A DNA stretch of 64,000 bases from Geodermatophilus obscurus (GTDB taxonomy: Bacteria > Actinomycetota > Actinomycetes > Mycobacteriales > Geodermatophilaceae), in assembly GCF_900115395.1 (NCBI RefSeq), contig NZ_FOWE01000010.1, positions 186,001-250,000 on the forward strand, in the 5' to 3' direction. Below are positions 1-64,000 of the stretch, piece after piece (position 1 is the first letter of the stretch; each line of letters opens with the position of its first letter). The translations under genes and the position numbers were made by a program. The notes under the pieces were generated by a model that did not search any database, was not told the DNA's origin, and saw nothing but the letters and a program-made list of their open reading frames with translations.

Positions 1-722
1 CCCTGTGGCTCGCGGTCGGCCTGCAGCGGCGCCCGGCGCCCGTCGAGTCCTCCGGGGAGCCCTCGTCGGTGTGGCGGGAGGCCGGCGAGGGGCTGCGGCT
101 GATCGGCGGCAGCCCGCGGCTGCTGGCGATCATCGCGCTGCTGTGGACGGGCACGCTGTTCGCCAACGCCGCCGAGGGCATCGCCGCGCCGCTGACCGAC
201 GACCTCGGCGAGGGCGCGGTCGCGCTGGGCGTGCTGCTGGCGGCCAACCCGATGGGCGTCACGATCGGCGGCCTCGTCGTCGCCCGGCTGCTCGGGACCG
301 CGCGCAGCGAGCGCCTCCTGCCGGCGCTGGTCGTGCTGTCCCTGGCACCGGTGCTCCTCGCCGGGCTGGTCGCGCTGGCGGCCGGCCCGGGGCGCGGGGC
401 GTACGTGCTCGTCGTCGGCCTGCTGTTCGTCGCCGGCCTGGGCGCCTCGTGGACGATCCCGCTCAACGTGGCCTTCGTGCAGGCGGTGCCGCCGGCGATG
501 CGCGGGCGGGCCTTCGGCGTGGCCGTCAGCGGCCTCTACGGCGTGCAGGGCCTGGGTGCCCTCGGCGCCGGCCTGGCCGCCGAGGGGGTGCCGGCCGCCG
601 CGGTCGTGGCGATCGCGGGGGGCGTCGGGCTGGTCGCCGTCGTCCCGTGCCTGCTGGCCCTCGTGCGCAGCCGACCCGGCGTGGCGGGACGGCACCGGGC
701 TGCGGGACCATCGGTGCCATGA
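1..722 (+). CDS. MFS transporter, C-terminal part (5' end outside window)
   Basis: The reading frame is open from base 3 and stops with TGA at 720-722, so the N-terminal half lies outside the window. The visible part starts in a hydrophilic central loop and then shows about six hydrophobic segments separated by short loops, including a Gly-rich stretch near [15 protein letters not shown] and an arginine-containing loop ([16 protein letters not shown]) typical of the second half of a major facilitator. The substrate cannot be told from this half. The stop overlaps the start of the globin gene (ATGA), so the two are probably co-translated. Confidence 0.8.
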
Positions 723-1150
723 GCGAGGCGAGCCGGTCCCTGCCCTCGGCACGGACCTTCTACGAGGAGGTCGGTGGCGAGCCGGTCTTCGGTGCGCTGG
801 TCGCCCGCTTCTACGAGGGCGTCCGGTCCGACCCGGTGCTGGCACCGCTCTACCCCCAGGACGACTGGGAGGGCGCCGAGACCCGGCTGCGCCGCTTCCT
901 CGAGCAGTACTGGGGCGGCCCGACCACCTACTCCCAGCAGCGCGGCCACCCGCGGCTGCGCATGCGGCACGCCCCCTTCGCCATCGGCCCGGCCGAGCGC
1001 GACGCGTGGCTGCGGCACATGCGCGACGCCGTCGACTCCCTCGACCTGACCGCCGAGCAGGACGCCACCCTGTGGGGCTACCTGACGATGGCCGCGCGCA
1101 GCATGCAGAACCGGTTCCCCGACGAGGTGGGCGGCGACCTCTCCCCGTGA
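719..1150 (+). CDS. glbO: Group II truncated haemoglobin (GlbO type)
   Basis: The product is 143 residues, the usual length for a 2-on-2 globin. Seen directly: the CD-region motif QYWGGP (about 63-68) with a tyrosine, the proximal histidine in RMRHAPF (about His84), and the G-helix tryptophan in RDAWLRHM (about Trp97), all hallmarks of the actinobacterial GlbO group. Such proteins bind O2 and peroxide at heme and are linked to oxygen delivery or detoxification. The ATG overlaps the MFS stop by four bases, arguing for a shared transcript. Identification is firm; the physiological role is inferred from the family. Confidence 0.93.
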
Positions 1151-1283
1151 CCGCCCCGTTCCGGGGGTCGGCGACGGCCGGCACGGGTAGCATCCGTACC
1201 GGAACACAGCGTCGCGGGGGACGCTGGAAACACGGCCTCCGACCGGTCTCGGGGGCCCGCTCCCGGGGGAGGCCCGCCCACCC

Positions 1284-2846
1284 ATGACGCTGCTGCAGGT
1301 CCAGGGCCTGACGAAGTCCTTCGGGGCCAGGCGGGTCCTGCGGGACGTGTCCTTCAGCGTGGGCGAGGGCGAGATCGTCGGGCTCGTCGGCACCAACGGC
1401 GCCGGCAAGTCGACCCTCGGCGACGTGCTCGCCGGCATCACCGCGGCCGACGGCGGGACGATGACCCTGATGGGGCACCCCTACGCCCCGCTGTCGGTGG
1501 AGGACGCCCGGCACCTCGGCGTCGGGGTCGTGCAGCAGCTCGTCCGCATCGACCCCGGGCTGACCGTCGCCCAGGCCGTCTTCCGCGGCACCGCGCAGGC
1601 CGGGCGGCCCCAGGCGGAGCTGCGCCCGCAGGCCCAGGTGCTGCTCGCCGAGGTCGCCCTCGACGTCGACCCCGACACCCTCATCGGGGACCTGCCGCAC
1701 TTCGTGCACGGTCTGGTCGAGACCGCGCGCGTGCTCGCCGAGGACACGCGGCTGGTCGTGCTCGACGAGGTGTCGGCCGCGCTGCTGCCACTGGAGGTCA
1801 GCCGCCTGCACGCCGTCACCGGGCGGCTGAGCCGGCAGGGCCGCGGCGTCCTCTACATCAGCCACCGGCTGCCGGAGATGCTCGAGGTGGTCGACCGGGT
1901 GCTGGTCCTGCGCGAGGGCCGGATCGCCCTGGACAGCGCGAGCGCCGACCTCGACCCCGTCCGACTGGCCGCGGAGACCGTGGGCGCCCCGGTGACCCTG
2001 CCGCCGCCGCGGGTGGCGTCGGTGGCCCCGCCCGCCCCGCAGGGGTCCCCCGCCGGCGACGACGCCCCGCAGGAGCTCGTGCCCGCGCGGGCCACCGCAC
2101 GGCCGCTCCCCGCCCAGGACGAGGTGGCCCTGCAGGTGCGCAACCTGCGCGTGCCCGGCCGCGTCGAGGGCGTCGACCTGCTGCTGCACCGCGGCGAGGT
2201 CATCGGGCTGACCGGGCACCGCTCCTCCGGGGTCGCCGAGATCGCCGACGCCCTCACCGGGGAGCTGCCGGCGGTCACCGACGAGCTGCTGCTGCACGGC
2301 GAGCCCCGCTCGCTCGGCCCGGCCGACGACCGCGGCCTGCGGCTGCCGGCCTACCACCCCGACGAGGACGCCTACGGCGTCGACCCCGGCGAGACGATCG
2401 CCCGGACCCTCACCCAGGAGGCCTGGGGCGCGCTGACCGACATCCGCAAGGAGATCGCCTCGCTGCGCGGCGTGATCCGGACGGTGCACCGGCTCGACGT
2501 CAAGACGCTGAGCATCAGCACCGTCTTCGGCGCGCTCTCCGGCGGGGACCAGCACAAGCTGGCGCTGGCGCGGTGGATGGCCTCGGCCCACGACGTCGTC
2601 GTGCTCCACGAGCCCACCCGCGGCCTCGACGTGCGGGCCCGCATGCAGGTGCGGCAACTGCTCGACGAGGCCACCGCGCACGGGACGTCGGTCGTCGTCG
2701 TGTCGGTCGACCCCGACGAGCTCGCCGAGTGCTGTGACCGCGTGGGCATCGTGTCCGGGGGCCGCGTCGCCCGCTGGATCGACACCCGCGAGCTCGCCGT
2801 CGACGCGGTGCGCGACCGCATCGTCGAGGCGGCCACCGCGGCGTAG
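1284..2846 (+). CDS. Sugar-type (RbsA-like) double ABC ATPase, orphan
   Basis: 520 residues with two nucleotide-binding halves, as in RbsA/XylG ATPases of CUT2 sugar importers. The first half has Walker A GTNGAGKS (about 36-43) and Walker B LVVLDE, but the expected LSxxQ signature is replaced by LPHFVHGLVETARVLA. The second half has the usual degenerate P-loop (GHRSSGVAEIADAL) and an intact LSGGDQ signature near 417, followed by VVLHEPTRGLDV. A roughly 50-residue Pro/Ala-rich linker joins the halves. No permease or binding-protein gene lies on either side, so it must pair with products encoded elsewhere or has another role. Start is the ATG at 1284; no strong Shine-Dalgarno is visible. Confidence 0.85.
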   Translation: MTLLQVQGLTKSFGARRVLRDVSFSVGEGEIVGLVGTNGAGKSTLGDVLAGITAADGGTMTLMGHPYAPLSVEDARHLGVGVVQQLVRIDPGLTVAQAVFRGTAQAGRPQAELRPQAQVLLAEVALDVDPDTLIGDLPHFVHGLVETARVLAEDTRLVVLDEVSAALLPLEVSRLHAVTGRLSRQGRGVLYISHRLPEMLEVVDRVLVLREGRIALDSASADLDPVRLAAETVGAPVTLPPPRVASVAPPAPQGSPAGDDAPQELVPARATARPLPAQDEVALQVRNLRVPGRVEGVDLLLHRGEVIGLTGHRSSGVAEIADALTGELPAVTDELLLHGEPRSLGPADDRGLRLPAYHPDEDAYGVDPGETIARTLTQEAWGALTDIRKEIASLRGVIRTVHRLDVKTLSISTVFGALSGGDQHKLALARWMASAHDVVVLHEPTRGLDVRARMQVRQLLDEATAHGTSVVVVSVDPDELAECCDRVGIVSGGRVARWIDTRELAVDAVRDRIVEAATAA

Positions 2847-2897
2847 GAGCGGGACCGGATCACCCCGCACCGGTCATCCCGCACCGGCCGTGCCGGT

Positions 2898-2938
2898 GCC
2901 GACGCCCGGCCCTGCCTCCGTCCGGGCCGGGCGTCGGC
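2898..2938. terminator. Bidirectional hairpin terminator
   Basis: A perfect 15-bp inverted repeat (2898-2912 with 2924-2938, 11-nt loop) lies between two convergent genes. There is no T-tract, as is common in high-GC actinobacteria. Confidence 0.75.
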
Positions 2939-2944
2939 GGCCGC

Positions 2945-3313
2945 TCAGACGCTGACCGTCGCCGCGACGGCCCGCAGCTTGTGCCGCGCGAGCGCGAGGT
3001 TCGCGGTGACCCGGTTGAGCACGAGGTAGATGAACAGGCCGGCGTTGCCCTGGCCCTTGAGCACGTTGATCAGGTGGTACTGGTTCTGCAGCGTGATCAG
3101 GATGTCCTCGACCTCCTCCTTGATCTCGAGGTCGTTGATCGTGCGGAGCTTCGCGCGGATCACGTTGGAGTTCCCCGCGGCCGCGACGTTGAGGTCGAAG
3201 CCGGGGGTGCCGCCGAAGGCGAGGGCCATGCCGCTGTCGATGTCGACGATCGCGGCGCCGTTGGCACCCTCGATGGCGAGCAGCTCGGCGATGACGTTGT
3301 CCAGTTGTGCCAC
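2945..3313 (-). CDS. Roadblock/LC7-like small protein
   Basis: A 122-residue protein starting VAQLDNVIAELLAIEG. It shows the pattern of actinobacterial roadblock/LC7 proteins: an N-terminal helix, an AAIVDIDSGMALAFGG strand-turn-strand, then a long helix and C-terminal strands (GLFIYLVL). Roadblock proteins often work with small Ras-like GTPases of the MglA type or with sensor kinases; none is adjacent here. The GTG at 3313 is chosen because AGGAG sits 8 nt upstream and homologues I recall begin MAQLD. The same frame stays open to an ATG at 3646, which would add a Pro-rich 111-residue N-terminus; I consider this less likely. Confidence 0.72.
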   Translation of the reverse strand: MAQLDNVIAELLAIEGANGAAIVDIDSGMALAFGGTPGFDLNVAAAGNSNVIRAKLRTINDLEIKEEVEDILITLQNQYHLINVLKGQGNAGLFIYLVLNRVTANLALARHKLRAVAATVSV

Positions 3314-3979
3314 GGGTGGGGCTCCTGTCGTCTCGAGGGGGGGACGCAGCGGGGCGCTGCGCACCGGGTCCGGAGAGGACCCGGGTCGACCGGACGGACC
3401 GGACGTCTCTGTGTGTGCGGCCCGCGGGGGGAGCGCCGCGTCGTGCGGCGCACCGGGCGGGTCGCGGTGCGGGACTCCCCCGTCGACGGCGGGTGACGGG
3501 TCCGGGGGCGGGGCGACCCGGGTCGGCGCGTCCGGCCCGGACCCGCCGCCGCGGAGGCGGTCGGGCTCCGGTGGCCGCTCCGCGGGCGGCTCCTGCGGTG
3601 CGGGGCGTCCCCACGACCACAGCGACGCCCACCACCCGGTTGCCATGCCAGTCGTTTCCGCCTGTTCCTGCCTTCGCCGAGGGGCCCAGGAACCCCAGAC
3701 AACACGGCGCCCGGAGGCCCGGCAAACCGGCGGACGTATCTGCAGGTGAGCGCGCCGCCACCGAACGCGACCGGCCCGGAGGGCCCCGCGGAGGGGCCGG
3801 GACACCCCTACCGCGGCCCGCACGGGCTCCGCGACGGCGATCCCCCGGGGGTCAGGGCCGCCGGCGCGGACGGGGTCCCGGGCCCGCGCGACCGCAGGTT
3901 GGTCGCCGGTGGCCGGTAGGGCAGACTCGGCGCGTTCCCGCGGCGCCCGGCCGGTGCCGCCCCGCCCTCAGGAGGATCC
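3314..3979. other. 666-bp region without a convincing gene
   Basis: No frame here has recognisable protein content. On the minus strand the frame of the roadblock gene stays open with a Pro/Arg-rich sequence starting from an ATG at 3646 (MATGWWASLWSWGRP), which could be a disordered N-terminal extension or chance in high-GC DNA. The slightly less GC-rich stretch at about 3640-3760 is the likeliest place for the promoters of the divergent roadblock and bioY genes. I see no riboswitch-like structure. Confidence 0.5.
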
Positions 3980-4579
3980 TTGGCCACCGCTTCCGTGCCG
4001 GCGTTCCCCACCCGGCCGCTCGTCCTCGCCGACCTGGTGCCCGCCGTCCGGGCCCGCAACGTCGTCCTGGTCGCGCTGGGCGTGCTGTTCACCGCCCTGC
4101 TCGCGCAGGTCTCGGTGCCGGTGCCCGGCTCGCCGGTCCCGGTGACCGGGCAGACCCTCGCCGTGGTGCTCACCGCCGCCAGCCTCGGCCCGGCGCGGGG
4201 CGTGTCCGTGCAGGTCGTCTACATCCTCGCCGCCCTGGTCGGGCTGCCGTTCTACTCGGAGGCCTCCGGCGGCTGGGACGTCGTCGTCGGCGCGACCGGC
4301 GGCTACGTCTTCGGCTTCATCCCGGCCGCGTACCTCATCGGCCTGGCCGCCCGGCACGGTGCCGACCGGCGCTTCCGCACCTCGGTGCCGCTGTTCGTGG
4401 CCGGCCAGGCGGTCGTCTTCGCCGTCGGCGTGCCGTGGCTGGCCCTGGCCACCGGCATGAGCGCCGCGCAGGCGCTGGAGGCGGGCTTCTACCCGTTCAT
4501 CCTCGGCGGGCTGGTCAAGGCCGCCGTCGCCGCGGCCGTCCTCGGGGGCGCCTGGCGGGTGGCGCGCCACCGGAGCTGA
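3980..4579 (+). CDS. bioY: Biotin transporter substrate-binding component BioY
   Basis: 199 residues with about six membrane segments. BioY features are clear: VSVPVPGSPVPVTGQTL near the N-terminus, GLPFYSEASGGW in the centre, and GGYVFGFIPAAYLIG. BioY is the biotin-binding S-component of an ECF transporter and can act alone or with EcfA/EcfT, which are not encoded nearby. The start is a TTG at 3980 preceded by a perfect AGGAGG four bases upstream. A strong hairpin terminator follows directly, so it is probably transcribed alone. Confidence 0.93.
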   Translation: MATASVPAFPTRPLVLADLVPAVRARNVVLVALGVLFTALLAQVSVPVPGSPVPVTGQTLAVVLTAASLGPARGVSVQVVYILAALVGLPFYSEASGGWDVVVGATGGYVFGFIPAAYLIGLAARHGADRRFRTSVPLFVAGQAVVFAVGVPWLALATGMSAAQALEAGFYPFILGGLVKAAVAAAVLGGAWRVARHRS

Positions 4580-4591
4580 CCCCGGCCGTAC

Positions 4592-4633
4592 CGCGTCGTG
4601 CCCTGCTCCCCCTCGGGAGCGGGGCACGACGCG
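4592..4633 (+). terminator. Hairpin terminator after bioY
   Basis: 19-bp stem (4592-4610 with 4615-4633, one T-G wobble) and a 4-nt loop, 12 bases after the bioY stop codon. Confidence 0.8.
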
Positions 4634-4664
4634 TTCGGCGGCCGCCGCGGAACCCGGCGGCGCC

Positions 4665-5123
4665 GTGGTCCGTGGACTGGGTGTGGACACCCTCCGCACA
4701 CTGCTCAACCTGGTCTGGCTGGTCCTGCACGGCTGGCTGCTCGCCCTCGCCTACGCCCTCGCCGGCGTCGTCGCCTGCCTGTTCGTGGTGACCATCCCGT
4801 TCGGCATCGCGGCGTTCCGGCTGGCCGGGTTCGTGGTGTGGCCCTTCGGCCGGACGACGGTGCGCGCACCTGGCGCCGGGGTGGCCTCGGCGGTGGGGAA
4901 CCTCGTGTGGTTCCTCGTGGCGGGCTGGTGGCTGGCGCTGGTGCACCTGGTCGCCGGCATCGCGTTCTGCCTGACGGTCGTCGGCATCCCGTTCGGGGTC
5001 GCGTCGTTCAGGCTGGCCGCCGTCGGGCTGTTCCCGCTGGGCAAGCGGGTGGTCGACTCGGCGCCGCCGCGCGACTGGATGCACGCCGGCAGCAGCGTGG
5101 CGCAGGCGGCGCCGCTGCGCTGA
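4665..5123 (+). CDS. YccF-domain inner-membrane protein
   Basis: About 152 residues with two copies of the same unit: N/L-rich membrane segment, then a segment ending in TIPFGIAAFRLAGFVVWPFG (first) or VGIPFGVASFRLAAVGLFPLG (second). This internal duplication is the signature of the YccF family of small bacterial membrane proteins of unknown function. The start is uncertain: GTG at 4665, 4674 or 4680 are all possible and none has a strong ribosome site. Confidence 0.85.
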   Translation: MVRGLGVDTLRTLLNLVWLVLHGWLLALAYALAGVVACLFVVTIPFGIAAFRLAGFVVWPFGRTTVRAPGAGVASAVGNLVWFLVAGWWLALVHLVAGIAFCLTVVGIPFGVASFRLAAVGLFPLGKRVVDSAPPRDWMHAGSSVAQAAPLR

Positions 5124-5132
5124 CGCCGGGCG

Positions 5133-5546
5133 TCACTCCCCCGGCTCGTCCTCCCAGCGGGCGAGGAACTCCCGCTCGTCCGCGCTGAGCCGGCGGGGCC
5201 GGTCGATGGTGAAGTCGAAGGGCACGAGCAGCGTGCTGCCGGTGACGGCGAGGCGCTCGTGGTCGAAGACCTCGTAGTGGCAGGTGAACGCGGCGGCGCG
5301 CACGTCCGACACCCAGATCTGGACGTCGAGCGGGCGGGCGGAGTAGACGACCGGCAGCTTGTAGCGGATCTCGTGCGCGGCGACGACCGTGCCGCGGCGC
5401 AGGCCGGTCCGCTCCTCCAGCGACGCCCGCTCGAAGAACAGCGCCACGCGGGCCATCTCGAAGTACTGCAGGTGGACGACGTTGTTGACGTGGCCGTAGG
5501 CGTCCATGTCCGACCAGCGCATCGGGACCTGCACCGTGTACCGCAC
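5133..5546 (-). CDS. Acyl-CoA thioesterase, hot-dog fold (4HBT)
   Basis: 137 residues. MRWSDMDAYGHVNNVVHLQYFEMARV is a canonical 4-hydroxybenzoyl-CoA thioesterase-like active-site region, with the catalytic Asp in DMDAYGHVNN, followed by the alternating strands of a hot-dog fold. Such enzymes hydrolyse acyl-CoA thioesters in the cytoplasm; the chain specificity cannot be read from sequence. The GTG at 5546 (VRYTVQVPMRWSD) is chosen because the N-terminal strand before MRWSD is normally present; an ATG at 5522 would remove it. The gene is divergent from the phosphatase-like gene. Confidence 0.88.
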   Translation of the reverse strand: MRYTVQVPMRWSDMDAYGHVNNVVHLQYFEMARVALFFERASLEERTGLRRGTVVAAHEIRYKLPVVYSARPLDVQIWVSDVRAAAFTCHYEVFDHERLAVTGSTLLVPFDFTIDRPRRLSADEREFLARWEDEPGE

Positions 5547-5618
5547 GGTGCGACACCCTGCCGCACGTCCGCTCGCGCCGTCGACGCGGTCACGGGCGCA
5601 CCGTCCTACGGTGCCGTC

Positions 5619-6047
5619 GTGGGCACCTGGGACGACGGCGGACCGGGTGTCGTCGTCCTGCCGTCGGGACGCCGGGTACGCGGCCGCGGGCTCCGCGCGC
5701 CGGTGCCCGCCGGACCGCTCCCCTCGTTCGGCGTCTACCTGCTGGGCCGGCCACCGGGCGCCCTCGGCTGGGAGAGCCGGTGGGTGCGCTGGCCGGACTT
5801 CCGGCTGCCCGCCGACCCCGCCGCCCTGCGCGCGGCCCTGACCGAGGTGTGGGAGCGGTCGGCCGGCGAGCGGGTCGAGATCGCCTGCGGCGGTGGGACC
5901 GGACGGACCGGGACGGCGCTGGCCTGCCTGGCCGTCCTCGACGGCGTGCCGGCCGCCGAGGCCGTGGCCCTCGTCCGCCGCGTCTACCGCCCGCGCGCGG
6001 TGGAGACCCGCCGTCAGGCCCGGTTCGTGGCCGGCTTCGGACCCTGA
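5619..6047 (+). CDS. Protein-tyrosine-phosphatase-like protein
   Basis: 142 residues. The P-loop CGGGTGRTGTALAC matches the Cys-x5-Arg signature of cysteine-dependent phosphatases, and RWPDFRLPAD about 40 residues before it could supply the general-acid Asp loop. The fold and length fit a small dual-specificity-type phosphatase acting on phosphoproteins or other phosphoesters. The GTG start at 5619 (VGTWDDGGPG) was chosen because upstream codons overlap the divergent thioesterase gene. The substrate is unknown. Confidence 0.78.
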   Translation: MGTWDDGGPGVVVLPSGRRVRGRGLRAPVPAGPLPSFGVYLLGRPPGALGWESRWVRWPDFRLPADPAALRAALTEVWERSAGERVEIACGGGTGRTGTALACLAVLDGVPAAEAVALVRRVYRPRAVETRRQARFVAGFGP

Positions 6048-6111
6048 GACGACCGGGGGACGGCCCGGGACGACGCGGACGACCAAGACGACCGGGATGG
6101 CCCGGACACGT

Positions 6112-6148
6112 CGACGGCCGGCCGGAGCGGTGCTCCGGCCGGCCGTCG
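6112..6148. terminator. Bidirectional hairpin terminator
   Basis: A perfect 17-bp stem (6112-6128 with 6132-6148) with a 3-nt loop between the convergent phosphatase-like and ettA genes. Confidence 0.8.
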
Positions 6149-6193
6149 GCTGGTGAGGTGCCGGCACGGCCCCGCGGCAGGGGGCCGCGGTGG

Positions 6194-7864
<1,671 letters not shown>

Positions 7865-7913
7865 TGGGGGTAGAGCCTTCCGTCGGTGCGCGGGATCGGT
7901 CCGCGAGGAGGGG

Positions 7914-7935
7914 CGGGCCGGTGTGTGCCGGCCCG
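7914..7935 (-). terminator. Hairpin between ssb and ettA
   Basis: 8-bp GC stem (7914-7921 with 7928-7935) and 6-nt loop, about 45 bases downstream of the ssb stop. It probably ends or attenuates the ssb transcript. Confidence 0.5.
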
Positions 7936-7979
7936 GCCCCCGTACGTTCTCGGTCCCGATCCTCCCAGTTGGCAGGCCG

Positions 7980-8504
7980 CTAGTGCAGGGCCGGTTCCGG
8001 CAGGGCACCGAGCTCGTGCTCGAGTGCCTGCGCCGCCGCGGAGGTCTCGGGGTCCAGCGTGTACAACGGCTCGACGGGGCCGTCGTAGTCCCGCTCGTCG
8101 GCACCGTCTGCGGCCGGTGGCTCGGCCGCGGCCGGGACGGGCGCGGCCCGCTGGGTGCGGCGGAAGTCGGCGGTGCCCCGCGCGAGGTTCGGCCCGACCG
8201 CCTCGGCCTTGACCCGCGGCCTGCTGCGCGGCCCCTGCTCGGACTCCCACTGGTCGGTGCGGATGACGCCGCGGACGACGACGGGGTCGCCCTTGCTGAG
8301 GCTGTGCGACACGTTGCCGCCCAGCTCGCCCCAGCACTCGACGTCGACGAAGAAGGTGGCCCCGTCGACGAAGCCCTGGGTGGCGCCGTCGTACCGCCGC
8401 TCGGTGGAGGCGAGCCGGAAGTTGGTGACGCTGCCGCCCTGCGTGCGGACGCGGCTGGGCGAGGTGACGACGTTGCCGATCACGGTGATCTCGGTGGCGC
8501 TCAC
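7980..8504 (-). CDS. ssb: Single-stranded DNA-binding protein
   Basis: 174 residues. The OB-fold occupies about residues 1-115 (ITVIGNVVTSPSRV, FFVDVECWGELGGNV, GDPVVVRGVIRTDQW), followed by an acidic, Ala/Pro-rich tail. The tail lacks the usual C-terminal DDDIPF-type peptide, so this is likely a secondary SSB paralogue rather than the main replicative one, which is normally next to rpsF/rplI. The GTG start at 8504 has GAGGAG upstream. The gene is near tRNA-Arg and is transcribed away from it. Confidence 0.9.
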   Translation of the reverse strand: MSATEITVIGNVVTSPSRVRTQGGSVTNFRLASTERRYDGATQGFVDGATFFVDVECWGELGGNVSHSLSKGDPVVVRGVIRTDQWESEQGPRSRPRVKAEAVGPNLARGTADFRRTQRAAPVPAAAEPPAADGADERDYDGPVEPLYTLDPETSAAAQALEHELGALPEPALH

Positions 8505-8685
8505 GGTGCTCCTCGGGTCTGTCCTGGCCGGCACGGTGCCGGTCCGGGCACGACCCTGGGGCCGCCGGGAGCCGGACGGCGCACGTGCGGACGACCTGTG
8601 GAGCCCGGGCCGCCTGTGGAGGACGGGCGCCGCGATGTCACCGGGGCGCCCCGCGGCGGCGGGAGGTGTCATCATCGGCGACCGA

Positions 8686-8758
8686 GCGCCCGTAGCTCAG
8701 CGGATAGAGCAGGTGCCTTCTAAGCACTTGGTCGCAGGTTCGAGTCCTGCCGGGCGCG
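8686..8758 (+). tRNA. tRNA-Arg (anticodon TCT)
   Basis: A 73-nt cloverleaf: 7-bp acceptor (gcgcccg with cgggcgc), a D-arm closed by gctc/gagc, an anticodon stem around the loop CTTCTAA, and a T-arm with GGTTCGAGTCC. The anticodon TCT reads AGA, a rare codon in DNA this GC-rich. CCA is not encoded. Confidence 0.96.
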
Positions 8759-8759
8759 C

Positions 8760-10190
8760 TCAGGCCCCGCCGACGCGCCCGCCGGGCAGCCGCACGCGCA
8801 GCACCGTCCCACCCGGCCCGGTGTCGATGCCGATCTCGCCGCCGTGGTGCTGCACGACCCGCCGCGAGATGTCCAGCCCCAGGCCGGTCCCCTGGCCGAC
8901 GCCCTTCGTCGTGAAGAACGGGTCGAACGCGTGCGCCCGGGTCTCCTCCGACATCCCCGGGCCGCTGTCGCCGACCTCCACGACCACCGCACCCCGCTCC
9001 CACCCGGTCCGCACCCGCAGCGTCCCGGCGTCGCCCATGGCGTCGAGGGCGTTGTCGACCAGGCGGGTCCACAGCTGGTTGAGCTCGCCGGGGAGGGCCT
9101 GGATGCGCGGGACGTCCTGGCCGTAGTCCCGCTCGACCCGCACGCCCGGGGGGATCCGGTGGGCGAGCGTCACGAGCGTGCTCTCCAGGCCCTCCGCGAC
9201 GTCGGTCCGCTGCATCGACGCCCGGTCCAGCTGCGAGTACGACCGGACCGCCGCCACCAGGTCGGAGATGCGCTGCGTCGACTCCTTGACCTCGGCGAGC
9301 AGGACCGTGACCGACAGGGTGCTGGCCACCCACTCCAGCCCGGCGGCGAGGGGGTCCTCCCCCACGACCCCGGCGGCCCGGTCGCACCACTCGGGGTCGG
9401 CGCCGGCCGCGGCGAGCGCGGGCGCCAGGACCCACTCCCGGGCGACGTCGTGGTCGGCCAGCCAGTCCGCGAGCTCGTCCTCCCGGTCGGCGAGGACCAT
9501 CGGGCTCTCCCCGCCCGGACGGGACCCCAGCTCCTGGCGCAGCGCGTCGAGCCCGGTGAACTGCTCGGCGCTGACGGGGACGCCGGCCAGCCGGCGCAGG
9601 GAGGCGAACATGCCGTCGCAGGCCTCGGCGAGGGCGTCGACGGCGCGGGTCGCCGCCGCGGCGGGGTTGTTCAGCTCGTGCGCCAGGCCGGCCGCGAGGG
9701 TGCCGAGGGCGGCCAGGGCCTCCCGCTGGCGGGCCATCGTCTCGTAGTTGCGCGCCGACCGGGAGACGCCCTCGGTGAGCAGAAGGCCCAGCGGGAAGCG
9801 CGCCGTCCAGATCCGGCGCAGCTCCGCGGCGGGGATCCGCAGCACCCGGCCGGGGGCGACGGCGCGGCCGGTGGCCAGGTAGGCGCCGTGCTCGTCCCAG
9901 GCCCGGAACCCCCCGGCCCACCGTCCCGGCACGTCCATCGTCCCGAGGACGGTCTCCTCGTGGCCGACGTGCCGCAGCAGGTCGATGCTGCCGTCGAGCA
10001 GGACCCACCAGGACTCGGCCGGCTGGTTCTCCACCCAGAGGACGTCCTCGGGGCCGAAGTGCACCTCCTCCCCGGCCGCGGACAGCTCCTGGAGCTGGTC
10101 GTCGGCGACGCCGTCGAAGAGGGTCATCCCGCGCAGGTCGTCGGGGCCGGCCCGCCGGGGCCCTCCGTCGGGAGGAGCTGACCTGGTCAT
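8760..10190 (-). CDS. Cyclic-nucleotide-binding-domain sensor histidine kinase, orphan
   Basis: 476 residues. Residues about 20-135 form a cyclic-nucleotide-binding-like beta roll (MTLFDGVADDQLQELSAAG, WWVLLDGSIDLLRHVG). A kinase core follows with phospho-acceptor His171 in GLAHELNNPAAAA, N-box RLVDNALDAM, G1 VGDSGPGMSEE and G2 GQGTGLGLDI. There is no membrane segment, so this is a cytoplasmic sensor. No response-regulator gene is adjacent, making it an orphan kinase. The stop codon is two bases past the oppositely transcribed tRNA-Arg. The ligand of the N-terminal domain is unknown. Confidence 0.88.
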   Translation of the reverse strand: MTRSAPPDGGPRRAGPDDLRGMTLFDGVADDQLQELSAAGEEVHFGPEDVLWVENQPAESWWVLLDGSIDLLRHVGHEETVLGTMDVPGRWAGGFRAWDEHGAYLATGRAVAPGRVLRIPAAELRRIWTARFPLGLLLTEGVSRSARNYETMARQREALAALGTLAAGLAHELNNPAAAATRAVDALAEACDGMFASLRRLAGVPVSAEQFTGLDALRQELGSRPGGESPMVLADREDELADWLADHDVAREWVLAPALAAAGADPEWCDRAAGVVGEDPLAAGLEWVASTLSVTVLLAEVKESTQRISDLVAAVRSYSQLDRASMQRTDVAEGLESTLVTLAHRIPPGVRVERDYGQDVPRIQALPGELNQLWTRLVDNALDAMGDAGTLRVRTGWERGAVVVEVGDSGPGMSEETRAHAFDPFFTTKGVGQGTGLGLDISRRVVQHHGGEIGIDTGPGGTVLRVRLPGGRVGGA

Positions 10191-10362
10191 GTCCGCGACC
10201 TCCTGACGCCCCGGGACGGTGCGCCGCATGCAAGCACGCGGGGGCGTCCTCCCGGACGGTCCCGGGCGCCGCGGAGCGCCGCCCTGCCCGGTGGCCACCG
10301 TGCGCCCGGCGGCGTGCGCACCCGGTGACGACCAGGGTCCCGTCCGGGCGCTGGCGGTGGCT

Positions 10363-10392
10363 TGCAAGTGATGTCGAAGGTCGCTGCAAGTG
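10363..10392. repeat. Short direct repeat in divergent promoter region
   Basis: TGCAAGTG occurs at 10363-10370 and 10385-10392, 22 bp apart, in the gap between the divergent kinase and DUF4333 genes. It could be a regulator half-site pair; the evidence is only spacing and position. Confidence 0.35.
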
Positions 10393-10453
10393 GGGCGCGG
10401 CACGGTGCTTCCGAGCACCCGGGACGGACCCGGGACCGATCGAGGAGCCCGAC

Positions 10454-11197
10454 ATGACCCAGGTCCAGAACCCCTACGGTTCCCCCAACCAGCCGCACGG
10501 CCACGGCGCCCAGGGACACGGCGCCCAGGGACACGGCGCCCAGGGACACGGCCCCCAGGGACACGGCCCCTACGCGCCCCCGTCCTTCCCCGCGCCGGGC
10601 GGCTTCGGCCCGGGCGGCCCGGGCTTCGCACCCGGCACCCCGAACGGCTTCGGCGGGCCGCCGGCGAAGAAGCGCACCGGCGCGGTCGTCGGCAGCATCC
10701 TGGCGGCCCTGGTCGTCGCCGGCCTGGGCATCGGTGCCTTCTTCCTGCTGGGCGGGAAGGTCCTCGACACCGCCGAGGCCGAGCGGCAGATCGTGGCGCT
10801 CACCGAGGAGCAGGCCGGCGTGACCGTCACCGACGTCACCTGTCCCGAGGACGTCGAGCTCGCCGCCGGCACGGTGTCGACCTGCACCGCCCAGGTCGAG
10901 GGCCAGGAGGTCAGCTACACCGTCGAGCAGACCGACGACGAGGGCAACGTGACCATCGCCAGCGAGGACGTCTTCGTCCAGGTCGCCGACGTCGAGGCGG
11001 CGCTGGTCTCCACCTTCGCCACCGACGCCGGGCTGGACGTGACCGCCAGCTGCGACGCCGACGACCGCACCGTGCTCGTCGCCGGGGACGGCCTGCAGCT
11101 GACCTGCACCGCCACCCTGGTCGACGACCCGAGCGACACCGGCGAGGTCCTCGCGGACATCGACGCCGAGGGCAACGTCACCTTCGACGCCAGCTGA
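10454..11197 (+). CDS. Membrane protein with two DUF4333 domains
   Basis: 247 residues. Order: a Gly/His/Pro-rich cytoplasmic tail with four GHGAQ/GHGPQ pentapeptides (residues about 17-38), one membrane segment (GAVVGSILAALVVAGLGIGAFFLLGG, about 76-100), then two tandem DUF4333-like modules, each with a Cys pair (VTCPEDV...STCTAQV; ASCDADD...LTCTATL). DUF4333 modules are extracytoplasmic and common in actinobacterial lipoproteins and membrane proteins of unknown role. The ATG at 10454 follows GAGGAGCCCGAC. Fairly sure of architecture; no function can be given. Confidence 0.82.
   Translation: MTQVQNPYGSPNQPHGHGAQGHGAQGHGAQGHGPQGHGPYAPPSFPAPGGFGPGGPGFAPGTPNGFGGPPAKKRTGAVVGSILAALVVAGLGIGAFFLLGGKVLDTAEAERQIVALTEEQAGVTVTDVTCPEDVELAAGTVSTCTAQVEGQEVSYTVEQTDDEGNVTIASEDVFVQVADVEAALVSTFATDAGLDVTASCDADDRTVLVAGDGLQLTCTATLVDDPSDTGEVLADIDAEGNVTFDAS
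10502..10570 (+). repeat. 15-bp in-frame tandem repeat (GHGAQ coding)
   Basis: Four units of cacggcgcccaggga (the fourth with a G-to-C change) plus a partial fifth. They encode the GHGAQ/GHGPQ pentapeptides at the N-terminus of the DUF4333 protein; unit number could vary between strains by slippage. Confidence 0.9.
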
Positions 11198-11240
11198 GAC
11201 CGGGCGCCCCCTGACCCGGGCGCCGCGAGCACAGGACACC

Positions 11241-11273
11241 GGGAGCCCGGGACCGCCACGGTCCCGGGCTCCC
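11241..11273. terminator. Bidirectional hairpin terminator
   Basis: A perfect 14-bp stem (11241-11254 with 11260-11273) with 5-nt loop between the convergent DUF4333 and luciferase-like genes. Confidence 0.8.
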
Positions 11274-11290
11274 CGGCGTCGTGCGCGTCG

Positions 11291-12322
11291 TCAGCGCGAG
11301 CCGGCGGGCACCCAGCCGATCGCCGGAGCCACGTGGCGGGCGAGGTTCTCCAGCAGGGCGGCGTTGTACTCGACGCCGAGCATGTTCGGCACGGTGACCA
11401 GCAGGGTGTCGGCCTCCCGGACGGCGGCGTCCTTCGCCAGCTCCTCGGCCACCCGGTCGGGCTCGCCGACGTAGCTCCGCCCGAAGCGGGCGCGCACGCC
11501 CTCGAGCAGCCCGACCTGGTCGGAGGAGCGCCGCTCGTCGCCGAAGTAGGCGCGGTCGAGATCGGAGACGACGGGGACGACGCTGCGGCTGACCGACACC
11601 CGCGGCTCGCGCTGCCACCCGGCCGCGGCCCAGGCGGCGCGGTACCGCTCGATCTGCTCGGCCTGCAGCTCGTCGAAGGGCACGCCGGTGTCCTCGACGA
11701 GCAGCGTCGAGCTCATCAGGTTCAGCCCCTGCTCGGCGGTCCGGACGGCGGTGGCGCGGGTGCCCGAGCCCCACCAGATGCGGTCGGCCAGGCCCGGCGA
11801 CTGCGGCTGGACGGCCAGCCGGCCGCGCGCGCCGCCGGTCGTCCCGGGGTCGGCGTCGACGACGGTGGCGCCCCGCAGCGCGGCGAGGAACAGCGCCGTC
11901 TTCTCGTGGGCCAGGTCGGCGTCGGTGGCTCCCTCCGGCGGGACGTACCCGAAGGCCTCCGAGCCGCGCAGCGCCGTCTCCGGTGACCCCCGGCTGACGC
12001 CGAGCTGCAGCCGGCCGTCGCTGAGCAGGTCGGTGGCCGCGGCCTCCTCGGCCATGTACAGCGGGTTCTCGTAGCGCATGTCGATCACGCCGGTGCCCAG
12101 CTCGATCCGCGAGGTGCGGGCCGCCATCGCCGCCAGCAGCGGGAACGGCGCGGCCAGCTGCCGGGCGAAGTGGTGCACGCGGACGAAGGCGCCGTCCAGG
12201 CCCAGCTCCTCGGCGGCGACGGCGAGCTCCACCGACTGCACCAGGGCGTCGCGGGCGGTGCGCACCTGCGAGCCGGGGATGGGCTGCCAGTGACCGAAGG
12301 ACAGGAACCCGATGCGCTTCAC
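11291..12322 (-). CDS. LLM-class flavin-dependent oxidoreductase
   Basis: 343 residues with a bacterial-luciferase-like TIM barrel: MKRIGFLSFGHW at the start, ELGLDGAFVRVHHFARQL, ELGTGVIDMRYENPLYMAEEAAATDLLSDGRLQLGVSRG in the middle, and a C-terminal helix pair. Enzymes of this class use FMNH2 or F420; the F420 synthase gene about 6 kb away makes F420 possible, but this sequence alone does not decide. The GTG at 12322 is the start, leaving its 5' side divergent from the PAS-GGDEF-EAL gene. Confidence 0.85.
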   Translation of the reverse strand: MKRIGFLSFGHWQPIPGSQVRTARDALVQSVELAVAAEELGLDGAFVRVHHFARQLAAPFPLLAAMAARTSRIELGTGVIDMRYENPLYMAEEAAATDLLSDGRLQLGVSRGSPETALRGSEAFGYVPPEGATDADLAHEKTALFLAALRGATVVDADPGTTGGARGRLAVQPQSPGLADRIWWGSGTRATAVRTAEQGLNLMSSTLLVEDTGVPFDELQAEQIERYRAAWAAAGWQREPRVSVSRSVVPVVSDLDRAYFGDERRSSDQVGLLEGVRARFGRSYVGEPDRVAEELAKDAAVREADTLLVTVPNMLGVEYNAALLENLARHVAPAIGWVPAGSR

Positions 12323-12455
12323 GCGTCACACCAGCGCGGTGCGCGGGACGGGTGTTCCCGGTGAGGCGGAGCCCTCACCGTCTGTGATCGGTCGACCACG
12401 ACATTCCGGGCGCCGGTTCCGCCGATCCGGCCAGGGCGTCGGCCACCCTGTCCGG

Positions 12456-14426
12456 GTGACTCTCAGCGCCTCCTCCGTGCCCCTGCCCCGGGCCGGCCGA
12501 CCCGGCGGGCACGCCGGCGCACCGGCGGGGGCGAGGCTGCGGGCCATCGACACGCTGCTGGCCGACCGCGGCCAGATGTTCCGCGCCCTGTTCCTCTCCT
12601 CCCCCGTCCCGCAGGCCCTCGTCGACCTCGACGGCCACCTGCTCGTGGTCAACGACGCGCTCTGCGCGCTCGCCGGCCGGGGCATCGACGACATGGTCGG
12701 CCGGCACGTCGACCTGCTCGCCCACCCCGACGACGCTCCGCTGAACGACGACGTGGCCGGCGAGGACGGCGCGCTGGACCCGTGGCTGCGCCAGGACGGC
12801 GAGCGCCGCCTGCGCCGCGCCGACGGCAGCGAGGTGTGGGTGCAGCAGTCGCACGACGTCGTCCACCGCAGCACCGGCGAGCCGCAGTTCGCCGTCCTGT
12901 CGCTGGTCGACGTCACCGACCGCCGCCGCGCCGAGGAAGACCTGGTCCGCCGGGCCTTCACCGACCCGCTCACCGGGCTGCCCAACCGGCGCGCACTCAC
13001 CGACCGGCTCAACCACGCCCTCGCGCTCTCCCGCCGCCGGGGGCTGCAGGTCGGCCTGGTGCACATGGACCTCGACCGGTTCCAAGCGGTCAACGACACC
13101 CTCGGCACCGAGGCCGGCGACCAGCTGCTCAGCCAGGTCGCCGACCGGCTGCGGTGGAGCACCCGCGTCGAGGACACCGCCGTCCGGCTGGGCGCCGACG
13201 AGTTCCTCATCCTCGCCGAGGACGTCGAGGACCTCGACGGGCTGCGCGCGCTGGCCGACCGGCTGCTCGCCGTCCTCGACGACCCGTTCGTGCTGGGCGG
13301 CCGCGAGATCGTGCTGTCGGCGTCCGTGGGCCTGACGCTGGGGTCCGACGTCGCCCCCGACGACCTGCTCAAGCAGGCGCACAGCGCCCTGGCCCGCGCC
13401 AAGCGCGACGGCAGCCGGGCCCGCATCGAGGTGCACGACGGCGGCCTCACCGAGGACGAGGTCGACCTGCTGCAGCTCGAGACCGACCTGCGCCGGGCAC
13501 TGGACGCCGACGAGCTGCGGCTCTTCTACCAGCCCATCGTCTCCCTCGCCGACGAGACACTGCTGGGCTACGAGGCGCTCATCCGCTGGCAGCACCCCAC
13601 CCGCGGGCTGCTGCCGCCGGGCGCCTTCCTCGACGCCGCCGAGAACAACCGGCTGACCTCGCGGCTGGGTGCCTGGGTGCTGCGCCGTGCCTGCGACGAC
13701 GCCGCCGGCTGGCCGGCCGGCCTGCGGGTGCACGTCAACGTCTCCGCCCGGCACCTGGCCGAGGAGGGGTTCAGCGAGCTGGTCGCCGACGTGCTCGACG
13801 CGTCCGGCCTGCCGCCGGAGCGGCTGGAGCTGGAGATCACCGAGTCGACGGCGCTGTTCGCCGCCGAGGCCACCCTGCAGGCCGTGCAGGAGGTCACCGC
13901 GCGCGGGGTGACGTTGGCGCTCGACGACTTCGGCACCGGGTACTCGGCGATCACCGCCCTGCACCGGCTGCCCATCCACACCGTCAAGATCGACCGGTCC
14001 TTCGTCGCCGGGGTGGTCCGCGAGCCGTCGTCGGCCGCGCTGGTGCAGGGGCTGCTGCAGCTCGGCCAGGGCATGGGGCTGCAGGTCATCGCGGAGGGCA
14101 TCGAGGACCTCGACCAGGCCGACTGGCTGCGCCGGCACGGCTGCGCGATGGCCCAGGGCTACGCCTTCGGGCGGCCGGCGCCGCTGCCCGGCCGCACCGA
14201 CACCACGGTCGCCGAGACACTCGTCGGGCAGGCCGCCGAGGAGGCCGCCGCGGTGCTCGGGGCGGTCACCGGCGAGCTGGAGGCCGTCGAGGACCTGCCC
14301 GTCGCCGGCGGCGACGGGGTCGACCTGCTGCCCCTCGATGACGAGCGGCCGTTGCCGCCGCGCCCGTTCCTGAAGGTCGTCGACGACATCGCCGAGGACC
14401 CCGACGGGGACGGGCCGCCGGCCTAG
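12456..14426 (+). CDS. PAS-GGDEF-EAL cyclic-di-GMP protein with altered GGDEF motif
   Basis: 656 residues, soluble. A PAS domain (about 45-165; QALVDLDGHLLVVNDALCAL) precedes a GGDEF domain whose signature reads GADEF (VRLGADEFLIL), so diguanylate cyclase activity is doubtful. The EAL domain keeps the phosphodiesterase residues: YEALIRW, ELEITEST, LDDFGTGYS, VKIDRSF and IAEGIED. The likely net function is c-di-GMP hydrolysis controlled by PAS and possibly by GTP binding. GTG 12456 was chosen because it starts just before the conserved region; upstream codons overlap the promoter of the divergent gene. Confidence 0.88.
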   Translation: MTLSASSVPLPRAGRPGGHAGAPAGARLRAIDTLLADRGQMFRALFLSSPVPQALVDLDGHLLVVNDALCALAGRGIDDMVGRHVDLLAHPDDAPLNDDVAGEDGALDPWLRQDGERRLRRADGSEVWVQQSHDVVHRSTGEPQFAVLSLVDVTDRRRAEEDLVRRAFTDPLTGLPNRRALTDRLNHALALSRRRGLQVGLVHMDLDRFQAVNDTLGTEAGDQLLSQVADRLRWSTRVEDTAVRLGADEFLILAEDVEDLDGLRALADRLLAVLDDPFVLGGREIVLSASVGLTLGSDVAPDDLLKQAHSALARAKRDGSRARIEVHDGGLTEDEVDLLQLETDLRRALDADELRLFYQPIVSLADETLLGYEALIRWQHPTRGLLPPGAFLDAAENNRLTSRLGAWVLRRACDDAAGWPAGLRVHVNVSARHLAEEGFSELVADVLDASGLPPERLELEITESTALFAAEATLQAVQEVTARGVTLALDDFGTGYSAITALHRLPIHTVKIDRSFVAGVVREPSSAALVQGLLQLGQGMGLQVIAEGIEDLDQADWLRRHGCAMAQGYAFGRPAPLPGRTDTTVAETLVGQAAEEAAAVLGAVTGELEAVEDLPVAGGDGVDLLPLDDERPLPPRPFLKVVDDIAEDPDGDGPPA

Positions 14427-14429
14427 TCG

Positions 14430-15242
14430 TCAGGCGCGCGGCAGCGTCAGCGGCACCGGGCGCTTCGGCGCACGCCCGTCGCCGGAGGAGCGCCCGCGCA
14501 GGCGGCGGGCGATCCACGGCGCGACGAACCCGCGCACCCACGCCACCTCCTCGGCGACCGCCGCGCGCAGCGCCCGCGGCGGCGCCGGGGGTAACGGGGT
14601 GCGCCAGTCGCCGTCCCCGTCGCCGGGGACCGGCACGCCCAGGGCCGCGGCCGCGGCCAGCGCGGTGCGGCGGTGCCCCTCGGCCGTGAGGTGGATGCGG
14701 TCGCCGTCCCAGAGCCGCCAGTCCAGCAGCCAGCCGGCGCCCCACTGGTCGAGCACGACCGCGCCGTGCCGCGCGGCGATCGACCACACCGAGGCGTTGA
14801 ACACCGCCACGCGGCCGCGGGTGCGGCGGATGAGCGGGGTCAGCCGCGGGTCGACCCCGGTGGCGAGCACCACGTCGGCGCCGTCGGCGCGGAAGCCGGC
14901 CACCGCCTCCTCCAGCGCGGCGGCCAGCCGGTCGGGGTCGGCACCGGGGCGGAGCAGGTCGTTGCCGCCGGCGACCAGGCTGACCAGGTCGGGCCGCGCG
15001 GCACGGGCCACCGGCACCTGCTCGGCGAGCACCTGAGGCAGCAGCCGGCCGCGGATCGCCAGGTTGGCGTACTCGACGTCGTGCGGGCTCGCCGCGGCGA
15101 GGTGCCCGGCCAGCCGGTCGGCCCAGCCGCGGTACTCGCCGGGGCGGGCGGGGTCGGGGTCGCTGAGCCCCTCGGTGAAGGAGTCGCCGAGGGCGACGTA
15201 GCGGCGCCAGGAGGAGCGGGACGGTGCAGGCACGGGCTCCAC
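14430..15242 (-). CDS. SGNH/GDSL-family hydrolase
   Basis: 270 residues. All four SGNH blocks are visible: Ser in ALGDSFTEG, Gly/Asn region NLAIRGR, Asn in VAGGNDLLRPG, and the catalytic Asp-x-x-His in WDGDRIHLTAEGH. No signal peptide, so an intracellular esterase or lipase-like enzyme is likely; the substrate is unknown. It is the last gene of the minus-strand run after nadK, 19 bp away, and converges on the GGDEF-EAL gene with only 3 bp between stops. Confidence 0.88.
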   Translation of the reverse strand: MEPVPAPSRSSWRRYVALGDSFTEGLSDPDPARPGEYRGWADRLAGHLAAASPHDVEYANLAIRGRLLPQVLAEQVPVARAARPDLVSLVAGGNDLLRPGADPDRLAAALEEAVAGFRADGADVVLATGVDPRLTPLIRRTRGRVAVFNASVWSIAARHGAVVLDQWGAGWLLDWRLWDGDRIHLTAEGHRRTALAAAAALGVPVPGDGDGDWRTPLPPAPPRALRAAVAEEVAWVRGFVAPWIARRLRGRSSGDGRAPKRPVPLTLPRA

Positions 15243-15261
15243 TGCAGCACGGCGGGGGGGT

Positions 15262-16176
15262 TCAGCCGTCCTGCGGGTCCTCCTTCATGCGCTCGCGGAC
15301 GTCGGGCGGGAGGAACTCGAGCAGCTCGCCGGGCAGGAAGGGCAGGTCCAGCAGGGACAGCTTGGCCCGGCTGCGCGCCGCCGAGCGGGACCCCTGGATG
15401 CGGACCAGCTGCCCGGCGCCGGGGCGGTAGGACACGGTCAGCTCGTCGCCGGGGTCGAGCTGACCGCGGAGGACGCCGTCGACCTCCACCGCCGGGCGGC
15501 CGCTGCTGATGGTGAGCGAGAGGGTCTCCCGGGCGCCGAGCAGCACGGTCCGCGAGATGCCCTGCGCGGGCGCGGCGGGCGTGAGCAGGATGCCCTCGAC
15601 CTCGGGGCTGACCACCGGGCCGCCGGCCGCGTAGTTGTAGGCGGTCGAGCCCATCGCGGTCGCGATGATCACCGCGTCGCAGCGGACGTGGGCGTAGCGC
15701 TGGCCCCCGACCGACAGGTCGGCGGTCACCATCCCCTCCCCCGGCACCCGGGCCAGCACGGCGTCGTTGAACGCCGGGTCCTCGCGGTCGCGCCGCCGCA
15801 CGACCAGGCAGCCGCGGGACTCGGTGCGCACCCGGCCCTCGGCCATCGCGGCCAGCGCCTCCCCCAGCTCGCCGCCCTCCACCTCGGCCAGGAACCCGAG
15901 GTGGCCGAGGTTGACGCCGAGCACCGGCACCGGCCGGTCGCTCACCAGCCGCATGGCGCCGAGGATGGTGCCGTCGCCGCCCAGGGCGATGAGCCCGTCG
16001 GTGGTGCCGGCCAGCTCCTCGGGCGTCACCGGGGTGACACCGGCGAGGCCCAGCCGGGCGACGTCGGCCCGGTCGGCCAGCAGCTCGACGTCGGCTCCGC
16101 CGGTCCACGCGCTGACCTGGCGTACGGCCGCCGAGGAGTCCCGCGTGGGGTGCAGGACCAGGCCGATGCGCGCCAC
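15262..16176 (-). CDS. nadK: NAD kinase
   Basis: 304 residues. The GGDGT motif (LIALGGDGTILGAM) and the second conserved block GSTAYNYAAGGPVV define an ATP-NAD kinase; NLGHLGFLAE and FNDAVLA are also family-typical. It phosphorylates NAD to NADP in the cytoplasm. The GTG start immediately follows the stop of the upstream flavoprotein gene with no gap, indicating a two-gene or three-gene operon with the SGNH hydrolase. The usual actinobacterial neighbours of nadK (recN, tlyA) are absent, so a paralogue elsewhere is possible. Confidence 0.92.
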   Translation of the reverse strand: MARIGLVLHPTRDSSAAVRQVSAWTGGADVELLADRADVARLGLAGVTPVTPEELAGTTDGLIALGGDGTILGAMRLVSDRPVPVLGVNLGHLGFLAEVEGGELGEALAAMAEGRVRTESRGCLVVRRRDREDPAFNDAVLARVPGEGMVTADLSVGGQRYAHVRCDAVIIATAMGSTAYNYAAGGPVVSPEVEGILLTPAAPAQGISRTVLLGARETLSLTISSGRPAVEVDGVLRGQLDPGDELTVSYRPGAGQLVRIQGSRSAARSRAKLSLLDLPFLPGELLEFLPPDVRERMKEDPQDG

Positions 16177-17598
16177 TCAGCCGCGCCAGGTCTCGAGCAG
16201 CCGCAGCCACACCTCGCTGACCGTCGGGTAGGCCGGGACCGCGTGCCACAGCCGGCTGATCGGCACCTCGCCGACGACGGCGATCGTGGCCGCGTGCAGC
16301 AGCTCGGCGACGGCCGGGCCGACGAACGTGACGCCGAGCAGCACCTCGCGCCCGGGGTCGACGACGGCGACCGCCGTCCCCTCGTAGCCGTCGGCGAGCA
16401 GCGCCGCGCCGGCCACCGAGCCGATCGGGTACTCGACGACGCGGTGCGGAAGGCCGGCCTCGCGGGCCTGGGCGGAGGTCAGGCCGACGCTGGCCACCTG
16501 CGGGTCGGTGAACACCACGGCCGGGGTGGCGGCGCGGTCGGCGGTGGCGGTGTGCGGCGACCAGTCGGCACCGGACACCTCCTCGCCGCGGGCGCGGGCG
16601 ACGATCGCGGCACCGGCCTGGCGGGCCTGGTACTTGCCCATGTGGGTGAGCAGCCGCCGGCCGTTGACGTCGCCGGCGCCGTAGAGCCACGGCAGGCCGC
16701 GCACCCGCAGCGTGTCGTCGACGTCGAGGTACCGGCCGGGCTCGAGGCCGACGGTGTCCGCCCCGATGGCGGTGGTGCGCGCCTGCCGGCCGGTGGCGAC
16801 CAGCACCTCGTCGCCGCGCACCTCCTCCCCGCCCACGGTGAGGACCACCTCGTCGTCCTCGCGGCGGGCGGCGGTGACGTCGGCGTCGAGGCGGACGTCG
16901 ACACCCCGGTCGCGCAGCGAGGCGAGCACGGCGTCCCCGGCCTGCGGCTCGGCGTCGGGCAGCAGCCGGCCGCCGCGCTGCAGCAGCGTCACCCGCGAGC
17001 CGAGCGCGTGCCACGCGAAGGACAGCTCGCAGCCGACGTAGCCGCCGCCGACGACGAGCAGCCGGCGGGGGGCCTCCTTCGCGCCGGTCGCCTCGCGCGG
17101 GGTCCACGGCTGCACGCCGTCGAGGCCCGCCACCGGCGGCACCGCCGGCTCCGACCCGGTGCAGACGGCGACCGCGTGCCGCGCGGTGAGCCGGACGCGG
17201 CCACCGTCGGGCGTGGTGACGACGACGGCACGCTCGCCGTCGAGCCGGGCGGTACCGCGGACGAGGTCGATGCCCGCACCCGCGACCCAGTCGACCTGGC
17301 CGGTGTCGTCCCAGTCGTGGGTGAAGGAGTCGCGGCGCGCCAGCGTGGCGGCCACGTCCTGTTCACCGGTCACGGCGGCCGCGGCGCCCTGCACGGTCCG
17401 GGCGGCCGCGAGGGCCTCGGTGCCGCGCAGCAGCGCCTTGCTGGGCATGCACGCGTAGTAGGAGCACTCCCCGCCGACGAGGTGCTCCTCCACCAGCACC
17501 GCACTCAGCCCGCCCCGCACGACGACGTCGGCGAGGTTCTCCCCGGTCGGGCCGGCACCGAGCACGACGACGTCGTAGGTCCTGTCTGCGCTGCTCAC
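16177..17598 (-). CDS. FAD-dependent pyridine-nucleotide-disulfide oxidoreductase
   Basis: 473 residues. N-terminal FAD site (VVVLGAGPTGENLADV), redox pair Cys45-x4-Cys50 (ECSYYACMPSKA), NAD(P) site (LLVVGGGYVGCEL), second FAD block (LYGAGDVNGRRL), and a dimerisation domain. At the C-terminus the catalytic His-Pro-Thr of lipoamide dehydrogenases reads YPT (PAYPTVSEVW), as in some mercuric-reductase-like and quinone-reductase members. It is thus unlikely to be the housekeeping lipoamide dehydrogenase. The GTG at 17598 was chosen at VSSADRTYD. It lies directly upstream of nadK. Confidence 0.85.
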   Translation of the reverse strand: MSSADRTYDVVVLGAGPTGENLADVVVRGGLSAVLVEEHLVGGECSYYACMPSKALLRGTEALAAARTVQGAAAAVTGEQDVAATLARRDSFTHDWDDTGQVDWVAGAGIDLVRGTARLDGERAVVVTTPDGGRVRLTARHAVAVCTGSEPAVPPVAGLDGVQPWTPREATGAKEAPRRLLVVGGGYVGCELSFAWHALGSRVTLLQRGGRLLPDAEPQAGDAVLASLRDRGVDVRLDADVTAARREDDEVVLTVGGEEVRGDEVLVATGRQARTTAIGADTVGLEPGRYLDVDDTLRVRGLPWLYGAGDVNGRRLLTHMGKYQARQAGAAIVARARGEEVSGADWSPHTATADRAATPAVVFTDPQVASVGLTSAQAREAGLPHRVVEYPIGSVAGAALLADGYEGTAVAVVDPGREVLLGVTFVGPAVAELLHAATIAVVGEVPISRLWHAVPAYPTVSEVWLRLLETWRG

Positions 17599-17632
17599 GG
17601 GGCCATCCTGTCCGGTGTGGTCGACTGGCCGC

Positions 17633-18127
17633 ATGCCCGTGTCCCGCGCCGACTTCAGCGCCGCGCTCCGGCAGTACCCGGCCGGGGTGGCGCTGCTGAC
17701 CGTCCGCGACGACATCGACGACGTCGGCGCCACCGTGACGTCGGTGACGAGCGTGTCGGCCGACCCGCCGCTGGTCGCCGTCGGGCTGAGCGCGGACGGC
17801 TACCCGGCCGAGGTGCTCGAGGCGGTGGGCACGTGCGCGCTCACCGTCCTCGCCGCGGGTCAGGCGATCCTGGCCAGCCGGTTCTCCTCGGCGGGGCGCC
17901 CCTCGGCCCGGCACCTGCTGGAGGCGGTGCCATGGTCGCGGGCGCCGCACAGCGACGCGATCGTGCTCGACGGCGGCGTCGTCGCGCTGGACTGCCGGCT
18001 GGAGCGCCTGGTGCCCGCCGGTGACCACGTGCTGGCGCTGCTCGTCGTCGAGGCGGTGCCGGTCCTGCACGACGGCTCCGCCCCCCTGCTCCGCCTCCGC
18101 GGCCGCTACGTCGACGCCCCCGGGTGA
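17633..18127 (+). CDS. Flavin reductase-like domain protein (HpaC type)
   Basis: 164 residues. [47 protein letters not shown] and a long [26 protein letters not shown]-terminus are diagnostic of the flavin-reductase/flavin-binding split-barrel family, which supplies reduced FMN or binds FMN/F420-like cofactors. The ATG at 17633 is chosen over a GTG at 17615. It is 44 bp upstream of fbiC on the same strand, so a functional link with deazaflavin metabolism is possible but unproven. Confidence 0.85.
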
Positions 18128-18171
18128 CGCGACCTCCTGCGCCGGTCGTCCGGGGGTTAGCGTCGACGGCG

Positions 18172-20775
18172 ATGAGCCAGCCGCAGCCCCCCGTGCCCTC
18201 CGGACTCCGGCGTGCCCTCGCCCGCGCCGAGCGGGGTGTCCCCCTCGACGCGGGCGAGGCCGAGGTGCTGCTGTCGGCCCGCGGGCTGGGCGAGGGCGAG
18301 CCGCTGGACCGGCTGCTCACCGCCGCCTCCCGGGTGCGCGACGCCGGCCTCGCCTCGGCCGGGCGGCCCGGGGTCGTCACCTACAGCCGCAAGGTGTTCA
18401 TCCCGCTCACCCACCTGTGCCGCGACCGCTGCCACTACTGCACCTTCGTCACGACCCCCGGGCAGCTGCGCCGCGAGGGGAAGGCGCCGTTCCTCTCCCC
18501 CGACGAGGTGCTGGAGATCGCCCGGCAGGGCGCGGCGCTGGGCTGCAAGGAGGCCCTGTTCACCCTGGGCGACCGCCCGGAGGACCGCTGGCCGGTCGCC
18601 GCCGAGTGGCTGGGGGCGCACGGCTTCGACTCCACGCTGGGCTACCTGCGCGCCGTCGCGATCCGGGTCCTCGAGGAGACCGGCCTGCTGCCGCACCTCA
18701 ACCCCGGCGTGCTCACGTGGGAGGAGGTCCAGCGGCTCAAGCCGGTGTCGGCGTCCATGGGGATGATGCTCGAGACCACCGCGACCCGGCTGTGGTCGGA
18801 GCCCGGCGGGCCGCACTTCGGCTCCCCCGACAAGGAGCCCGCCGTCCGGCTGCGGGTGCTGGAGGACGCCGGCCGCTCCGCCGTCCCGTTCACCACCGGG
18901 GTGCTGCTGGGCATCGGCGAGACGCCGGCCGAGCGGGTCGACGCCGTCCTGCAGATCCGCGCCGCGCACGCCCGGCACGGGCACGTGCAGGAGGTCATCG
19001 TCCAGAACTTCCGCGCCAAGCCGCGCACCGCGATGGCCGCCCACGACGACCTCGCGCTGCAGGAGTACGTCGCCGCCGTCGCCGTCACCCGGCTGCTGCT
19101 CGGCCCGCGGGCGCGGGTGCAGGCCCCGCCGAACCTGTCCGACTCCACCGAGCTCGGGCTGCTGCTGCGCGCCGGCGTCGACGACTGGGGCGGGGTCAGC
19201 CCGCTCACCCCCGACCACGTCAACCCCGAGCGGCCCTGGCCCAACACCGACAAGCTCGCCGCGCTGACCGCCGAGGGCGGGTTCACCCTGCGCGAGCGGC
19301 TGGCCGCCCAGCCGCGGTACGTGCTCGAGCCCGAGCCGTGGCTCGACCCGCGGGTGCGCCCGCACGTGGCCGCGCTCGCCGGGCCCGACGGCCTGGCCGT
19401 CGAGGGCCGCGTCCCCGCCGGGCTGCCGTGGCAGGAGCCCGACGAGGCGTGGGTCTCCACCGGCCGCACCGACCTGCACGTCGAGGTCGACACCGTCGGG
19501 CGCACCGGCGACCGGCGCGGCGACTTCGACGCCGTCTACGGCGACTGGGCCGACCTGCGCTCCCGCACGGAGAAGGCGCGGGACGGCTCCTCCACCGCCC
19601 TCGCCGTCGGCGACCCGGAGGTGCACGCCGCGCTGCGCGCCGCCGAGGCCGACCCGGCCGGGCTCTCCGACGCGCAGTACCTGGCGCTGCTGGGCGCCGA
19701 CGGCCCCGACCTCGAGGCCCTGTGCGCCCTCGCCGACGCCGTCCGCCGGGCCACCGTCGGCGACGACGTCACCTACGTCGTCAACCGGAACGTCAACTTC
19801 ACCAACGTCTGCTACACCGGCTGCCGGTTCTGCGCCTTCGCCCAGCGGCGGACCGACGCCGACGCCTACACGCTGTCGCTGTCCGAGGTGGGCGACCGCG
19901 TGGACCAGGCGTGGGCGGCCGGCGCCACCGAGATCTGCATGCAGGGCGGCATCCACCCCGACCTCCCGGGCAGCGCCTACCTCGACCTGATCGGCGAGGT
20001 GAAGCGTCGGAAGCCGGAGATCCACCTGCACGCGTTCTCCCCGATGGAGATCGTCAACGCCGCCGCCCGCACCGGGCTGTCGTTCGCGGACTTCCTCACC
20101 GCCGCCAAGGAGGCCGGGCTCGACAGCGTCCCCGGGACGGCGGCGGAGATCCTCGACGACGACGTGCGCTGGGTGCTGACCAAGGGCAAGCTGCCCGCCG
20201 CGACCTGGCTGGAGATCATCGGCACCGCGCACCGGGTGGGCCTGCCGACGACGTCGACGATGATGTACGGCCACGTCGACGCCCCGGCGCACTGGGTCGC
20301 GCACCTGCGCACCATCGCCCGGCAGCAGGACGAGACCGGCGGGTTCACCGAGTTCGTGCTGCTGCCGTTCGTGCACCACAACGCGCCGATCTACCTCGCC
20401 GGCGTGGCGCGCCCCGGCCCGACGGTGCGGGAGAACCGGGCGGTGCACGCCGTGGCGCGGCTGCTGCTGCACGGGCGCATCCGCAACATCCAGACCTCGT
20501 GGGTCAAGCTCGGCGACGCCGGCACGCGGGCGGTGCTGCAGGGCGGGGCCAACGACCTCGGCGGCACGCTGATGGAGGAGACGATCAGCCGGATGGCCGG
20601 CAGCGAGAACGGCTCGCTGAAGACCATCGCCGAGCTCGAGGCGGTGGCCGCCGCGATCGGCCGGCCCGCCCGGCAGCGTACCACCGACTACGGCACGCCC
20701 TCGGAGGAGCGCATGCGCACCGCCCGCACCGAGGCCGGCCGCCGGGCACTCACCCTCTCGATCACGCCCGCCTGA
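18172..20775 (+). CDS. fbiC: FO synthase FbiC (fused CofG-CofH, F420 biosynthesis)
   Basis: 867 residues, the usual size of actinobacterial FbiC. It has two radical-SAM halves with Cys clusters CxxxCxxC at Cys83/87/90 ([11 protein letters not shown]) and Cys547/551/554 ([11 protein letters not shown]), corresponding to CofG and CofH. It joins 5-amino-6-ribitylaminouracil and tyrosine to give 7,8-didemethyl-8-hydroxy-5-deazariboflavin, the F420 chromophore. The ATG at 18172 gives a short leader before the CofG core. The stop codon abuts that of the convergent GGDEF-EAL gene: the hexamer TGATCA holds both stops. Confidence 0.96.
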
Positions 20776-22641
20776 TCAGAGGGCCGCGACCTCCTCGCGG
20801 GGCTCCGGGACCGCACCGGAGGGCATGTCCCCGACGGGGTCGTGGGCAGGCGCGGGCAGGGGCCGGCCGAACAGGTACCCCTGCGCGTGCGAGCAGGCGA
20901 GGTCGCCGAGCACCGCGTGCTGCTGCGGCGTCTCCACGCCCTCGGCCACGACCTCCAGGCCGAGGCTGCGCGCGAGCTCGATCATCGAGGCGACCAGCGT
21001 CGTCGACCGGCCGTCGGAGCCGAGGTCCTGCACGAAGCTGCGGTCGATCTTCAGGACGTCGGCCGGCAGCCGCCGCAGGTAGGCCATGCTCGAGTACCCG
21101 GTGCCGAAGTCGTCGATGGCGATCCGCACCCCGAGTGCCCGCAGCGCGGCCAGCCGGCCGACGGCCTCGTCGACGTCGCGCAGCAGCACGCCCTCGGTGA
21201 CCTCCAGGGTCAGCTGACCGGCGGGCAGGCCGGTGTCGGCGAGGACCCGGGCGACCACGGTGACGACGTCGTCGTCGGACAGCTGCCGCGGCGAGAGGTT
21301 GACCGCGATGCCGATCGGGCGGCCGGTCTCGGCCGTCCACGCCGCCGCCTGGGAGACCGCCCGCTCGAGCACCCAGCGGCCGATCTCGACGACGAGGCCG
21401 CTGGCCTCGGCCTGGGGGATGAACTCGGCCGGCGGGACGAGGCCGCGGCCGGGGTGGCGCCAGCGGACCAGTGCCTCGTAGCCGGTGGTGCGTCCGTCGG
21501 CCAGGTCGATCGTCGGCTGGTAGTGCACCTCCAGCTGCCCGGACCGCGTCGCGGCGGCGAGGTCCTGCAGCAGGTCGGCCTCGCACTGGGCGGCCTCGGC
21601 CATGCCCGGCACGTAGCGGACCATGCGGTTCTTGCCCAGGGCCTTGGCCTCGTACATGGCCAGGTCGGCGTTGCGCAGCAGCGTCCCAGGACGGCGGTCG
21701 CCGGCCGTGGCGGTGTCGGCGAGCCCGAGGCTGACGTGCACGGTCAGCAGCCGCCCCGCCACCTCGACCGGCTCGGCCAGCGCCGCGAGCACCCGCTCGC
21801 CGACGGCCGCGGCGGCGGTGGCGTCCCCGCCGACCACGACGGCGAACTCGTCACCGCCGAGGCGGCCCACCTCGTCCCCGACCCGGGTGCAGGCCAGCAG
21901 GCGCTCACTGACGGTGGTGAGCAGCTGGTCGCCCGCGGCGTGGCCGAGGGTGTCGTTGACGTCCTTGAAGTCGTCGAGGTCGAGGAACAGGACGCTGACC
22001 TGGCCGCTGCGGCGCTCCAGCAGCCGGACCAGGCCCTGCATGAACCGGGTGCGGTTGGCCAGGCCGGTGAGCGGGTCGAAGAGCCCCTGCCGCTCGTTGA
22101 GCCGCCACGAGGCCAGGTTGGCCAGGCTCGCGGCCAGCACGAACCCGCCGTGCACCGCGGCCCACACCCACGGGTCGCGGAAGGCGGCGTCGTGGTGGAA
22201 CACCGAGTGCGGGAAGAGGGTGCCCACGAGGCCGTGGTGCAGCACCACCACCGCGAGGGCCAGGCCGAAGGGCGTCCAGTCCTGGTAGAGCGACACGAGG
22301 CCGACCACGACGAAGAAGGAGAAGTGCGCCTCGGTCAGCCCGTCGAAGACGTGCACCAGCAGCACCGACGTCGCCAGCAGGCTCACCGTCGTCCCGGCCG
22401 CGCGCAGCGTGCGGCCGGCACCCGGCAGCAGGTTCGCGGTCAGGGGGTAGGCCGCGGCCGCGGTCGCCGCGAGGGCGGCCGGCCCCGACCAGCCACGGGT
22501 GAGCGCGAGAACGCCGATGGCCAGCGCCTGGACGGCGGCCAGCCGCAGCAGGACCGCGTGCCGGCGCTGCCACACCTCGTCGGGCAGCGGGCGGCCCTCG
22601 GGGAGTGCACGGCGGAGGCGGCCGAACGCGGAGAGCTCCAT
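20776..22641 (-). CDS. Membrane GGDEF-EAL cyclic-di-GMP protein
   Basis: 621 residues. The N-terminus (about 30-190) has roughly six membrane helices with several histidines (VLHHGLVGTLFPHSVFHHD), a possible membrane sensor. The GGDEF domain is intact (GRLGGDEFAVVV, with DLDDFKDVNDTLGH), and so is the EAL domain (YEALVRW, LEVTEGVL, IDDFGTGYSS, LKIDRSFV, VAEGVET). It may therefore make or break c-di-GMP depending on the signal. It contrasts with the soluble homologue at 12456, whose GGDEF is altered. The ATG start at 22641 precedes MELSAFGRL. Confidence 0.92.
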   Translation of the reverse strand: MELSAFGRLRRALPEGRPLPDEVWQRRHAVLLRLAAVQALAIGVLALTRGWSGPAALAATAAAAYPLTANLLPGAGRTLRAAGTTVSLLATSVLLVHVFDGLTEAHFSFFVVVGLVSLYQDWTPFGLALAVVVLHHGLVGTLFPHSVFHHDAAFRDPWVWAAVHGGFVLAASLANLASWRLNERQGLFDPLTGLANRTRFMQGLVRLLERRSGQVSVLFLDLDDFKDVNDTLGHAAGDQLLTTVSERLLACTRVGDEVGRLGGDEFAVVVGGDATAAAAVGERVLAALAEPVEVAGRLLTVHVSLGLADTATAGDRRPGTLLRNADLAMYEAKALGKNRMVRYVPGMAEAAQCEADLLQDLAAATRSGQLEVHYQPTIDLADGRTTGYEALVRWRHPGRGLVPPAEFIPQAEASGLVVEIGRWVLERAVSQAAAWTAETGRPIGIAVNLSPRQLSDDDVVTVVARVLADTGLPAGQLTLEVTEGVLLRDVDEAVGRLAALRALGVRIAIDDFGTGYSSMAYLRRLPADVLKIDRSFVQDLGSDGRSTTLVASMIELARSLGLEVVAEGVETPQQHAVLGDLACSHAQGYLFGRPLPAPAHDPVGDMPSGAVPEPREEVAAL

Positions 22642-22692
22642 GCCGCCTCATCGGCTCCGGCCGGGTTCCGGACCAGTCCGGTTCCGGCAGGG

Positions 22693-23571
22693 TCACCCCC
22701 CGGGGGGACGGCGCGCCGCGGCGGACCTCCGGCCCAGCGGCGGGAGGGTCCACCAGCTCCCCAGCAGCTCGTCGAGACCCGGCTCCAGGCGGCTGAGCCC
22801 GGCGCCGGGATAGGGCGTGAGCTCGCCGCCCCACAGCCGGCCACCGGAGCGGTAGAGGTCCACGCGCAGCATGTCGAAGCCGTCGGCGACCGCGGCGGCG
22901 GCCGCCAGCAGGTCGGGCAGCCACTCCGGCCGCGGGACGTCCGGGCCGGGAGGGTAGCCCCAGGTCCAGGGCAGCGGCTCCCAGTCGGCCGTGTAGAGCC
23001 GCCCCCGCAGCCCGTCGCGCCGGTCGGTGTGCACGCCGACCAGCCGCGGGACGCCGTCGAACACCAGGACCTTGAGGTCGGCCGGGGCCTCCCCCGGCGG
23101 GCCGACGTGCTCCTCCACCAGCAGGCACGGCCGCGCGTGGCGGTAGGCCCACTCCTCGCTCTTGCGCCAGTAGCGCTCGGCGACCCAGCCGGCCGTGCGG
23201 GCCGCGAGGTCGGCGGGGTCGGGCCGCCCCTCCCCCAGCAGCACCCGCCGGCAGGAGTGGTTCGGCTTGAGCACCCAGCGGTCGGGCAGGTCGACGTCGG
23301 CCAGCTCGGCGACGTCGGTCCCGGACCAGTACGTCCGCGGGACCGACAGCCGGCCGGGGGCGCGCGCGGCGAAGTGCTCCTTCATGGCCAGCTTGTCGCA
23401 GGTGGGGGCCAGCAGCGGCCGACGGTCGGAGGTGACCCGCCGGTCGAGCTTCTCGGTGAACGTCCGGGGGGCGCGGAGCGGCGGCAGGCGGCCGTGGTGC
23501 CGGCGGTAGGTGCGGGCCCGCCGCAGCGACGACGGCAGGAGGCGGGTCCAGGCCGGGGGGAACTCCTCCAC
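22693..23571 (-). CDS. TupA-like ATP-grasp protein
   Basis: 292 residues. The sequence PRTFTEKLDRRVTSDRRPLLAPTCDKLAMKEHF, followed by WVLKPNHSCRRVLL and a C-terminal FDMLRVDLYRSGGRLWGGELTPYPGAG, matches the TupA-like ATP-grasp family (PF14305). These occur in cell-surface polysaccharide or teichuronopeptide loci and are thought to ligate an amino acid to a sugar acid. No polysaccharide genes flank it here. The start is a GTG at 23571; it is divergent from the quinone oxidoreductase gene. Confidence 0.75.
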   Translation of the reverse strand: MEEFPPAWTRLLPSSLRRARTYRRHHGRLPPLRAPRTFTEKLDRRVTSDRRPLLAPTCDKLAMKEHFAARAPGRLSVPRTYWSGTDVAELADVDLPDRWVLKPNHSCRRVLLGEGRPDPADLAARTAGWVAERYWRKSEEWAYRHARPCLLVEEHVGPPGEAPADLKVLVFDGVPRLVGVHTDRRDGLRGRLYTADWEPLPWTWGYPPGPDVPRPEWLPDLLAAAAAVADGFDMLRVDLYRSGGRLWGGELTPYPGAGLSRLEPGLDELLGSWWTLPPLGRRSAAARRPPGG

Positions 23572-23648
23572 GCCCCCCTCCTACCGCGCGGAGGGGCCGG
23601 CGGAACGGTGCCGTACGACACCGGTGGCGACGTGGGTAGTGCGGGGGC

Positions 23649-24662
23649 GTGCGCGCCATCACCTACACCCGCAACGGCGGCCCCGAGGTCCTCGAGCTGA
23701 CCGACCGTCCCGTCCCCGAGCCCGGCCCCGGCGAGGTCCTCGTCCGGCTGGCGGTGGCCGGGGTCAACCCGACCGACTGGAAGTCCCGGACCAACACCTC
23801 ACCCGGCCCCGGCGGTCAGGTGCCCGGCCAGGACGGCGCCGGCACCGTCGAGGCCGTCGGCCGCGGGGTCGACCCGGCGGTCACCGGACAGCGCGTGTGG
23901 GTGTGGGAGGCGGCCTGGCAGCGGCCCTGGGGCACCGCGGCCGAGTACACCGTCGTCCCGCTGCGGCAGGCCGTGCTGCTCGGCGCCGACGCCTCCTCCG
24001 AGCTCGGCGCGGCGCTGGGCATCCCCTTCCTCACCGCGCACCGCTGCCTCACCCTCGGCGAGTCGGTGCCCGACCGGCTTGGCCCCGGCGCGCTCACCGG
24101 CCGCACGGTGCTCGTGCAGGGCGGGGCCGGCGCCGTGGGCAACGCGGCGGTGCAGCTCGCCCGCTGGGCCGACGCGACCGTGGTCGCCACGGTGAGCAGC
24201 CCCCGCAAGGCCCAGCTGGCGGCCGCCGCCGGCGCCTCGCACGTCGTCGACTACCGGCAGCAGGACGTCGTCGCGGAGGTGCGCAAGGTGGCGCCGAGGG
24301 GCGTCGACGTCGTCGTCGAGGTGTCCGCGGCCCGCAACGCCGCCGTCGACGCGCAGGTGCTCGGCGTGCACGGCGCGGTGGGGATGTACGCCGACGACGG
24401 CGGCGCGGAGGTCACCATCCCCGTGCGCGCACAGATGGGACCCAACGCGCGGTGGCAGTTCGTGCTCGTCTACACCGAGCCCGAGCGGGCCAAGGCGCTC
24501 GGCGTCGAGGACGTGACCGCCGCGGTGCTCGACGGTGCGGTCCGGGTGGGCGAGGACGCGGGGCTGCCGCTGCACGTGTACCCGCTGGCCGACACCGCGG
24601 AGGCGCACCGCGCGGTCGAGGGCGGCGCCGTCGGCAAGGTGCTGGTCGACGTCACGGCCTGA
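23649..24662 (+). CDS. NADPH:quinone oxidoreductase, zinc-free MDR family
   Basis: 337 residues. N-terminal GroES-like domain (MRAITYTRNGGPEVLELTDRPVPEPGPGEV, VAGVNPTDWK), then a Rossmann domain (VLVQGGAGAVGNAAVQLARWADATVVATVSS). The zinc-binding cysteines of alcohol dehydrogenases are absent, as in zeta-crystallin/QOR-type enzymes, which reduce quinones or enones with NADPH. GTG start at 23649. It converges closely (9 bp) with the following minus-strand gene. Confidence 0.9.
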   Translation: MRAITYTRNGGPEVLELTDRPVPEPGPGEVLVRLAVAGVNPTDWKSRTNTSPGPGGQVPGQDGAGTVEAVGRGVDPAVTGQRVWVWEAAWQRPWGTAAEYTVVPLRQAVLLGADASSELGAALGIPFLTAHRCLTLGESVPDRLGPGALTGRTVLVQGGAGAVGNAAVQLARWADATVVATVSSPRKAQLAAAAGASHVVDYRQQDVVAEVRKVAPRGVDVVVEVSAARNAAVDAQVLGVHGAVGMYADDGGAEVTIPVRAQMGPNARWQFVLVYTEPERAKALGVEDVTAAVLDGAVRVGEDAGLPLHVYPLADTAEAHRAVEGGAVGKVLVDVTA

Positions 24663-24671
24663 GCGGCGCGG

Positions 24672-26573
24672 TCAGTCGGCGGCGGAGGCGGGCACCGGCA
24701 GCGCCAGGCTGTCGCCCGCGACCTCGTCGATGCCCGCGGGGCGCCCGGCCCCGGGGCGGACCCAGGCGGTCTCGACGATGGTGACCACGGTGCGGTCGAC
24801 GGCGCTGGCGTACTCGGCGCCGGACAGCTCCTCCGGGGAGCCGGGGTAGCGCACCCCCTCGCGCAGCAGGTCGCTGACGTTGCCGCTGCCGTTGCGGTCG
24901 GCCAGCGCGCGCAGGTCGCGGGCGCCGGGCACGTCGGCCATCTCGACGGCGGACACCGATACCACGACCGGGCGGCCGTCGATGTCGGTGGACCACAGCG
25001 CCCGGGTCAGCCCGGTGCAGTCGCCGGCCTCGAAGAAGTCCGCGACGTCGCCGTAGGAGTTGCCGACGCAGGTGTCGTCGACCTGCACCTCGCGCAGGAC
25101 GAAGGTCCGGCCGTCGATCACTGTGCGGGTGCCCGGCGTGGGCCCCGCGGGGGTCGGCGTCGCCGGTGGGCTGCTCGCCACCGGCGTCTCCTGGGCGGCG
25201 GCGCCGTCGTCGTCGTCGGTGAGCAGCCCGACGAGCAGACCCACCAGCACGACGGCGGCCAGCACGGCGGCCGCGGACAGCAGCACCAGCCGGCGGCGGG
25301 CTGCGGGCGGACGCCGACGCGGCGCGACCAGCGGGACGGGCGGCGGCGCGACCGGCGCCCGCACGGCGGCCGGGGCCGCGACAGGAGCAGCAGCCGGAGC
25401 GGCGGCGGGGCGCTCCTCGGCGAACAGGCCACCCAGCCCGCCGGTGGCGTCGGCCGGCTCTGGCTCGGGGACCGGCGCCGGGTCGGGGGACGGCGGTGCC
25501 GGGGGCGCGCCGGTCCCGGACTCGAGGGCGGGCGCCTCGAAGCGGGCGGTCGCCGGACGCGACGGCGGCGCGGCCGGGACGGCGGGTGCGGGTGCCGGGG
25601 CGGGCGCGGCGTCGAGGCCTGCGGCGGCGCGCGCGGCGGCCTCCTCGTCGGCCCGGATGGCGGCGGCGGCGACGGCGGCGGCGGCGGCGGGGTCCACCAG
25701 GGGCCCGGGCGGTGACGCCGCCGGCGCCGGGGAGAACGCGGCCGGGTGGACGGCGGCGGCCTGGTGGAGCGGGGCCGCCGGGTCGAAGGCAGCCGGGCCG
25801 AAGGCAGCCGGGCCGAACGCGGCCGGGTCGACGGGCGGAGCGGGCGAGGCCGTCCCCATGCCGGTCCCCATGGCCGGCGAGGCGGCCATGGCGGCGGGGG
25901 CCAGCAGCTCGCGGCGCCGCAGCACGTACGGCGAGTAGGGGAACCCCTCGCCGTTGAGCTCCTCGACCGTGGGGCCGCGGCCGTCGAAGCCCAGCGCGGT
26001 CAGCGCGGCCCGGACGTCGGCGGTGGTCCACAGCCGGGGGTTGTCGACCCCGGCGTAGCGGGCCGCGCGGGAGATGCCGAGCAGCAGGGAGCGCGGTTCC
26101 AGGAGCGCGACCTGGTCACCGTCGCCGAGGTCGCCGTCGGCGGGTAGCAGGCCGGTGAGCTCGCCGGTGAGCACGGTCAGGCGGGCGATCCGCCCCGGCT
26201 CGAGCCCGGCGCGGCGCAGCCGCACGGCGGCGTCCATGCCGGCCCGCATCAGACCGTCCAGCGGGGTCGAGCCCCCACCGGCCAGCTGCAGCACCTCACC
26301 GGGCCCGGCGCCGGGCCCGATCGTCCAGGAGCCCTCGGGTGTCGCGGTGACCACGCCGCTCTGGCGGACCACCTCGACGATCCGCACCACCGCCACGCCC
26401 TCGGGCACGAGGAGGACGGCGTCGGAGAGGCGCCGCCCCACGGGGCCGTCGACGACCGGGATCGACGCGACGACCGCGCCGCGGACGGCGCCGCCGCGGT
26501 CCCACCGGGTCAGCTCGGCGAAGAGCGCGCGCTCCCCCGCCGTCTGCGGCGGCACGGGCGTCAGGGGCAGCAC
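24672..26573 (-). CDS. Large hypothetical protein: N-terminal domain, low-complexity linker, one membrane helix, C-terminal outer domain
   Basis: 633 residues, not recognised. Residues 1-235 are a folded region (ERALFAELTRWDRGGAVRGAVVASIPV, LLVPEGVAVVRIVEVV). Residues about 235-425 are Ala/Pro-rich, with repeats of FGPAA and DPAA. A single membrane helix follows (LVLLSAAAVLAAVVLVGLLVGLL, about 435-460), then an outer domain with a Cys pair (DDTCVGNSYGD, AGDCTGLTRA). The inside-out arrangement suggests a cytoplasmic domain coupled to a secreted one. The GTG start at 26573 leaves about 135 bp to the next gene. Confidence 0.7.
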   Translation of the reverse strand: MLPLTPVPPQTAGERALFAELTRWDRGGAVRGAVVASIPVVDGPVGRRLSDAVLLVPEGVAVVRIVEVVRQSGVVTATPEGSWTIGPGAGPGEVLQLAGGGSTPLDGLMRAGMDAAVRLRRAGLEPGRIARLTVLTGELTGLLPADGDLGDGDQVALLEPRSLLLGISRAARYAGVDNPRLWTTADVRAALTALGFDGRGPTVEELNGEGFPYSPYVLRRRELLAPAAMAASPAMGTGMGTASPAPPVDPAAFGPAAFGPAAFDPAAPLHQAAAVHPAAFSPAPAASPPGPLVDPAAAAAVAAAAIRADEEAAARAAAGLDAAPAPAPAPAVPAAPPSRPATARFEAPALESGTGAPPAPPSPDPAPVPEPEPADATGGLGGLFAEERPAAAPAAAPVAAPAAVRAPVAPPPVPLVAPRRRPPAARRRLVLLSAAAVLAAVVLVGLLVGLLTDDDDGAAAQETPVASSPPATPTPAGPTPGTRTVIDGRTFVLREVQVDDTCVGNSYGDVADFFEAGDCTGLTRALWSTDIDGRPVVVSVSAVEMADVPGARDLRALADRNGSGNVSDLLREGVRYPGSPEELSGAEYASAVDRTVVTIVETAWVRPGAGRPAGIDEVAGDSLALPVPASAAD

Positions 26574-26709
26574 GTCGTCCTCCGGGAGCGGGTGGGGTAC
26601 AGGGGCGCGCGGGCGGGCGCGGTGCCGGGCGCCCGGCGTGGTCCGGGGCGGGTGCCCGGAGGTGCGGTTGCGGGCGACGCTACGTCATGTGACGGGACGG
26701 TCCGGCTCG

Positions 26710-27921
26710 TCAGCGGGCCGACGCGCCGCCGGCGACCGGCACGGCGGCCCTGGCGGGCTCCACCGGGACCAGCCAGGCGGCGTACGCGCGGCTGCGGGCG
26801 ACCAGGTCGACGACGGTCCACAGGAGGGTGAAGGACCCCAGGACCAGCGCGATCGACCACCACGACCAGTCCCACGGCGGCAGCAGCCCCGCCGCGTCCT
26901 GCAACCAGCCGGCGGCGTACACCGCGGCCGCGGTGGCCGGCGCCGCGCTCCAGCCCGGCAGCCGCCAGGTGACCGAGAGGTCGACGCAGACCGCGCCGAC
27001 CAGCAGGACCAGCGGCAGCACCGAGGGCGGGAAGCCCAGCGCGACCAGGCCCAGCCACATCACGGCGCGGTAGCCGAGGTAGACGGCGACGACGGTGGTG
27101 GCCGTCCAGCGCAGGCCGGTGACCCGCCGCGCCACGAGCAGCGACAGCAGCCCGGCGCACAGCAGCCAGGCCGGGTGCACCCAGGACGGGACCGGGAGCA
27201 TGAACATGGTCGGCGTCTGGCCCTGCGAGGCCGCGAAGTCCAGCAGCTGCTGCTCGGCCGTCGTCGCCCCGGCCTCGTAGGCCCGCAGCGACAGGACGCC
27301 GTACTCCTGGTGCTGGTTGGGGAAGACGACGTTCTCGACGAAGAACAGCCACAGGCCCAGCGACACCAGGTCGCGGACGCGGCCGGGCGCGGCGTAGAGC
27401 CACCAGCCGCGGATCGCGCCGGCCAGCATGATCGCCGTCCCGATGTAGAGCAGCGCGTGGCTGGGGCTCCAGCTGGTGATGTCCAGCCCGTTGACGCGGT
27501 GGTTGACGATGTCGATCGGCACCGCGACCAGGAACGTGCCGATCCCCCACTGCATCAGCCGCAGCGCGCGCCGGTCGACGCCGTAGCCGGTGTAGGAGTG
27601 GAACAGGACGAGGGCGACGACGACCGCGGTGCCCGCCGAGTTGAGCAGGTGCGGGGGCGCCAGGTCGTCGCGCAGCCACCGGAAGTGCCAGGACACGTCC
27701 CAGGTTGAGCCGAGCATCTTGAGCAGGAACGCACCGAGCCAGGCGGTGTAGATCCAGCGCAGCTCGGTCGCGCTGGTGGCGCGCCCCGGCCGGCCGGGCG
27801 TCACGTACGCCGGCCACAGCCAGCGCAGGAGCGCGACGGGGTGCCGGAGCGCAGCGCCCAGGGAGCCCGGAGCCGGGGGCACCGTCCGGGGAGGCGGTGC
27901 GGGTGCGGCGGATCGGGGCAC
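26710..27921 (-). CDS. Conserved polytopic membrane protein, unknown function
   Basis: 403 residues with about ten hydrophobic segments. A Pro-rich N-terminal tail precedes [35 protein letters not shown], and a second hydrophilic loop reads [25 protein letters not shown]. Several Trp and His residues in or near membrane segments ([21 protein letters not shown]) could bind a metal or cofactor, but this is speculative. I do not recognise the family. ATG start at 27921. It lies upstream of the 633-residue membrane gene on the same strand, with 136 bp between them. Confidence 0.75.
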
Positions 27922-28088
27922 GGCGGAACTCCCAGGGATGGAGAACGGGATGCGGCGAGGCTACCGGCGGGGATGCCGGATTCCGACCCCTCCGGTGGCG
28001 TCGGTGTGGCGGGTGCGGTAGACGGTGGACGCGCGGACCACCGGGACGGGCGGGACGCGCGGTCGCGTGCGACGTAGGGTCGGTCGCC

Positions 28089-28778
28089 GTGGCGGACAAC
28101 GGCGGACACCTGGTCTGGATCGACTGCGAGATGACCGGGCTCGACCTCACCCGGGACAAGCTCATCGAGGTCGCCGTCGTCGTGACCGACTCCGAGCTGC
28201 GGGTCCTGGACCCCGGGCTGGACCTGGTCATCCACGCCGACGACGCCGACCTCGAGGGGATGGCCGACGTCGTCACCGAGATGCACGCGAAGTCCGGCCT
28301 GACCGAGGCGGTGCGCGCCTCGACGCTCACCCTGGCCGACGCCGAGCAGCAGGTGCTGGCCTACGTGAAGCGGTGGGTGCCGGAGCGGCGCACCGCCCCG
28401 CTGTGCGGCAACTCCATCGGCACCGACCGCGGCTTCCTCGCCCGCGACATGCCCGAGCTCGACGACCACCTGCACTACCGGATGGTCGACGTCAGCTCGA
28501 TCAAGGAGCTGGCCCGCCGCTGGTTCCCCCGCGTGTACTTCGCCCAGCCGCAGAAGGGGTTGGCCCACCGCGCGCTGGCCGACATCGTCGAGTCCGTCCG
28601 CGAGCTGGCCTACTACCGGCAGACGTTGTTCGTCGACGCGCCCGGCCCCTCGACGTCGCAGGCCCAGCGCGCGGCGACCGAGGTGGCCGGCTCCTTCGCC
28701 GACGTCCTCGCCGCCGCCGACGCGACCCCCCCGGCCACCGCGCCGGGCGCCGCACCCCCGGCCGCGTCCGGGAGCTGA
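28089..28778 (+). CDS. orn: Oligoribonuclease
   Basis: 229 residues. DEDDh exonuclease motifs: [13 protein letters not shown] (Asp, Glu), [32 protein letters not shown], and [14 protein letters not shown] (His and Asp). Orn degrades 2-5-nt RNA and is the enzyme that clears pGpG, the product of c-di-GMP phosphodiesterases such as the two EAL proteins in this window. The GTG at 28089 directly precedes the conserved start. The C-terminal 45 residues are an Ala/Pro-rich tail. tRNA-His follows 58 bp downstream. Confidence 0.95.
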
Positions 28779-28836
28779 CCGGCTCCGGTATCCTCGTCCG
28801 TGCTCCCCGGCACCGCGTGCGCCGGGAGTGCACGTG

Positions 28837-28912
28837 GTGGGTGTAGCTCAGCTGGTAGAGCACCAGGTTGTGATCCTGGGTGTCGCGGGTTCGAGCCCCG
28901 TCACTCACCCCA
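28837..28912 (+). tRNA. tRNA-His (anticodon GTG)
   Basis: Acceptor gtgggtg pairs with cactcac (one G-T). The anticodon stem ccagg/cctgg encloses loop TTGTGAT with anticodon GTG, and the T-arm reads GGTTCGAGCC. The base before it (28836) is the G-1 characteristic of tRNA-His, opposite C at 28909. CCA is encoded at 28910-28912. Confidence 0.96.
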
Positions 28913-28918
28913 CGTGAG

Positions 28919-28948
28919 AGGCCCTGGTCAGTTCGCTGACCAGGGCCT
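28919..28948 (+). terminator. Strong hairpin terminator after tRNA-His
   Basis: A perfect 13-bp stem (28919-28931 with 28936-28948) capped by a TTCG tetraloop, 7 bases after the tRNA CCA end. Confidence 0.85.
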
Positions 28949-28990
28949 TCACCCGTTCCGGCGCCGTTCGCGGCGGCCGTCGGAGCCTCG

Positions 28991-29027
28991 CTGCCCCCTC
29001 ATCGGGGGGCAGAACGGGGGCAGTGAC
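28991..29027. repeat. Repeated GGGGGCAG words, possible integrase arm sites
   Basis: gggggcag occurs at 29005-29012 and 29016-29023, 11 bp apart, and as its reverse complement at 28991-28998. It lies just after tRNA-His and before a possible integrase start. Spaced short repeats of this kind are typical of arm-type integrase sites, but the role is inferred. Confidence 0.35.
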
Positions 29028-29104
29028 GGGGCGACTGCGCGACGCGGAACGCTCCCGACGGTGCGGCTGGTCCTTCCCGACCGACGGCACGGAGTACACC
29101 CACC

Positions 29105-29167
29105 ATGTCCCTCGAGCCGCCCAGCCTGTGGATCGAGCAGCGCGGCCGCCGGCACCGCGTGTACTGA
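29105..29167 (+). pseudogene. Possible N-terminal remnant of a tyrosine integrase
   Basis: ATG opens a 20-codon frame whose start, PSLWIEQRGRRHRVY, resembles the first strand of the arm-binding/SAM-like N-terminus of actinobacterial tyrosine integrases (xxWIEKRGRRxRVYWR). It then stops at TGA exactly where the jetD-like remnant begins. Position beside a tRNA gene and the GGGGGCAG repeats support the idea. With only about 15 informative residues the call is weak. Confidence 0.35.
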
Positions 29168-29171
29168 CACG

Positions 29172-29442
29172 ACACGACATCGACACCCACGGCTACGCCA
29201 TCCTCGCCCGAGTCCGCGCGGTCGCCCCGCACGCAACGAGCGTCCTGATGGACACCGCGACGCTGCTGGCCCACCGGCCGTTCTGGTCCACCGGAGCCGC
29301 ACCGCGAACCGATCCGCTGTCCCACCTGACGGCGACCGAGGCGGAGGTCTACGCCGCGCTGTGCGCGGGCACCCACGGAGTCGGCGTCCGGTTGGAGCAG
29401 GAGTTCGTCCGTTTCGACCTGGTCACGGCCGCGCTGACGTAG
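29172..29442 (+). pseudogene. 3' remnant of a Wadjet JetD-like gene (DUF2220)
   Basis: About 90 codons ending at a TAG. The sequence begins RHDIDTHGYAILARVRAVAP, continues SVLMDTATLLAHRPFW, and ends GVRLEQEFVRFDLVTAAL. The block order (DIDTHGF-type Toprim motif, MD-TLL-H, RLEQE-R) is what I recall of the C-terminal Toprim-like domain of JetD, the nuclease subunit of Wadjet plasmid-defence systems. The DUF3322 N-terminal part and jetA/B/C are missing, and no start codon or ribosome site belongs to it, although the frame is open upstream to 29023. This looks like the tail left by a deletion. Confidence 0.62.
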
Positions 29443-29897
29443 ACCCTCACCCCCGCCCGTCCTCGTCCCCAGCGACGCGTCGCTCCGCGCGCCGCGCCTG
29501 GCCTGTCGGTGGTCGGGCGTCGCCGGGCCCGCACGGTGGACGCGGGGGAACGCGGTGAGGCTCGAGCAGGAGGCGCGCGTCCTGCGCGGCGAGGCGCTGT
29601 CGTCGCTGACGCTCGCGACGGCCGCGTTCAACTCGCCGCACCAGGAGGGCCGCACCACCCAGGTACGCGACGCAGAGGCCGCCGTGGACATGGGCGCGGT
29701 GTGGGCCGCGCACCGGCCGGGCACCCCAGACACCGGCCGCGAGCAGCCCGGATGCGCGCTGGCCGCCGGGGACCCGGCGGCCGACTGAGCCGTCAGCCCG
29801 ACCCGATCGGACGCGGACCCGGGGTCGGCCACCGAGGGGGCTCGGTGAGCGACATCGCTGGCGAGCTCTCCTGCGCCCACCGGGTCTACGGGACCGG
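29443..29897. other. Accessory scar region with no intact gene
   Basis: Apart from the possible DUF3644 fragment I see no coding region, RNA or clear repeat here. Base composition is slightly less extreme than in the flanks. Together with the jetD-like tail it marks about 0.9 kb of degraded accessory DNA between tRNA-His and the next intact gene. Confidence 0.5.
29555..29788 (+). pseudogene. Short ORF resembling the start of a DUF3644 protein
   Basis: A 77-codon frame with GTG start and an upstream gggggaa. The first 30 residues (MRLEQEARVLRGEALSSLTL, then ATAAFNSPHQEGR) resemble the N-terminal helices of DUF3644 proteins, which are often found with defence genes. After GRTTQV the resemblance ends and the rest looks like random high-GC coding, suggesting a truncation or frameshift. 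Low confidence: the match is from memory and short. Confidence 0.33.
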
Positions 29898-30815
29898 TCA
29901 GGCGGAGCGGTCCTGGCTCGTCCGGTCGCGGCCGGCGAGCTCCCGTGTGGCCGATCCGGTCCAGCTGGCGAGGAAGGTCAGTGCCTGCTGCGACGGTGAG
30001 CCCGGTTCGGCGGTGAAGGTGATGAGCGTCTGGCCGGGGTCGGCGGCCAGGGCCATCGCCTCGTAGGCCAGCGTGAGGTCTCCGACGACCGGATGGTGGT
30101 AGCGCTTGGTGCCGGTGGTGTGCCAGCGCACGTCGTGGGTGGCCCACAGGGCGCTGAACTGCTGGCTGCGGGTGGTGATCTCCCCGATGAGTTCCCGCAG
30201 CTCCCGGTCGTCGGGGCTGCGGCCGACCTCGGCACGGAGCTGGGTCACCGCGTCGGAGGCGGCTCGGTTCCAGTCGGGGAAGAACTCGACGGCCCGCGGG
30301 TCCAGGAAGATGTAGCGGGCGAGGTTCGGTGGGCGACCGGCGCTGCTGGGTCCGGCGTCGTCGAACAGATCGGCGTAGAGGGCGCGGGCGAGCGGGTTGG
30401 CGGCCGGGACGTCGAGCCGGCCGTTCTGCACGAACGCCGGGACGCCGGCCATCGCGCCGAGCAGCTGCTGCACACCCGGGCGGACCGCGGCCCGGGCCGG
30501 ACGGCGGCGGGCGCGGGCCGCTGTCATCGCCCCGCGGGTGAGGTCGTAGAGGTGTGCGCGCTCGGCGTCGTCGAGCTGCAGCACCCGGACCAGCGCCTCG
30601 AGGACGCTGTCGGAGACACCGTTCGCGTTGCCCCGTTCCAGGCGGGTGTAGTACTCGACGCTCACGCCGGCGAGCAGCGCCACCTCCTCCCGGCGCAGCC
30701 CGGGCACCCGCCGGTGCCCGCCGTAGGTCGGCAGCCCGGCCTGCTGCGGGGTGATCCTGGCCCGGCGGGTGGCCAGGAACTCGCGCAGGTCCTTGCGGGT
30801 GTCCACGGCGACCAC
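29898..30815 (-). CDS. HTH-type (MmyB-like) transcriptional regulator
   Basis: 305 residues. An N-terminal XRE helix-turn-helix (GLRREEVALLAGVSVEYYTRLERGNANGVSDSVLEALVRVL, about 39-80) is followed by a MmyB-like ligand-binding domain (VPAFVQNGRLDVPAANPLARALYADL, ARYIFLDPRAVEFFPDWNRAASDAV, HHPVVGDLTLAYEAMAL). These regulators commonly control a divergent oxidoreductase, and here an SDR gene lies 169 bp away in divergent orientation. The MmyB fold is thought to bind fatty-acid-like ligands. GTG start at 30815; a GTG three codons later is possible. Confidence 0.92.
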   Translation of the reverse strand: MVAVDTRKDLREFLATRRARITPQQAGLPTYGGHRRVPGLRREEVALLAGVSVEYYTRLERGNANGVSDSVLEALVRVLQLDDAERAHLYDLTRGAMTAARARRRPARAAVRPGVQQLLGAMAGVPAFVQNGRLDVPAANPLARALYADLFDDAGPSSAGRPPNLARYIFLDPRAVEFFPDWNRAASDAVTQLRAEVGRSPDDRELRELIGEITTRSQQFSALWATHDVRWHTTGTKRYHHPVVGDLTLAYEAMALAADPGQTLITFTAEPGSPSQQALTFLASWTGSATRELAGRDRTSQDRSA

Positions 30816-30984
30816 GGTAGGTCCGCCGGGACCCGCGTGAGGGTCCCTGCCAGTACCCCCTCACAGCAGGCTCTCCCACGCCGCGGCCGGGCGGCGTTTC
30901 CTCGGTTCAGCGGGTTCGACCAGCTGCCCGTCCCGCGCGGGCGTCACCTCGCCCACCACCCGAGACCCGAAGGACTGCACTGAC

Positions 30985-31839
30985 ATGACCGACAAGAAGA
31001 TCTGGCTCGTCACCGGCGCCGGCCGCGGCATGGGCACCGACATCGCCCGCGCCGCCCTGGACGCCGGGCATGCGGTCGTAGCCACCGGCCGCAACCCCGA
31101 CCGGGTCACCGCGGGACTCGGCGCGCACGAGGACCTGCTGGCCGTCGCGCTGGACGTCACCGACCCCGCCAGCGTGCAGGCCGCCGTCGACACCGCAGTG
31201 CAGCGGTACGGCCGCATCGACGTGCTGGTCAACAACGCCGGCAACTTCTACGCCGGCTTCTTCGAGGAACTCGCCCCGACGGACTTCCGCGCCCAGATCG
31301 AGACCAACCTGTTCGGCCCGCTGAACGTCACCCGCGCCGTGCTGCCGGTCATGCGCGCCCAGCGCTCCGGCCTCGTGGTGACCTTCAGCTCCACCGCCGG
31401 CATCACCGGAGGGGAGTTCACCTCCGCCTACGCCGCGTCGAAGTTCGCCCTCGAGGGGTGGAACGAGTCGCTGACACCGGAGATCGCGCCGTTCGGCATC
31501 CGCACCATGCTCGTCGAGCCCGGCTTCTTCCGCACCGAACTGCTCACCGAGGACTCCACCCGCTACCCCGAGCCGACGATCGACGACTACGCCGAGCGCA
31601 CCCGGCAGACCGTCACCGCCTGGCACGGCATGAACGGCCAGCAGGGCGGCGACCCCGCCAAGCTCGCCCACGCCCTGGTCCAGCTCACCGACTCCGACAC
31701 CCCGCCGCTGCGCTGGCCCGCCGGCGCCGACGCCGTCGCTGCCTTCGAGCAGAAGGCCCATCAACTGCTCGCCCAGGCCGACGCCCACCGCGACCTGTCC
31801 AGCTCGCTGGCCCACGACGCCGCCCCTGCCAGCGCCTGA
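30985..31839 (+). CDS. SDR-family NAD(P)-dependent oxidoreductase
   Basis: 284 residues, classical short-chain dehydrogenase. Cofactor motif TGAGRGMGTDIARAAL at about 10-25, NNAG at about 85, catalytic Ser in VTFSSTAGITGG and YAASK at about 150. The substrate is unknown. The ATG at 30985 has no strong Shine-Dalgarno directly upstream. It is divergent from the MmyB-type regulator, which most likely controls it, and a hairpin terminator follows. Confidence 0.92.
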   Translation: MTDKKIWLVTGAGRGMGTDIARAALDAGHAVVATGRNPDRVTAGLGAHEDLLAVALDVTDPASVQAAVDTAVQRYGRIDVLVNNAGNFYAGFFEELAPTDFRAQIETNLFGPLNVTRAVLPVMRAQRSGLVVTFSSTAGITGGEFTSAYAASKFALEGWNESLTPEIAPFGIRTMLVEPGFFRTELLTEDSTRYPEPTIDDYAERTRQTVTAWHGMNGQQGGDPAKLAHALVQLTDSDTPPLRWPAGADAVAAFEQKAHQLLAQADAHRDLSSSLAHDAAPASA

Positions 31840-31924
31840 CCTCGGGCAGGGCCTCGTCCGGCCGACGCCGGGTCAGTTGCTGATCGCGGGTGCCGCGCCG
31901 ATGTAGCGGTCGTCGTCGACCTGC

Positions 31925-31956
31925 GAGGCCCCGGTCAGGCGACCGACCGGGGCCTC
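31925..31956. terminator. Bidirectional hairpin terminator
   Basis: A perfect 12-bp stem (31925-31936 with 31945-31956) and 8-nt loop between the convergent SDR and GNAT genes. Confidence 0.78.
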
Positions 31957-31987
31957 CCGTCGTCCCGGGACTCCCCACTCGCGGGGG

Positions 31988-33328
31988 TCAGCGCGGGCGG
32001 GTCTCCGGGAACAGCAGGTCGACGACGCGGGCCGCGACCGGCCGCGGCGCGTGGCCGGCGAGGTCCGGCCGGGCGTCGGCCCGGACGAGGACGTGCGCGG
32101 GCCCGCCGAGGTCGGGCACGACGAGGTCGAGGCCGACCACCGGGACGCCGAGGGCCCGGGCGGCGCGGACGGCCGCCGCGGCGACCCCGGGGTGCAGCCG
32201 GTCGGTGACGTCCTCCGCGGTCCGGCGCGCGGCGGCGACCACCTCGCCGTCGACGACGACCACCCGCACGCCCTCCCCCGCCGGATCCGCGGCCCCCGGC
32301 ACGTCGACCCCGGCGGCCGCCACGACGCGCCGGGTCACCCGCAGGTCGTCGCAGCGGCTCAGCGCCACGGCCGTGGTGAGCTCCGTCAGCGACCCGCGGG
32401 TGAGCACGCAGCGGGCGCCGAGCGTGAGCCGCAGCTCCCCGGAGGCCGTGTCGGTCACCTCGACCCCGATGCCCCGGCGCAGGGCCTCGTCGGCCAGCAC
32501 CCGGGCGCAGGGGGCGAGCCGGTCGAGTCCGGCCGGCGCGGGGACGAACAGCGGCGCGTTGACCGCGTTACGGCGCTTGACCACCAGCGCGGGCACCTGG
32601 CGGAAGCCGAGCCGCCGGTAGAGCGCGATGGCGCGCTCGTTGTCGTGCAGCACCGAGAGGTCGAGGTAGCTGCGTCCCCGGGCGAGGTAGCGCTCGGCGA
32701 GCACCCGCACCAGCGCCTCCCCGGTGCCGCGCGGCGCGTGGTCGGGGTCCGCGGCCAGGCACCACAGGCTGCTGCCGCCCTCGGGGTCACCGAACGCCCG
32801 CACGTGGTCGACGCCGGTGACCGTGCCGACGACGCGCCCGGTGCGCCGGTCCTCCGCCACCAGGTAGCGCACCGTCCGCGTCGAGTGGTCGTGCCAGACG
32901 GTCGCGCCGTCCCCGGGCACCATGCCGACCCGGCTGACGATGCGCCCCATCTCGGCGACGTCGTCCGGGCAGGCGACGGTGCGCACGAACACATCCTCGA
33001 TGAGCTCCCGACGCGGGCGGTACCGGTGCAGGTCCAGCCGGAAGGTCAGCGACGGGTCGAGGAACAGCTCGCCGGGCGCCATCCCCAGCAGCACCTGGGG
33101 GTCGCGCGGGTAGATGCAGATGTCGCGGTGGCCCTCGGCCTCCCCGCGCAGCGCCTCGACCAGCCGCTGCGGGTCGGGGAAGGTCTGCCCGAACACCAGC
33201 CGGCCCCAGCCGAGGTCGAGGACGGCCTCGGTGTCCATGCCGCGCAGCTGGTGCTCCGACGGCGGTCGCCTGGGGGTGCCGGTGATCGTCGGGACGGCCG
33301 CCAGCGACCGCGTCCTGTGGGTCCTCAC
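31988..33328 (-). CDS. GNAT acetyltransferase with decayed ATP-grasp half (NAGGN synthetase-like)
   Basis: 446 residues. Residues about 36-110 (LGWGRLVFGQTFPDPQRLV, DICIYPRDPQVLLGMAPGELFLDPS) and the GNAT core (GSSLWCLAADPDHAPRGTGEALVRVLAERYL, HDNERAIALYRRLGF) match the acetyltransferase of the N-acetylglutaminylglutamine cassette (TIGR03103/Ngg type). The C-terminal ATP-grasp opens normally (SLTELTTAVALSRCDDLRVTRRVVAAAGVDVP) but then jumps to VRVVVVDGEVVAAA, lacking the central ATP-binding subdomain, and its metal-ligand motif reads RADARP instead of the usual EANERP. The total is about 100 residues short. The partner asnO-like gene is absent. GTG 33328 keeps the N-terminal segment; ATG 33238 is an alternative. 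Confidence 0.75.
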   Translation of the reverse strand: MRTHRTRSLAAVPTITGTPRRPPSEHQLRGMDTEAVLDLGWGRLVFGQTFPDPQRLVEALRGEAEGHRDICIYPRDPQVLLGMAPGELFLDPSLTFRLDLHRYRPRRELIEDVFVRTVACPDDVAEMGRIVSRVGMVPGDGATVWHDHSTRTVRYLVAEDRRTGRVVGTVTGVDHVRAFGDPEGGSSLWCLAADPDHAPRGTGEALVRVLAERYLARGRSYLDLSVLHDNERAIALYRRLGFRQVPALVVKRRNAVNAPLFVPAPAGLDRLAPCARVLADEALRRGIGVEVTDTASGELRLTLGARCVLTRGSLTELTTAVALSRCDDLRVTRRVVAAAGVDVPGAADPAGEGVRVVVVDGEVVAAARRTAEDVTDRLHPGVAAAAVRAARALGVPVVGLDLVVPDLGGPAHVLVRADARPDLAGHAPRPVAARVVDLLFPETRPR

Positions 33329-33437
33329 GAGGGGCTGCCACCTGTGCTGGTACCGGCGCGTCGGGCGGCGTGCTGCACCCTCGGCCGTGTCGCTCCGACA
33401 TGCCCAGCGAGCAGCAGACGAAACAGAGCCGTAACGG

Positions 33438-34703
33438 TCAGCGCGGAGCCGCGGCCTCCGCGACGGGGATCCGCCGGGCCGGCCCGGCCGGGACGAACGC
33501 CGACGACGCCCGGAGCAGCTCGTAGAGCCCCTGGGCGACGACCGCCCACCGGCCGGCCGCCGGCTCCCCGCGCAGCCAGGTCGCCGCGGCGGTCAGGAGC
33601 TGCAGACCGGCCGACGCCTCGAGGTTGAGGTGCACCGGCAGCGGGAGGACCCGCAGCACTCCGGCCGGGTGGTCGGTGAGCAGGGTGTCGGCCAGGCCGA
33701 GCGCGCCGAAGGAGGTCAGCAGCACCCGGGTCCGCGGTCCCCACGGCCGGGTCCAGGGCACGGTCAGCAGCGCCAGCGTGGTCACCACGTCCAGGGCGGC
33801 GTGCGCCCGCGGCGGCAGCGGCCGGCGGGCGGCCAGGGGGTCACGCTGCTCCGACCGGGGGACGACGTCGTCCCCCGGGGTGCCGCGGGCGTCCAGGTCC
33901 CCGGCGAGGAACGCCGCCACCAGCCGGGCGGACACGTCCGGCGCCGACCAGTGGGCGTTGTGCGCGGCGCCCTCGATGACGACCAGCCGGCCGTCGGGCA
34001 GCAGCCGGGTCACCTGCTCGGCCCACGCGTCGTCCAGCGTCCGGTCGTGCCGGCCGCGCACCACCAGCGTGGGCGCGGCGACGTCGGGCAGCCGCCGCTC
34101 GACCGGGTCGTCCGCGCTGCGGACCAGCTGCTGCACCATCCGGGCGACGCCGGTGGACGCGTACTCCACCTGGAACAGCGCCTGGAGCGTGGGGACCTCG
34201 AAGACCATGTTCCGCAGCACCTGCGGGTACTGCTTCCACGGCCGCCGGTAGCGCGGGTCCGGGGTGGGCCCGGACAGGACCAGCCGCTCCACCCGGTCCG
34301 GGTGGTGTGCGGCGAGCTCGACGGCGACCTGCGCGCCGATGGAGTTGCCGAAGAAGCTCGCCCGGGCGATGCCGCGGGCGTCGAGCCAGTCCACCAGGTG
34401 GCCGGTCTGCGTGGCGACGTCGGGACCGCCGGGCCAGCGCAGCCCCGGGTCGCGCGGCGAGCGCCCGAACCCGGGCAGGTCGGGCGCCAGGACCTCGTGG
34501 CCCAGCGCGGCCAGCCGCCGACCCAGCGGGACGAGGTAGCGGCTGGACAGGCCCAGGCCGTGCACCAGGACGACCGGGGTCCGACTCCCGCCCGCCGCGG
34601 CGGGCCAGGTCCGGGCGTGCACCCGGGTGCCGAGGGCGGGCAGGTCGGTCCACTCGTGCCGCGGGGCGGGGCCGGGAGGGCGCAGGGAGGGCAGGGCGGG
34701 CAC
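33438..34703 (-). CDS. Alpha/beta-fold hydrolase with extra C-terminal hydrophobic domain
   Basis: 421 residues. Residues about 30-285 are an alpha/beta hydrolase: oxyanion segment VLVHGLGLSSRYL, nucleophile elbow GNSIGAQ (Ser), LVVRGRHDRTLDD (acid) and GAAHNAHWSAP (His). The remaining roughly 130 residues contain two or three hydrophobic stretches (LDVVTTLALLTVPW, VLLTSFGALGLADTLL) and look like a small membrane-associated domain not usual in the family. GTG 34703 was chosen for the CGGAG five bases upstream. It is divergent from the mannitol dehydrogenase gene. Confidence 0.85.
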   Translation of the reverse strand: MPALPSLRPPGPAPRHEWTDLPALGTRVHARTWPAAAGGSRTPVVLVHGLGLSSRYLVPLGRRLAALGHEVLAPDLPGFGRSPRDPGLRWPGGPDVATQTGHLVDWLDARGIARASFFGNSIGAQVAVELAAHHPDRVERLVLSGPTPDPRYRRPWKQYPQVLRNMVFEVPTLQALFQVEYASTGVARMVQQLVRSADDPVERRLPDVAAPTLVVRGRHDRTLDDAWAEQVTRLLPDGRLVVIEGAAHNAHWSAPDVSARLVAAFLAGDLDARGTPGDDVVPRSEQRDPLAARRPLPPRAHAALDVVTTLALLTVPWTRPWGPRTRVLLTSFGALGLADTLLTDHPAGVLRVLPLPVHLNLEASAGLQLLTAAATWLRGEPAAGRWAVVAQGLYELLRASSAFVPAGPARRIPVAEAAAPR

Positions 34704-34762
34704 GGTTGCTCCGGGAGGTCGGGCGGACCCCGCGGCTCGGGGCACCGCTCCCCTACCCGCGT

Positions 34763-34798
34763 CCGGGAGCCGCACTACATCCGGGAGTTGCACCACAT
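34763..34798. repeat. 18-bp tandem repeat in divergent promoter region
   Basis: Two adjacent 18-bp units (34763-34780 and 34781-34798), 15 of 18 bases identical, starting ccgggag and ending ccacat or ctacat. They sit between the divergent hydrolase and mannitol-dehydrogenase genes and may be regulator sites. Confidence 0.4.
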
Positions 34799-34902
34799 CC
34801 GGACGATCGCGGGTTGGAGACGCCGGCGGTGGGGCATGGGAGGGGCCGCGGCCACGGGTGAACAGCCACCCCGTCCCGCCCCTCCTCACTGAGAGTTCCC
34901 CG

Positions 34903-36408
34903 ATGACGTCTGCCCCGCCCCGGGCCGTCCCCCTGTCCGACCGGACCCTCGCCGACCTCCCGCCGGAGGTCTCCGTCCCCACCTACGACCGCGCGGCGCT
35001 GCGGCCCGGCATCGTGCACATCGGCGTCGGCGGCTTCCACCGCGCCCACCAGGCCGTCTACCTCGACGAGCTCGCCCGCCGCGGCGAGACCGGGTGGGGC
35101 GTGGTCGGCGTCGGCCTGCACAGCCGCGAGATCGGTGAGGTGCTCGCCGACCAGGACGGCCTGTGGACCGTGGTCGAGCGCGGGGCCGACGGCGACCGCG
35201 CCACCGTCGTCGGCGCGCTCACCCGGTACCTGTACGCGCCCGACGACCCCGAGGCGGTGCTCGCCGCGCTGACCGACGAGGGCACCCGCGTGGTGAGCCT
35301 GACGATCACCGGCAGCGGCTACCGGATCGACGCGCACAGCGGCGAGTTCGACGCCGAGGACCCGCACGTCGCCCGCGACCTGGAGGACGCCGGCCACCCC
35401 GAGACGGTCTTCGGCTACCTCGTCGAGGCCCTGCACCGCCGGAGGCAGGCCGGACGGGCGCCGTTCACGGTGCTGTCCTGCGACAACATGCAGTCCAACG
35501 GCGCCGCGGCCCGCACCGCGGTGGTGTCCTTCGCCCGGCTCCGGGACGACGACGGCGGTGACCTGGCCGACTGGATCGACCGGCACGTCGCGTTCCCGAG
35601 CAGCATGGTCGACCGGATCACCCCGACCACCACCCCCGAGGGCCGGGACGCCGTCGCCGCCGCGACCGGCGTCGACGACCGGTGGCCGGTGGTCACCGAG
35701 CCGTTCCGCCAGTGGGTCGTGGAGGACACCTTCTGCAACGGGCGCCCGCCGCTGGAAGAGGTCGGCGTCCGGTTCACCGACGACGTGTCGCCGTACGAGA
35801 CGGTGAAGACCCGGCTCCTCAACGCCGGGCACAGCGCCATCGCCTACCTGGGTTACCTCGCCGGGTACCGCACCACCGACGAGGTGATGGCCGACCCGGT
35901 GTTCCGCACCTTCCTCACCCGGCTGATGGCCGAGGAGATCGCGCCGCACCTGCCCGAGGTGCCGGGCGTCGACCTGGCCGGGTACCAGGCCACGCTGCTC
36001 GACCGCCTGGCCAACCCCCGGATGGCCGACCAGCTCGCGCGGCTGTCCCGCCGCGGCTCCACCAAGATCCCCAACTACCTGCTGCCGTCCGTGCGCGCCG
36101 CCCTGGAGGCCGGCACCCCGCACCGGCTGCTGTGCGTCGCGGTCGCCGGCTGGCTGCGCTTCCTGCGCGGCCACGACTACGCCGGCGAGGAGGTGCCGAT
36201 CCAGGGCCCGCGCCCGGACCTGGTGCCCCTCGCGCAGGAGGCGGGCGGCGACGCGACACCGCTGCTGTCGGAGCAGTCGGTGTTCGACCACGTCGGGCAG
36301 GACCCGCGCTTCGCCGACTGCGTGCAGGCGGCCCTCTCCGCGCTGGACCGGCAGGGGCCGCGCGAGGTCATCGAGGAGTTCCTCGGCACCCGCGGGGACG
36401 GCGCGTGA
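34903..36408 (+). CDS. Mannitol dehydrogenase family protein
   Basis: 501 residues, normal for long-chain polyol dehydrogenases. The Rossmann N-terminus reads GIVHIGVGGFHRAHQAVYLDEL; the catalytic Lys-x4-Asn-x-x-His motif is KTRLLNAGHSAIAYLGYLAGY; STKIPNYLLPSVRAAL is typical of the C-terminal domain. It oxidises mannitol or a related sugar alcohol (mannitol, arabinitol or fructuronate type) with NAD. ATG 34903 begins just before the conserved region. The stop overlaps the start of the HAD phosphatase gene by four bases (GTGA). Confidence 0.92.
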   Translation: MTSAPPRAVPLSDRTLADLPPEVSVPTYDRAALRPGIVHIGVGGFHRAHQAVYLDELARRGETGWGVVGVGLHSREIGEVLADQDGLWTVVERGADGDRATVVGALTRYLYAPDDPEAVLAALTDEGTRVVSLTITGSGYRIDAHSGEFDAEDPHVARDLEDAGHPETVFGYLVEALHRRRQAGRAPFTVLSCDNMQSNGAAARTAVVSFARLRDDDGGDLADWIDRHVAFPSSMVDRITPTTTPEGRDAVAAATGVDDRWPVVTEPFRQWVVEDTFCNGRPPLEEVGVRFTDDVSPYETVKTRLLNAGHSAIAYLGYLAGYRTTDEVMADPVFRTFLTRLMAEEIAPHLPEVPGVDLAGYQATLLDRLANPRMADQLARLSRRGSTKIPNYLLPSVRAALEAGTPHRLLCVAVAGWLRFLRGHDYAGEEVPIQGPRPDLVPLAQEAGGDATPLLSEQSVFDHVGQDPRFADCVQAALSALDRQGPREVIEEFLGTRGDGA

Positions 36409-37136
36409 CCGGGCCCGCTCTCGACCCGGCCGCGGTGACCACCCTGCTGTGCGACGCCGACGGCACGCTGTTCCCGTCCGAGGAGCCGGCGTACGCCGCG
36501 TCGGCCGACGTCACCAACCGCTTCCTGGCCGGACTGGGGGCGGAGCGCGCCCTCGCGCCGGAGGAGCTGCAGCGGATGACCAACGGCAAGAACTTCCGGG
36601 CGGCCGCCGCGCAACTGGCAACCGGCCACGGGCGCGAGCTCGCCCGGTCCGACCTCGAGGACTGGGTGGCCGAGGAGAAGGACGTCGTCACCGCCCACCT
36701 GCGCACCGTGCTGCGTCCCGACCCGGCGGTGCGCGGGCCGCTGGAACGGTTGTCCGGCCGGTTCGCGCTCGCGGCGGTCACCTCGAGCGCCACCTCCCGG
36801 CTGGGCGCCTGCCTGGAGGTGACCGGACTGGCCCCGCTGTTCGCCGCCGGCCGCCGGTTCAGCGCCGAGGACTCGCTGGCCGAGCCCACCAGCAAGCCCG
36901 ACCCGGCCGTGTACGTCCACGCCGGTGCCGTGCTCGGGGTCGGCCCGGCCGAGGCGGTCGCCGTCGAGGACTCGGTGAACGGCGCGCGGTCGGCCGTGGC
37001 CGCCGGTTACCCGACCGTCGGGTTGCTGCAGTTCGTCCCGGACGGCGACCGGCCCGCCCGTGCCGCGGCGCTGCGCGAGGTCGGCGTCGCCGCGGTCGTC
37101 GGGTCATGGGCAGAGGTGGAGGACGTCCTGCGCTGA
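36405..37136 (+). CDS. HAD-superfamily sugar phosphatase-like hydrolase
   Basis: 243 residues. HAD motif I DADGTLFPSEE, motif II in AAVTSSATSRLG, Lys in TSKPDPAVYVHAG and motif IV VAVEDSVNGARSA; the insertion after motif I is a C1-type helical cap. This subgroup dephosphorylates sugar phosphates or acts as beta-phosphoglucomutase. Translational coupling to the polyol dehydrogenase suggests it handles a phosphorylated sugar or polyol in the same pathway. Motif I reads DADGT where DxDGT is required, so both Asp residues are present. Confidence 0.88.
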   Translation: MTGPALDPAAVTTLLCDADGTLFPSEEPAYAASADVTNRFLAGLGAERALAPEELQRMTNGKNFRAAAAQLATGHGRELARSDLEDWVAEEKDVVTAHLRTVLRPDPAVRGPLERLSGRFALAAVTSSATSRLGACLEVTGLAPLFAAGRRFSAEDSLAEPTSKPDPAVYVHAGAVLGVGPAEAVAVEDSVNGARSAVAAGYPTVGLLQFVPDGDRPARAAALREVGVAAVVGSWAEVEDVLR

Positions 37137-37281
37137 CCCGCCGGGCACGCCGTCCGGTGCGGGACGGCCTGGCGGGGCACCCGGGAGTGCGCGACGCCGC
37201 TGTGCTGTTGTACGACGCGACCGGACGCCGACCGGGAGGGTCGGCGCCGTCGACGCGCGCACCACCTCAGGGAGACCCACG

Positions 37282-38907
37282 ATGACCACGACCGTCCCGC
37301 TCCGCCAGGCCGACGACGGTCCGGCGTCGGCCGACGTGGTCGCCGAGGCCGCGCGGCGGCGGACGTTCGCCGTCATCAGCCACCCCGACGCCGGGAAGTC
37401 GACCCTGACCGAGGCGCTGGCGTTGCACGCGCGGGTGATCGGCCGGGCCGGCGCCGTCCACGGCAAGGCCGGGCGGCGCGGCACGGTGTCGGACTGGATG
37501 GACATGGAGAAGGCCCGCGGCATCTCGATCACCTCGGCCGCGCTGCAGTTCTCCTACCGCGACGCCGTCGTCAACCTGCTCGACACCCCCGGGCACGCCG
37601 ACTTCTCCGAGGACACCTACCGGGTGCTCACCGCCGTCGACGCCGCGGTGATGCTGGTCGATGCCGCGAAGGGTCTCGAGGCGCAGACGATGAAGCTCTT
37701 CGCCGTCTGCCGGCACCGCGGCATCCCCGTGGTCACCGTGGTCAACAAGTGGGACCGACCCGGCAAGGACGCGCTGGCGCTGATGGACGAGATCGCCGAG
37801 CGCACCGGCCTGACCCCCACCCCGCTGACCTGGCCGGTGGGGATCGCCGGCGACTTCCGCGGCGTCCTCGACCGGCGCGACGGCAGCTACCGGCGCTACA
37901 CCCGGACCGCCGGGGGCGCCACGGTCGCCCCCGAGGAACTCCTCTCCCCCGCCGAGGCCGCCGCGTACGAGCCCGACGCCTGGGCGCAGGCGTGCGAGGA
38001 GGCCGATCTGCTGGCCGCCACCGCCGGCGAGCACGACCAGGACCTGTTCCTCTCGGGCGTGACCACCCCGGTGCTCTTCGCCTCCGCGGTCTCCAACTTC
38101 GGCGTCGGCGCGCTGCTCGACGTCCTCGTCGACCTGTCCCCTGCGCCCGCCGGCCGGCCGGACACGGACGGGACCCCGCGTCCCGTCGGCGGACCGTTCA
38201 GCGCGTTCGTGTTCAAGGTGCAGTCGGGCATGGACGCCGCCCACCGCGACCGGCTGGCCTACATCCGCATCTGCTCGGGGGTGTTCGAGCGCGGCATGGT
38301 CGTCACCCACGGGCCCACCGGCCGGCCGTTCGCCACCAAGTACGCGCAGCACGTCTTCGGCCGCGAGCGCGAGAGCATCGACCTCGCCTACCCCGGCGAC
38401 GTCGTCGGGCTGGTCAACGCCTCGGCGCTGCACGTCGGCGACACCCTGTACGCCGAGCGCCCGGTCGCCTTCCCACCGCTGACCACCTTCGCTCCCGAGC
38501 ACTTCGCCGTCGTCCGCAGCCTCGAGACGGCCAAGCACAAGCAGTTCCGCCGCGGCATCGCGCAGCTGGAGTCCGAGGGCGTCGTCCAGGTGCTGCGCTC
38601 GGACCGGCGCGGCGAGCAGGCCCCGGTGTTCGCCGTCGTGGGCCCGATGCAGTTCGAGGTGGCCGCCCACCGCATGGAGCACGAGTTCTCCGCTCCCGTA
38701 CGGCTCGAGCCGCTCCCGTACACCCTCGCCATGCGCACCGACGAGGCCTCGGTCCCGGGCATCACCGCCACGACCGGCACCGAGGTCGTGCAGCGCAGCG
38801 ACGGCGAGCTCCTCGCCCTCTTCACGACCAAGTGGGTCATGGGCATGGTGCGCAACGGCAAGCCCCACCTCACCCTCGAACCCCTGGTCGCCGCCCAGCT
38901 CGACTGA
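37282..38907 (+). CDS. prfC: Peptide chain release factor 3
   Basis: 541 residues. GTPase motifs HPDAGKSTLTEAL (P-loop), RGISITSAALQF (switch I), DTPGHADFSEDT and NKWDRP are all intact. Domain II and the C-terminal domain (HLTLEPLVAAQLD, VMGMVRNGKPH) match RF3, which recycles RF1/RF2 after termination. RF3 occurs in only part of the bacteria. The ATG at 37282 follows CAGGGAGACCCACG. It has a 145-bp leader and no operon partner upstream. Confidence 0.95.
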   Translation: MTTTVPLRQADDGPASADVVAEAARRRTFAVISHPDAGKSTLTEALALHARVIGRAGAVHGKAGRRGTVSDWMDMEKARGISITSAALQFSYRDAVVNLLDTPGHADFSEDTYRVLTAVDAAVMLVDAAKGLEAQTMKLFAVCRHRGIPVVTVVNKWDRPGKDALALMDEIAERTGLTPTPLTWPVGIAGDFRGVLDRRDGSYRRYTRTAGGATVAPEELLSPAEAAAYEPDAWAQACEEADLLAATAGEHDQDLFLSGVTTPVLFASAVSNFGVGALLDVLVDLSPAPAGRPDTDGTPRPVGGPFSAFVFKVQSGMDAAHRDRLAYIRICSGVFERGMVVTHGPTGRPFATKYAQHVFGRERESIDLAYPGDVVGLVNASALHVGDTLYAERPVAFPPLTTFAPEHFAVVRSLETAKHKQFRRGIAQLESEGVVQVLRSDRRGEQAPVFAVVGPMQFEVAAHRMEHEFSAPVRLEPLPYTLAMRTDEASVPGITATTGTEVVQRSDGELLALFTTKWVMGMVRNGKPHLTLEPLVAAQLD

Positions 38908-38991
38908 CACCCCCGATGTGACCCGAATCGCAACGGGAGGTCAGGTGTGTTGCGATGCACCGGGGACAGGACGAGCGCACCGGGAGCCCAC

Positions 38992-39933
38992 GTGGACCGG
39001 AGTCAGGACACCGTCGCGGTCATCGGGGCCGGGACGATCGGGCTGTCGTGGGCGGCGCTGTTCGCCGCGCACGGCCGCACCGTCCGGGTGCAGGACCCCC
39101 GTCCGGGCATCGGTCCCGAGGTCGCGGCGGCGGTGCGTCACCTCACCCGGCTGCAGCCGCAGGCCGGGGACCCCGGCGAGCTGCTGAGCCGCATCGAGGT
39201 GGTCGACGACGTCGAGGCCGCCGTCACCGGTGCCGACGTCGTCCAGGAGAACGCCCCCGAGCGGCTGCCCCTCAAGCAGGAGCTCTTCGCCCGGATCGAG
39301 GCCGCGGCGCCCGAGCGCGCACTGATCGCCTCCTCCACGTCGGCGCTCATGCCCAGCGACCTCGCTCGGGAGATGCGCACGCCCGAGCGGCTGGTGGTCG
39401 GGCACCCGTTCAACCCGCCGGAGGTGCTGCCGCTGGTCGAGGTGGTGCCCGGGGAGCGGACCGCGCCGTGGGCGGTCGAGGCGGCGGTCGCCTTCTACCG
39501 CTCGCTCGGCAGGAAGCCCGTCGTCCTGCACCGGGAGATCAACGGGTTCGTCGCCAACCGCCTGCAGTCCACGCTGTTCCGCGAGTGCGTGTGGCTGGTC
39601 TCCCAGGGCGTGGTCAGCGCCGCTGAGCTCGACGAGATCGTCACCGAGTCCATCGGGATCCGCTGGGCGACGGCCGGGCCGTTCGAGAGCTTCCACCTCG
39701 GCGGCGGCCCCGGCGGCATGCGGCACTTCCTCGAGCACCTCGGGCCAGGGATGGCGCGGCGCTGGAAGGTCGTCGAGCAGCCCGAGCTCGACGAGGCGAC
39801 GGTCGAGCTGGTCAGCGCCCAGGTGGAGGAGCGCTTCGCGGGGCGCACCTACGAGCAGCTGACCGACGCCCGGGACCACGCCCAGCTCGCGGTCATCGCG
39901 GCCCGGGACGCCGCCCGGGACGAACCGGCCTGA
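38992..39933 (+). CDS. 3-hydroxyacyl-CoA / carnitine-type dehydrogenase
   Basis: 313 residues. Rossmann motif VAVIGAGTIGLSWAALFAAHG, catalytic-region VQENAPERLPLKQELF, GHPFNPPEVLPLVEVVPG and NGFVANRLQ. It belongs to the 3HCDH superfamily; the short single-domain length is shared by carnitine dehydrogenases and lambda-crystallin-like proteins. It should oxidise a beta-hydroxy acid or its CoA ester to the beta-keto form. GTG 38992 has GGGAG upstream; a GTG at 38947 is an alternative. The stop overlaps the start of the next gene by one base. Confidence 0.88.
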   Translation: MDRSQDTVAVIGAGTIGLSWAALFAAHGRTVRVQDPRPGIGPEVAAAVRHLTRLQPQAGDPGELLSRIEVVDDVEAAVTGADVVQENAPERLPLKQELFARIEAAAPERALIASSTSALMPSDLAREMRTPERLVVGHPFNPPEVLPLVEVVPGERTAPWAVEAAVAFYRSLGRKPVVLHREINGFVANRLQSTLFRECVWLVSQGVVSAAELDEIVTESIGIRWATAGPFESFHLGGGPGGMRHFLEHLGPGMARRWKVVEQPELDEATVELVSAQVEERFAGRTYEQLTDARDHAQLAVIAARDAARDEPA

Positions 39934-40670
39934 TGGACGCCGACGAGGTCCGCAGGCAGCCGACGACGCCGCTCGGCGCGCCCGCCTACCCGTCCGGGCG
40001 GTACCGGTTCACCGGCCGCGAGTACCTCAACGTCCTGTACCGGACCGACGCCGAGGCGATGCGGCGCGTGGTGCCCGAGCCGCTGACGGTCGGCGACCCG
40101 CTGGTCAAGTTCGAGGTCATGCGGATGCCCGACGTCACCGGACTGGGGTCGTTCACCGAGTCCGGCCAGGTGCTGCAGGTCGAGTACGAGGGCGAGAGCG
40201 CCGACTACCTGCACGCCATGTACGTCGACAGCCTGGCCTCGATCGCCAGTGGCCGGGAGATCAGCGCCTTCCCGAAGAAGGCCGGCGCACCGGGCCTCTA
40301 CGTCGACTCCGACACCCTCGTCGGCACGCTGGACTACGGGACGCTGCGGGTGGCCACCGCGACGATGGGCTACAAGCACGCGCCGCTGACCGAGGAGGAC
40401 GCGGTCGCGGAGGTCGGCCGGCCCACGTACGGGCTGAAGATGCTGCCCGGCTACGACCGGCGCCCGCGGATCCTCGAACTGGTGCGCAGCCAGATCACCG
40501 ACATCACCGTGCGCGGGGCCTGGACCGGGCCCGCCCGACTGCAGCTGTTCGAGCACGCGCTCGCGCCGCTCGCCGACCTGCCGGTGCGGGAGATCGTCTC
40601 GGCCAGCCACATCCTCGCCGACCTCACCCTGGGCAGGGCGAGCCTGGTCCACGACTACCTGCAGGACTGA
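39933..40670 (+). CDS. Acetoacetate decarboxylase family protein
   Basis: 245 residues. GREISAFPKKAG contains the paired lysines of acetoacetate decarboxylase, the first being the Schiff-base residue; YGTLRVATATMGYKH and RRPRILELVRSQI are also family-typical. It decarboxylates beta-keto acids to ketones. It starts within the stop of the dehydrogenase gene (TGATG), so the two products should be made together: the dehydrogenase would create the keto acid that this enzyme splits. Confidence 0.9.
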   Translation: MDADEVRRQPTTPLGAPAYPSGRYRFTGREYLNVLYRTDAEAMRRVVPEPLTVGDPLVKFEVMRMPDVTGLGSFTESGQVLQVEYEGESADYLHAMYVDSLASIASGREISAFPKKAGAPGLYVDSDTLVGTLDYGTLRVATATMGYKHAPLTEEDAVAEVGRPTYGLKMLPGYDRRPRILELVRSQITDITVRGAWTGPARLQLFEHALAPLADLPVREIVSASHILADLTLGRASLVHDYLQD

Positions 40671-40721
40671 CCCGACGCCGCCCGACGGCGCCGGACCCCG
40701 AGCAGACGGGAGGAACGGGTG

Positions 40722-41945
40722 ATGGCCGCACCGCTGGAGGGCGTGCGCGTGGTCGAGGTGGCCAACTGGATGGCCGCCCCGGGTGCCGCCGCGCTGATGG
40801 CCGACATGGGCGCCGACGTCGTCAAGGTCGAACCGCTCCGCGGCGACCCCATGCGGGGAGCGACCCGGCAGCCGAGCGTCCCCGAGGGCCAGGACCCGAT
40901 CGACGCCGCCTTCGAGATGGACAACCGCGGCAAGCGCAGCATCGCCGTCGCCATCAACACCGAGCGCGGCGCGGACCTGGTGCGCGGGCTGGCCGCCGGG
41001 GCTGACGTCTTCCTCTGCAACCTGCTGCCCTCCCGGCAGACGCGCTTCGGGCTGGACGCGCCGGCCCTGCACGCCCTGAACCCGCGCCTGGTGCACGCCA
41101 CACTGACCGGCTACGGCCCCGGCGGACCCGACGCGGCCCGTCCCGGCTACGACCTCACCGCCTTCTTCGGCCGCGGCGCCGTCCTCGACGCGATGAGCGA
41201 GCCCGCCAACACCGCGCCGCCCCGGCTGCGCCCGGCCCAGGGCGACCACACCGCCGCGCTGGCCCTCTTCGGCGGCGTGCTCGCCGCGCTGCGCGTCGCG
41301 GAGGCCACTGGTGAGGGGCAGGTGGTGGACGTCAGCCTGCTGGGCGCCGCCGCGTGGACGATGTCCAGCGACCTGTCGGCCACGCTGGTCGACGGCGTCA
41401 CGCCCACCCCGCAGGGCCGTATCGCCCGGCCGCACGCCCTGCACGGCGGGTTCCGCTGCGCCGACCGCCGCTGGATCCTGCTGTTCATGCCCGAGCCGCA
41501 CTGGTGGCCGCCGTTCTGCGCGGCCGTGGGGCACCCGGAGTGGGCCGAGGACGAGCGCTTCGCCTCCTACGGCGCCCGCGCGGCGAACATGCCGGAGCTG
41601 ACCCGGCTGATGGACGAGGCCTTCGCCACCCGGCCGTTGGAGGAGTGGTGCACCCTGTTCGACGAGCGCGGCTTCATCTGGGGCCCGGCGTCCACCGTCT
41701 CGGAGTTCGCCGCCGACGAGCAGGCCGCCGCCGACGGGCTGTTCCCCGAGATCGAGGACGCCTCCGGGCGGCGCTTCCGCACCGTCCGCGCGCCCCTGCG
41801 CCTGCGGGGCCTCGACGTCGGCCCGCGCGGGCGCGCGCCCCGAGTGGGCGAGCACACGGCCGCCGTCCTCGCCGGCCTCGGCGTCACGGGGGACGACCTC
41901 GCGGCGATGGTGCGTGACGGCGTCGTCGGGGGTCCTGCGGTCTGA
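40722..41945 (+). CDS. CaiB/BaiF-type CoA transferase (family III)
   Basis: 407 residues. LEGVRVVEVANWMAAPGAAALMADMGADVVKVEPLRGDP, DNRGKRSIAV, and LTGYGPGGPDAARPGYDLTA are class III CoA-transferase hallmarks; the catalytic Asp is within PDAARPGYDL-type context. It moves CoA between acids such as carnitine/crotonobetaine. ATG 40722 has GGGAGG eight bases upstream (a GTG overlaps at 40719). It is 51 bp after the decarboxylase gene on the same strand, and the three genes probably form one operon. Confidence 0.9.
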   Translation: MAAPLEGVRVVEVANWMAAPGAAALMADMGADVVKVEPLRGDPMRGATRQPSVPEGQDPIDAAFEMDNRGKRSIAVAINTERGADLVRGLAAGADVFLCNLLPSRQTRFGLDAPALHALNPRLVHATLTGYGPGGPDAARPGYDLTAFFGRGAVLDAMSEPANTAPPRLRPAQGDHTAALALFGGVLAALRVAEATGEGQVVDVSLLGAAAWTMSSDLSATLVDGVTPTPQGRIARPHALHGGFRCADRRWILLFMPEPHWWPPFCAAVGHPEWAEDERFASYGARAANMPELTRLMDEAFATRPLEEWCTLFDERGFIWGPASTVSEFAADEQAAADGLFPEIEDASGRRFRTVRAPLRLRGLDVGPRGRAPRVGEHTAAVLAGLGVTGDDLAAMVRDGVVGGPAV

Positions 41946-42043
41946 GGGCCGGCGCGGACGACTGCTCCGCTGACGGGCCCGGGCGCCCGACACGCCGGAG
42001 CGCGCGGCATGGCCCGCGCCGCCCCCGGGCACCCACCTCCCCC

Positions 42044-42262
42044 ATGCGGGACTGGCGTGAGCACCTCGACGGACTGACGCTGGAGAGCCGGCTCAAGGCA
42101 CTGCTGGTGTACGAGCTGGCCTCCGACCGGGTGCCGGGGGCACCGCTGGAGGTGACGACCGAGGCGGTGCGCGCCGTGGCGACGGCGGAGGGCCTCGACA
42201 CCGGGCAGCCGTGGATCCAGGCGGCCGCCGCCCGGATCAGCGCCGACCCGCCCCGGGCCTGA
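42044..42262 (+). CDS. Small hypothetical protein (72 aa)
   Basis: MRDWREHLDGLTLESRLKAL begins a short, mostly helical, moderately acidic protein without membrane segments or metal-binding motifs. I do not recognise it. The codon pattern (GC at third positions) fits a real gene and the ATG follows a gap of 98 bp after the CoA-transferase. Function unknown. Confidence 0.55.
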   Translation: MRDWREHLDGLTLESRLKALLVYELASDRVPGAPLEVTTEAVRAVATAEGLDTGQPWIQAAAARISADPPRA

Positions 42263-42382
42263 GGCGCCGGCGTCCGGCCCGCCGCGTGCCCGGTGGGGCG
42301 GGTGGGACCGGTGTGCGGTGCGGGACCGGACACGCGCCGGCCGGTGCCGCCCCGCGTCGTGCCGGCTGGGGACGCTGGCCCC

Positions 42383-42631
42383 ATGACGACGACCGCCTAC
42401 GCCTACGGGACCGCCCACGCCGTCGTGATGGTCGGCTCGGTCGGCACCCCGGAGGGACTGCAGCCCCGGCAGATCGGCCCGGCGCACGCCACGATCGGCC
42501 GCGTGCAGGGCCGCAGCCGCAAGTCGCTGTGCGGTGCCTACGTCGCCGTCGACGAGCAGCTGGTCTGGCCGCCGGAGGGCTACGAGGAGTCGCAGCTGTG
42601 CCCGGAGTGCGCCGAGCTCGCCCGCCTCTGA
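42383..42631 (+). CDS. Small hypothetical protein with Cys pair (82 aa)
   Basis: MTTTAYAYGTAHAVVMVGSV opens a small protein with SLCGAYV and, 30 residues on, QLCPECAELA. The spaced cysteines (C, then CxxC) could bind zinc or iron, but only three are present. Not recognised; no membrane segment. It converges on the MoaD-like gene with 7 bp between stops. Confidence 0.6.
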   Translation: MTTTAYAYGTAHAVVMVGSVGTPEGLQPRQIGPAHATIGRVQGRSRKSLCGAYVAVDEQLVWPPEGYEESQLCPECAELARL

Positions 42632-42638
42632 GCGCTCC

Positions 42639-42920
42639 TCAGCCGCCCGCCACCGACGGCAGCACCTGGACGACGGCGCCGTCGCGCAGGGCGGTGTGCA
42701 CGCCGTCGACGAACCGCACGTCGTCGCCGTCGACGTAGACGTTGACGAACCGGCGCAGCACGCCGGCCTCGTCCCGGATCCGCCGCTCGAGGACCGGGTG
42801 CTCGGTGGCCAGCGTGTCGAGCAGCCCGGCCACCGTCCCCGGCCCCGGCTCGAGGAGCAGCCGGCGCCGCCCGCCCACCAGGTCGGCCAGCACGCCGGGC
42901 AGGAGCACCTCGACCGTCAC
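42639..42920 (-). CDS. MoaD/ThiS-like ubiquitin-fold protein
   Basis: 93 residues ending in Gly-Gly (VLPSVAGG), the mark of sulfur-carrier or conjugation proteins of the MoaD/ThiS type, which are adenylated and thiocarboxylated at that end. The beta-grasp pattern (VTVEVLLPGVLADLVGGRRR, then a helix, then NVYVDGDDVRF) agrees. No moaE, thiG or MoeB-like E1 gene is nearby. The GTG at 42920 overlaps the end of the beta-propeller gene by four bases, so the pair is translationally coupled. Confidence 0.85.
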   Translation of the reverse strand: MTVEVLLPGVLADLVGGRRRLLLEPGPGTVAGLLDTLATEHPVLERRIRDEAGVLRRFVNVYVDGDDVRFVDGVHTALRDGAVVQVLPSVAGG

Positions 42921-43999
42921 GGCAGCCGCCCCGTCCGGACGCACAGGACGTCGGGCAGGTGGTCGGCGACCAGCGTGAAGGACTCCCCCTCGTCGGCGCT
43001 GGCCCAGACGCAGCCGTCGCGGGTGCCCACGTACACGCCGGTCGGGTCGGCGTCGTCCACGCAGACGGCGTCGCGCAGCACCGCGGTCCAGGAGGCGTCG
43101 GGCAGGCCGGCGCCCACCTCGGTCCAGCTCGCGCCGGCGTCGCGGGTGCGGTGCACCCGCAGTCGCCCGCCCGGCGGCGTCCGGTCGGCGTCGGCGACCA
43201 GCGGCACCACCCACGCCGTGCCGGGGGTCCGCGGCGAGGCGGCCACCGGGAAGCCGAAGTCGGCCGGCAACCCCTCGGCGATGGAGGTCCAGCTCGCGCC
43301 GGCGTCGTCGGTGCGGAAGACGCCGAAGTGGTTCTGCGCGTACATCCGGTCGGGGTCGGCGGCGTCGACGGCGACCTTGTGCACGCACTGGCCGTACTCC
43401 GGCGGCGGCCCGGGCAGGAACGACGTCGTGATGCCGCGGTTGCGCGGCTCCCACCCGCCGGCGCCGTCCTCGCTGACGTAGACGCCGCCGGTGCTCATCG
43501 CCACGACGACGCGGTCGCCGGCCGGGTGCGGCAGCACCGTGTGCACGGCACCGCCGCCGGCCCCGGGCTCCCAGGTCGGCCGGTGCGGGTGGTCCCACAG
43601 CCCGCGGACCAGCGTGAAGCTGACCCCGCCGTCGTCGCTGCGCCACAGCGAGTGCGGCTCGCAGCCGGCCCACACCACGCCGGGCCGGGCAGCGACGTCG
43701 GGACGCAGCTGCCAGACCCGGGCCAGTGCCGCGCCGGTGTCGGCCGGGAAGCGGATGGCGCCCTCGTCGGTCTCCGACCAGGTGGCCCCCAGGTCGTCGG
43801 ACCAGGTGACCGTGGGGCCCCAGTGCCCGTACTGGACGCCGGCGAGCACCCGCGGCGCGGCACCGCGCACGTCGACGGCGACCGCGGCGACCTCCTGGGC
43901 GACCAGGTGTGGCCCGTCCAGGCGCCAGGTGCGGCGGTCGTCGTCGCTGCGGGCCAGCCACAGTCCCTTGCGCGTGCCGATGGCGAGCACGTCGGCCAC
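42917..43999 (-). CDS. Beta-propeller protein with BNR/Asp-box repeats (sialidase-like fold)
   Basis: 360 residues with repeated Asp-box-like units (WRSDDGGVSF, VSEDGAGGW, RTDDAGASWTS, RTRDAGASWTE, ASADEGESFT), giving a six- or seven-bladed propeller. MADVLAIGTRKGLWLARSDD at the start is typical of a conserved cytoplasmic family often annotated as glycosyl hydrolase/exo-sialidase, without proven activity. It lacks a signal peptide, arguing against a secreted sialidase. It is upstream of and overlaps the MoaD-like gene. Confidence 0.82.
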   Translation of the reverse strand: MADVLAIGTRKGLWLARSDDDRRTWRLDGPHLVAQEVAAVAVDVRGAAPRVLAGVQYGHWGPTVTWSDDLGATWSETDEGAIRFPADTGAALARVWQLRPDVAARPGVVWAGCEPHSLWRSDDGGVSFTLVRGLWDHPHRPTWEPGAGGGAVHTVLPHPAGDRVVVAMSTGGVYVSEDGAGGWEPRNRGITTSFLPGPPPEYGQCVHKVAVDAADPDRMYAQNHFGVFRTDDAGASWTSIAEGLPADFGFPVAASPRTPGTAWVVPLVADADRTPPGGRLRVHRTRDAGASWTEVGAGLPDASWTAVLRDAVCVDDADPTGVYVGTRDGCVWASADEGESFTLVADHLPDVLCVRTGRLP

Positions 44000-44085
44000 G
44001 GCGGCCTCCGGTGTCCGGGGGCCCGGCCGGCCCCGTCCGGGAGGGGTGACCGCCGCGGCCGCCGGAACTGAGCGGTGCCCCCGGC

Positions 44086-44499
44086 TCAGCGGCGGGTGGC
44101 GCCCCCGGGGCCGTCGCCGGTCACCTTGGCGTGGCCGTTCTGGTCGGCGAGCCCGGGCGCGAGCTTCTCGGCCTCGGCCCGCAGCCGCTCCGCGGCCGAC
44201 GCGTGCTCCTTCGCCGACGCGGCCCGCTGCCGTGCCTCCTGCTCGGCGAGGCGGGTGCGCTCCTCGACCTCCGCGCGCTCGCGGCGGGCGCGGGCGGCCT
44301 GCTCCTCGGCCAGCGCCTGCTCCTTCTCCGCCTGCGCACCGCGCAGGCGGGCCTCCTCGAGGTGCTCGCGCGCCTGCACGCGCTGCTGCTCACGGCGCTT
44401 GGCGCCGGCCACCCGCTGGCGCTTGGCCAGCGCGAGGCCGATCAGCGCCAGCACGATCAGTGCGGCCACGACGATGAGGACGATCAGCCAGGTCTCCAC
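44086..44499 (-). CDS. Single-pass membrane coiled-coil protein
   Basis: 137 residues. An N-terminal membrane helix (METWLIVLIVVAALIVLALIGLALA) is followed by a long, highly charged coiled coil rich in Glu, Ala, Arg and Gln (about 30-120). No catalytic motif. It could be a membrane-anchored scaffold or stress protein; function unknown. The GTG start at 44499 opens directly with the membrane helix. Confidence 0.75.
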   Translation of the reverse strand: METWLIVLIVVAALIVLALIGLALAKRQRVAGAKRREQQRVQAREHLEEARLRGAQAEKEQALAEEQAARARRERAEVEERTRLAEQEARQRAASAKEHASAAERLRAEAEKLAPGLADQNGHAKVTGDGPGGATRR

Positions 44500-44560
44500 G
44501 ACGCCTCCCCTTCCGGAGTCAGCCGGGAGGTGCCCTGGGCGGCGAGTCGGGAAACGGAGA

Positions 44561-45754
44561 TCACTTCAGCGCGCTGCCCGCGCGCCACTCCTCCCACGGG
44601 ATCGTCCAGTCGGCGATGTCCGAGGTCAGCGTGCCGGCGCCGGAGCCGCGGATCTCGACGACGTCGCCGGGCCGGGAGAACTCGTAGAACCAGCGGGCGT
44701 TCTCGGTGGAGAGGTTGATGCACCCGTGGGACACGTTCTCCCGGCCCTGCTGCGCCACCGACCAGGGGGCGCCGTGGACGAACTCGCCGCTGTCGGAGAG
44801 CCGCACGGCCCACTGGACGGGCGTCCGGTACCCGTCGGGGCTGTCGACCGGGACGCCGTAGGTGCTGGAGTCCATGACCCGCTCGGCGTTGAGCTCGGTC
44901 ACCACGTGCGGGCCGTTGTAGCTCGGGGTCTCGGGGCTGCCGGCGCTCATCGGGAAGTCCTGCACCAGCCGGTCGCCGTCGTAGACCTGCAGCCGGTGGG
45001 TGGCGGCGTCGGCGATCGACACGTGCCGCTCGCCGACGGAGAAGGACACCGTGCGGTCCTTCTCGCCGTAGACACCCTCGCCGAAGGGGACGCCGTAGAG
45101 GTCGGCGTCGAGGGTCACGTCGGTGTCGGCCGGCCAGTACTGCGAGGGCCGGAAGTGCACCTCGGTGTCGCTCAGCCAGCTCCACACGCCGTCGGTGGGA
45201 GTGGAGCTGGTGACGACCAGGTGGCTCTCGACGGCGGCCCGGTCAGTGACCGGCTGGTCGAAGTAGACCCGGATCGGCATGCCGACGCCGACCGTCTGCC
45301 CGTCCAGGGGGCCGATCGCGGGGGTGCTCAGGGCGTCGGGGTCGGCGGTGGTGAAGGTGGCGCTGGCCTCGGCCCGCTCGTCGTCGGCGTTCACGGCGGA
45401 GGCGGTGAGCGTGTAGGTCGTGTCGTAGGCGAGGTCCTCGTCCGGCGTCCAGACCCGGGCGCCCGCTGAGTCGCCGTCGGCCACCGTCCCGGGGACGTCG
45501 GCGCCGGTGTCGTCGGTCACGGCGACGTCGGCCAGCTCGCCGTCGGTGACGGAGATCTCGAGCGGGCCGGCCGGCGGGACGTCGGCCGCACCGTCGGCCG
45601 GCGCGAGCTGCAGCTGCGGCGGGGCGGCGTCGGCCGACGTGGTCGCGGTCGTGCCGGTCGGGGACGGCGCCGCGGTCTCCCCGCCCCCGGTGCACCCGCT
45701 GACCAGCAGCAACGCCGCCGTCGCCACCAGAGCCGCTGTCCCTCGCACGCCCAC
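44561..45754 (-). CDS. L,D-transpeptidase lipoprotein (Ig-like plus YkuD domains)
   Basis: 397 residues. Lipobox LVSGC at Cys21 after a hydrophobic signal, a Ser/Thr/Pro linker, two Ig-like domains (about 60-250), then a YkuD catalytic domain with HGAPW and SHGCINLS, whose Cys is the nucleophile. This is the Ldt architecture of actinobacteria: it forms 3-3 cross-links in peptidoglycan from the outer face of the membrane. GTG 45754 is chosen because GGGAGC precedes it and it directly begins the signal peptide; the frame opens further upstream. Confidence 0.94.
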   Translation of the reverse strand: MGVRGTAALVATAALLLVSGCTGGGETAAPSPTGTTATTSADAAPPQLQLAPADGAADVPPAGPLEISVTDGELADVAVTDDTGADVPGTVADGDSAGARVWTPDEDLAYDTTYTLTASAVNADDERAEASATFTTADPDALSTPAIGPLDGQTVGVGMPIRVYFDQPVTDRAAVESHLVVTSSTPTDGVWSWLSDTEVHFRPSQYWPADTDVTLDADLYGVPFGEGVYGEKDRTVSFSVGERHVSIADAATHRLQVYDGDRLVQDFPMSAGSPETPSYNGPHVVTELNAERVMDSSTYGVPVDSPDGYRTPVQWAVRLSDSGEFVHGAPWSVAQQGRENVSHGCINLSTENARWFYEFSRPGDVVEIRGSGAGTLTSDIADWTIPWEEWRAGSALK

Positions 45755-45920
45755 TGCTCCCTCGACCCCGTCCGCCCGCGCCCGGCCGGGCGCGGCTGCA
45801 CCCGGACCAGTGTCCACGTGGACGTGCGGAGCAGGACCGTCTCTCGTCCCGGCCCCGGCGGCGAGCGCCTGCCGGGCGCTGGTATCGTCGTCCCTCGGAG
45901 CCCGGGCAGCCGGGAGACAC

Positions 45921-45993
<73 letters not shown>

Positions 45994-46003
45994 CAGCACA
46001 CTC

Positions 46004-46035
46004 CAGCGGCCCCTCCCCTCCGGGAGGGGCCGCTG
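46004..46035 (+). terminator. Hairpin terminator after tRNA-Lys
   Basis: 14-bp GC stem (46004-46017 with 46022-46035) and CTCC loop, 10 bases after the tRNA. Confidence 0.82.
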
Positions 46036-46084
46036 TCGCACGTGGGCGCAGGACCGGACACCGGCGGCTGACACCCTCCGGGCC

Positions 46085-46420
46085 ATGACGGTCCTCCGCT
46101 CGGTCCTGCTGTTCCTGCTGGCCGCGGTCGCCGAGATCGGCGGCGCGTGGCTGGTCTGGCAGGGCGTCCGCGAACACCGCGGATGGCTCTGGATCGGGTC
46201 GGGCGTGCTCGCGCTCGGCGCCTACGGGTTCGTCGCCACGCTGCAGCCCGACGCCGACTTCGGCCGGGTCCTCGCCGCCTACGGTGGCGTCTTCGTGGCC
46301 GGCTCGCTGGCCTGGGGCGTGGTGGTGGACGGGTTCCGGCCCGGCCGCAACGACGTCGTCGGCGCGCTGATCTGCCTGGTGGGCGTGGCGGTGATCATGT
46401 ACGCGCCCCGCTCGGCGTAG
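46085..46420 (+). CDS. YnfA/UPF0060 family membrane protein
   Basis: 111 residues, four membrane helices. [58 protein letters not shown] and [26 protein letters not shown] are hallmark YnfA sequences. The family belongs to the drug/metabolite transporter superfamily and resembles small multidrug resistance proteins, with no established transport substrate. ATG 46085 begins the family's usual N-terminus. Confidence 0.93.
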
Positions 46421-46434
46421 CGGCGGCCCGCCGC

Positions 46435-46626
46435 TCAGCCGAGCCGGAGCCCGTGCTCGGCCAAGGCCTCGTCGAGCATGCGCAGCGCCTTCGGGCCCAC
46501 GCCGTGCAGCGCGGCCAGCGACGCCCGCGGGACACCGGCGAGGTGGTCCAGTCGCGTGTAGCCGGCCCCGCGGAGCGCCCCGGTGGCCGGCGCACCGATC
46601 CGGGGCAGCTCGTCGAGTGGCGTCAC
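46435..46626 (-). CDS. Helix-hairpin-helix DNA-binding protein (63 aa)
   Basis: MTPLDELPRIGAPATGALRG and ALHGVGPKALRMLDEALAEHG are two helix-hairpin-helix elements (PRIGAPAT; HGVGPKAL), as in the RNA-polymerase alpha C-terminal-domain-like and other small DNA-binding proteins. It should bind DNA or RNA non-specifically; cellular role unknown. The GTG start at 46626 gives a complete small domain. Confidence 0.75.
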   Translation of the reverse strand: MTPLDELPRIGAPATGALRGAGYTRLDHLAGVPRASLAALHGVGPKALRMLDEALAEHGLRLG

Positions 46627-46651
46627 GGCACCGAACCGTAGTGCGCCGACG

Positions 46652-46702
46652 GTGTGCGCGGGAGCCGCATCCGGACACCCGGGATGCGGCTCCCACGCAC
46701 AC
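46652..46702 (-). terminator. Hairpin terminator
   Basis: 21-bp stem (46652-46672 with 46682-46702, one mismatch) and 9-nt loop, directly downstream of the minus-strand gene ending at 46705. Confidence 0.75.
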
Positions 46703-46704
46703 GC

Positions 46705-47286
46705 TCAGCCGCGGACGGAGCGGAGCACCTTCCGGACGCCGAGGACCGCCGCCCCGGCCCCGGCGACCCACGGCCCCGCGACCACCACCGGGTCGAGGAG
46801 TTGGTGCCGGACGTCGGAGCGCCCGCGCCGGGACCGCAGCCCGCCCCGGGTGAACTCCGTCTCGAGGCCGGTGGCGGGCGGCACGGGGCGGCCGGACGCG
46901 AACGAGCGCAGGGTGCTCCCCCACGCCTCGACCCGGTCACCCACGATGAGCAGCAGCCAGTGCGCCAGCCGGCCCTCGCTGAAGCGGGCGTAGGCGTAGC
47001 GGCGGATCGCGCCGGACAGGCCGTGCAGCGGCTGCGCCGTGCCGAACACCGGCGTGACGAAGGCGTGCTCGATCGAGTGCTCGCGACCTTCGCTACCGGG
47101 CTGTCGCTCCGGGAAGTCCCAGTGGGCGCCGGTGTCGGCCGGGTACTGGAGCTTCGGGTACGACGGCCGGTCGGCGGGGTCGAGGTCGGCTCCCCAGCCG
47201 GGGATGCGGGCGCGCAGTTCCTCCCGGCTCGGGGGCGGGGTGCGCTTGTCGCGGAGGTAGGCGCTGGGGATGTCGGGGTCGGTCAC
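46705..47286 (-). CDS. Conserved hypothetical protein (193 aa)
   Basis: A soluble protein beginning MTDPDIPSAYLRDKRTPPPS, with PSYPKLQYPADTGAHWDFPERQ and HSIEHAFVTPVFGTAQPLHG. A weakly hydrophobic stretch near the C-terminus (PVVVAGPWVAGAGAAVLGV) may contact membrane. I recall similar proteins in actinobacteria without known function. The GTG start at 47286 lies 10 bp after the stop of the dehydrogenase gene, so it is probably in the same operon. Confidence 0.65.
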   Translation of the reverse strand: MTDPDIPSAYLRDKRTPPPSREELRARIPGWGADLDPADRPSYPKLQYPADTGAHWDFPERQPGSEGREHSIEHAFVTPVFGTAQPLHGLSGAIRRYAYARFSEGRLAHWLLLIVGDRVEAWGSTLRSFASGRPVPPATGLETEFTRGGLRSRRGRSDVRHQLLDPVVVAGPWVAGAGAAVLGVRKVLRSVRG

Positions 47287-47296
47287 GTCGTCCTCC

Positions 47297-48445
47297 TCAG
47301 GCCGCGTCGGGGACGATGACCGGCTTGATGCAGCCGTCGAGCTTGGCGGAGAACACGTGGTAGGCCTCGGCGATCTCCTCCAGCGGGAACCGGTGCGTCA
47401 CCACCTCGCGCGGGGTGAGGTGGCCGTTGCGGACGTGCTCGAACATCCGCGGCCACTGCCGCTTCACCGGCGTCTGGTTCATCCGCAGGGTGAGGCCCTT
47501 GTTCAGCGCGTCGCCGAACTTCACCGCGTTGGGGATCGGGCCGTAGGCGCCGACCACCGAGACGGTGCCGCCCTTGCGCACGCCGTCGATGGCCCAGTTG
47601 AGCGCGACCGGTGAGCCGCCCTGCAGCTTCAGCTTCGTGCCGGTGACCTGCTGCAGGAAGTTGCCGTCGGCCTCCGCGCCGGCCGCCTCGATGACGACGT
47701 CGGCGCCGAGGTAGTCGGTCTGCTTCTTCATCTCGACGACGACGTCGTCGACCTCGTCGTAGTCGATCGTCTCCGCGTACGCCATGGTCCGCGCCTTCTC
47801 CAGCCGCTCGGCCAGGTGGTCGACCACGATCACCCGGCCGGCACCCATGAGCCACGCCGACTGCGCGGCCACCAGGCCCACCGGCCCGGCGCCGAGGACG
47901 ACGACCGTGTCACCCTCGGCGATCTCGCCGAGCTGGGCGCCGAAGTATCCGGTCGCGGCGGCGTCGGTCAGGCAGACGGCGTCCTCGTCGTGCATCCAGT
48001 CGGGGATCCGGACCGGGCCGACGTCGGCGAAGGGGACGCGGACGTACTGGGACTGGCCGCCGTCGTAGCCGCCGGTGGTGTGGGAGTAGCCGTAGATCCC
48101 GCCGACCGCCGTCGCGTTGGGGTTGACGTTGTGGCAGTTGGAGTACAGGCCGCGGGCGCAGTACCAGCACGACCCGCAGAAGACGTTGAACGGCACCATC
48201 ACCCGGTCGCCGACCTGCAGGTTCTGCACCGAGGGACCGACCTGCTCGACGACGCCGATGAACTCGTGGCCGAAGGTGTGCCCGATCCGGGTGTCCGGCA
48301 TCAACCCGTGGTAGAGGTGCAGGTCGGAGCCGCAGATGGCGGCCAGCGTGACCCGCACGATCGCGTCGTTCGGGTGCTCGATCGACGGGACGTCCTTGTC
48401 CTCGACGCGCACCTTGTACGGACCGCGGTAGACCATCGCGCGCAC
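47297..48445 (-). CDS. Zinc-dependent alcohol dehydrogenase, formaldehyde-dehydrogenase-like
   Basis: 382 residues. Catalytic zinc ligands in ICGSDLHLYHG and GHEFIGVVE, structural-zinc cysteines in VFCGSCWYCARGLYSNC, and NAD site VVLGAGPVGLVAAQSA. The long form with GGIYGYSHTTGGYDGGQSQY resembles glutathione-independent formaldehyde dehydrogenases and threonine-dehydrogenase-like members of the MDR family. Substrate not certain. GTG 48445 has AGGAGGAGG upstream; an ATG nine bases later is possible. Confidence 0.88.
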   Translation of the reverse strand: MRAMVYRGPYKVRVEDKDVPSIEHPNDAIVRVTLAAICGSDLHLYHGLMPDTRIGHTFGHEFIGVVEQVGPSVQNLQVGDRVMVPFNVFCGSCWYCARGLYSNCHNVNPNATAVGGIYGYSHTTGGYDGGQSQYVRVPFADVGPVRIPDWMHDEDAVCLTDAAATGYFGAQLGEIAEGDTVVVLGAGPVGLVAAQSAWLMGAGRVIVVDHLAERLEKARTMAYAETIDYDEVDDVVVEMKKQTDYLGADVVIEAAGAEADGNFLQQVTGTKLKLQGGSPVALNWAIDGVRKGGTVSVVGAYGPIPNAVKFGDALNKGLTLRMNQTPVKRQWPRMFEHVRNGHLTPREVVTHRFPLEEIAEAYHVFSAKLDGCIKPVIVPDAA

Positions 48446-48550
48446 GGCGCCTCCTCCTCTGCGCGGGGCCGGCCCTGCTCGCCGGTGCCTGGCCCGTGCC
48501 CGCCGTCCGCGCCGGGGAAACCGGTTGTGCACGTCCCTAGCGTCGGGCGC

Positions 48551-48892
48551 ATGACCACGACCCCCGTGCTCGAGCCGGTGCACCGTCCGGAGGACGGCGA
48601 GCTCGTCGGACACCTGACCGCTGCCACCGACCGCGAGGGGTGGGTGGCGCACGCCGTCCCCGGCACCCCGCTGCGGACGTTCGCCACGCGCGCGGAGGCC
48701 GAGGCGTTCCTCCGCAGCCGCGGGCTGGCGCTGCTGGCCGAGCGGTGGGAGTACCGCCCGGCCGACGGCGGCGAGGCGCGCACCGCGTGGCTGGTCGAGG
48801 CCCGGCCCGGCGCGGTCGTCGTCCGGTTCGGCTACGACACCACCTCGGTGCGGCTGACCGGCGCGGAGCTCGAGCGGCTGACCCCGGCATAG
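48551..48892 (+). CDS. Hypothetical protein (113 aa)
   Basis: MTTTPVLEPVHRPEDGELVG starts a compact soluble protein with GELVGHLTAATDREGWVAHAV and EYRPADGGEARTAWLVEARPGAVVVRFGY, a possible small beta-rich domain. Not recognised. ATG 48551 is divergent from the zinc dehydrogenase gene; the following flavoprotein gene starts 27 bp downstream. Confidence 0.6.
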   Translation: MTTTPVLEPVHRPEDGELVGHLTAATDREGWVAHAVPGTPLRTFATRAEAEAFLRSRGLALLAERWEYRPADGGEARTAWLVEARPGAVVVRFGYDTTSVRLTGAELERLTPA

Positions 48893-48919
48893 CCACGGAC
48901 GGGGCGGCGTTCCGCGGGT

Positions 48920-49999
48920 GTGAGCAGCCCGCGGGACGTCGACGTCGTGGTGATCGGTGCGGGCCAGGCCGGCCTGTCGGCCGCGTACCACCTGGCCCGC
49001 CAGGGGTTCGCACCCGGCCGCGGCTCCGTCGTCCTCGACGCCGACGCCGCGCCGGGCGGCGCCTGGCAGCACCGCTGGCGGTCGCTGACCCTCGCGACGA
49101 CCCACCGGGTGCACGAGCTGCCGGGCCTGCCGTTCACGCCGGCGTCGGAGGACCTGCCCGCCGCCGACGCGGTGCCCGCCTACTTCGCCGAGTACGAGCG
49201 GCGGTTCGGCCTCGACGTCCGACGGCCGGTGCGGGTGTCGGCGGTCCGCCGCACCGGCGACGGGAGGTTCCTCGTCGAGGCGGACGTGGGCACCTGGCGG
49301 GCGCGCGGCGTCGTCAACGCCACCGGCACCTGGACCCGCCCGTTCGTGCCCCGCTACCCGGGTCAGGAGACCTTCCGCGGCCGGCAGCTGCACACGGTCG
49401 AGTACCGCGGTGCGGCGGAGTTCGCCGGTCGCGCCGTGGTGGTCGTCGGCGGCGGCGCGTCGGCGGTGCAGCTGCTCGGGGAGATCGCCCCGGTGGCCCG
49501 CACCACCTGGGTGACCCGCCGTCCCCCGGTCTTCCGCGAGGGTCCCTTCGGCGAGGAGGAGGGCCGCGCGGCGGTGGCGCGCGTCGAGGCCGCCGTCCGC
49601 GCCGGCCGCATGCCCGGCAGCGTCGTCGGCGTCACCGGGCTGGTGGTCACCCCCTGGGTGCGGCGGGCGCTCGACGACGGCGTGCTCACCCGGCTGCCGG
49701 TGTTCGACCGCATCACCCCTGACGGCGTCGCCTGGGACGACGGCCGGTTCGTCGCCGCCGACGTGATCCTGTGGGCCACCGGCTTCCGCGCCGCCGTCGG
49801 CCACCTGGCGCCGCTGCGGCTGCGCACCCGCGACGGCGTCATCCCGGTCGAGGGCACCTCCGCCGTCGGGGAGCCGCGGCTGCAGCTGGTCGGCTACGGG
49901 CCGAGCGCCAGCACGATCGGCGCCAACCGGGCCGGGCGGACCGCGGCGGTCACCCTGCGCCGGCTGCTCGCCGACGGTGGGCTGGCCCGCTCCGCCTGA
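48920..49999 (+). CDS. FAD/NAD(P)-binding flavoprotein monooxygenase-like
   Basis: 359 residues. FAD site VVVIGAGQAGLSAAYHLARQ, NAD(P) site VVVVGGGASAVQLLGEIA, and ILWATGFRAAVGHLAPL near the C-terminus: class B flavin monooxygenase / CzcO-like oxidoreductase architecture, though the FATGT-type fingerprint reads WATGF. Likely substrates are small ketones, sulfides or amines. GTG start at 48920, 27 bp after the hypothetical gene, so probably co-transcribed. Confidence 0.87.
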   Translation: MSSPRDVDVVVIGAGQAGLSAAYHLARQGFAPGRGSVVLDADAAPGGAWQHRWRSLTLATTHRVHELPGLPFTPASEDLPAADAVPAYFAEYERRFGLDVRRPVRVSAVRRTGDGRFLVEADVGTWRARGVVNATGTWTRPFVPRYPGQETFRGRQLHTVEYRGAAEFAGRAVVVVGGGASAVQLLGEIAPVARTTWVTRRPPVFREGPFGEEEGRAAVARVEAAVRAGRMPGSVVGVTGLVVTPWVRRALDDGVLTRLPVFDRITPDGVAWDDGRFVAADVILWATGFRAAVGHLAPLRLRTRDGVIPVEGTSAVGEPRLQLVGYGPSASTIGANRAGRTAAVTLRRLLADGGLARSA

Positions 50000-50126
50000 G
50001 CACCCCGACCGCACGCTCGGGGACGGATCAGGGTCGCGTCGGGGGATCGCCCCGATGTGCCGGACCCCGCCGCACCGGGACGCTTCCCGGCATGACCTCG
50101 CAGCCCCCCTCCCCGGCGGTGACCCC

Positions 50127-51047
50127 GTGATCGTCGCCTCCGACCTCACCAAGCGCTACGGCGACCGGGTCGCCGTCGACGGCGTCTCCTTCACCGTCCG
50201 CCCCGGCCACGTGACCGGCTTCCTCGGCCCCAACGGAGCCGGCAAGTCCACGACGATGCGCATGGTCATCGGCCTGGACCGGCCCACCTCCGGCACGGTC
50301 ACCGTCGACGGCGCCCGCTACGCCGACTCCCCCGCCCCGCTGCGCGCGGTCGGCGCCCTGCTCGAGGCGCGGGCGCTGCACCCGGGGCGCACCGCCCGCG
50401 CGCACCTGCGCTGGATGGCCGCGAGCAACGGCATCCCCGTCGCCCGGGTCGAGGAGGTGCTCGGGCTGGTCGGGCTGGAGTCGGTCGCCGGCCAGCGGGT
50501 CGGCCGCTTCTCCCTCGGCATGGGCCAGCGGCTCGGCATCGCCGCCGCGCTGCTCGGCGACCCGCCGGTCGTCGTCCTCGACGAGCCGGTCAACGGCCTC
50601 GACCCCGAGGGCATCCGGTGGGTGCGCACCCTGGCCCGCGACCTCGCCGCCGAGGGACGCACCGTGCTGGTCTCCAGCCACCTGATGGCCGAGATGGCGC
50701 TCACCGCCGACCACCTCGTCGTCATCGGCCGCGGCCGCGTCCTCGCCGACTGCTCGACCCGCGAGTTCATCGCCGAGCACGCCGCCTCCTACGTGAAGGT
50801 GCGCACCCCGCAGCCCGGGCAGCTCGCCGAGCTGCTGCGCCGCTCCGGCGCCGACGTGGTGCGCGACGGTGACGAGCTGCGCGTGCAGGGCGTCGACACC
50901 GTCACCACCGGTGAGCTCGCCGCCGCCGGGGGGCTGGTGCTCCACGAGCTCGGCCTCGTCACCTCCTCGCTCGAGGAGGCGTTCATGACCCTGACCGCCG
51001 GCAGCGTCGAGTTCGCCGCCGCCCACCCCGCCGAGGTGTCCCGGTGA
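50127..51047 (+). CDS. ABC transporter ATP-binding protein (ABC-2 exporter)
   Basis: 306 residues. Walker A GPNGAGKS, signature FSLGMGQRLGIAAALL, Walker B VVVLDEPVNGLDPEG and H-loop VSSHLMAEM. The C-terminal 80 residues form the regulatory extension usual in ABC-2 ATPases. The GTG at 50127 opens directly on the ABC domain. The stop overlaps the start of the permease gene by four bases; the two form an export system for drug, lipid or polymer of unknown identity. Confidence 0.93.
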   Translation: MIVASDLTKRYGDRVAVDGVSFTVRPGHVTGFLGPNGAGKSTTMRMVIGLDRPTSGTVTVDGARYADSPAPLRAVGALLEARALHPGRTARAHLRWMAASNGIPVARVEEVLGLVGLESVAGQRVGRFSLGMGQRLGIAAALLGDPPVVVLDEPVNGLDPEGIRWVRTLARDLAAEGRTVLVSSHLMAEMALTADHLVVIGRGRVLADCSTREFIAEHAASYVKVRTPQPGQLAELLRRSGADVVRDGDELRVQGVDTVTTGELAAAGGLVLHELGLVTSSLEEAFMTLTAGSVEFAAAHPAEVSR

Positions 51048-51862
51048 CCGCTCCCGTCCTGACCGCCCCCCGCACCGCGCCGCTGCCCCCCGGCGGCGCC
51101 ACCCTGCCCCGCGCCGTGCACGCCGAGTGGATCAAGCTGTGGTCGGTGCGCTCGAGCGGCTGGTCGGTGGCCGCGATGGTCGCCCTCGGCGCCGGGCTGA
51201 CCACGCTCGTGTGCGCGCTGGTCGCCCCCGACCTCGCCGCCGGCGGCACCGGTGAGCCGGTCGGCGCCTTCATCACCTGGGGACTGCTGTTCGCGCAGGT
51301 GACCGCCGTCGTGCTCGGCGCGCTCGTCGTCACCGGCGAGTACGGCACCGGCATGATCCGTGCGACCCTGGCCGCCAACCCCCGCCGCGGCACCGTGCTG
51401 GTGGCCAAGGCGGTGGTGCTCGCCTCCGTCCTGTTCGTGGCCGGCGTCGTGACCGCGTTCCTCGGCTGGCTGGGCGGCAACGCCTTCCTGTCCGCCGAGG
51501 GCATCGGCATCTCCCTCGGCGACGACGGGATGCTGCGCTCCCTGCTCGGCAGCGGCCTCTACATGGCCGGGCTCGGCCTGCTCGCGATGGCCGCCGGGCT
51601 GCTGCTGCGCTCCACCGCGGCGGTCGTCTCGGTGGTGCTGGCGCTGGTGTTCCTGGTCGGGAACCTGGTCATGCTGCTGCCCGGCGCCCTCGGCGAGTGG
51701 CTGACCAAGCTCATGCCGGGCAACGCCGGCTCGCGGATCGCCACGCCGGAGACGTTCAACCCGGTGCTGCTCGAGCCGTGGCCCGGGTTCGCCGTCTTCG
51801 CCGCCGAGGTCGCCGTCCTGCTCGCCGTCGGCGCGGTGGTCTTCCTCCGCCGCGACGCCTGA
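51044..51862 (+). CDS. ABC-2 type permease
   Basis: 272 residues with six membrane segments. The N-terminal AVHAEWIKLWSVRSSGWSVAA and the loop VVTGEYGTGMIRATLAANPRRG are diagnostic of actinobacterial ABC-2 permeases. It is the membrane partner of the overlapping ATPase gene. A 19-bp hairpin follows, so the pair is a complete two-gene operon. Confidence 0.92.
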   Translation: MTAPVLTAPRTAPLPPGGATLPRAVHAEWIKLWSVRSSGWSVAAMVALGAGLTTLVCALVAPDLAAGGTGEPVGAFITWGLLFAQVTAVVLGALVVTGEYGTGMIRATLAANPRRGTVLVAKAVVLASVLFVAGVVTAFLGWLGGNAFLSAEGIGISLGDDGMLRSLLGSGLYMAGLGLLAMAAGLLLRSTAAVVSVVLALVFLVGNLVMLLPGALGEWLTKLMPGNAGSRIATPETFNPVLLEPWPGFAVFAAEVAVLLAVGAVVFLRRDA

Positions 51863-51874
51863 GCACGAGGCACA

Positions 51875-51921
51875 GGAAGCGATCCCCACGTCCTGGGGCC
51901 CGGGACGTGGGGATCGCTTCC
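51875..51921 (+). terminator. Hairpin terminator after ABC operon
   Basis: A perfect 19-bp stem (51875-51893 with 51903-51921) and 9-nt loop starting 13 bases after the permease stop; one of the strongest hairpins here. Confidence 0.85.
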
Positions 51922-51973
51922 CATGCCGGTAGGGGTACACGACCGTGACGAGCAGAGCGGGCACAGTGGTGGG

Positions 51974-52366
51974 GTGACCTCCCCCGACCCCGCCGCCGCC
52001 GACCCCACTCCCTCCGACCCCGCCGCCTCCGACCCCGCCGCCCTCGGGCGCGAGCGCGCCGACCGGCTCGTGGGCCTGCTGGAGGCCGGCGACGGCCCCG
52101 GCGCCGACACCGTCCTCGCCGACGTCGCGGAGGTGCGCGACCTCGTCTACGTCGGCGCCGCGCTCACCGCGTTGGCCCACGCCGAGAGCCGCGGGCTGCC
52201 GCCGGCGCAGCGGGCACAGGCCAACACCCGCCGGCTGAACCTGGGCGCCGTCCGCGACGCCGCCCGCAACGACCCCGCCGCGCTGCGCGTGTGGCTGCGC
52301 CGCTCGGCCGAGGAGCTGCTGCTGCTGCGCTCGCTGCGCGCGGCGGCCGACCGGATCGCCGGCTGA
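51974..52366 (+). CDS. Hypothetical helical protein (130 aa)
   Basis: A Pro/Ala/Asp repeat-rich N-terminus (VTSPDPAAADPTPSDPAASD) leads into an all-helical, Ala/Arg/Leu-rich region (ERADRLVGLLEAGDGPGADT; RSAEELLLLRSLRAAADRIAG). No membrane segment or catalytic motif. I do not recognise it. GTG 51974 is the first plausible start after the terminator. Confidence 0.55.
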   Translation: MTSPDPAAADPTPSDPAASDPAALGRERADRLVGLLEAGDGPGADTVLADVAEVRDLVYVGAALTALAHAESRGLPPAQRAQANTRRLNLGAVRDAARNDPAALRVWLRRSAEELLLLRSLRAAADRIAG

Positions 52367-52369
52367 GCG

Positions 52370-53332
52370 TCAGCCCGCGACGGGCGCGAGCGCCGGGGCG
52401 GTCCGCGGCTCGAGGTGCACGCCGGCGATCATGCAGCGCACCGACCCGCCGGCGAGCTCCACGGTCGGGACCGCCACCGGCAGCAGCCGCGCGGACGCCT
52501 CGACCACCCGGCGCTGCGCCGCGGTCAGGCTGGCCAGCGCCCGGGCCGACAGCGCCAGCACCGGGCCGTCGTCGCCCTGCACCTCGATGGCGTTGCCGGC
52601 GAACTCGGCGACCTGGTGGGCGGTCAGCGGCACCACGGTGTGCCCACCGGCCGTCAGCCGGTCGACCAGCTCGTCGCGCTCGGCGGCCGAGGGCATGAGG
52701 TCCAGGCCGACCAGCGCGTACTCGCCGGCCACGCTCATCATCACGTTGGTGTGGTAGATCGCGCGGCCGGCCGGGTCGACGGCGTCGAAGACGACCGCCT
52801 CGTACCCGAACCCGCGGCAGAAGCGGTCCAGCGCGACCGGGTCCACCCGGCGCGAGCGGGCCACGTAGGCCACCCGGCCGACGTGGTCGAGCACCATCGC
52901 GCCGGTGCCCTCGAGGAAGACGCCGTCGTGCTCGAGGCCGGACAGGTCGACCACCTCGTGCACGCGGTAGGCGGCCTTGAGGAACTCGACGACGTCCCCG
53001 CGCCGCTCCCGGCGGCGGTTGGCCGCGTACATGGGGAACAGCGCCACCCGGCCGTCGGCGTGGGTCGACAGCCAGTTGTTCGGGAAGACGCTGTCGGGCC
53101 GGTCGGGCTCCGGGTCGTCGAACAGGTGCACCCGCACGCCGGCGCCGGTGAGGGCGTCGGCGAGCGCGGTGACCTCGTCGTGCGCGCGGCGGGCGAGGAC
53201 GGCGGGGTCCTGGCCGACCTCGGTCGCCTGGAAGGCGTTGTCCGCGAGGGTGAGCGGGTTGGGCCGGAAGGCGTGGGGCCGGACCAGGACGACCGCGGCG
53301 GGTGCCTGGCCGGAGTGGTCCGGCGCCGTCAC
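52370..53332 (-). CDS. ctlX: CtlX-like guanidino/citrulline hydrolase (arginine-deiminase-related)
   Basis: 320 residues. VVLVRPHAFRPNPLTLADNAF, DSVFPNNWLSTHADGRVALFPMYAANRRRERR, EGTGAMVLD and a C-terminal SVRCMIAGVHLEP, whose Cys sits at the nucleophile position, place it in the arginine-deiminase/DDAH superfamily, in the CtlX group proposed to hydrolyse citrulline to ornithine. GTG 53332 overlaps the stop of ornithine cyclodeaminase by four bases, strongly linking the two reactions. The substrate assignment rests on the family and the neighbour. Confidence 0.85.
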   Translation of the reverse strand: MTAPDHSGQAPAAVVLVRPHAFRPNPLTLADNAFQATEVGQDPAVLARRAHDEVTALADALTGAGVRVHLFDDPEPDRPDSVFPNNWLSTHADGRVALFPMYAANRRRERRGDVVEFLKAAYRVHEVVDLSGLEHDGVFLEGTGAMVLDHVGRVAYVARSRRVDPVALDRFCRGFGYEAVVFDAVDPAGRAIYHTNVMMSVAGEYALVGLDLMPSAAERDELVDRLTAGGHTVVPLTAHQVAEFAGNAIEVQGDDGPVLALSARALASLTAAQRRVVEASARLLPVAVPTVELAGGSVRCMIAGVHLEPRTAPALAPVAG

Positions 53333-54366
53333 GAGGGGATCGGGCTGAAGGCCGCGACCATGCCGAAGAGGTCCTTGGGGTCCTCGGGCTCGGCGACGAG
53401 GGCGATGTCGTCGACCCACGGGGTGCCCCGCACGCCGTCGCGGACGTAGCGCAGTGCGGACAGGTCCTCGATCGCGAAGCCCACCGAGTCGAACAGGGTG
53501 ACCTGCTCCGGCGAGGTCCGCCCGGGGCGGCGCCCGGAGACGACCTCCCACAGCTCGATGACCGGGAAGTCGGCCGGCATGGCCTGGATCTCGCCCTCGA
53601 TCCAGGTCTGCGGGGGGAACTCGACGAAGACGTCGGTGTCCTCCCGCAGCAGGATCGCCGGGTCGAGCTCGGTCTTGCCGGGGCAGTCGCCGCCGATGGC
53701 GTTGAGGTGCATCCCCGGCTCGATCCACTCGTTCTGCAGGACGGTGGCGCGGGCCTTGTCGGCGGTGCAGGTGGTGACGACGTCGGCGCCGCGGACGGCC
53801 TCCTGGCCCGAGCCGGCGACGTGCACGCGGAAGCCCAGGGGCTCGAGGTTGCGGGCCAGCTTGGCCATGGCGGCGGGGTCGGTGTCCCACACCGCGACGT
53901 CCTCGATGCCCAGCGCGGCGCGCATGCCCAGGGCCTGGAACTCCGACTGGCTGCCGGCTCCGATGAGCGCGAGCCTGCGGCTGTCGGGGCGGGCCAGGTG
54001 GCGGGCGACCATCGCCGACATGGCGGCCGTGCGCAGGGCGGTCAGCAGCGTCATCTCGGCGAGGAACACCGGGTAGCCGTTGTGCACGTCGGCCAGCGCG
54101 CCGAACGCCGACACGGTCTGGAAGCCGCGGGCGGGGTTGCTCGGGTGGCCGTTGACGTACTTGAACGCGTAGGTCTCGCCGTCGCTGGTCGGCATGAGCT
54201 CGATGACGCCGAAGGGCGTGTGGCTGCCGACGCGGGCGATCTTGTCGAAGGACTCCCAGCGGCGGAAGTCGTCCTCGATGTAGCGGGACATCCCGTCGAT
54301 GATCTGCTGGGGTCCGGTCTCGGCGGTCCAGCGGACCATGTTGCGCACGTCCACGAACATCGTCAT
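53329..54366 (-). CDS. ocd: Ornithine cyclodeaminase
   Basis: 345 residues. NAD site ALIGAGSQSEFQALGM, GADVVTTCTADK, and the catalytic-Asp region GMHLNAIGGDCPGKTELD. Converts L-ornithine to L-proline and ammonia in the cytoplasm. The ATG at 54366 opens MTMFVDVRNMV; an ATG upstream at 54402 is less likely. It is divergent from an Lrp/AsnC regulator, the usual partner, and translationally coupled to ctlX. Confidence 0.92.
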   Translation of the reverse strand: MTMFVDVRNMVRWTAETGPQQIIDGMSRYIEDDFRRWESFDKIARVGSHTPFGVIELMPTSDGETYAFKYVNGHPSNPARGFQTVSAFGALADVHNGYPVFLAEMTLLTALRTAAMSAMVARHLARPDSRRLALIGAGSQSEFQALGMRAALGIEDVAVWDTDPAAMAKLARNLEPLGFRVHVAGSGQEAVRGADVVTTCTADKARATVLQNEWIEPGMHLNAIGGDCPGKTELDPAILLREDTDVFVEFPPQTWIEGEIQAMPADFPVIELWEVVSGRRPGRTSPEQVTLFDSVGFAIEDLSALRYVRDGVRGTPWVDDIALVAEPEDPKDLFGMVAAFSPIPS

Positions 54367-54386
54367 GCACCAAGGATGCGGCTGGG

Positions 54387-54469
54387 CGATCTGCACACAC
54401 AATGAGCAGGGAGCGCGCGTCCTGCTCGCGGGTGAGCCACTCTGCCCAGTTCGGTTCTACGATCTGCAC
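54387..54469. promoter_or_regulatory. Direct repeat CGATCTGCAC flanking divergent promoters
   Basis: The identical 10-mer lies at 54387-54396 and 54460-54469, 73 bp apart, one just upstream of ocd and one directly before the AsnC start codon. These may be the operators of the AsnC-family regulator; the function is inferred. Confidence 0.5.
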
Positions 54470-54901
54470 GTGCTCGACCTCAGCGACCTCGACCGGCGGC
54501 TGCTCGCCGCCCTCCGCGAGGACGGCCGCGCCCCCGTGGCCGAGCTCGCCCGCCGGCTGGGCGTCACCCGGGCGACCGTCACCAGCCACCTCGACCGGCT
54601 CGTGGCCGACGACGTCATCGTCGGGTTCACCGTGCGCGTGCGGGACGAGTCGGCGGCCGGCGGCGTGCGGGCCGTCTCGCTCATCGAGGTCGAGGGACGC
54701 TCGACCGACGACGTCATCCGGCGGCTGCGCGGCTTCCCCGAGATCGGGTCGATGCACTCGACCAACGGCGCCTGGGACCTGGTGGCCGAGCACACCACCG
54801 CCGACCTGGTGACCTTCGACCGGCTGCTCAACCGGATCCGGTCGGTGCCCGGGATCATCAACAGCCAGACCAGCCTGCTGCTGACCTCCGTGCTGCGCTG
54901 A
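54470..54901 (+). CDS. Lrp/AsnC family transcriptional regulator
   Basis: 143 residues. An N-terminal HTH (LDLSDLDRRLLAALREDGRA, ELARRLGVTRATVTSHLDRL) is followed by a RAM-type ligand-binding domain (DLVAEHTTADLVTFDRLLNRIRSVPGI). It should sense an amino acid, here probably ornithine, arginine or proline, and control the divergent ocd-ctlX operon and itself. GTG 54470 is chosen; the frame is open upstream but has no other reasonable start. Confidence 0.92.
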   Translation: MLDLSDLDRRLLAALREDGRAPVAELARRLGVTRATVTSHLDRLVADDVIVGFTVRVRDESAAGGVRAVSLIEVEGRSTDDVIRRLRGFPEIGSMHSTNGAWDLVAEHTTADLVTFDRLLNRIRSVPGIINSQTSLLLTSVLR

Positions 54902-54927
54902 TCGGCCGGCCCGTCAGGCCGGGCGCG

Positions 54928-56082
54928 TCACGCCGGGCGCGTGGCCACCCGGGCCAGCGGCAGCGCGGCCAGCAGCGTGCCGGCGACGAGGACGTAGGTC
55001 CACGACAGGCCCACCCCGGCGGCGACCAGGCCCAGGGCGAGCGCCCCGACGGCGGTGCCGGCGTCGAAGGAGGCGTTCCACAGGGCGCTGGCCGCCGTCG
55101 CCCCGCCCTCCCCGGCTCGCGCGAACGCCGTGACCAGCGTCAGGTTCTGCACCGCGCCGAAGCCGGCGCCGAACACCGCCGCCCCGGCCAGGACGACGGC
55201 GTCCCCGGTGCCCAGCCCCACGCCGACGCCCGCGAGCCCGAGGGCGCCGAGCAGGAGGGCGAGCGGCATCAGACGGCCGGTGCCGACCCGGTCGGCCAGC
55301 AGCCCGGCGCGCCAGCGGGTGAGCGCGCCGGTGACGCCGAAGACGAGCAGCGCGGTGGTGGCCAGGACGCCGTCGGGACGCTCGATGGGCAGGAACGTGA
55401 CCAGGCCGCCGCCGGCGAGGGTGACCACCAGCAGCACCGCCGACGGCGCCAGCGCGGCGCGCGCGGCCGCCCGCGACGACGACCCCGCGCCGCCCTCCCA
55501 GTGCACCGACCGGGCCAGCCCCGGCACCAGCGGCAACGCCAGCACGGGCGAGGCGGCCAGCCACGCCAGCCAGCCGGGGTGCCCGTCGAGGACGAGTGCC
55601 ACCCCGGCCGGCACGGCGAGCAGGTTGGGCACGGCGATCGCCAGTCCGTACAGCCCGATCGACTCGCCGCGGCGCTCCGGCGGCGCGACCTGCGCGGCGA
55701 GCACCGCCCCCAGCACGGTGAGCACCGCGAAGCCGGCGCCGCGCACCGCCGAGACGCCGGACAACCAGAGGACGCCGTCGCCGAGGACGTAGAGCGGGGA
55801 CGGTGCGCCGAGCAGCAGCAGCCCCGCGGCCAGCACCACCCCGAGGCCGAAGCGGGCGGTCAGTGCGGGGACGACCGACTGCACGAGGATCGTGACGACG
55901 AGGAAGACGGCGGTGACGACGCCGGCGGTCTCCGGCGAGGCGCCACCCCCGACCGCGTACGCGGGGAGCGAGGCGAGGGTCAGGCAGTAGCTGGCGAACC
56001 CGAGCGTCGTCGCGCCGACCAGTGCGCGCATCGCCGGCAGCCGCCACAGCGACGTGCGGTCCCCTGTCGTGCTCTCGACCAT
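54928..56082 (-). CDS. MFS transporter
   Basis: 384 residues, 12 predicted membrane segments with the central cytoplasmic loop (SVHWEGGAGSSSRAAARAAL). The motif A region is weak (ALTARFGLGVVLAAG). Substrate unknown; candidates include a drug or amino-acid-derived compound given its place between the AsnC and DUF488 genes. ATG 56082 has GGAGGGG six bases upstream, better than the GTG at 56103. Confidence 0.87.
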   Translation of the reverse strand: MVESTTGDRTSLWRLPAMRALVGATTLGFASYCLTLASLPAYAVGGGASPETAGVVTAVFLVVTILVQSVVPALTARFGLGVVLAAGLLLLGAPSPLYVLGDGVLWLSGVSAVRGAGFAVLTVLGAVLAAQVAPPERRGESIGLYGLAIAVPNLLAVPAGVALVLDGHPGWLAWLAASPVLALPLVPGLARSVHWEGGAGSSSRAAARAALAPSAVLLVVTLAGGGLVTFLPIERPDGVLATTALLVFGVTGALTRWRAGLLADRVGTGRLMPLALLLGALGLAGVGVGLGTGDAVVLAGAAVFGAGFGAVQNLTLVTAFARAGEGGATAASALWNASFDAGTAVGALALGLVAAGVGLSWTYVLVAGTLLAALPLARVATRPA

Positions 56083-56162
56083 CCCGTTCCCCTCCGCGGG
56101 CACGGCGCCCGACCCACCAGCATGACCTGTGACCGCGGTCGCGGCGCGGGTAGGGCGTTCCC

Positions 56163-56687
56163 GTGCCGCTGCTGACCGTCGGCCACGGACCCGACGACCG
56201 CCACCGCCTCGGCGCCCGGCTGAGCGCGGCCGGCGTCGGGCTGGTCGTCGACGTGCGCCGGTTCCCGGGCAGCCGCGGCAACCCCGACGTCCGCCGCGAG
56301 GCGCTCGAGGAGTGGCTGCCCGCAGCCGGGATCGGCTACCGCTGGGACGCCCGCCTCGGCGGCCGCCGCCGCCTCCCGCCGGGCGAGCCGGTCGCGGACG
56401 GCTGGTGGACCGTCGCCCAGTTCGCCGCCTACGCCGCGCACACCCGGACGCCGGAGTTCGCGGCGGCGCTGGACGCGCTGCTCGACGGGGCCGCCCCGGC
56501 GACGGTCGCGGTGATGTGCAGCGAGAGCGTGTGGTGGCGCTGCCACCGGCGGATCGTCGCCGACGTCGCCGTCCTCGCCCGCGGGGTGCCGGTCACGCAC
56601 CTGATGCCCGACGGCCGGCTCACACCGCACCGCCCGTCCGAGGGCGCCGTCCTCGGTGGTGACGGCCTGGTGCGCTGGCCCGGCTGA
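56163..56687 (+). CDS. DUF488 domain protein
   Basis: 174 residues. LLTVGHGPDDRHRLGARL, VVDVRRFPGSRGNPDVRREAL and MCSESVWWRCHRRIVADVAV are signature blocks of DUF488, whose Cys/His-containing C-terminal motif suggests a nucleic-acid or metal-binding function that is not established. The GTG start follows the divergent MFS gene. A repeat-and-hairpin array follows directly. Confidence 0.88.
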   Translation: MPLLTVGHGPDDRHRLGARLSAAGVGLVVDVRRFPGSRGNPDVRREALEEWLPAAGIGYRWDARLGGRRRLPPGEPVADGWWTVAQFAAYAAHTRTPEFAAALDALLDGAAPATVAVMCSESVWWRCHRRIVADVAVLARGVPVTHLMPDGRLTPHRPSEGAVLGGDGLVRWPG

Positions 56688-56691
56688 CCGC

Positions 56692-56764
56692 CGTCCTGGC
56701 TCACCGCAGCGCGTCCTGGCTCACCGCAGCGCGTCCTGGCTCACCGCAGCGCGTCCTGGCTCAC
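56692..56764 (+). repeat. 20-bp tandem repeat array, 3.6 copies
   Basis: cgtcctggctcaccgcagcg occurs at 56692-56711, 56712-56731 and 56732-56751 without change, with a fourth copy of 13 bases at 56752-56764. It sits between the convergent DUF488 and pruA genes and shares its first 13 bases with one arm of the following hairpin. Confidence 0.95.
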
Positions 56765-56816
56765 TCCCGACGGTGAGTCAGGACGCAGCACGATCAGGTC
56801 ACCTGATCGTGCTGCG
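56752..56816. terminator. Double-hairpin terminator
   Basis: First hairpin: 56752-56764 pairs with 56773-56785 (13 bp, one G-T). Second: 56784-56799 pairs with 56801-56816, perfect 16 bp around a single C. Both lie between convergent genes and should stop transcription in both directions. Confidence 0.85.
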
Positions 56817-56830
56817 CACTGGCGGCGGCC

Positions 56831-58456
56831 TCAGCCCATGTGCGGGTAGCGGTGGTCGGTCGGCGGGACGAACGTCTCCTTGATCGACCGCGTCGACGTC
56901 CAGCGCTGCAGGTTCTGCGCCGCGCCGGCCTTGTCGTTGGTGCCGGAGGCCCGCCCACCGCCGAAGGGCTGCTGGCCGACGACGGCGCCGGTCGGCTTGT
57001 CGTTGACGTAGAAGTTGCCGGCCGCGAAGCGCAGCACCCGCTGGGCGTGCGCGATGGCCGCCCGGTCCTGGGCGATGACCGCGCCGGTCAGCGCGTACGG
57101 CGCCGCCGACTCCATCTGGGTGAGCACCGCGTCGTAGTCGGCGTCGTCGTAGACGTGCACCGCCAGCACCGGCCCGAAGTACTCGGTGGTGAAGACCTCG
57201 TGCCCGGGGTCGGTGCCCTCGATGACCGTCGGCCGGACGAAGAAGCCCTCGGAGTCGTCCTTCTGCCCACCCGCCACGATCGACAGCGCGGGGTCGTCGT
57301 CGACGCGGTCGATGACGCCGGACAGCTTGGAGAAGCTCTTGCGGTCGATCACCGCGCCCATGAAGTTCGACAGGTCGGTCACGTCGCCCATGGTCAGCGA
57401 CTCGGTGACGTCGACCAGGTCGTCGCGCAGGCGGGCCCACACCGACCGCGGCACGTAGGCGCGCGAGGCGGCCGAGCACTTCTGGCCCTGGTACTCGAAC
57501 GCGCCGCGCACCAGCGCCGTGCGCAGGACGTCGACGTCGGCCGAGGGGTGGGCGACGACGAAGTCCTTGCCGCCGGTCTCGCCGACGATCCGCGGGTAGC
57601 CGCGGTAGTTCGCGATGTTCTCCCCCACCGTGCGCCACAGGTGCTGGAAGACCGGCGTCGACCCGGTGAAGTGGATGCCGGCGAGGTCGCGGTCGGCGAG
57701 CACCACCTCCGACACCGGGATGCCGTCGCCGGGCAGCATGGTGATCACACCCGGCGGCAGCCCGGCCTCCTCCAGCAGCCGCATGACGAAGTGCGCGGCG
57801 AACTGCTGCGTCGGCGCGGGCTTCCAGACGACGGTGTTGCCCATGAGCGCGGGCGCGGTCGGCAGGTTGCCGGCGATCGCGGTGAAGTTGAACGGCGTGA
57901 CGGCGTAGACGAAGCCCTCGAGCGGGCGGTGGTCGCTGCGGTTCCACACCCCCGGCGAGGACTCCGGCTGCGCGCTGACGATCTCGCGGGCGAAGTGCAC
58001 GTTCCAGCGCCAGAAGTCGACGAGCTCGCACGCGGAGTCGATCTCGGCCTGGTGGGCGGTCTTCGACTGCCCGAGCATCGTGGCGGCGTTGAGGGTCTGC
58101 CGCCACGGCCCGGCCAGCAGCTCGGCCGCGCGGAGGAACACCGCGGCGCGGTCGTCGAAGGACAGGTCCTGCCACGCCGGCGCGGCGGCCTTGGCGGTGG
58201 CCACGGCCTCCTCGGCGTCGGCGTGCGTGGAGTGCGCCGAGGTGCCGAGGACGGCGGCGTGCCGGTGCGGCTGGACGACGTCGAACCGCTCCCCGCCGGC
58301 CATCCGCTGCTTGTCGCCGATGGTGAGGGTCAGCTCGAGCGGGTCGGCGGCCAGCTCGGCCAGGCGGGTCTCGAGCGCGGCGCGCTCGGGTGAGCCGGGC
58401 GCGTAGGTCAGCACCGGCTCGTTGCGCGGCGGGGGGACGCGGGTGACGCCGTCCAT
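56831..58456 (-). CDS. pruA: L-glutamate gamma-semialdehyde dehydrogenase (P5C dehydrogenase)
   Basis: 541 residues, normal length. Catalytic Glu in VGETGGKDFV and Cys in YQGQKCSAASRAYV, cofactor region GFVYAVTPFNFTAIAGNL and GIHFTGSTPVFQHLW. It oxidises glutamate semialdehyde from proline to glutamate with NAD+. The ATG at 58456 has AGGAGAT upstream. It follows the proline dehydrogenase gene by 20 bp on the same strand, forming the put operon. Confidence 0.96.
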   Translation of the reverse strand: MDGVTRVPPPRNEPVLTYAPGSPERAALETRLAELAADPLELTLTIGDKQRMAGGERFDVVQPHRHAAVLGTSAHSTHADAEEAVATAKAAAPAWQDLSFDDRAAVFLRAAELLAGPWRQTLNAATMLGQSKTAHQAEIDSACELVDFWRWNVHFAREIVSAQPESSPGVWNRSDHRPLEGFVYAVTPFNFTAIAGNLPTAPALMGNTVVWKPAPTQQFAAHFVMRLLEEAGLPPGVITMLPGDGIPVSEVVLADRDLAGIHFTGSTPVFQHLWRTVGENIANYRGYPRIVGETGGKDFVVAHPSADVDVLRTALVRGAFEYQGQKCSAASRAYVPRSVWARLRDDLVDVTESLTMGDVTDLSNFMGAVIDRKSFSKLSGVIDRVDDDPALSIVAGGQKDDSEGFFVRPTVIEGTDPGHEVFTTEYFGPVLAVHVYDDADYDAVLTQMESAAPYALTGAVIAQDRAAIAHAQRVLRFAAGNFYVNDKPTGAVVGQQPFGGGRASGTNDKAGAAQNLQRWTSTRSIKETFVPPTDHRYPHMG

Positions 58457-58476
58457 GGGGATCTCCTCCAGGGAGG

Positions 58477-59406
58477 TCAGCGGGAGACGAGGGCGCGCAG
58501 GAAGAAGCGCAGGTTGGCGGGGCGCTCGGCCAGCCGGCGGACGAAGTAGCCGTACCAGTCGACGCCGTAGGGGACGTAGGCGCGCACCCGGGTGCCGGAC
58601 GCGGCCAGCCGGCGCTGCTCGTCGAGGCGGATGCCGTGCAGCATCTGCACCTCCCACGAGTCGGGCGCCCGGCCGTACTCGGCGGCCAGCCGCTGCGCGA
58701 GCCCGACCATCGCCGGGTCGTGGCTGCCCACCATCGGGTACCCGGGCCCGCGCATGAGCACGCCGAGACAGCGGGCGTAGGCGGCGTCGACGTCGCGGCG
58801 GTCCCGGAAGGCCACCGACGCCGGCTCGTCGTAGGCGCCCTTGACCAGCCGCACCCGGGAGCCGGGCACGGCGAGCGCGCGGGCGTCGTCCTCGGTGCGG
58901 CGCAGCGCGGACTGCAGCACGGCGCCGGTCGCGGGGTGGTCGCGGCGCAGCTCGGCGAGGACGGCGAGGGTGGAGTCGACGGTCGCGGACTCCTCCATGT
59001 CGAGGGTGACCGTCGTGCCGATCGCCGCGGCTCGCTCGACCACCGGCCGGACCAGCTCCAGCGCGAGGTCCTGCCCGCCGGGCAGGGCCTGGCCGAAGGC
59101 GGAGAGCTTGACCGACACCTCGGCGTCGGTGCCCAGCTCCAGCGGCGCGAGGCCGTCGAGCAGCGCGAGGTAGGCGTCGCGGGAGGCGCGGGCGTCGGCG
59201 GGGTCGGTGACGCCCTCGCCGAGGTGGTCGAGGGTCACCGCGATGCCCTCGCCGGTCAGCCGCCGGACGACGGCGAGCGCCTCGGGCAGGGTCTCCCCCG
59301 CCACGAACCGCTGGACCACCTGCCGGGTCACCGGCGTGCCCACCAGCGCACGGCGCAGCGCCGGGCGCCGCGAGGCCCCCAGCAGCACGGTCTTGGTCGA
59401 GAGCAC
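58477..59406 (-). CDS. pruB: Proline dehydrogenase (monofunctional)
   Basis: 309 residues, the short actinobacterial form. FAD and substrate motifs: VTLDMEESATVDSTL, RLVKGAYDEPASVAF, EVQMLHGI, and YVPYGVDWYGYFVRRLAERP. It oxidises proline to pyrroline-5-carboxylate, passing electrons to quinone. GTG 59406 (VLSTKTVLL) has GGAGGTGG upstream. It is divergent from a PucR-type regulator 101 bp away and upstream of pruA in an operon. Confidence 0.95.
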   Translation of the reverse strand: MLSTKTVLLGASRRPALRRALVGTPVTRQVVQRFVAGETLPEALAVVRRLTGEGIAVTLDHLGEGVTDPADARASRDAYLALLDGLAPLELGTDAEVSVKLSAFGQALPGGQDLALELVRPVVERAAAIGTTVTLDMEESATVDSTLAVLAELRRDHPATGAVLQSALRRTEDDARALAVPGSRVRLVKGAYDEPASVAFRDRRDVDAAYARCLGVLMRGPGYPMVGSHDPAMVGLAQRLAAEYGRAPDSWEVQMLHGIRLDEQRRLAASGTRVRAYVPYGVDWYGYFVRRLAERPANLRFFLRALVSR

Positions 59407-59496
59407 CGGTCCACCTCCGTCTCGGACACCAGCGTCCGCACCCGACGCTAGGCAGCGCCCGGGCCGCCCACCAGGGACAGACGTACGCGCCTGTCT

Positions 59497-59510
59497 CATA
59501 CACTTGTATG
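59497..59510. promoter_or_regulatory. Palindrome over the PucR start codon
   Basis: catacacttgtatg is an inverted repeat with 6-bp arms and a 2-bp centre that includes the ATG at 59508. GACAG...CTGTC half-sites lie just upstream (59477-59495). A regulator bound here could control the divergent pruB operon and its own gene. Confidence 0.45.
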
Positions 59511-60608
59511 GTGCGCGACGACCTGCAGGACGTCGTCGACGAGGTCGCCCGGCTGCTCGGCGCCCCGGCGACGCTCGAGGACCGAGACTTCACGCTGCTG
59601 GCCTTCGCCGCCCACCCGCTCGACGACGCCGCCACCGCGATGGACGCCGTCCGGACCCGCTCCATCCTCGGCCGGGGCTCCTCGCCGGCCACCCGCCGCT
59701 GGTTCGAGGACCTCGGCATAGCCCGCGCCGAGGGTCCGCTGCGCACGCCCGCCGACCCCGGGGCCGGCATCCTCACCCGCCTGCTGCTGCCGGTCCGCTA
59801 CGAGGGCCGCACGCTCGGCTACCTGTGGCTGCTCGACGGCGGACGCACCGACCCCGCCGACGACGGCGACCCGGCGCTGGCCGCGGCGCTGGAGGTGGCC
59901 GCCCGCGCCGGTCGGCTGCTGGCCCGCCTGCGGGACGACGACGACCTGGCGGCGGCACTGACCGAGGTGCTGACCGGGTCCGCGGCCGAGCGGGAGCGGG
60001 CGGGTGCCGTGCTGGCCGGCCGGTTCGACGGCGCCGCGGTGGCCCTCGTCGCGCTCCGCCCGGCCGGCGGGCCGCCGCGGGGCTGGCGCCCGCCCGCGGG
60101 TGCGGCGGTGCTGGAGGACGCCGCCGGGCGCCAGGAGGTCGCCGTCGCCGTCCGGCCGCCCGCCACGGCCGCGGCCGTCGCGGCGGCCGCGCTGGCCCGG
60201 CTGCCCGCCGGCAGCACCGCCGGGGTGGCCGCACCCACGACCGCCGTCGCCGACCTGCCCGGCCGGTGGGTGCAGGCGCGGGCCGCCGCCGCGGTCGCCG
60301 CCGTGGTGCCGCGGCCGGCGCCGGTGGCCTCCTGGGCCGACCTCGGCGGCTGGCGGGTGGCCGCGGCGCTGCCGGCCCCCGACCCGACCGTGGCGCCGCT
60401 GCTGGCCGAGCCGGCGCTCGCGGCCACCGCGGAGGCCTACCTGGACGCGGCCGGCAGCGTCGCCCGGACCTCGGCGGCGCTCGGCATCCACCGGCAGACG
60501 CTCTACCACCGGCTGGGCCGCATCACCGCCCTGACCGGGCTCGACCTCGCCGACGGCGACACCCGCCTGCTCGTGCACGCCTCGCTGCGCCGGGCCCGGC
60601 TCGACTGA
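59508..60608 (+). CDS. PucR-type helix-turn-helix regulator of the proline operon
   Basis: 366 residues. The C-terminal PucR helix-turn-helix (AAGSVARTSAALGIHRQTLYHRLGRITALTG) follows a variable Ala/Pro-rich middle; the N-terminus (MVRDDLQDVVDEVARLLGAP) is a GAF-like or purine-catabolism-regulator-like domain. PucR proteins divergent from proline genes activate them in the presence of proline in other actinobacteria. ATG 59508 lacks a Shine-Dalgarno and lies in a palindrome; the mRNA may be leaderless. GTG 59511 is an alternative start. Confidence 0.88.
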   Translation: MVRDDLQDVVDEVARLLGAPATLEDRDFTLLAFAAHPLDDAATAMDAVRTRSILGRGSSPATRRWFEDLGIARAEGPLRTPADPGAGILTRLLLPVRYEGRTLGYLWLLDGGRTDPADDGDPALAAALEVAARAGRLLARLRDDDDLAAALTEVLTGSAAERERAGAVLAGRFDGAAVALVALRPAGGPPRGWRPPAGAAVLEDAAGRQEVAVAVRPPATAAAVAAAALARLPAGSTAGVAAPTTAVADLPGRWVQARAAAAVAAVVPRPAPVASWADLGGWRVAAALPAPDPTVAPLLAEPALAATAEAYLDAAGSVARTSAALGIHRQTLYHRLGRITALTGLDLADGDTRLLVHASLRRARLD

Positions 60609-60611
60609 GCC

Positions 60612-61088
60612 TCAGCGGCCCCGCCGGAGCCGGCCATCGGCCTCGCGCAGCACCCGCGGGACCAGCCGGCGGTGGACGGCCGACAGCGGCGGCCACACGA
60701 CGCGGCTCCACGCCCGGTCGTGGTGCAGGCAGGTCGTCCACGTCACCCGCCCGGCCACCGCCTGCACGAGCATCGCGGCGCGCAGGGACCGCGAGGAGGT
60801 CTCCAGACGGATCCAGTCCCCGCCCCGGCCGCCGACCCGCCAGCCGCCGACGGTGTCCGGCGAGGGCCCGCGGGTCAGGCGGAACCCGAGCAGGCCGCGC
60901 CAGATGAACCGCTCCGCGGCGCTGGGCACGTCGCCGAACATCGCCCGGACCCACTGCTCGGGCGTCGCGACGACGTCGGTGACCAGGGTGCACCGGTCGG
61001 CGTAGTGGATGCGGGGCAGCGGGACCAGCGCCCGGGCGGACGCGGTCGGGCTGCGCAGGACCACCGTGTCGTGCAGCGTCTCGGTCAT
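60612..61088 (-). CDS. DUF2867/SRPBCC-like protein
   Basis: 158 residues. VTDVVATPEQWVRAMFGDVPS, WRGLLGFRLTRGPSPDTVGGW and a C-terminal arginine-rich segment resemble DUF2867 proteins, which have an SRPBCC-like fold that binds hydrophobic ligands. Function unknown. It is divergent from a TetR regulator with two palindromic operator-like sites between, so it is probably that regulator's target. Confidence 0.6.
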   Translation of the reverse strand: MTETLHDTVVLRSPTASARALVPLPRIHYADRCTLVTDVVATPEQWVRAMFGDVPSAAERFIWRGLLGFRLTRGPSPDTVGGWRVGGRGGDWIRLETSSRSLRAAMLVQAVAGRVTWTTCLHHDRAWSRVVWPPLSAVHRRLVPRVLREADGRLRRGR

Positions 61089-61103
61089 CGCCGTACCTCC
61101 ACT

Positions 61104-61122
61104 CGTATACGGTTCCGTACAC
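61104..61122. promoter_or_regulatory. TetR operator-like palindrome, copy 1
   Basis: cgtatacggttccgtacac: arms GTATACGG and CCGTACAC (one mismatch) around TT. It starts 16 bp upstream of the DUF2867-like start codon. Copy 2 is 32 bp away. Confidence 0.7.
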
Positions 61123-61135
61123 AGAGGCTAGCGGA

Positions 61136-61154
61136 CGTATACGGTGGCGTACAG
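61136..61154. promoter_or_regulatory. TetR operator-like palindrome, copy 2
   Basis: cgtatacggtggcgtacag repeats copy 1 with 16 of 19 bases, 32 bp away, i.e. three helical turns on the same face of the DNA. It ends next to the AGGAGG of the TetR gene, consistent with autorepression. Confidence 0.7.
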
Positions 61155-61163
61155 GAGGTTCGC

Positions 61164-61730
61164 GTGGGCGTCGTGCGCACCCCGCGGGAGCGGTGGGTCG
61201 AGCAGGGACTGCGGGCGCTGGCGACCGGCGGGCCCGACGCCGTCCGCGTCGAGGCGCTGGCCAAGGAGCTCGGCGTCACCAAGGGCGGCTTCTACGGCGC
61301 CTTCGCCGACCGGGAGGCCCTGCTGGAGGCGATGCTCGACACCTGGGAGCGGGAGAGCACCGACGACGTGCTCGCCCGGGTGGAGCGTGAGGGCGGCGAC
61401 CCGGCGAGCAGGGCCGTGCGGGCGGGCGTGCTGACCTTCTCCAGCGACCGCCTGCTGCCCATCGACCTCGCCGTGCGGGACTGGGCCCGGCGTGACCCGG
61501 CCGTCGCGGGACGACTGCGCCGGGTCGACGACCGGCGGATGGACCTGCTGCGCGAGGCCATCGGCGCCACCTGCCCCGACCCCGACGAGGTCGAGGCGCG
61601 CAGCCTGATCGCCTTCTGCGTGGCGATCGGCGAGCACTTCCTGGCGGCCGGCCACGGCGACCGCACGCGGGCCCAGGTCCTCGCCCGCGCCGCCGAGCTG
61701 GTGCTCGGCCGTGCGCCCCGCGACCGGTAG
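61164..61730 (+). CDS. TetR-family regulator
   Basis: 188 residues. HTH: RTPRERWVEQGLRALATGGP followed by ALAKELGVTKGGFYGAFADREALLEAML, a classical TetR N-terminus, with a helical ligand domain after it. The GTG at 61164 has a perfect AGGAGG five bases upstream. It likely represses its own gene and the divergent DUF2867-like gene from the two operator sites. Ligand unknown. Confidence 0.93.
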   Translation: MGVVRTPRERWVEQGLRALATGGPDAVRVEALAKELGVTKGGFYGAFADREALLEAMLDTWERESTDDVLARVEREGGDPASRAVRAGVLTFSSDRLLPIDLAVRDWARRDPAVAGRLRRVDDRRMDLLREAIGATCPDPDEVEARSLIAFCVAIGEHFLAAGHGDRTRAQVLARAAELVLGRAPRDR

Positions 61731-61839
61731 GCGCGGACCGGACGGTCGTCACCTGGTTGCAGATCCGACCGGTTCCGGCGCGACCACGTCCGGTGCCCGG
61801 CCTACCCTCGGGGGGCTGATCGCTGCGGGAGGAGAGGCG

Positions 61840-62448
61840 TTGCCCCGAGACGCCGGCGGTACCGGCGACGTCCTCCGGGACCTCCGCACGGGTACCGCAC
61901 TGGAGCACGAGCAGGTCGAGACGACGCTCGCGCTGATGGACCCCCACCTGGACCGCGACCGGCTGGTCGACGTCCTGGAGCGGCTGCACGCCTTCTGGTC
62001 GGCGGCCGAGGACGGGCTGGACGACTGGGCCGCGCGACACCGCGCCGACGCCGCCGCCCTCGACTGGCACCGTCGCCGCCGCGCCGGCCTCTACGCCGCC
62101 GATCTGTCCGTCCTCGGCGGGTCGCCCGGCGGGGACCGGCCGGAGCTGCCCGCGGTCGCCGACACCGACGCCGCGCTCGGCCGCCTCTACGTCCTGGAGG
62201 GCTCGACGCTGGGCGGCACGTTCATCGACCGCCACCTGGCCGGCGTGGCCGGGCTGCCGCGGCTGCGCTGCTTCAGCCCCTACGGCGAGGACACCGGTGC
62301 GATGTGGGCCGCCTTCCGCCGGGCCACCCGCGCGCACGTCGCGCGCGGCGGGGACGCCGCCCGGGTCGTGGCCGCCGCCCGGGAGACCTTCGCCGTCCTG
62401 GCCGACTGGTGCCGCCCCGCCGCCCGGAGCCGGGAGGTCCCCGCGTGA
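61840..62448 (+). CDS. bphO: Biliverdin-producing heme oxygenase
   Basis: 202 residues. Proximal-His segment LRTGTALEHEQVE, then HAFWSAAEDGLDD and RLYVLEGSTLGGTFIDRHLAG, which is typical of the heme oxygenases that accompany bacteriophytochromes. It opens heme to biliverdin, CO and iron. The start is a TTG at 61840 with GGAGGAG five bases upstream. The stop overlaps the phytochrome start (GTGA), so the chromophore and its apoprotein are co-made. Confidence 0.92.
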   Translation: MPRDAGGTGDVLRDLRTGTALEHEQVETTLALMDPHLDRDRLVDVLERLHAFWSAAEDGLDDWAARHRADAAALDWHRRRRAGLYAADLSVLGGSPGGDRPELPAVADTDAALGRLYVLEGSTLGGTFIDRHLAGVAGLPRLRCFSPYGEDTGAMWAAFRRATRAHVARGGDAARVVAAARETFAVLADWCRPAARSREVPA

Positions 62449-64000
62449 CCGACGTCGACGCCACGTCCGGGGCGGACACCGCCGGGACGGACACCGCCGG
62501 GACGGACACCGCCGGGACGGACACCGCCGGGACGGACACCGCCGGGACGGACACCGCCTGGCTGGCGCCGGGTGAGCCCGTCGACCTGGACACCTGCGCC
62601 CGGGAGCCGATCCACGTGCCGGGCGCGATCCAGCCGCGGGGCGTGCTGCTGGCGGTGAGCGAGCCCGACCTCGTCGTCGTCCAGGCCTCGGAGGACCTCG
62701 CCGGCCTGACCGGCGTCGTGTGGTCCGACGCGCTGGGCCGGCCGCTGGCCGACGTCCTCGGGGTGGCCCCGACGGAGGCGATCGTCCGGTCGGCCAGCGC
62801 CTTCGGCGACCTGCGCGAGCGCAACCCGGTCGAGGTCACCCTCGACGTCGACGGCGGCCCGGTGCCGGTGGACGCGATCCTGCACCGCGCCCTCCTGGAG
62901 GGCGTCCGCGACGAGCACGGGCAGCCGGTCGACGGCGGCGCGCCGGTGACCAACCTGGTGGTGGAGCTCGAGCCGGCGCGGGGCCCGCGGCCGTTCTCCT
63001 TCCCGAACACCTACCAGGCGGTGCGCGGGACGGTCGCCGCGCTGAACCGGGCCGTGACGCTGCAGGAGCTCTACGACGCCACCGTGCGGGCGGTGCGGGA
63101 CCTCACCGGCTTCGACCGCGTGGTGCTCTACCGCTACGACGCCGACTGGCACGGCGAGGTCGTCGCGGAGGCGCGGGCGCAGCACGTGGACTCCTTCCTC
63201 GGCCTGCACTTCCCCGCCTCGGACATCCCCGCCCAGGCGCGGACGCTGTACGAGAAGAACTGGGTCCGGCTGATCAGCGACGTCGACTACGTCCGCAGCC
63301 CGATCCGGCCGGCCGCCCACCCGGCCACCGGCCGGCCGCTGGACCTCACGTACTCGACGCTGCGCAGCGTCTCGCCGGTGCACCTCGAGTACCTGCGCAA
63401 CATGGGCGTAACCGCCTCGATGTCGATCTCGCTGCTGCGCGACGACCGGCTGTGGGGGCTGATCGCCTGCCACCACCACTCCGGCCCCCACCAGCCGCCC
63501 TACGCCACCCGCGCGGCGGCGGAGTTCCTCGGCTCGACGCTGTCCCTGCGGCTGGTCGACCGCAGCGCCGAGGACGAGGTGCACCGCGCGCTGCGGGTGC
63601 GCTCCACGCTGGCCTGGCTCACCACGGCGACCCTCGACGAGGACCGCCCGCTCGCCGAGACGCTGCTGGGCACCCCGAGCCTGCTCGACGTCCTGCCCGC
63701 CGACGGCGTGGCCGTCTCGCTGCAGGGCGGCACCGGGACCAGGGGCGAGCAGCTGCCGGCCGACGTGCTCGAGCGGCTGGTGGCCTGGGCCGCGGCGCGC
63801 GGCGGCGAGGTGGTGGCGACCGACCGGCTGCAGCTGGACGCGCCCGGGCTCGGCATCCCGGTCGACGTCGCCTGCGGGGTGCTGGCACTGCCGCTGCCGG
63901 AGGGCCAGTACGTGGTGTGGCACCGGCGCGAGGCCGTCCGGCACGTCGACTGGGGCGGCGACCCGCACACCAAGGCGCTGGCCGAGCGCGAGGGCGACGA
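62445..64000 (+). CDS. bphP: Bacteriophytochrome photoreceptor (cut by window edge)
   Basis: At least 518 residues in frame to the end of the window. Biliverdin-binding Cys51 in DTCAREPIHVPGAIQP, PAS domain to about 180, GAF with FPASDIPAQARTLYEKNWVRLISDVDY, SPVHLEYLRNMGVTASMSISL and LWGLIACHHHSGPH, and the start of the PHY domain. The usual IQPHG reads IQPRG here. Residues 11-38 contain a TAGTD tandem repeat. It is a red/far-red sensor with an output domain beyond the edge, probably histidine kinase. Confidence 0.94.
   Translation, partial: MTDVDATSGADTAGTDTAGTDTAGTDTAGTDTAGTDTAWLAPGEPVDLDTCAREPIHVPGAIQPRGVLLAVSEPDLVVVQASEDLAGLTGVVWSDALGRPLADVLGVAPTEAIVRSASAFGDLRERNPVEVTLDVDGGPVPVDAILHRALLEGVRDEHGQPVDGGAPVTNLVVELEPARGPRPFSFPNTYQAVRGTVAALNRAVTLQELYDATVRAVRDLTGFDRVVLYRYDADWHGEVVAEARAQHVDSFLGLHFPASDIPAQARTLYEKNWVRLISDVDYVRSPIRPAAHPATGRPLDLTYSTLRSVSPVHLEYLRNMGVTASMSISLLRDDRLWGLIACHHHSGPHQPPYATRAAAEFLGSTLSLRLVDRSAEDEVHRALRVRSTLAWLTTATLDEDRPLAETLLGTPSLLDVLPADGVAVSLQGGTGTRGEQLPADVLERLVAWAAARGGEVVATDRLQLDAPGLGIPVDVACGVLALPLPEGQYVVWHRREAVRHVDWGGDPHTKALAEREGD
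62475..62558 (+). repeat. 15-bp in-frame tandem repeat in bphP
   Basis: gacaccgccgggacg occurs five times without change (62475-62549), plus nine bases of a sixth copy. It encodes DTAGT units before the PAS domain and could vary between strains by slippage. Confidence 0.95.

Follow-up and report, generated by a model that had tools for sequence, protein, structure and literature searches.

A ligase-eroded paralog of N-acetylglutaminylglutamine synthetase in Geodermatophilus obscurus as a candidate stand-alone acetyltransferase

The analysed window (64,000 nucleotides of Geodermatophilus obscurus, contig NZ_FOWE01000010.1, positions 186,001 to 250,000) harbours a paralog of the bifunctional GNAT/ATP-grasp synthetase Ngg. 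The acetyltransferase half of the paralog is intact and under full purifying selection, while its ligase half has been shortened by two in-frame deletions and carries an altered catalytic motif (Table 1). The explanation that we favour, with reasonable though not high confidence, is that the protein is a ligase-dead acetyltransferase which would act on its own and retain a lidless ATP-grasp core as a scaffold. More tentatively, it may represent a new N-acetyltransferase family, acting alone and on a changed acceptor and derived from a bifunctional peptide synthetase, in which the ligase lid and active site were excised stepwise and partly in parallel, the core being kept as a scaffold and the intermediates surviving within one genus.

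An additional copy beside a complete asnO-ngg pair

NAGGN is an osmoprotectant dipeptide, and Ngg couples acetylation and peptide ligation within one chain. Glutamine is acetylated by Ngg and then joined to a second glutamine, and the product is amidated by AsnO (PMC8070244, PMC5563000). Homology of the window protein to Ngg spans its whole length, interrupted by the two missing ligase stretches, and its start region, RSLAAVPTITGTP, is aligned in the orthologues. In a profile search, the first 346 residues correspond to positions 1-315 of TIGR03103 (N-acetylglutaminylglutamine synthetase, equivalog), and the C-terminus matches positions 471-546 as a stretch of its own; with 485.7 bits in these two separate stretches, the whole protein falls short of the family cut-off of 569 bits. 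The GNAT half, including its acetyl-CoA-binding loop, is nevertheless complete, as had been predicted: it scores 43.9 bits against PF00583 (gathering threshold 20.7), and G203, E204, Y237 and the acetyl-CoA loop residues are invariant across 38 of 38 aligned proteins.

Table 1. Coordinates of the Ngg paralog, its parts and its upstream neighbour (positions within the window)
Feature	Position	Strand	Basis or remark
Ligase-eroded Ngg (NAGG synthetase) paralog, 446 aa	31988..33328	(-)	GTG start at 33328
GNAT half (residues 30-250), intact; PRGTGEAL (199-206) and Tyr237 present	32579..33241	(-)	omega, GNAT fold match
Residues 128-131 (GRIV), at the site of canonical [N/D]-x-x-Y (helix alpha-1); acceptor-site change predicted	32936..32947	(-)	alignment, model
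First ATP-grasp subdomain remnant (residues 251-349)	32282..32578	(-)	alignment, model
Deletion 1 junction, residues 349/350 (183 bp; ATP-binding lid with KPARGEQGKG gone)	32281..32282	(-)	alignment
Strand pair AGEGVRVVVVDGEVVAAA still present (residues 350-367)	32228..32281	(-)	model
Deletion 2 junction zone, residues 367-372 (219 bp total; GDG...TANLHTGG gone)	32215..32228	(-)	alignment
C-terminal ATP-grasp core remnant (residues 372-446), last residues DLLFPETRPR	31991..32215	(-)	omega 0.13
RADARP (residues 416-421) at catalytic/metal site EANERP	32066..32083	(-)	alignment
Alpha/beta hydrolase, co-oriented, just upstream of the paralog	33438..34982	(-)	pair kept in 4/6 syntenic species

The original prediction described the gene as an orphan without its asparagine-synthetase-like partner, which holds for its surroundings only. 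No asnO (TIGR03104) was found in the loci of about 16-20 kb surrounding the gene and its orthologues; a profile search of the contigs, however, placed a canonical asnO of the same genome at C20:96770-98542 (966 bits), adjoined by a full-length canonical ngg at C20:98673-100316 (798.5 bits, above cut-off). The window gene as the sole Ngg of its genome was thus rejected, the asnO-next-door cassette being located elsewhere. Since this pair is complete on the other contig, the NAGGN pathway looks whole even with the window gene discounted; the latter is an extra paralog, at liberty to diverge, and not a partnerless substitute for Ngg.

A canonical Ngg copy is present in 25 of 26 Geodermatophilus genomes; G018 is the sole sampled genome of the genus without it, and its best asnO-like matches lie below cut-off. 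A second asnO above cut-off occurs in three genomes (G001:C23:156420-158189, G014:C24:330271-332040 and G021:C191:212-1981), with no second ngg listed in any of them. Separately, the canonical Ngg at G707:C5:21757-23426 is encoded as two overlapping frames, one GNAT (3-296) and one ATP-grasp (275-545), indicating gene fission or a frameshift.

Ligase erosion among the Geodermatophilus paralogs

The segment between AAGVDVP and VRVVVVDGEV that had been reported as absent is indeed lacking: compared with full-length relatives, the window gene is shorter here by 61 codons, which comprised the lid VVVKPARGEQGKGITVGV. That account of the ATP-grasp deletion was incomplete, as a further in-frame deletion had been overlooked; it lies between VVAAA and RRTAEDVT, spans about 73 codons and takes out GDG...RRTANLHTGG. 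RADARP was likewise found in the alignment at the position of EANERP, as proposed. The KPARG Lys and the EANERP Glu and Asn align with conserved positions of the cyanophycin synthetase ATP-grasp domain, which we take to be its ATP and metal ligands. With the KPARG loop and TANLHTGG deleted and EANERP changed, the protein is hardly a functioning ligase, and ligase activity is judged very unlikely from these motifs. An assembly or sequencing error was discarded as the source of the shortened form because the double deletion recurs in the separate assembly of another species, G. saharensis.

The paralog occurs in nine of 26 Geodermatophilus genomes (G000, the window genome; G016, G. saharensis; G017, G. 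siccatus; other G numbers are genome labels), and a full-length relative is also present in the Blastococcus-like draft genome G062. The genus copies form a graded series. Ligase motifs are intact in the full-length copies of G017, G009 and G011; the full-length copies of G006 and G025 read AADARP and GADAQP, respectively, in place of EANERP; G024 carries deletion 1 alone; G008 carries deletion 2 but not deletion 1, together with a gap of two codons in its lid loop; and both deletions are found in G016 and in the window gene. These last two, from different species, are 84% identical. The catalytic Glu of EANERP is replaced (by A, G or R) in six of six orthologues at the syntenic locus and retained in G017, G009, G011 and G062. 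Deletion lengths in the series are 183, 219, 201, 210, 6 and 6 bp, each a multiple of three, and internal stops or frameshifts were found in none of the nine genus copies.

The ends and lengths of deletion 2 differ among the window genome (219 bp), G016 (201 bp) and G008 (210 bp), so that three or more origins are probable, the alternative being a gap that widened after an initial loss. Deletion 1 measures 183 bp in three species; nevertheless, a single origin was rejected, as monophyly of its carriers is opposed by the paralog gene tree (AU p 0.004-0.04). Neighbouring and canonical genes place G000 with G016, and this conflict makes the number of deletion 1 events uncertain, two or more being likely. 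Direct repeats as a cause of deletion 1 found weak support, the 183-bp offset ranking within the top 4 of 180 in G017, 25th in G025 and 44th in G009.

In six genomes (G000, G016, G008, G025, G024 and G006) the paralog is flanked by an oligoribonuclease-like gene (named by eye from its sequence) and a mannitol dehydrogenase, whereas the copies of G017, G009 and G011 lie at another genomic location. The co-oriented alpha/beta hydrolase adjoins the paralog in G000, G016, G008 and G025 and is reduced to traces in G024 and G006. Judged by the genes next to the paralog, G006 and G025 are sister species, yet their paralogs are only about 72% identical in the GNAT half (G006 copy, L046:7243-8991), and replacement or horizontal transfer is therefore likely at the G006 syntenic site. 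In G005, what is left of the paralog is a fragment of the C-terminal ligase region (L109:3056-4388, G005:C107; 93% identity to the G017 copy), which a deletion has fused to a frameshifted alpha/beta hydrolase of the same locus; in G015 the paralog is apparently absent at the locus. Its scattered distribution (9/26) and its complete decay in one species or more make the paralog dispensable, which weighs against the favoured explanation. Close orthologues of the mannitol dehydrogenase (window positions 34903-36396) are found only in paralog genomes, in the remnant-bearing G005, and in G015 and G009, a distribution by which the linked segment is classed as a co-inherited accessory segment.

Similar short forms were absent among the matches listed for 115 family, 399 order and 396 phylum genomes, in listings not designed to catch them. 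A literature search returned no paper on Geodermatophilus Ngg paralogs or Ngg duplication, and its match for ATP-grasp and pseudoenzyme was human TTLL12, which is unrelated.

Selection, acceptor site and alternative explanations

Selection was estimated as omega by fitting a codon model (F3x4, composite pairwise likelihood, bootstrap ranges) to the five eroding copies. As G+C-rich codon bias renders absolute values uncertain, the evidence lies in how the halves, and the copies, differ from one another. For the eroding clade versus the canonical copies, omega is 0.049 (5-95% range 0.032-0.062) against 0.038 for the GNAT half, 0.109 against 0.038 for the first ligase subdomain (linker) and 0.131 against 0.045 for the C-terminal ligase remnant. 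IQ-TREE gave 0.053 for the GNAT half. Relaxation is restricted to the ligase half and sets in between G017 and G025. Of the columns that do not vary in canonical Ngg, the paralog retains 95.5% in its GNAT half and 71% at the C-terminus. The shortened form is shared with G. saharensis; its GNAT half is under purifying selection of canonical strength, and its ligase remnant is relaxed. Because the GNAT half is under full purifying selection, the protein most likely functions as a stand-alone N-acetyltransferase.

The paralogs also depart from the canonical enzyme at the predicted acceptor site. In canonical Ngg, the motif [I/V][N/D]xxY has constant or nearly constant Asn/Asp and Tyr columns; the Tyr (position 131) is invariant in the canonical copies checked, from Pseudomonas to Actinobacteria, but is V, L or H in ten of ten paralogs, and the Asn/Asp column is changed in nine of the ten. 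In the predicted model these columns sit on helix 121-133, presumably GNAT alpha-1, close to the acceptor. The replacement of the Tyr even in paralogs with an intact ligase indicates that the acceptor change probably preceded ligase loss, and suggests a new acceptor substrate.

Purifying selection on the GNAT half is likewise consistent with an enzyme still acting on glutamine, and the strongest competing explanation, although an unlikely one, builds on this: the paralog would still acetylate glutamine, feeding N-acetylglutamine to the canonical Ngg ligase or serving as its subunit, and would thereby boost NAGGN synthesis with no change of substrate. The retained GNAT columns, the canonical-like omega and the canonical asnO-ngg pair within the same genome all agree with such a role. 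The change of the alpha-1 Tyr, otherwise invariant, in every paralog speaks against it, as does the lack of linkage to asnO at every examined locus.

Somewhat less probable again is a decaying duplicate, an incipient pseudogene whose GNAT half is as yet unhit. The ligase deletions fit this course, as do the weakly constrained C-terminus between the two doubly deleted species G000 and G016 (omega 0.22), the full decay in G005 and the apparent absence in G015. Against it, GNAT omega stays near 0.05 over five species, at 8-14% GNAT protein divergence from the window copy; every deletion is in frame and stops are absent; and the two doubly deleted copies are 88% identical in the GNAT half versus 75% at the C-terminus. 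Decay is disfavoured by GNAT selection, though it may still apply to single species. The refuting outcome envisaged in the original prediction, full-length close relatives together with relaxed selection or a recent deletion, was encountered in part: full-length copies do exist among the relatives, but the closest double-deleted copy belongs to another species, at 84% identity, and the GNAT half is unrelaxed. A non-catalytic binding or regulatory protein, sensing acetyl-CoA or a small ligand through its GNAT fold and lidless core, would suit the predicted persistence of both folds and a ligase catalytically dead by sequence, but is highly improbable, given that neither Tyr237 nor the residues of the acetyl-CoA loop vary among the 38 aligned proteins and that a regulatory context was not seen.

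An AlphaFold model built from a 38-row alignment folds both halves (mean pLDDT 85.7), although the presence of intact homologues in that alignment makes its confidence for the remnant suggestive only; a model from 12 rows was poor, with a pLDDT of about 30 in the remnant. Modelled residues 270-445 superpose on residues 162-485 of cyanophycin synthetase (Z 22.3, 2.3 A, 175 aligned), and the modelled GNAT half matches acetyl-CoA GNAT structures with Z 15-18. The model is suggestive of a clean removal of the lid subdomain by deletion 1, leaving a compact core.

The favoured history of a ligase-dead acetyltransferase would thus begin with a paralog of the bifunctional Ngg in a conserved locus without asnO, in which the acceptor-site helix of the GNAT half was presumably altered first. 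The ligase then became dispensable, with the EANERP Glu lost and the lid and TANLHTGG deleted in frame, repeatedly and by differing routes across species, while the acetyltransferase half has stayed under full purifying selection and, we infer, active. The present protein is predicted to be an acetyl-CoA-dependent N-acetyltransferase acting on an amino-acid-like substrate, possibly not glutamine any more, with the leftover ATP-grasp core, incapable of ligation, serving as a putative structural scaffold or interface only. The proposal of a stand-alone acetyltransferase on a leftover scaffold is therefore well served by the ligase dead by sequence, the constrained GNAT half with its catalytic residues retained, the predicted compact core and the changed helix residue; its further element, a new substrate, is suggested only.

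Implications and comparison with known systems

The occurrence within one genus of intact, motif-damaged, singly deleted (either deletion) and doubly deleted paralogs offers a natural dissection of the two halves of Ngg. This graded series predicts that the acetyltransferase half can function alone and, as far as the model goes, that an ATP-grasp domain may shed its lid and active site and keep its core fold. It also carries a warning for annotation, as the name "NAGGN synthetase" would pass to a protein functional in its GNAT half alone.

Compared with Ngg itself (TIGR03103; Ngg of S. meliloti and PA3460 of P. aeruginosa), the window paralog shares the GNAT plus ATP-grasp architecture, with a GNAT half 66% identical to that of the canonical copy of its own genome, and differs by its two in-frame ligase deletions, the loss of EANERP and of the helix N-x-x-Y, and the absence of an asnO neighbour. 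The full-length orphan paralogs of G017, G009 and G011 belong to the same paralog lineage (GNAT 75-89% identical), and all have the changed helix motif and lack an asnO neighbour; unlike the window paralog, they possess intact ligase motifs and occupy another genomic location. With the ATP-grasp domains of cyanophycin synthetase and GshAB (7wae, 3ln7), the remnant 270-445 shares the core (Z 22), but its lid subdomain and active-site segments are missing. Finally, stand-alone amino-acid GNATs (short ArgA, 5yge; RimI) share the GNAT fold with its acetyl-CoA site (Z about 15); in contrast to these, the window GNAT derives from a bifunctional synthetase and still carries the ligase core.
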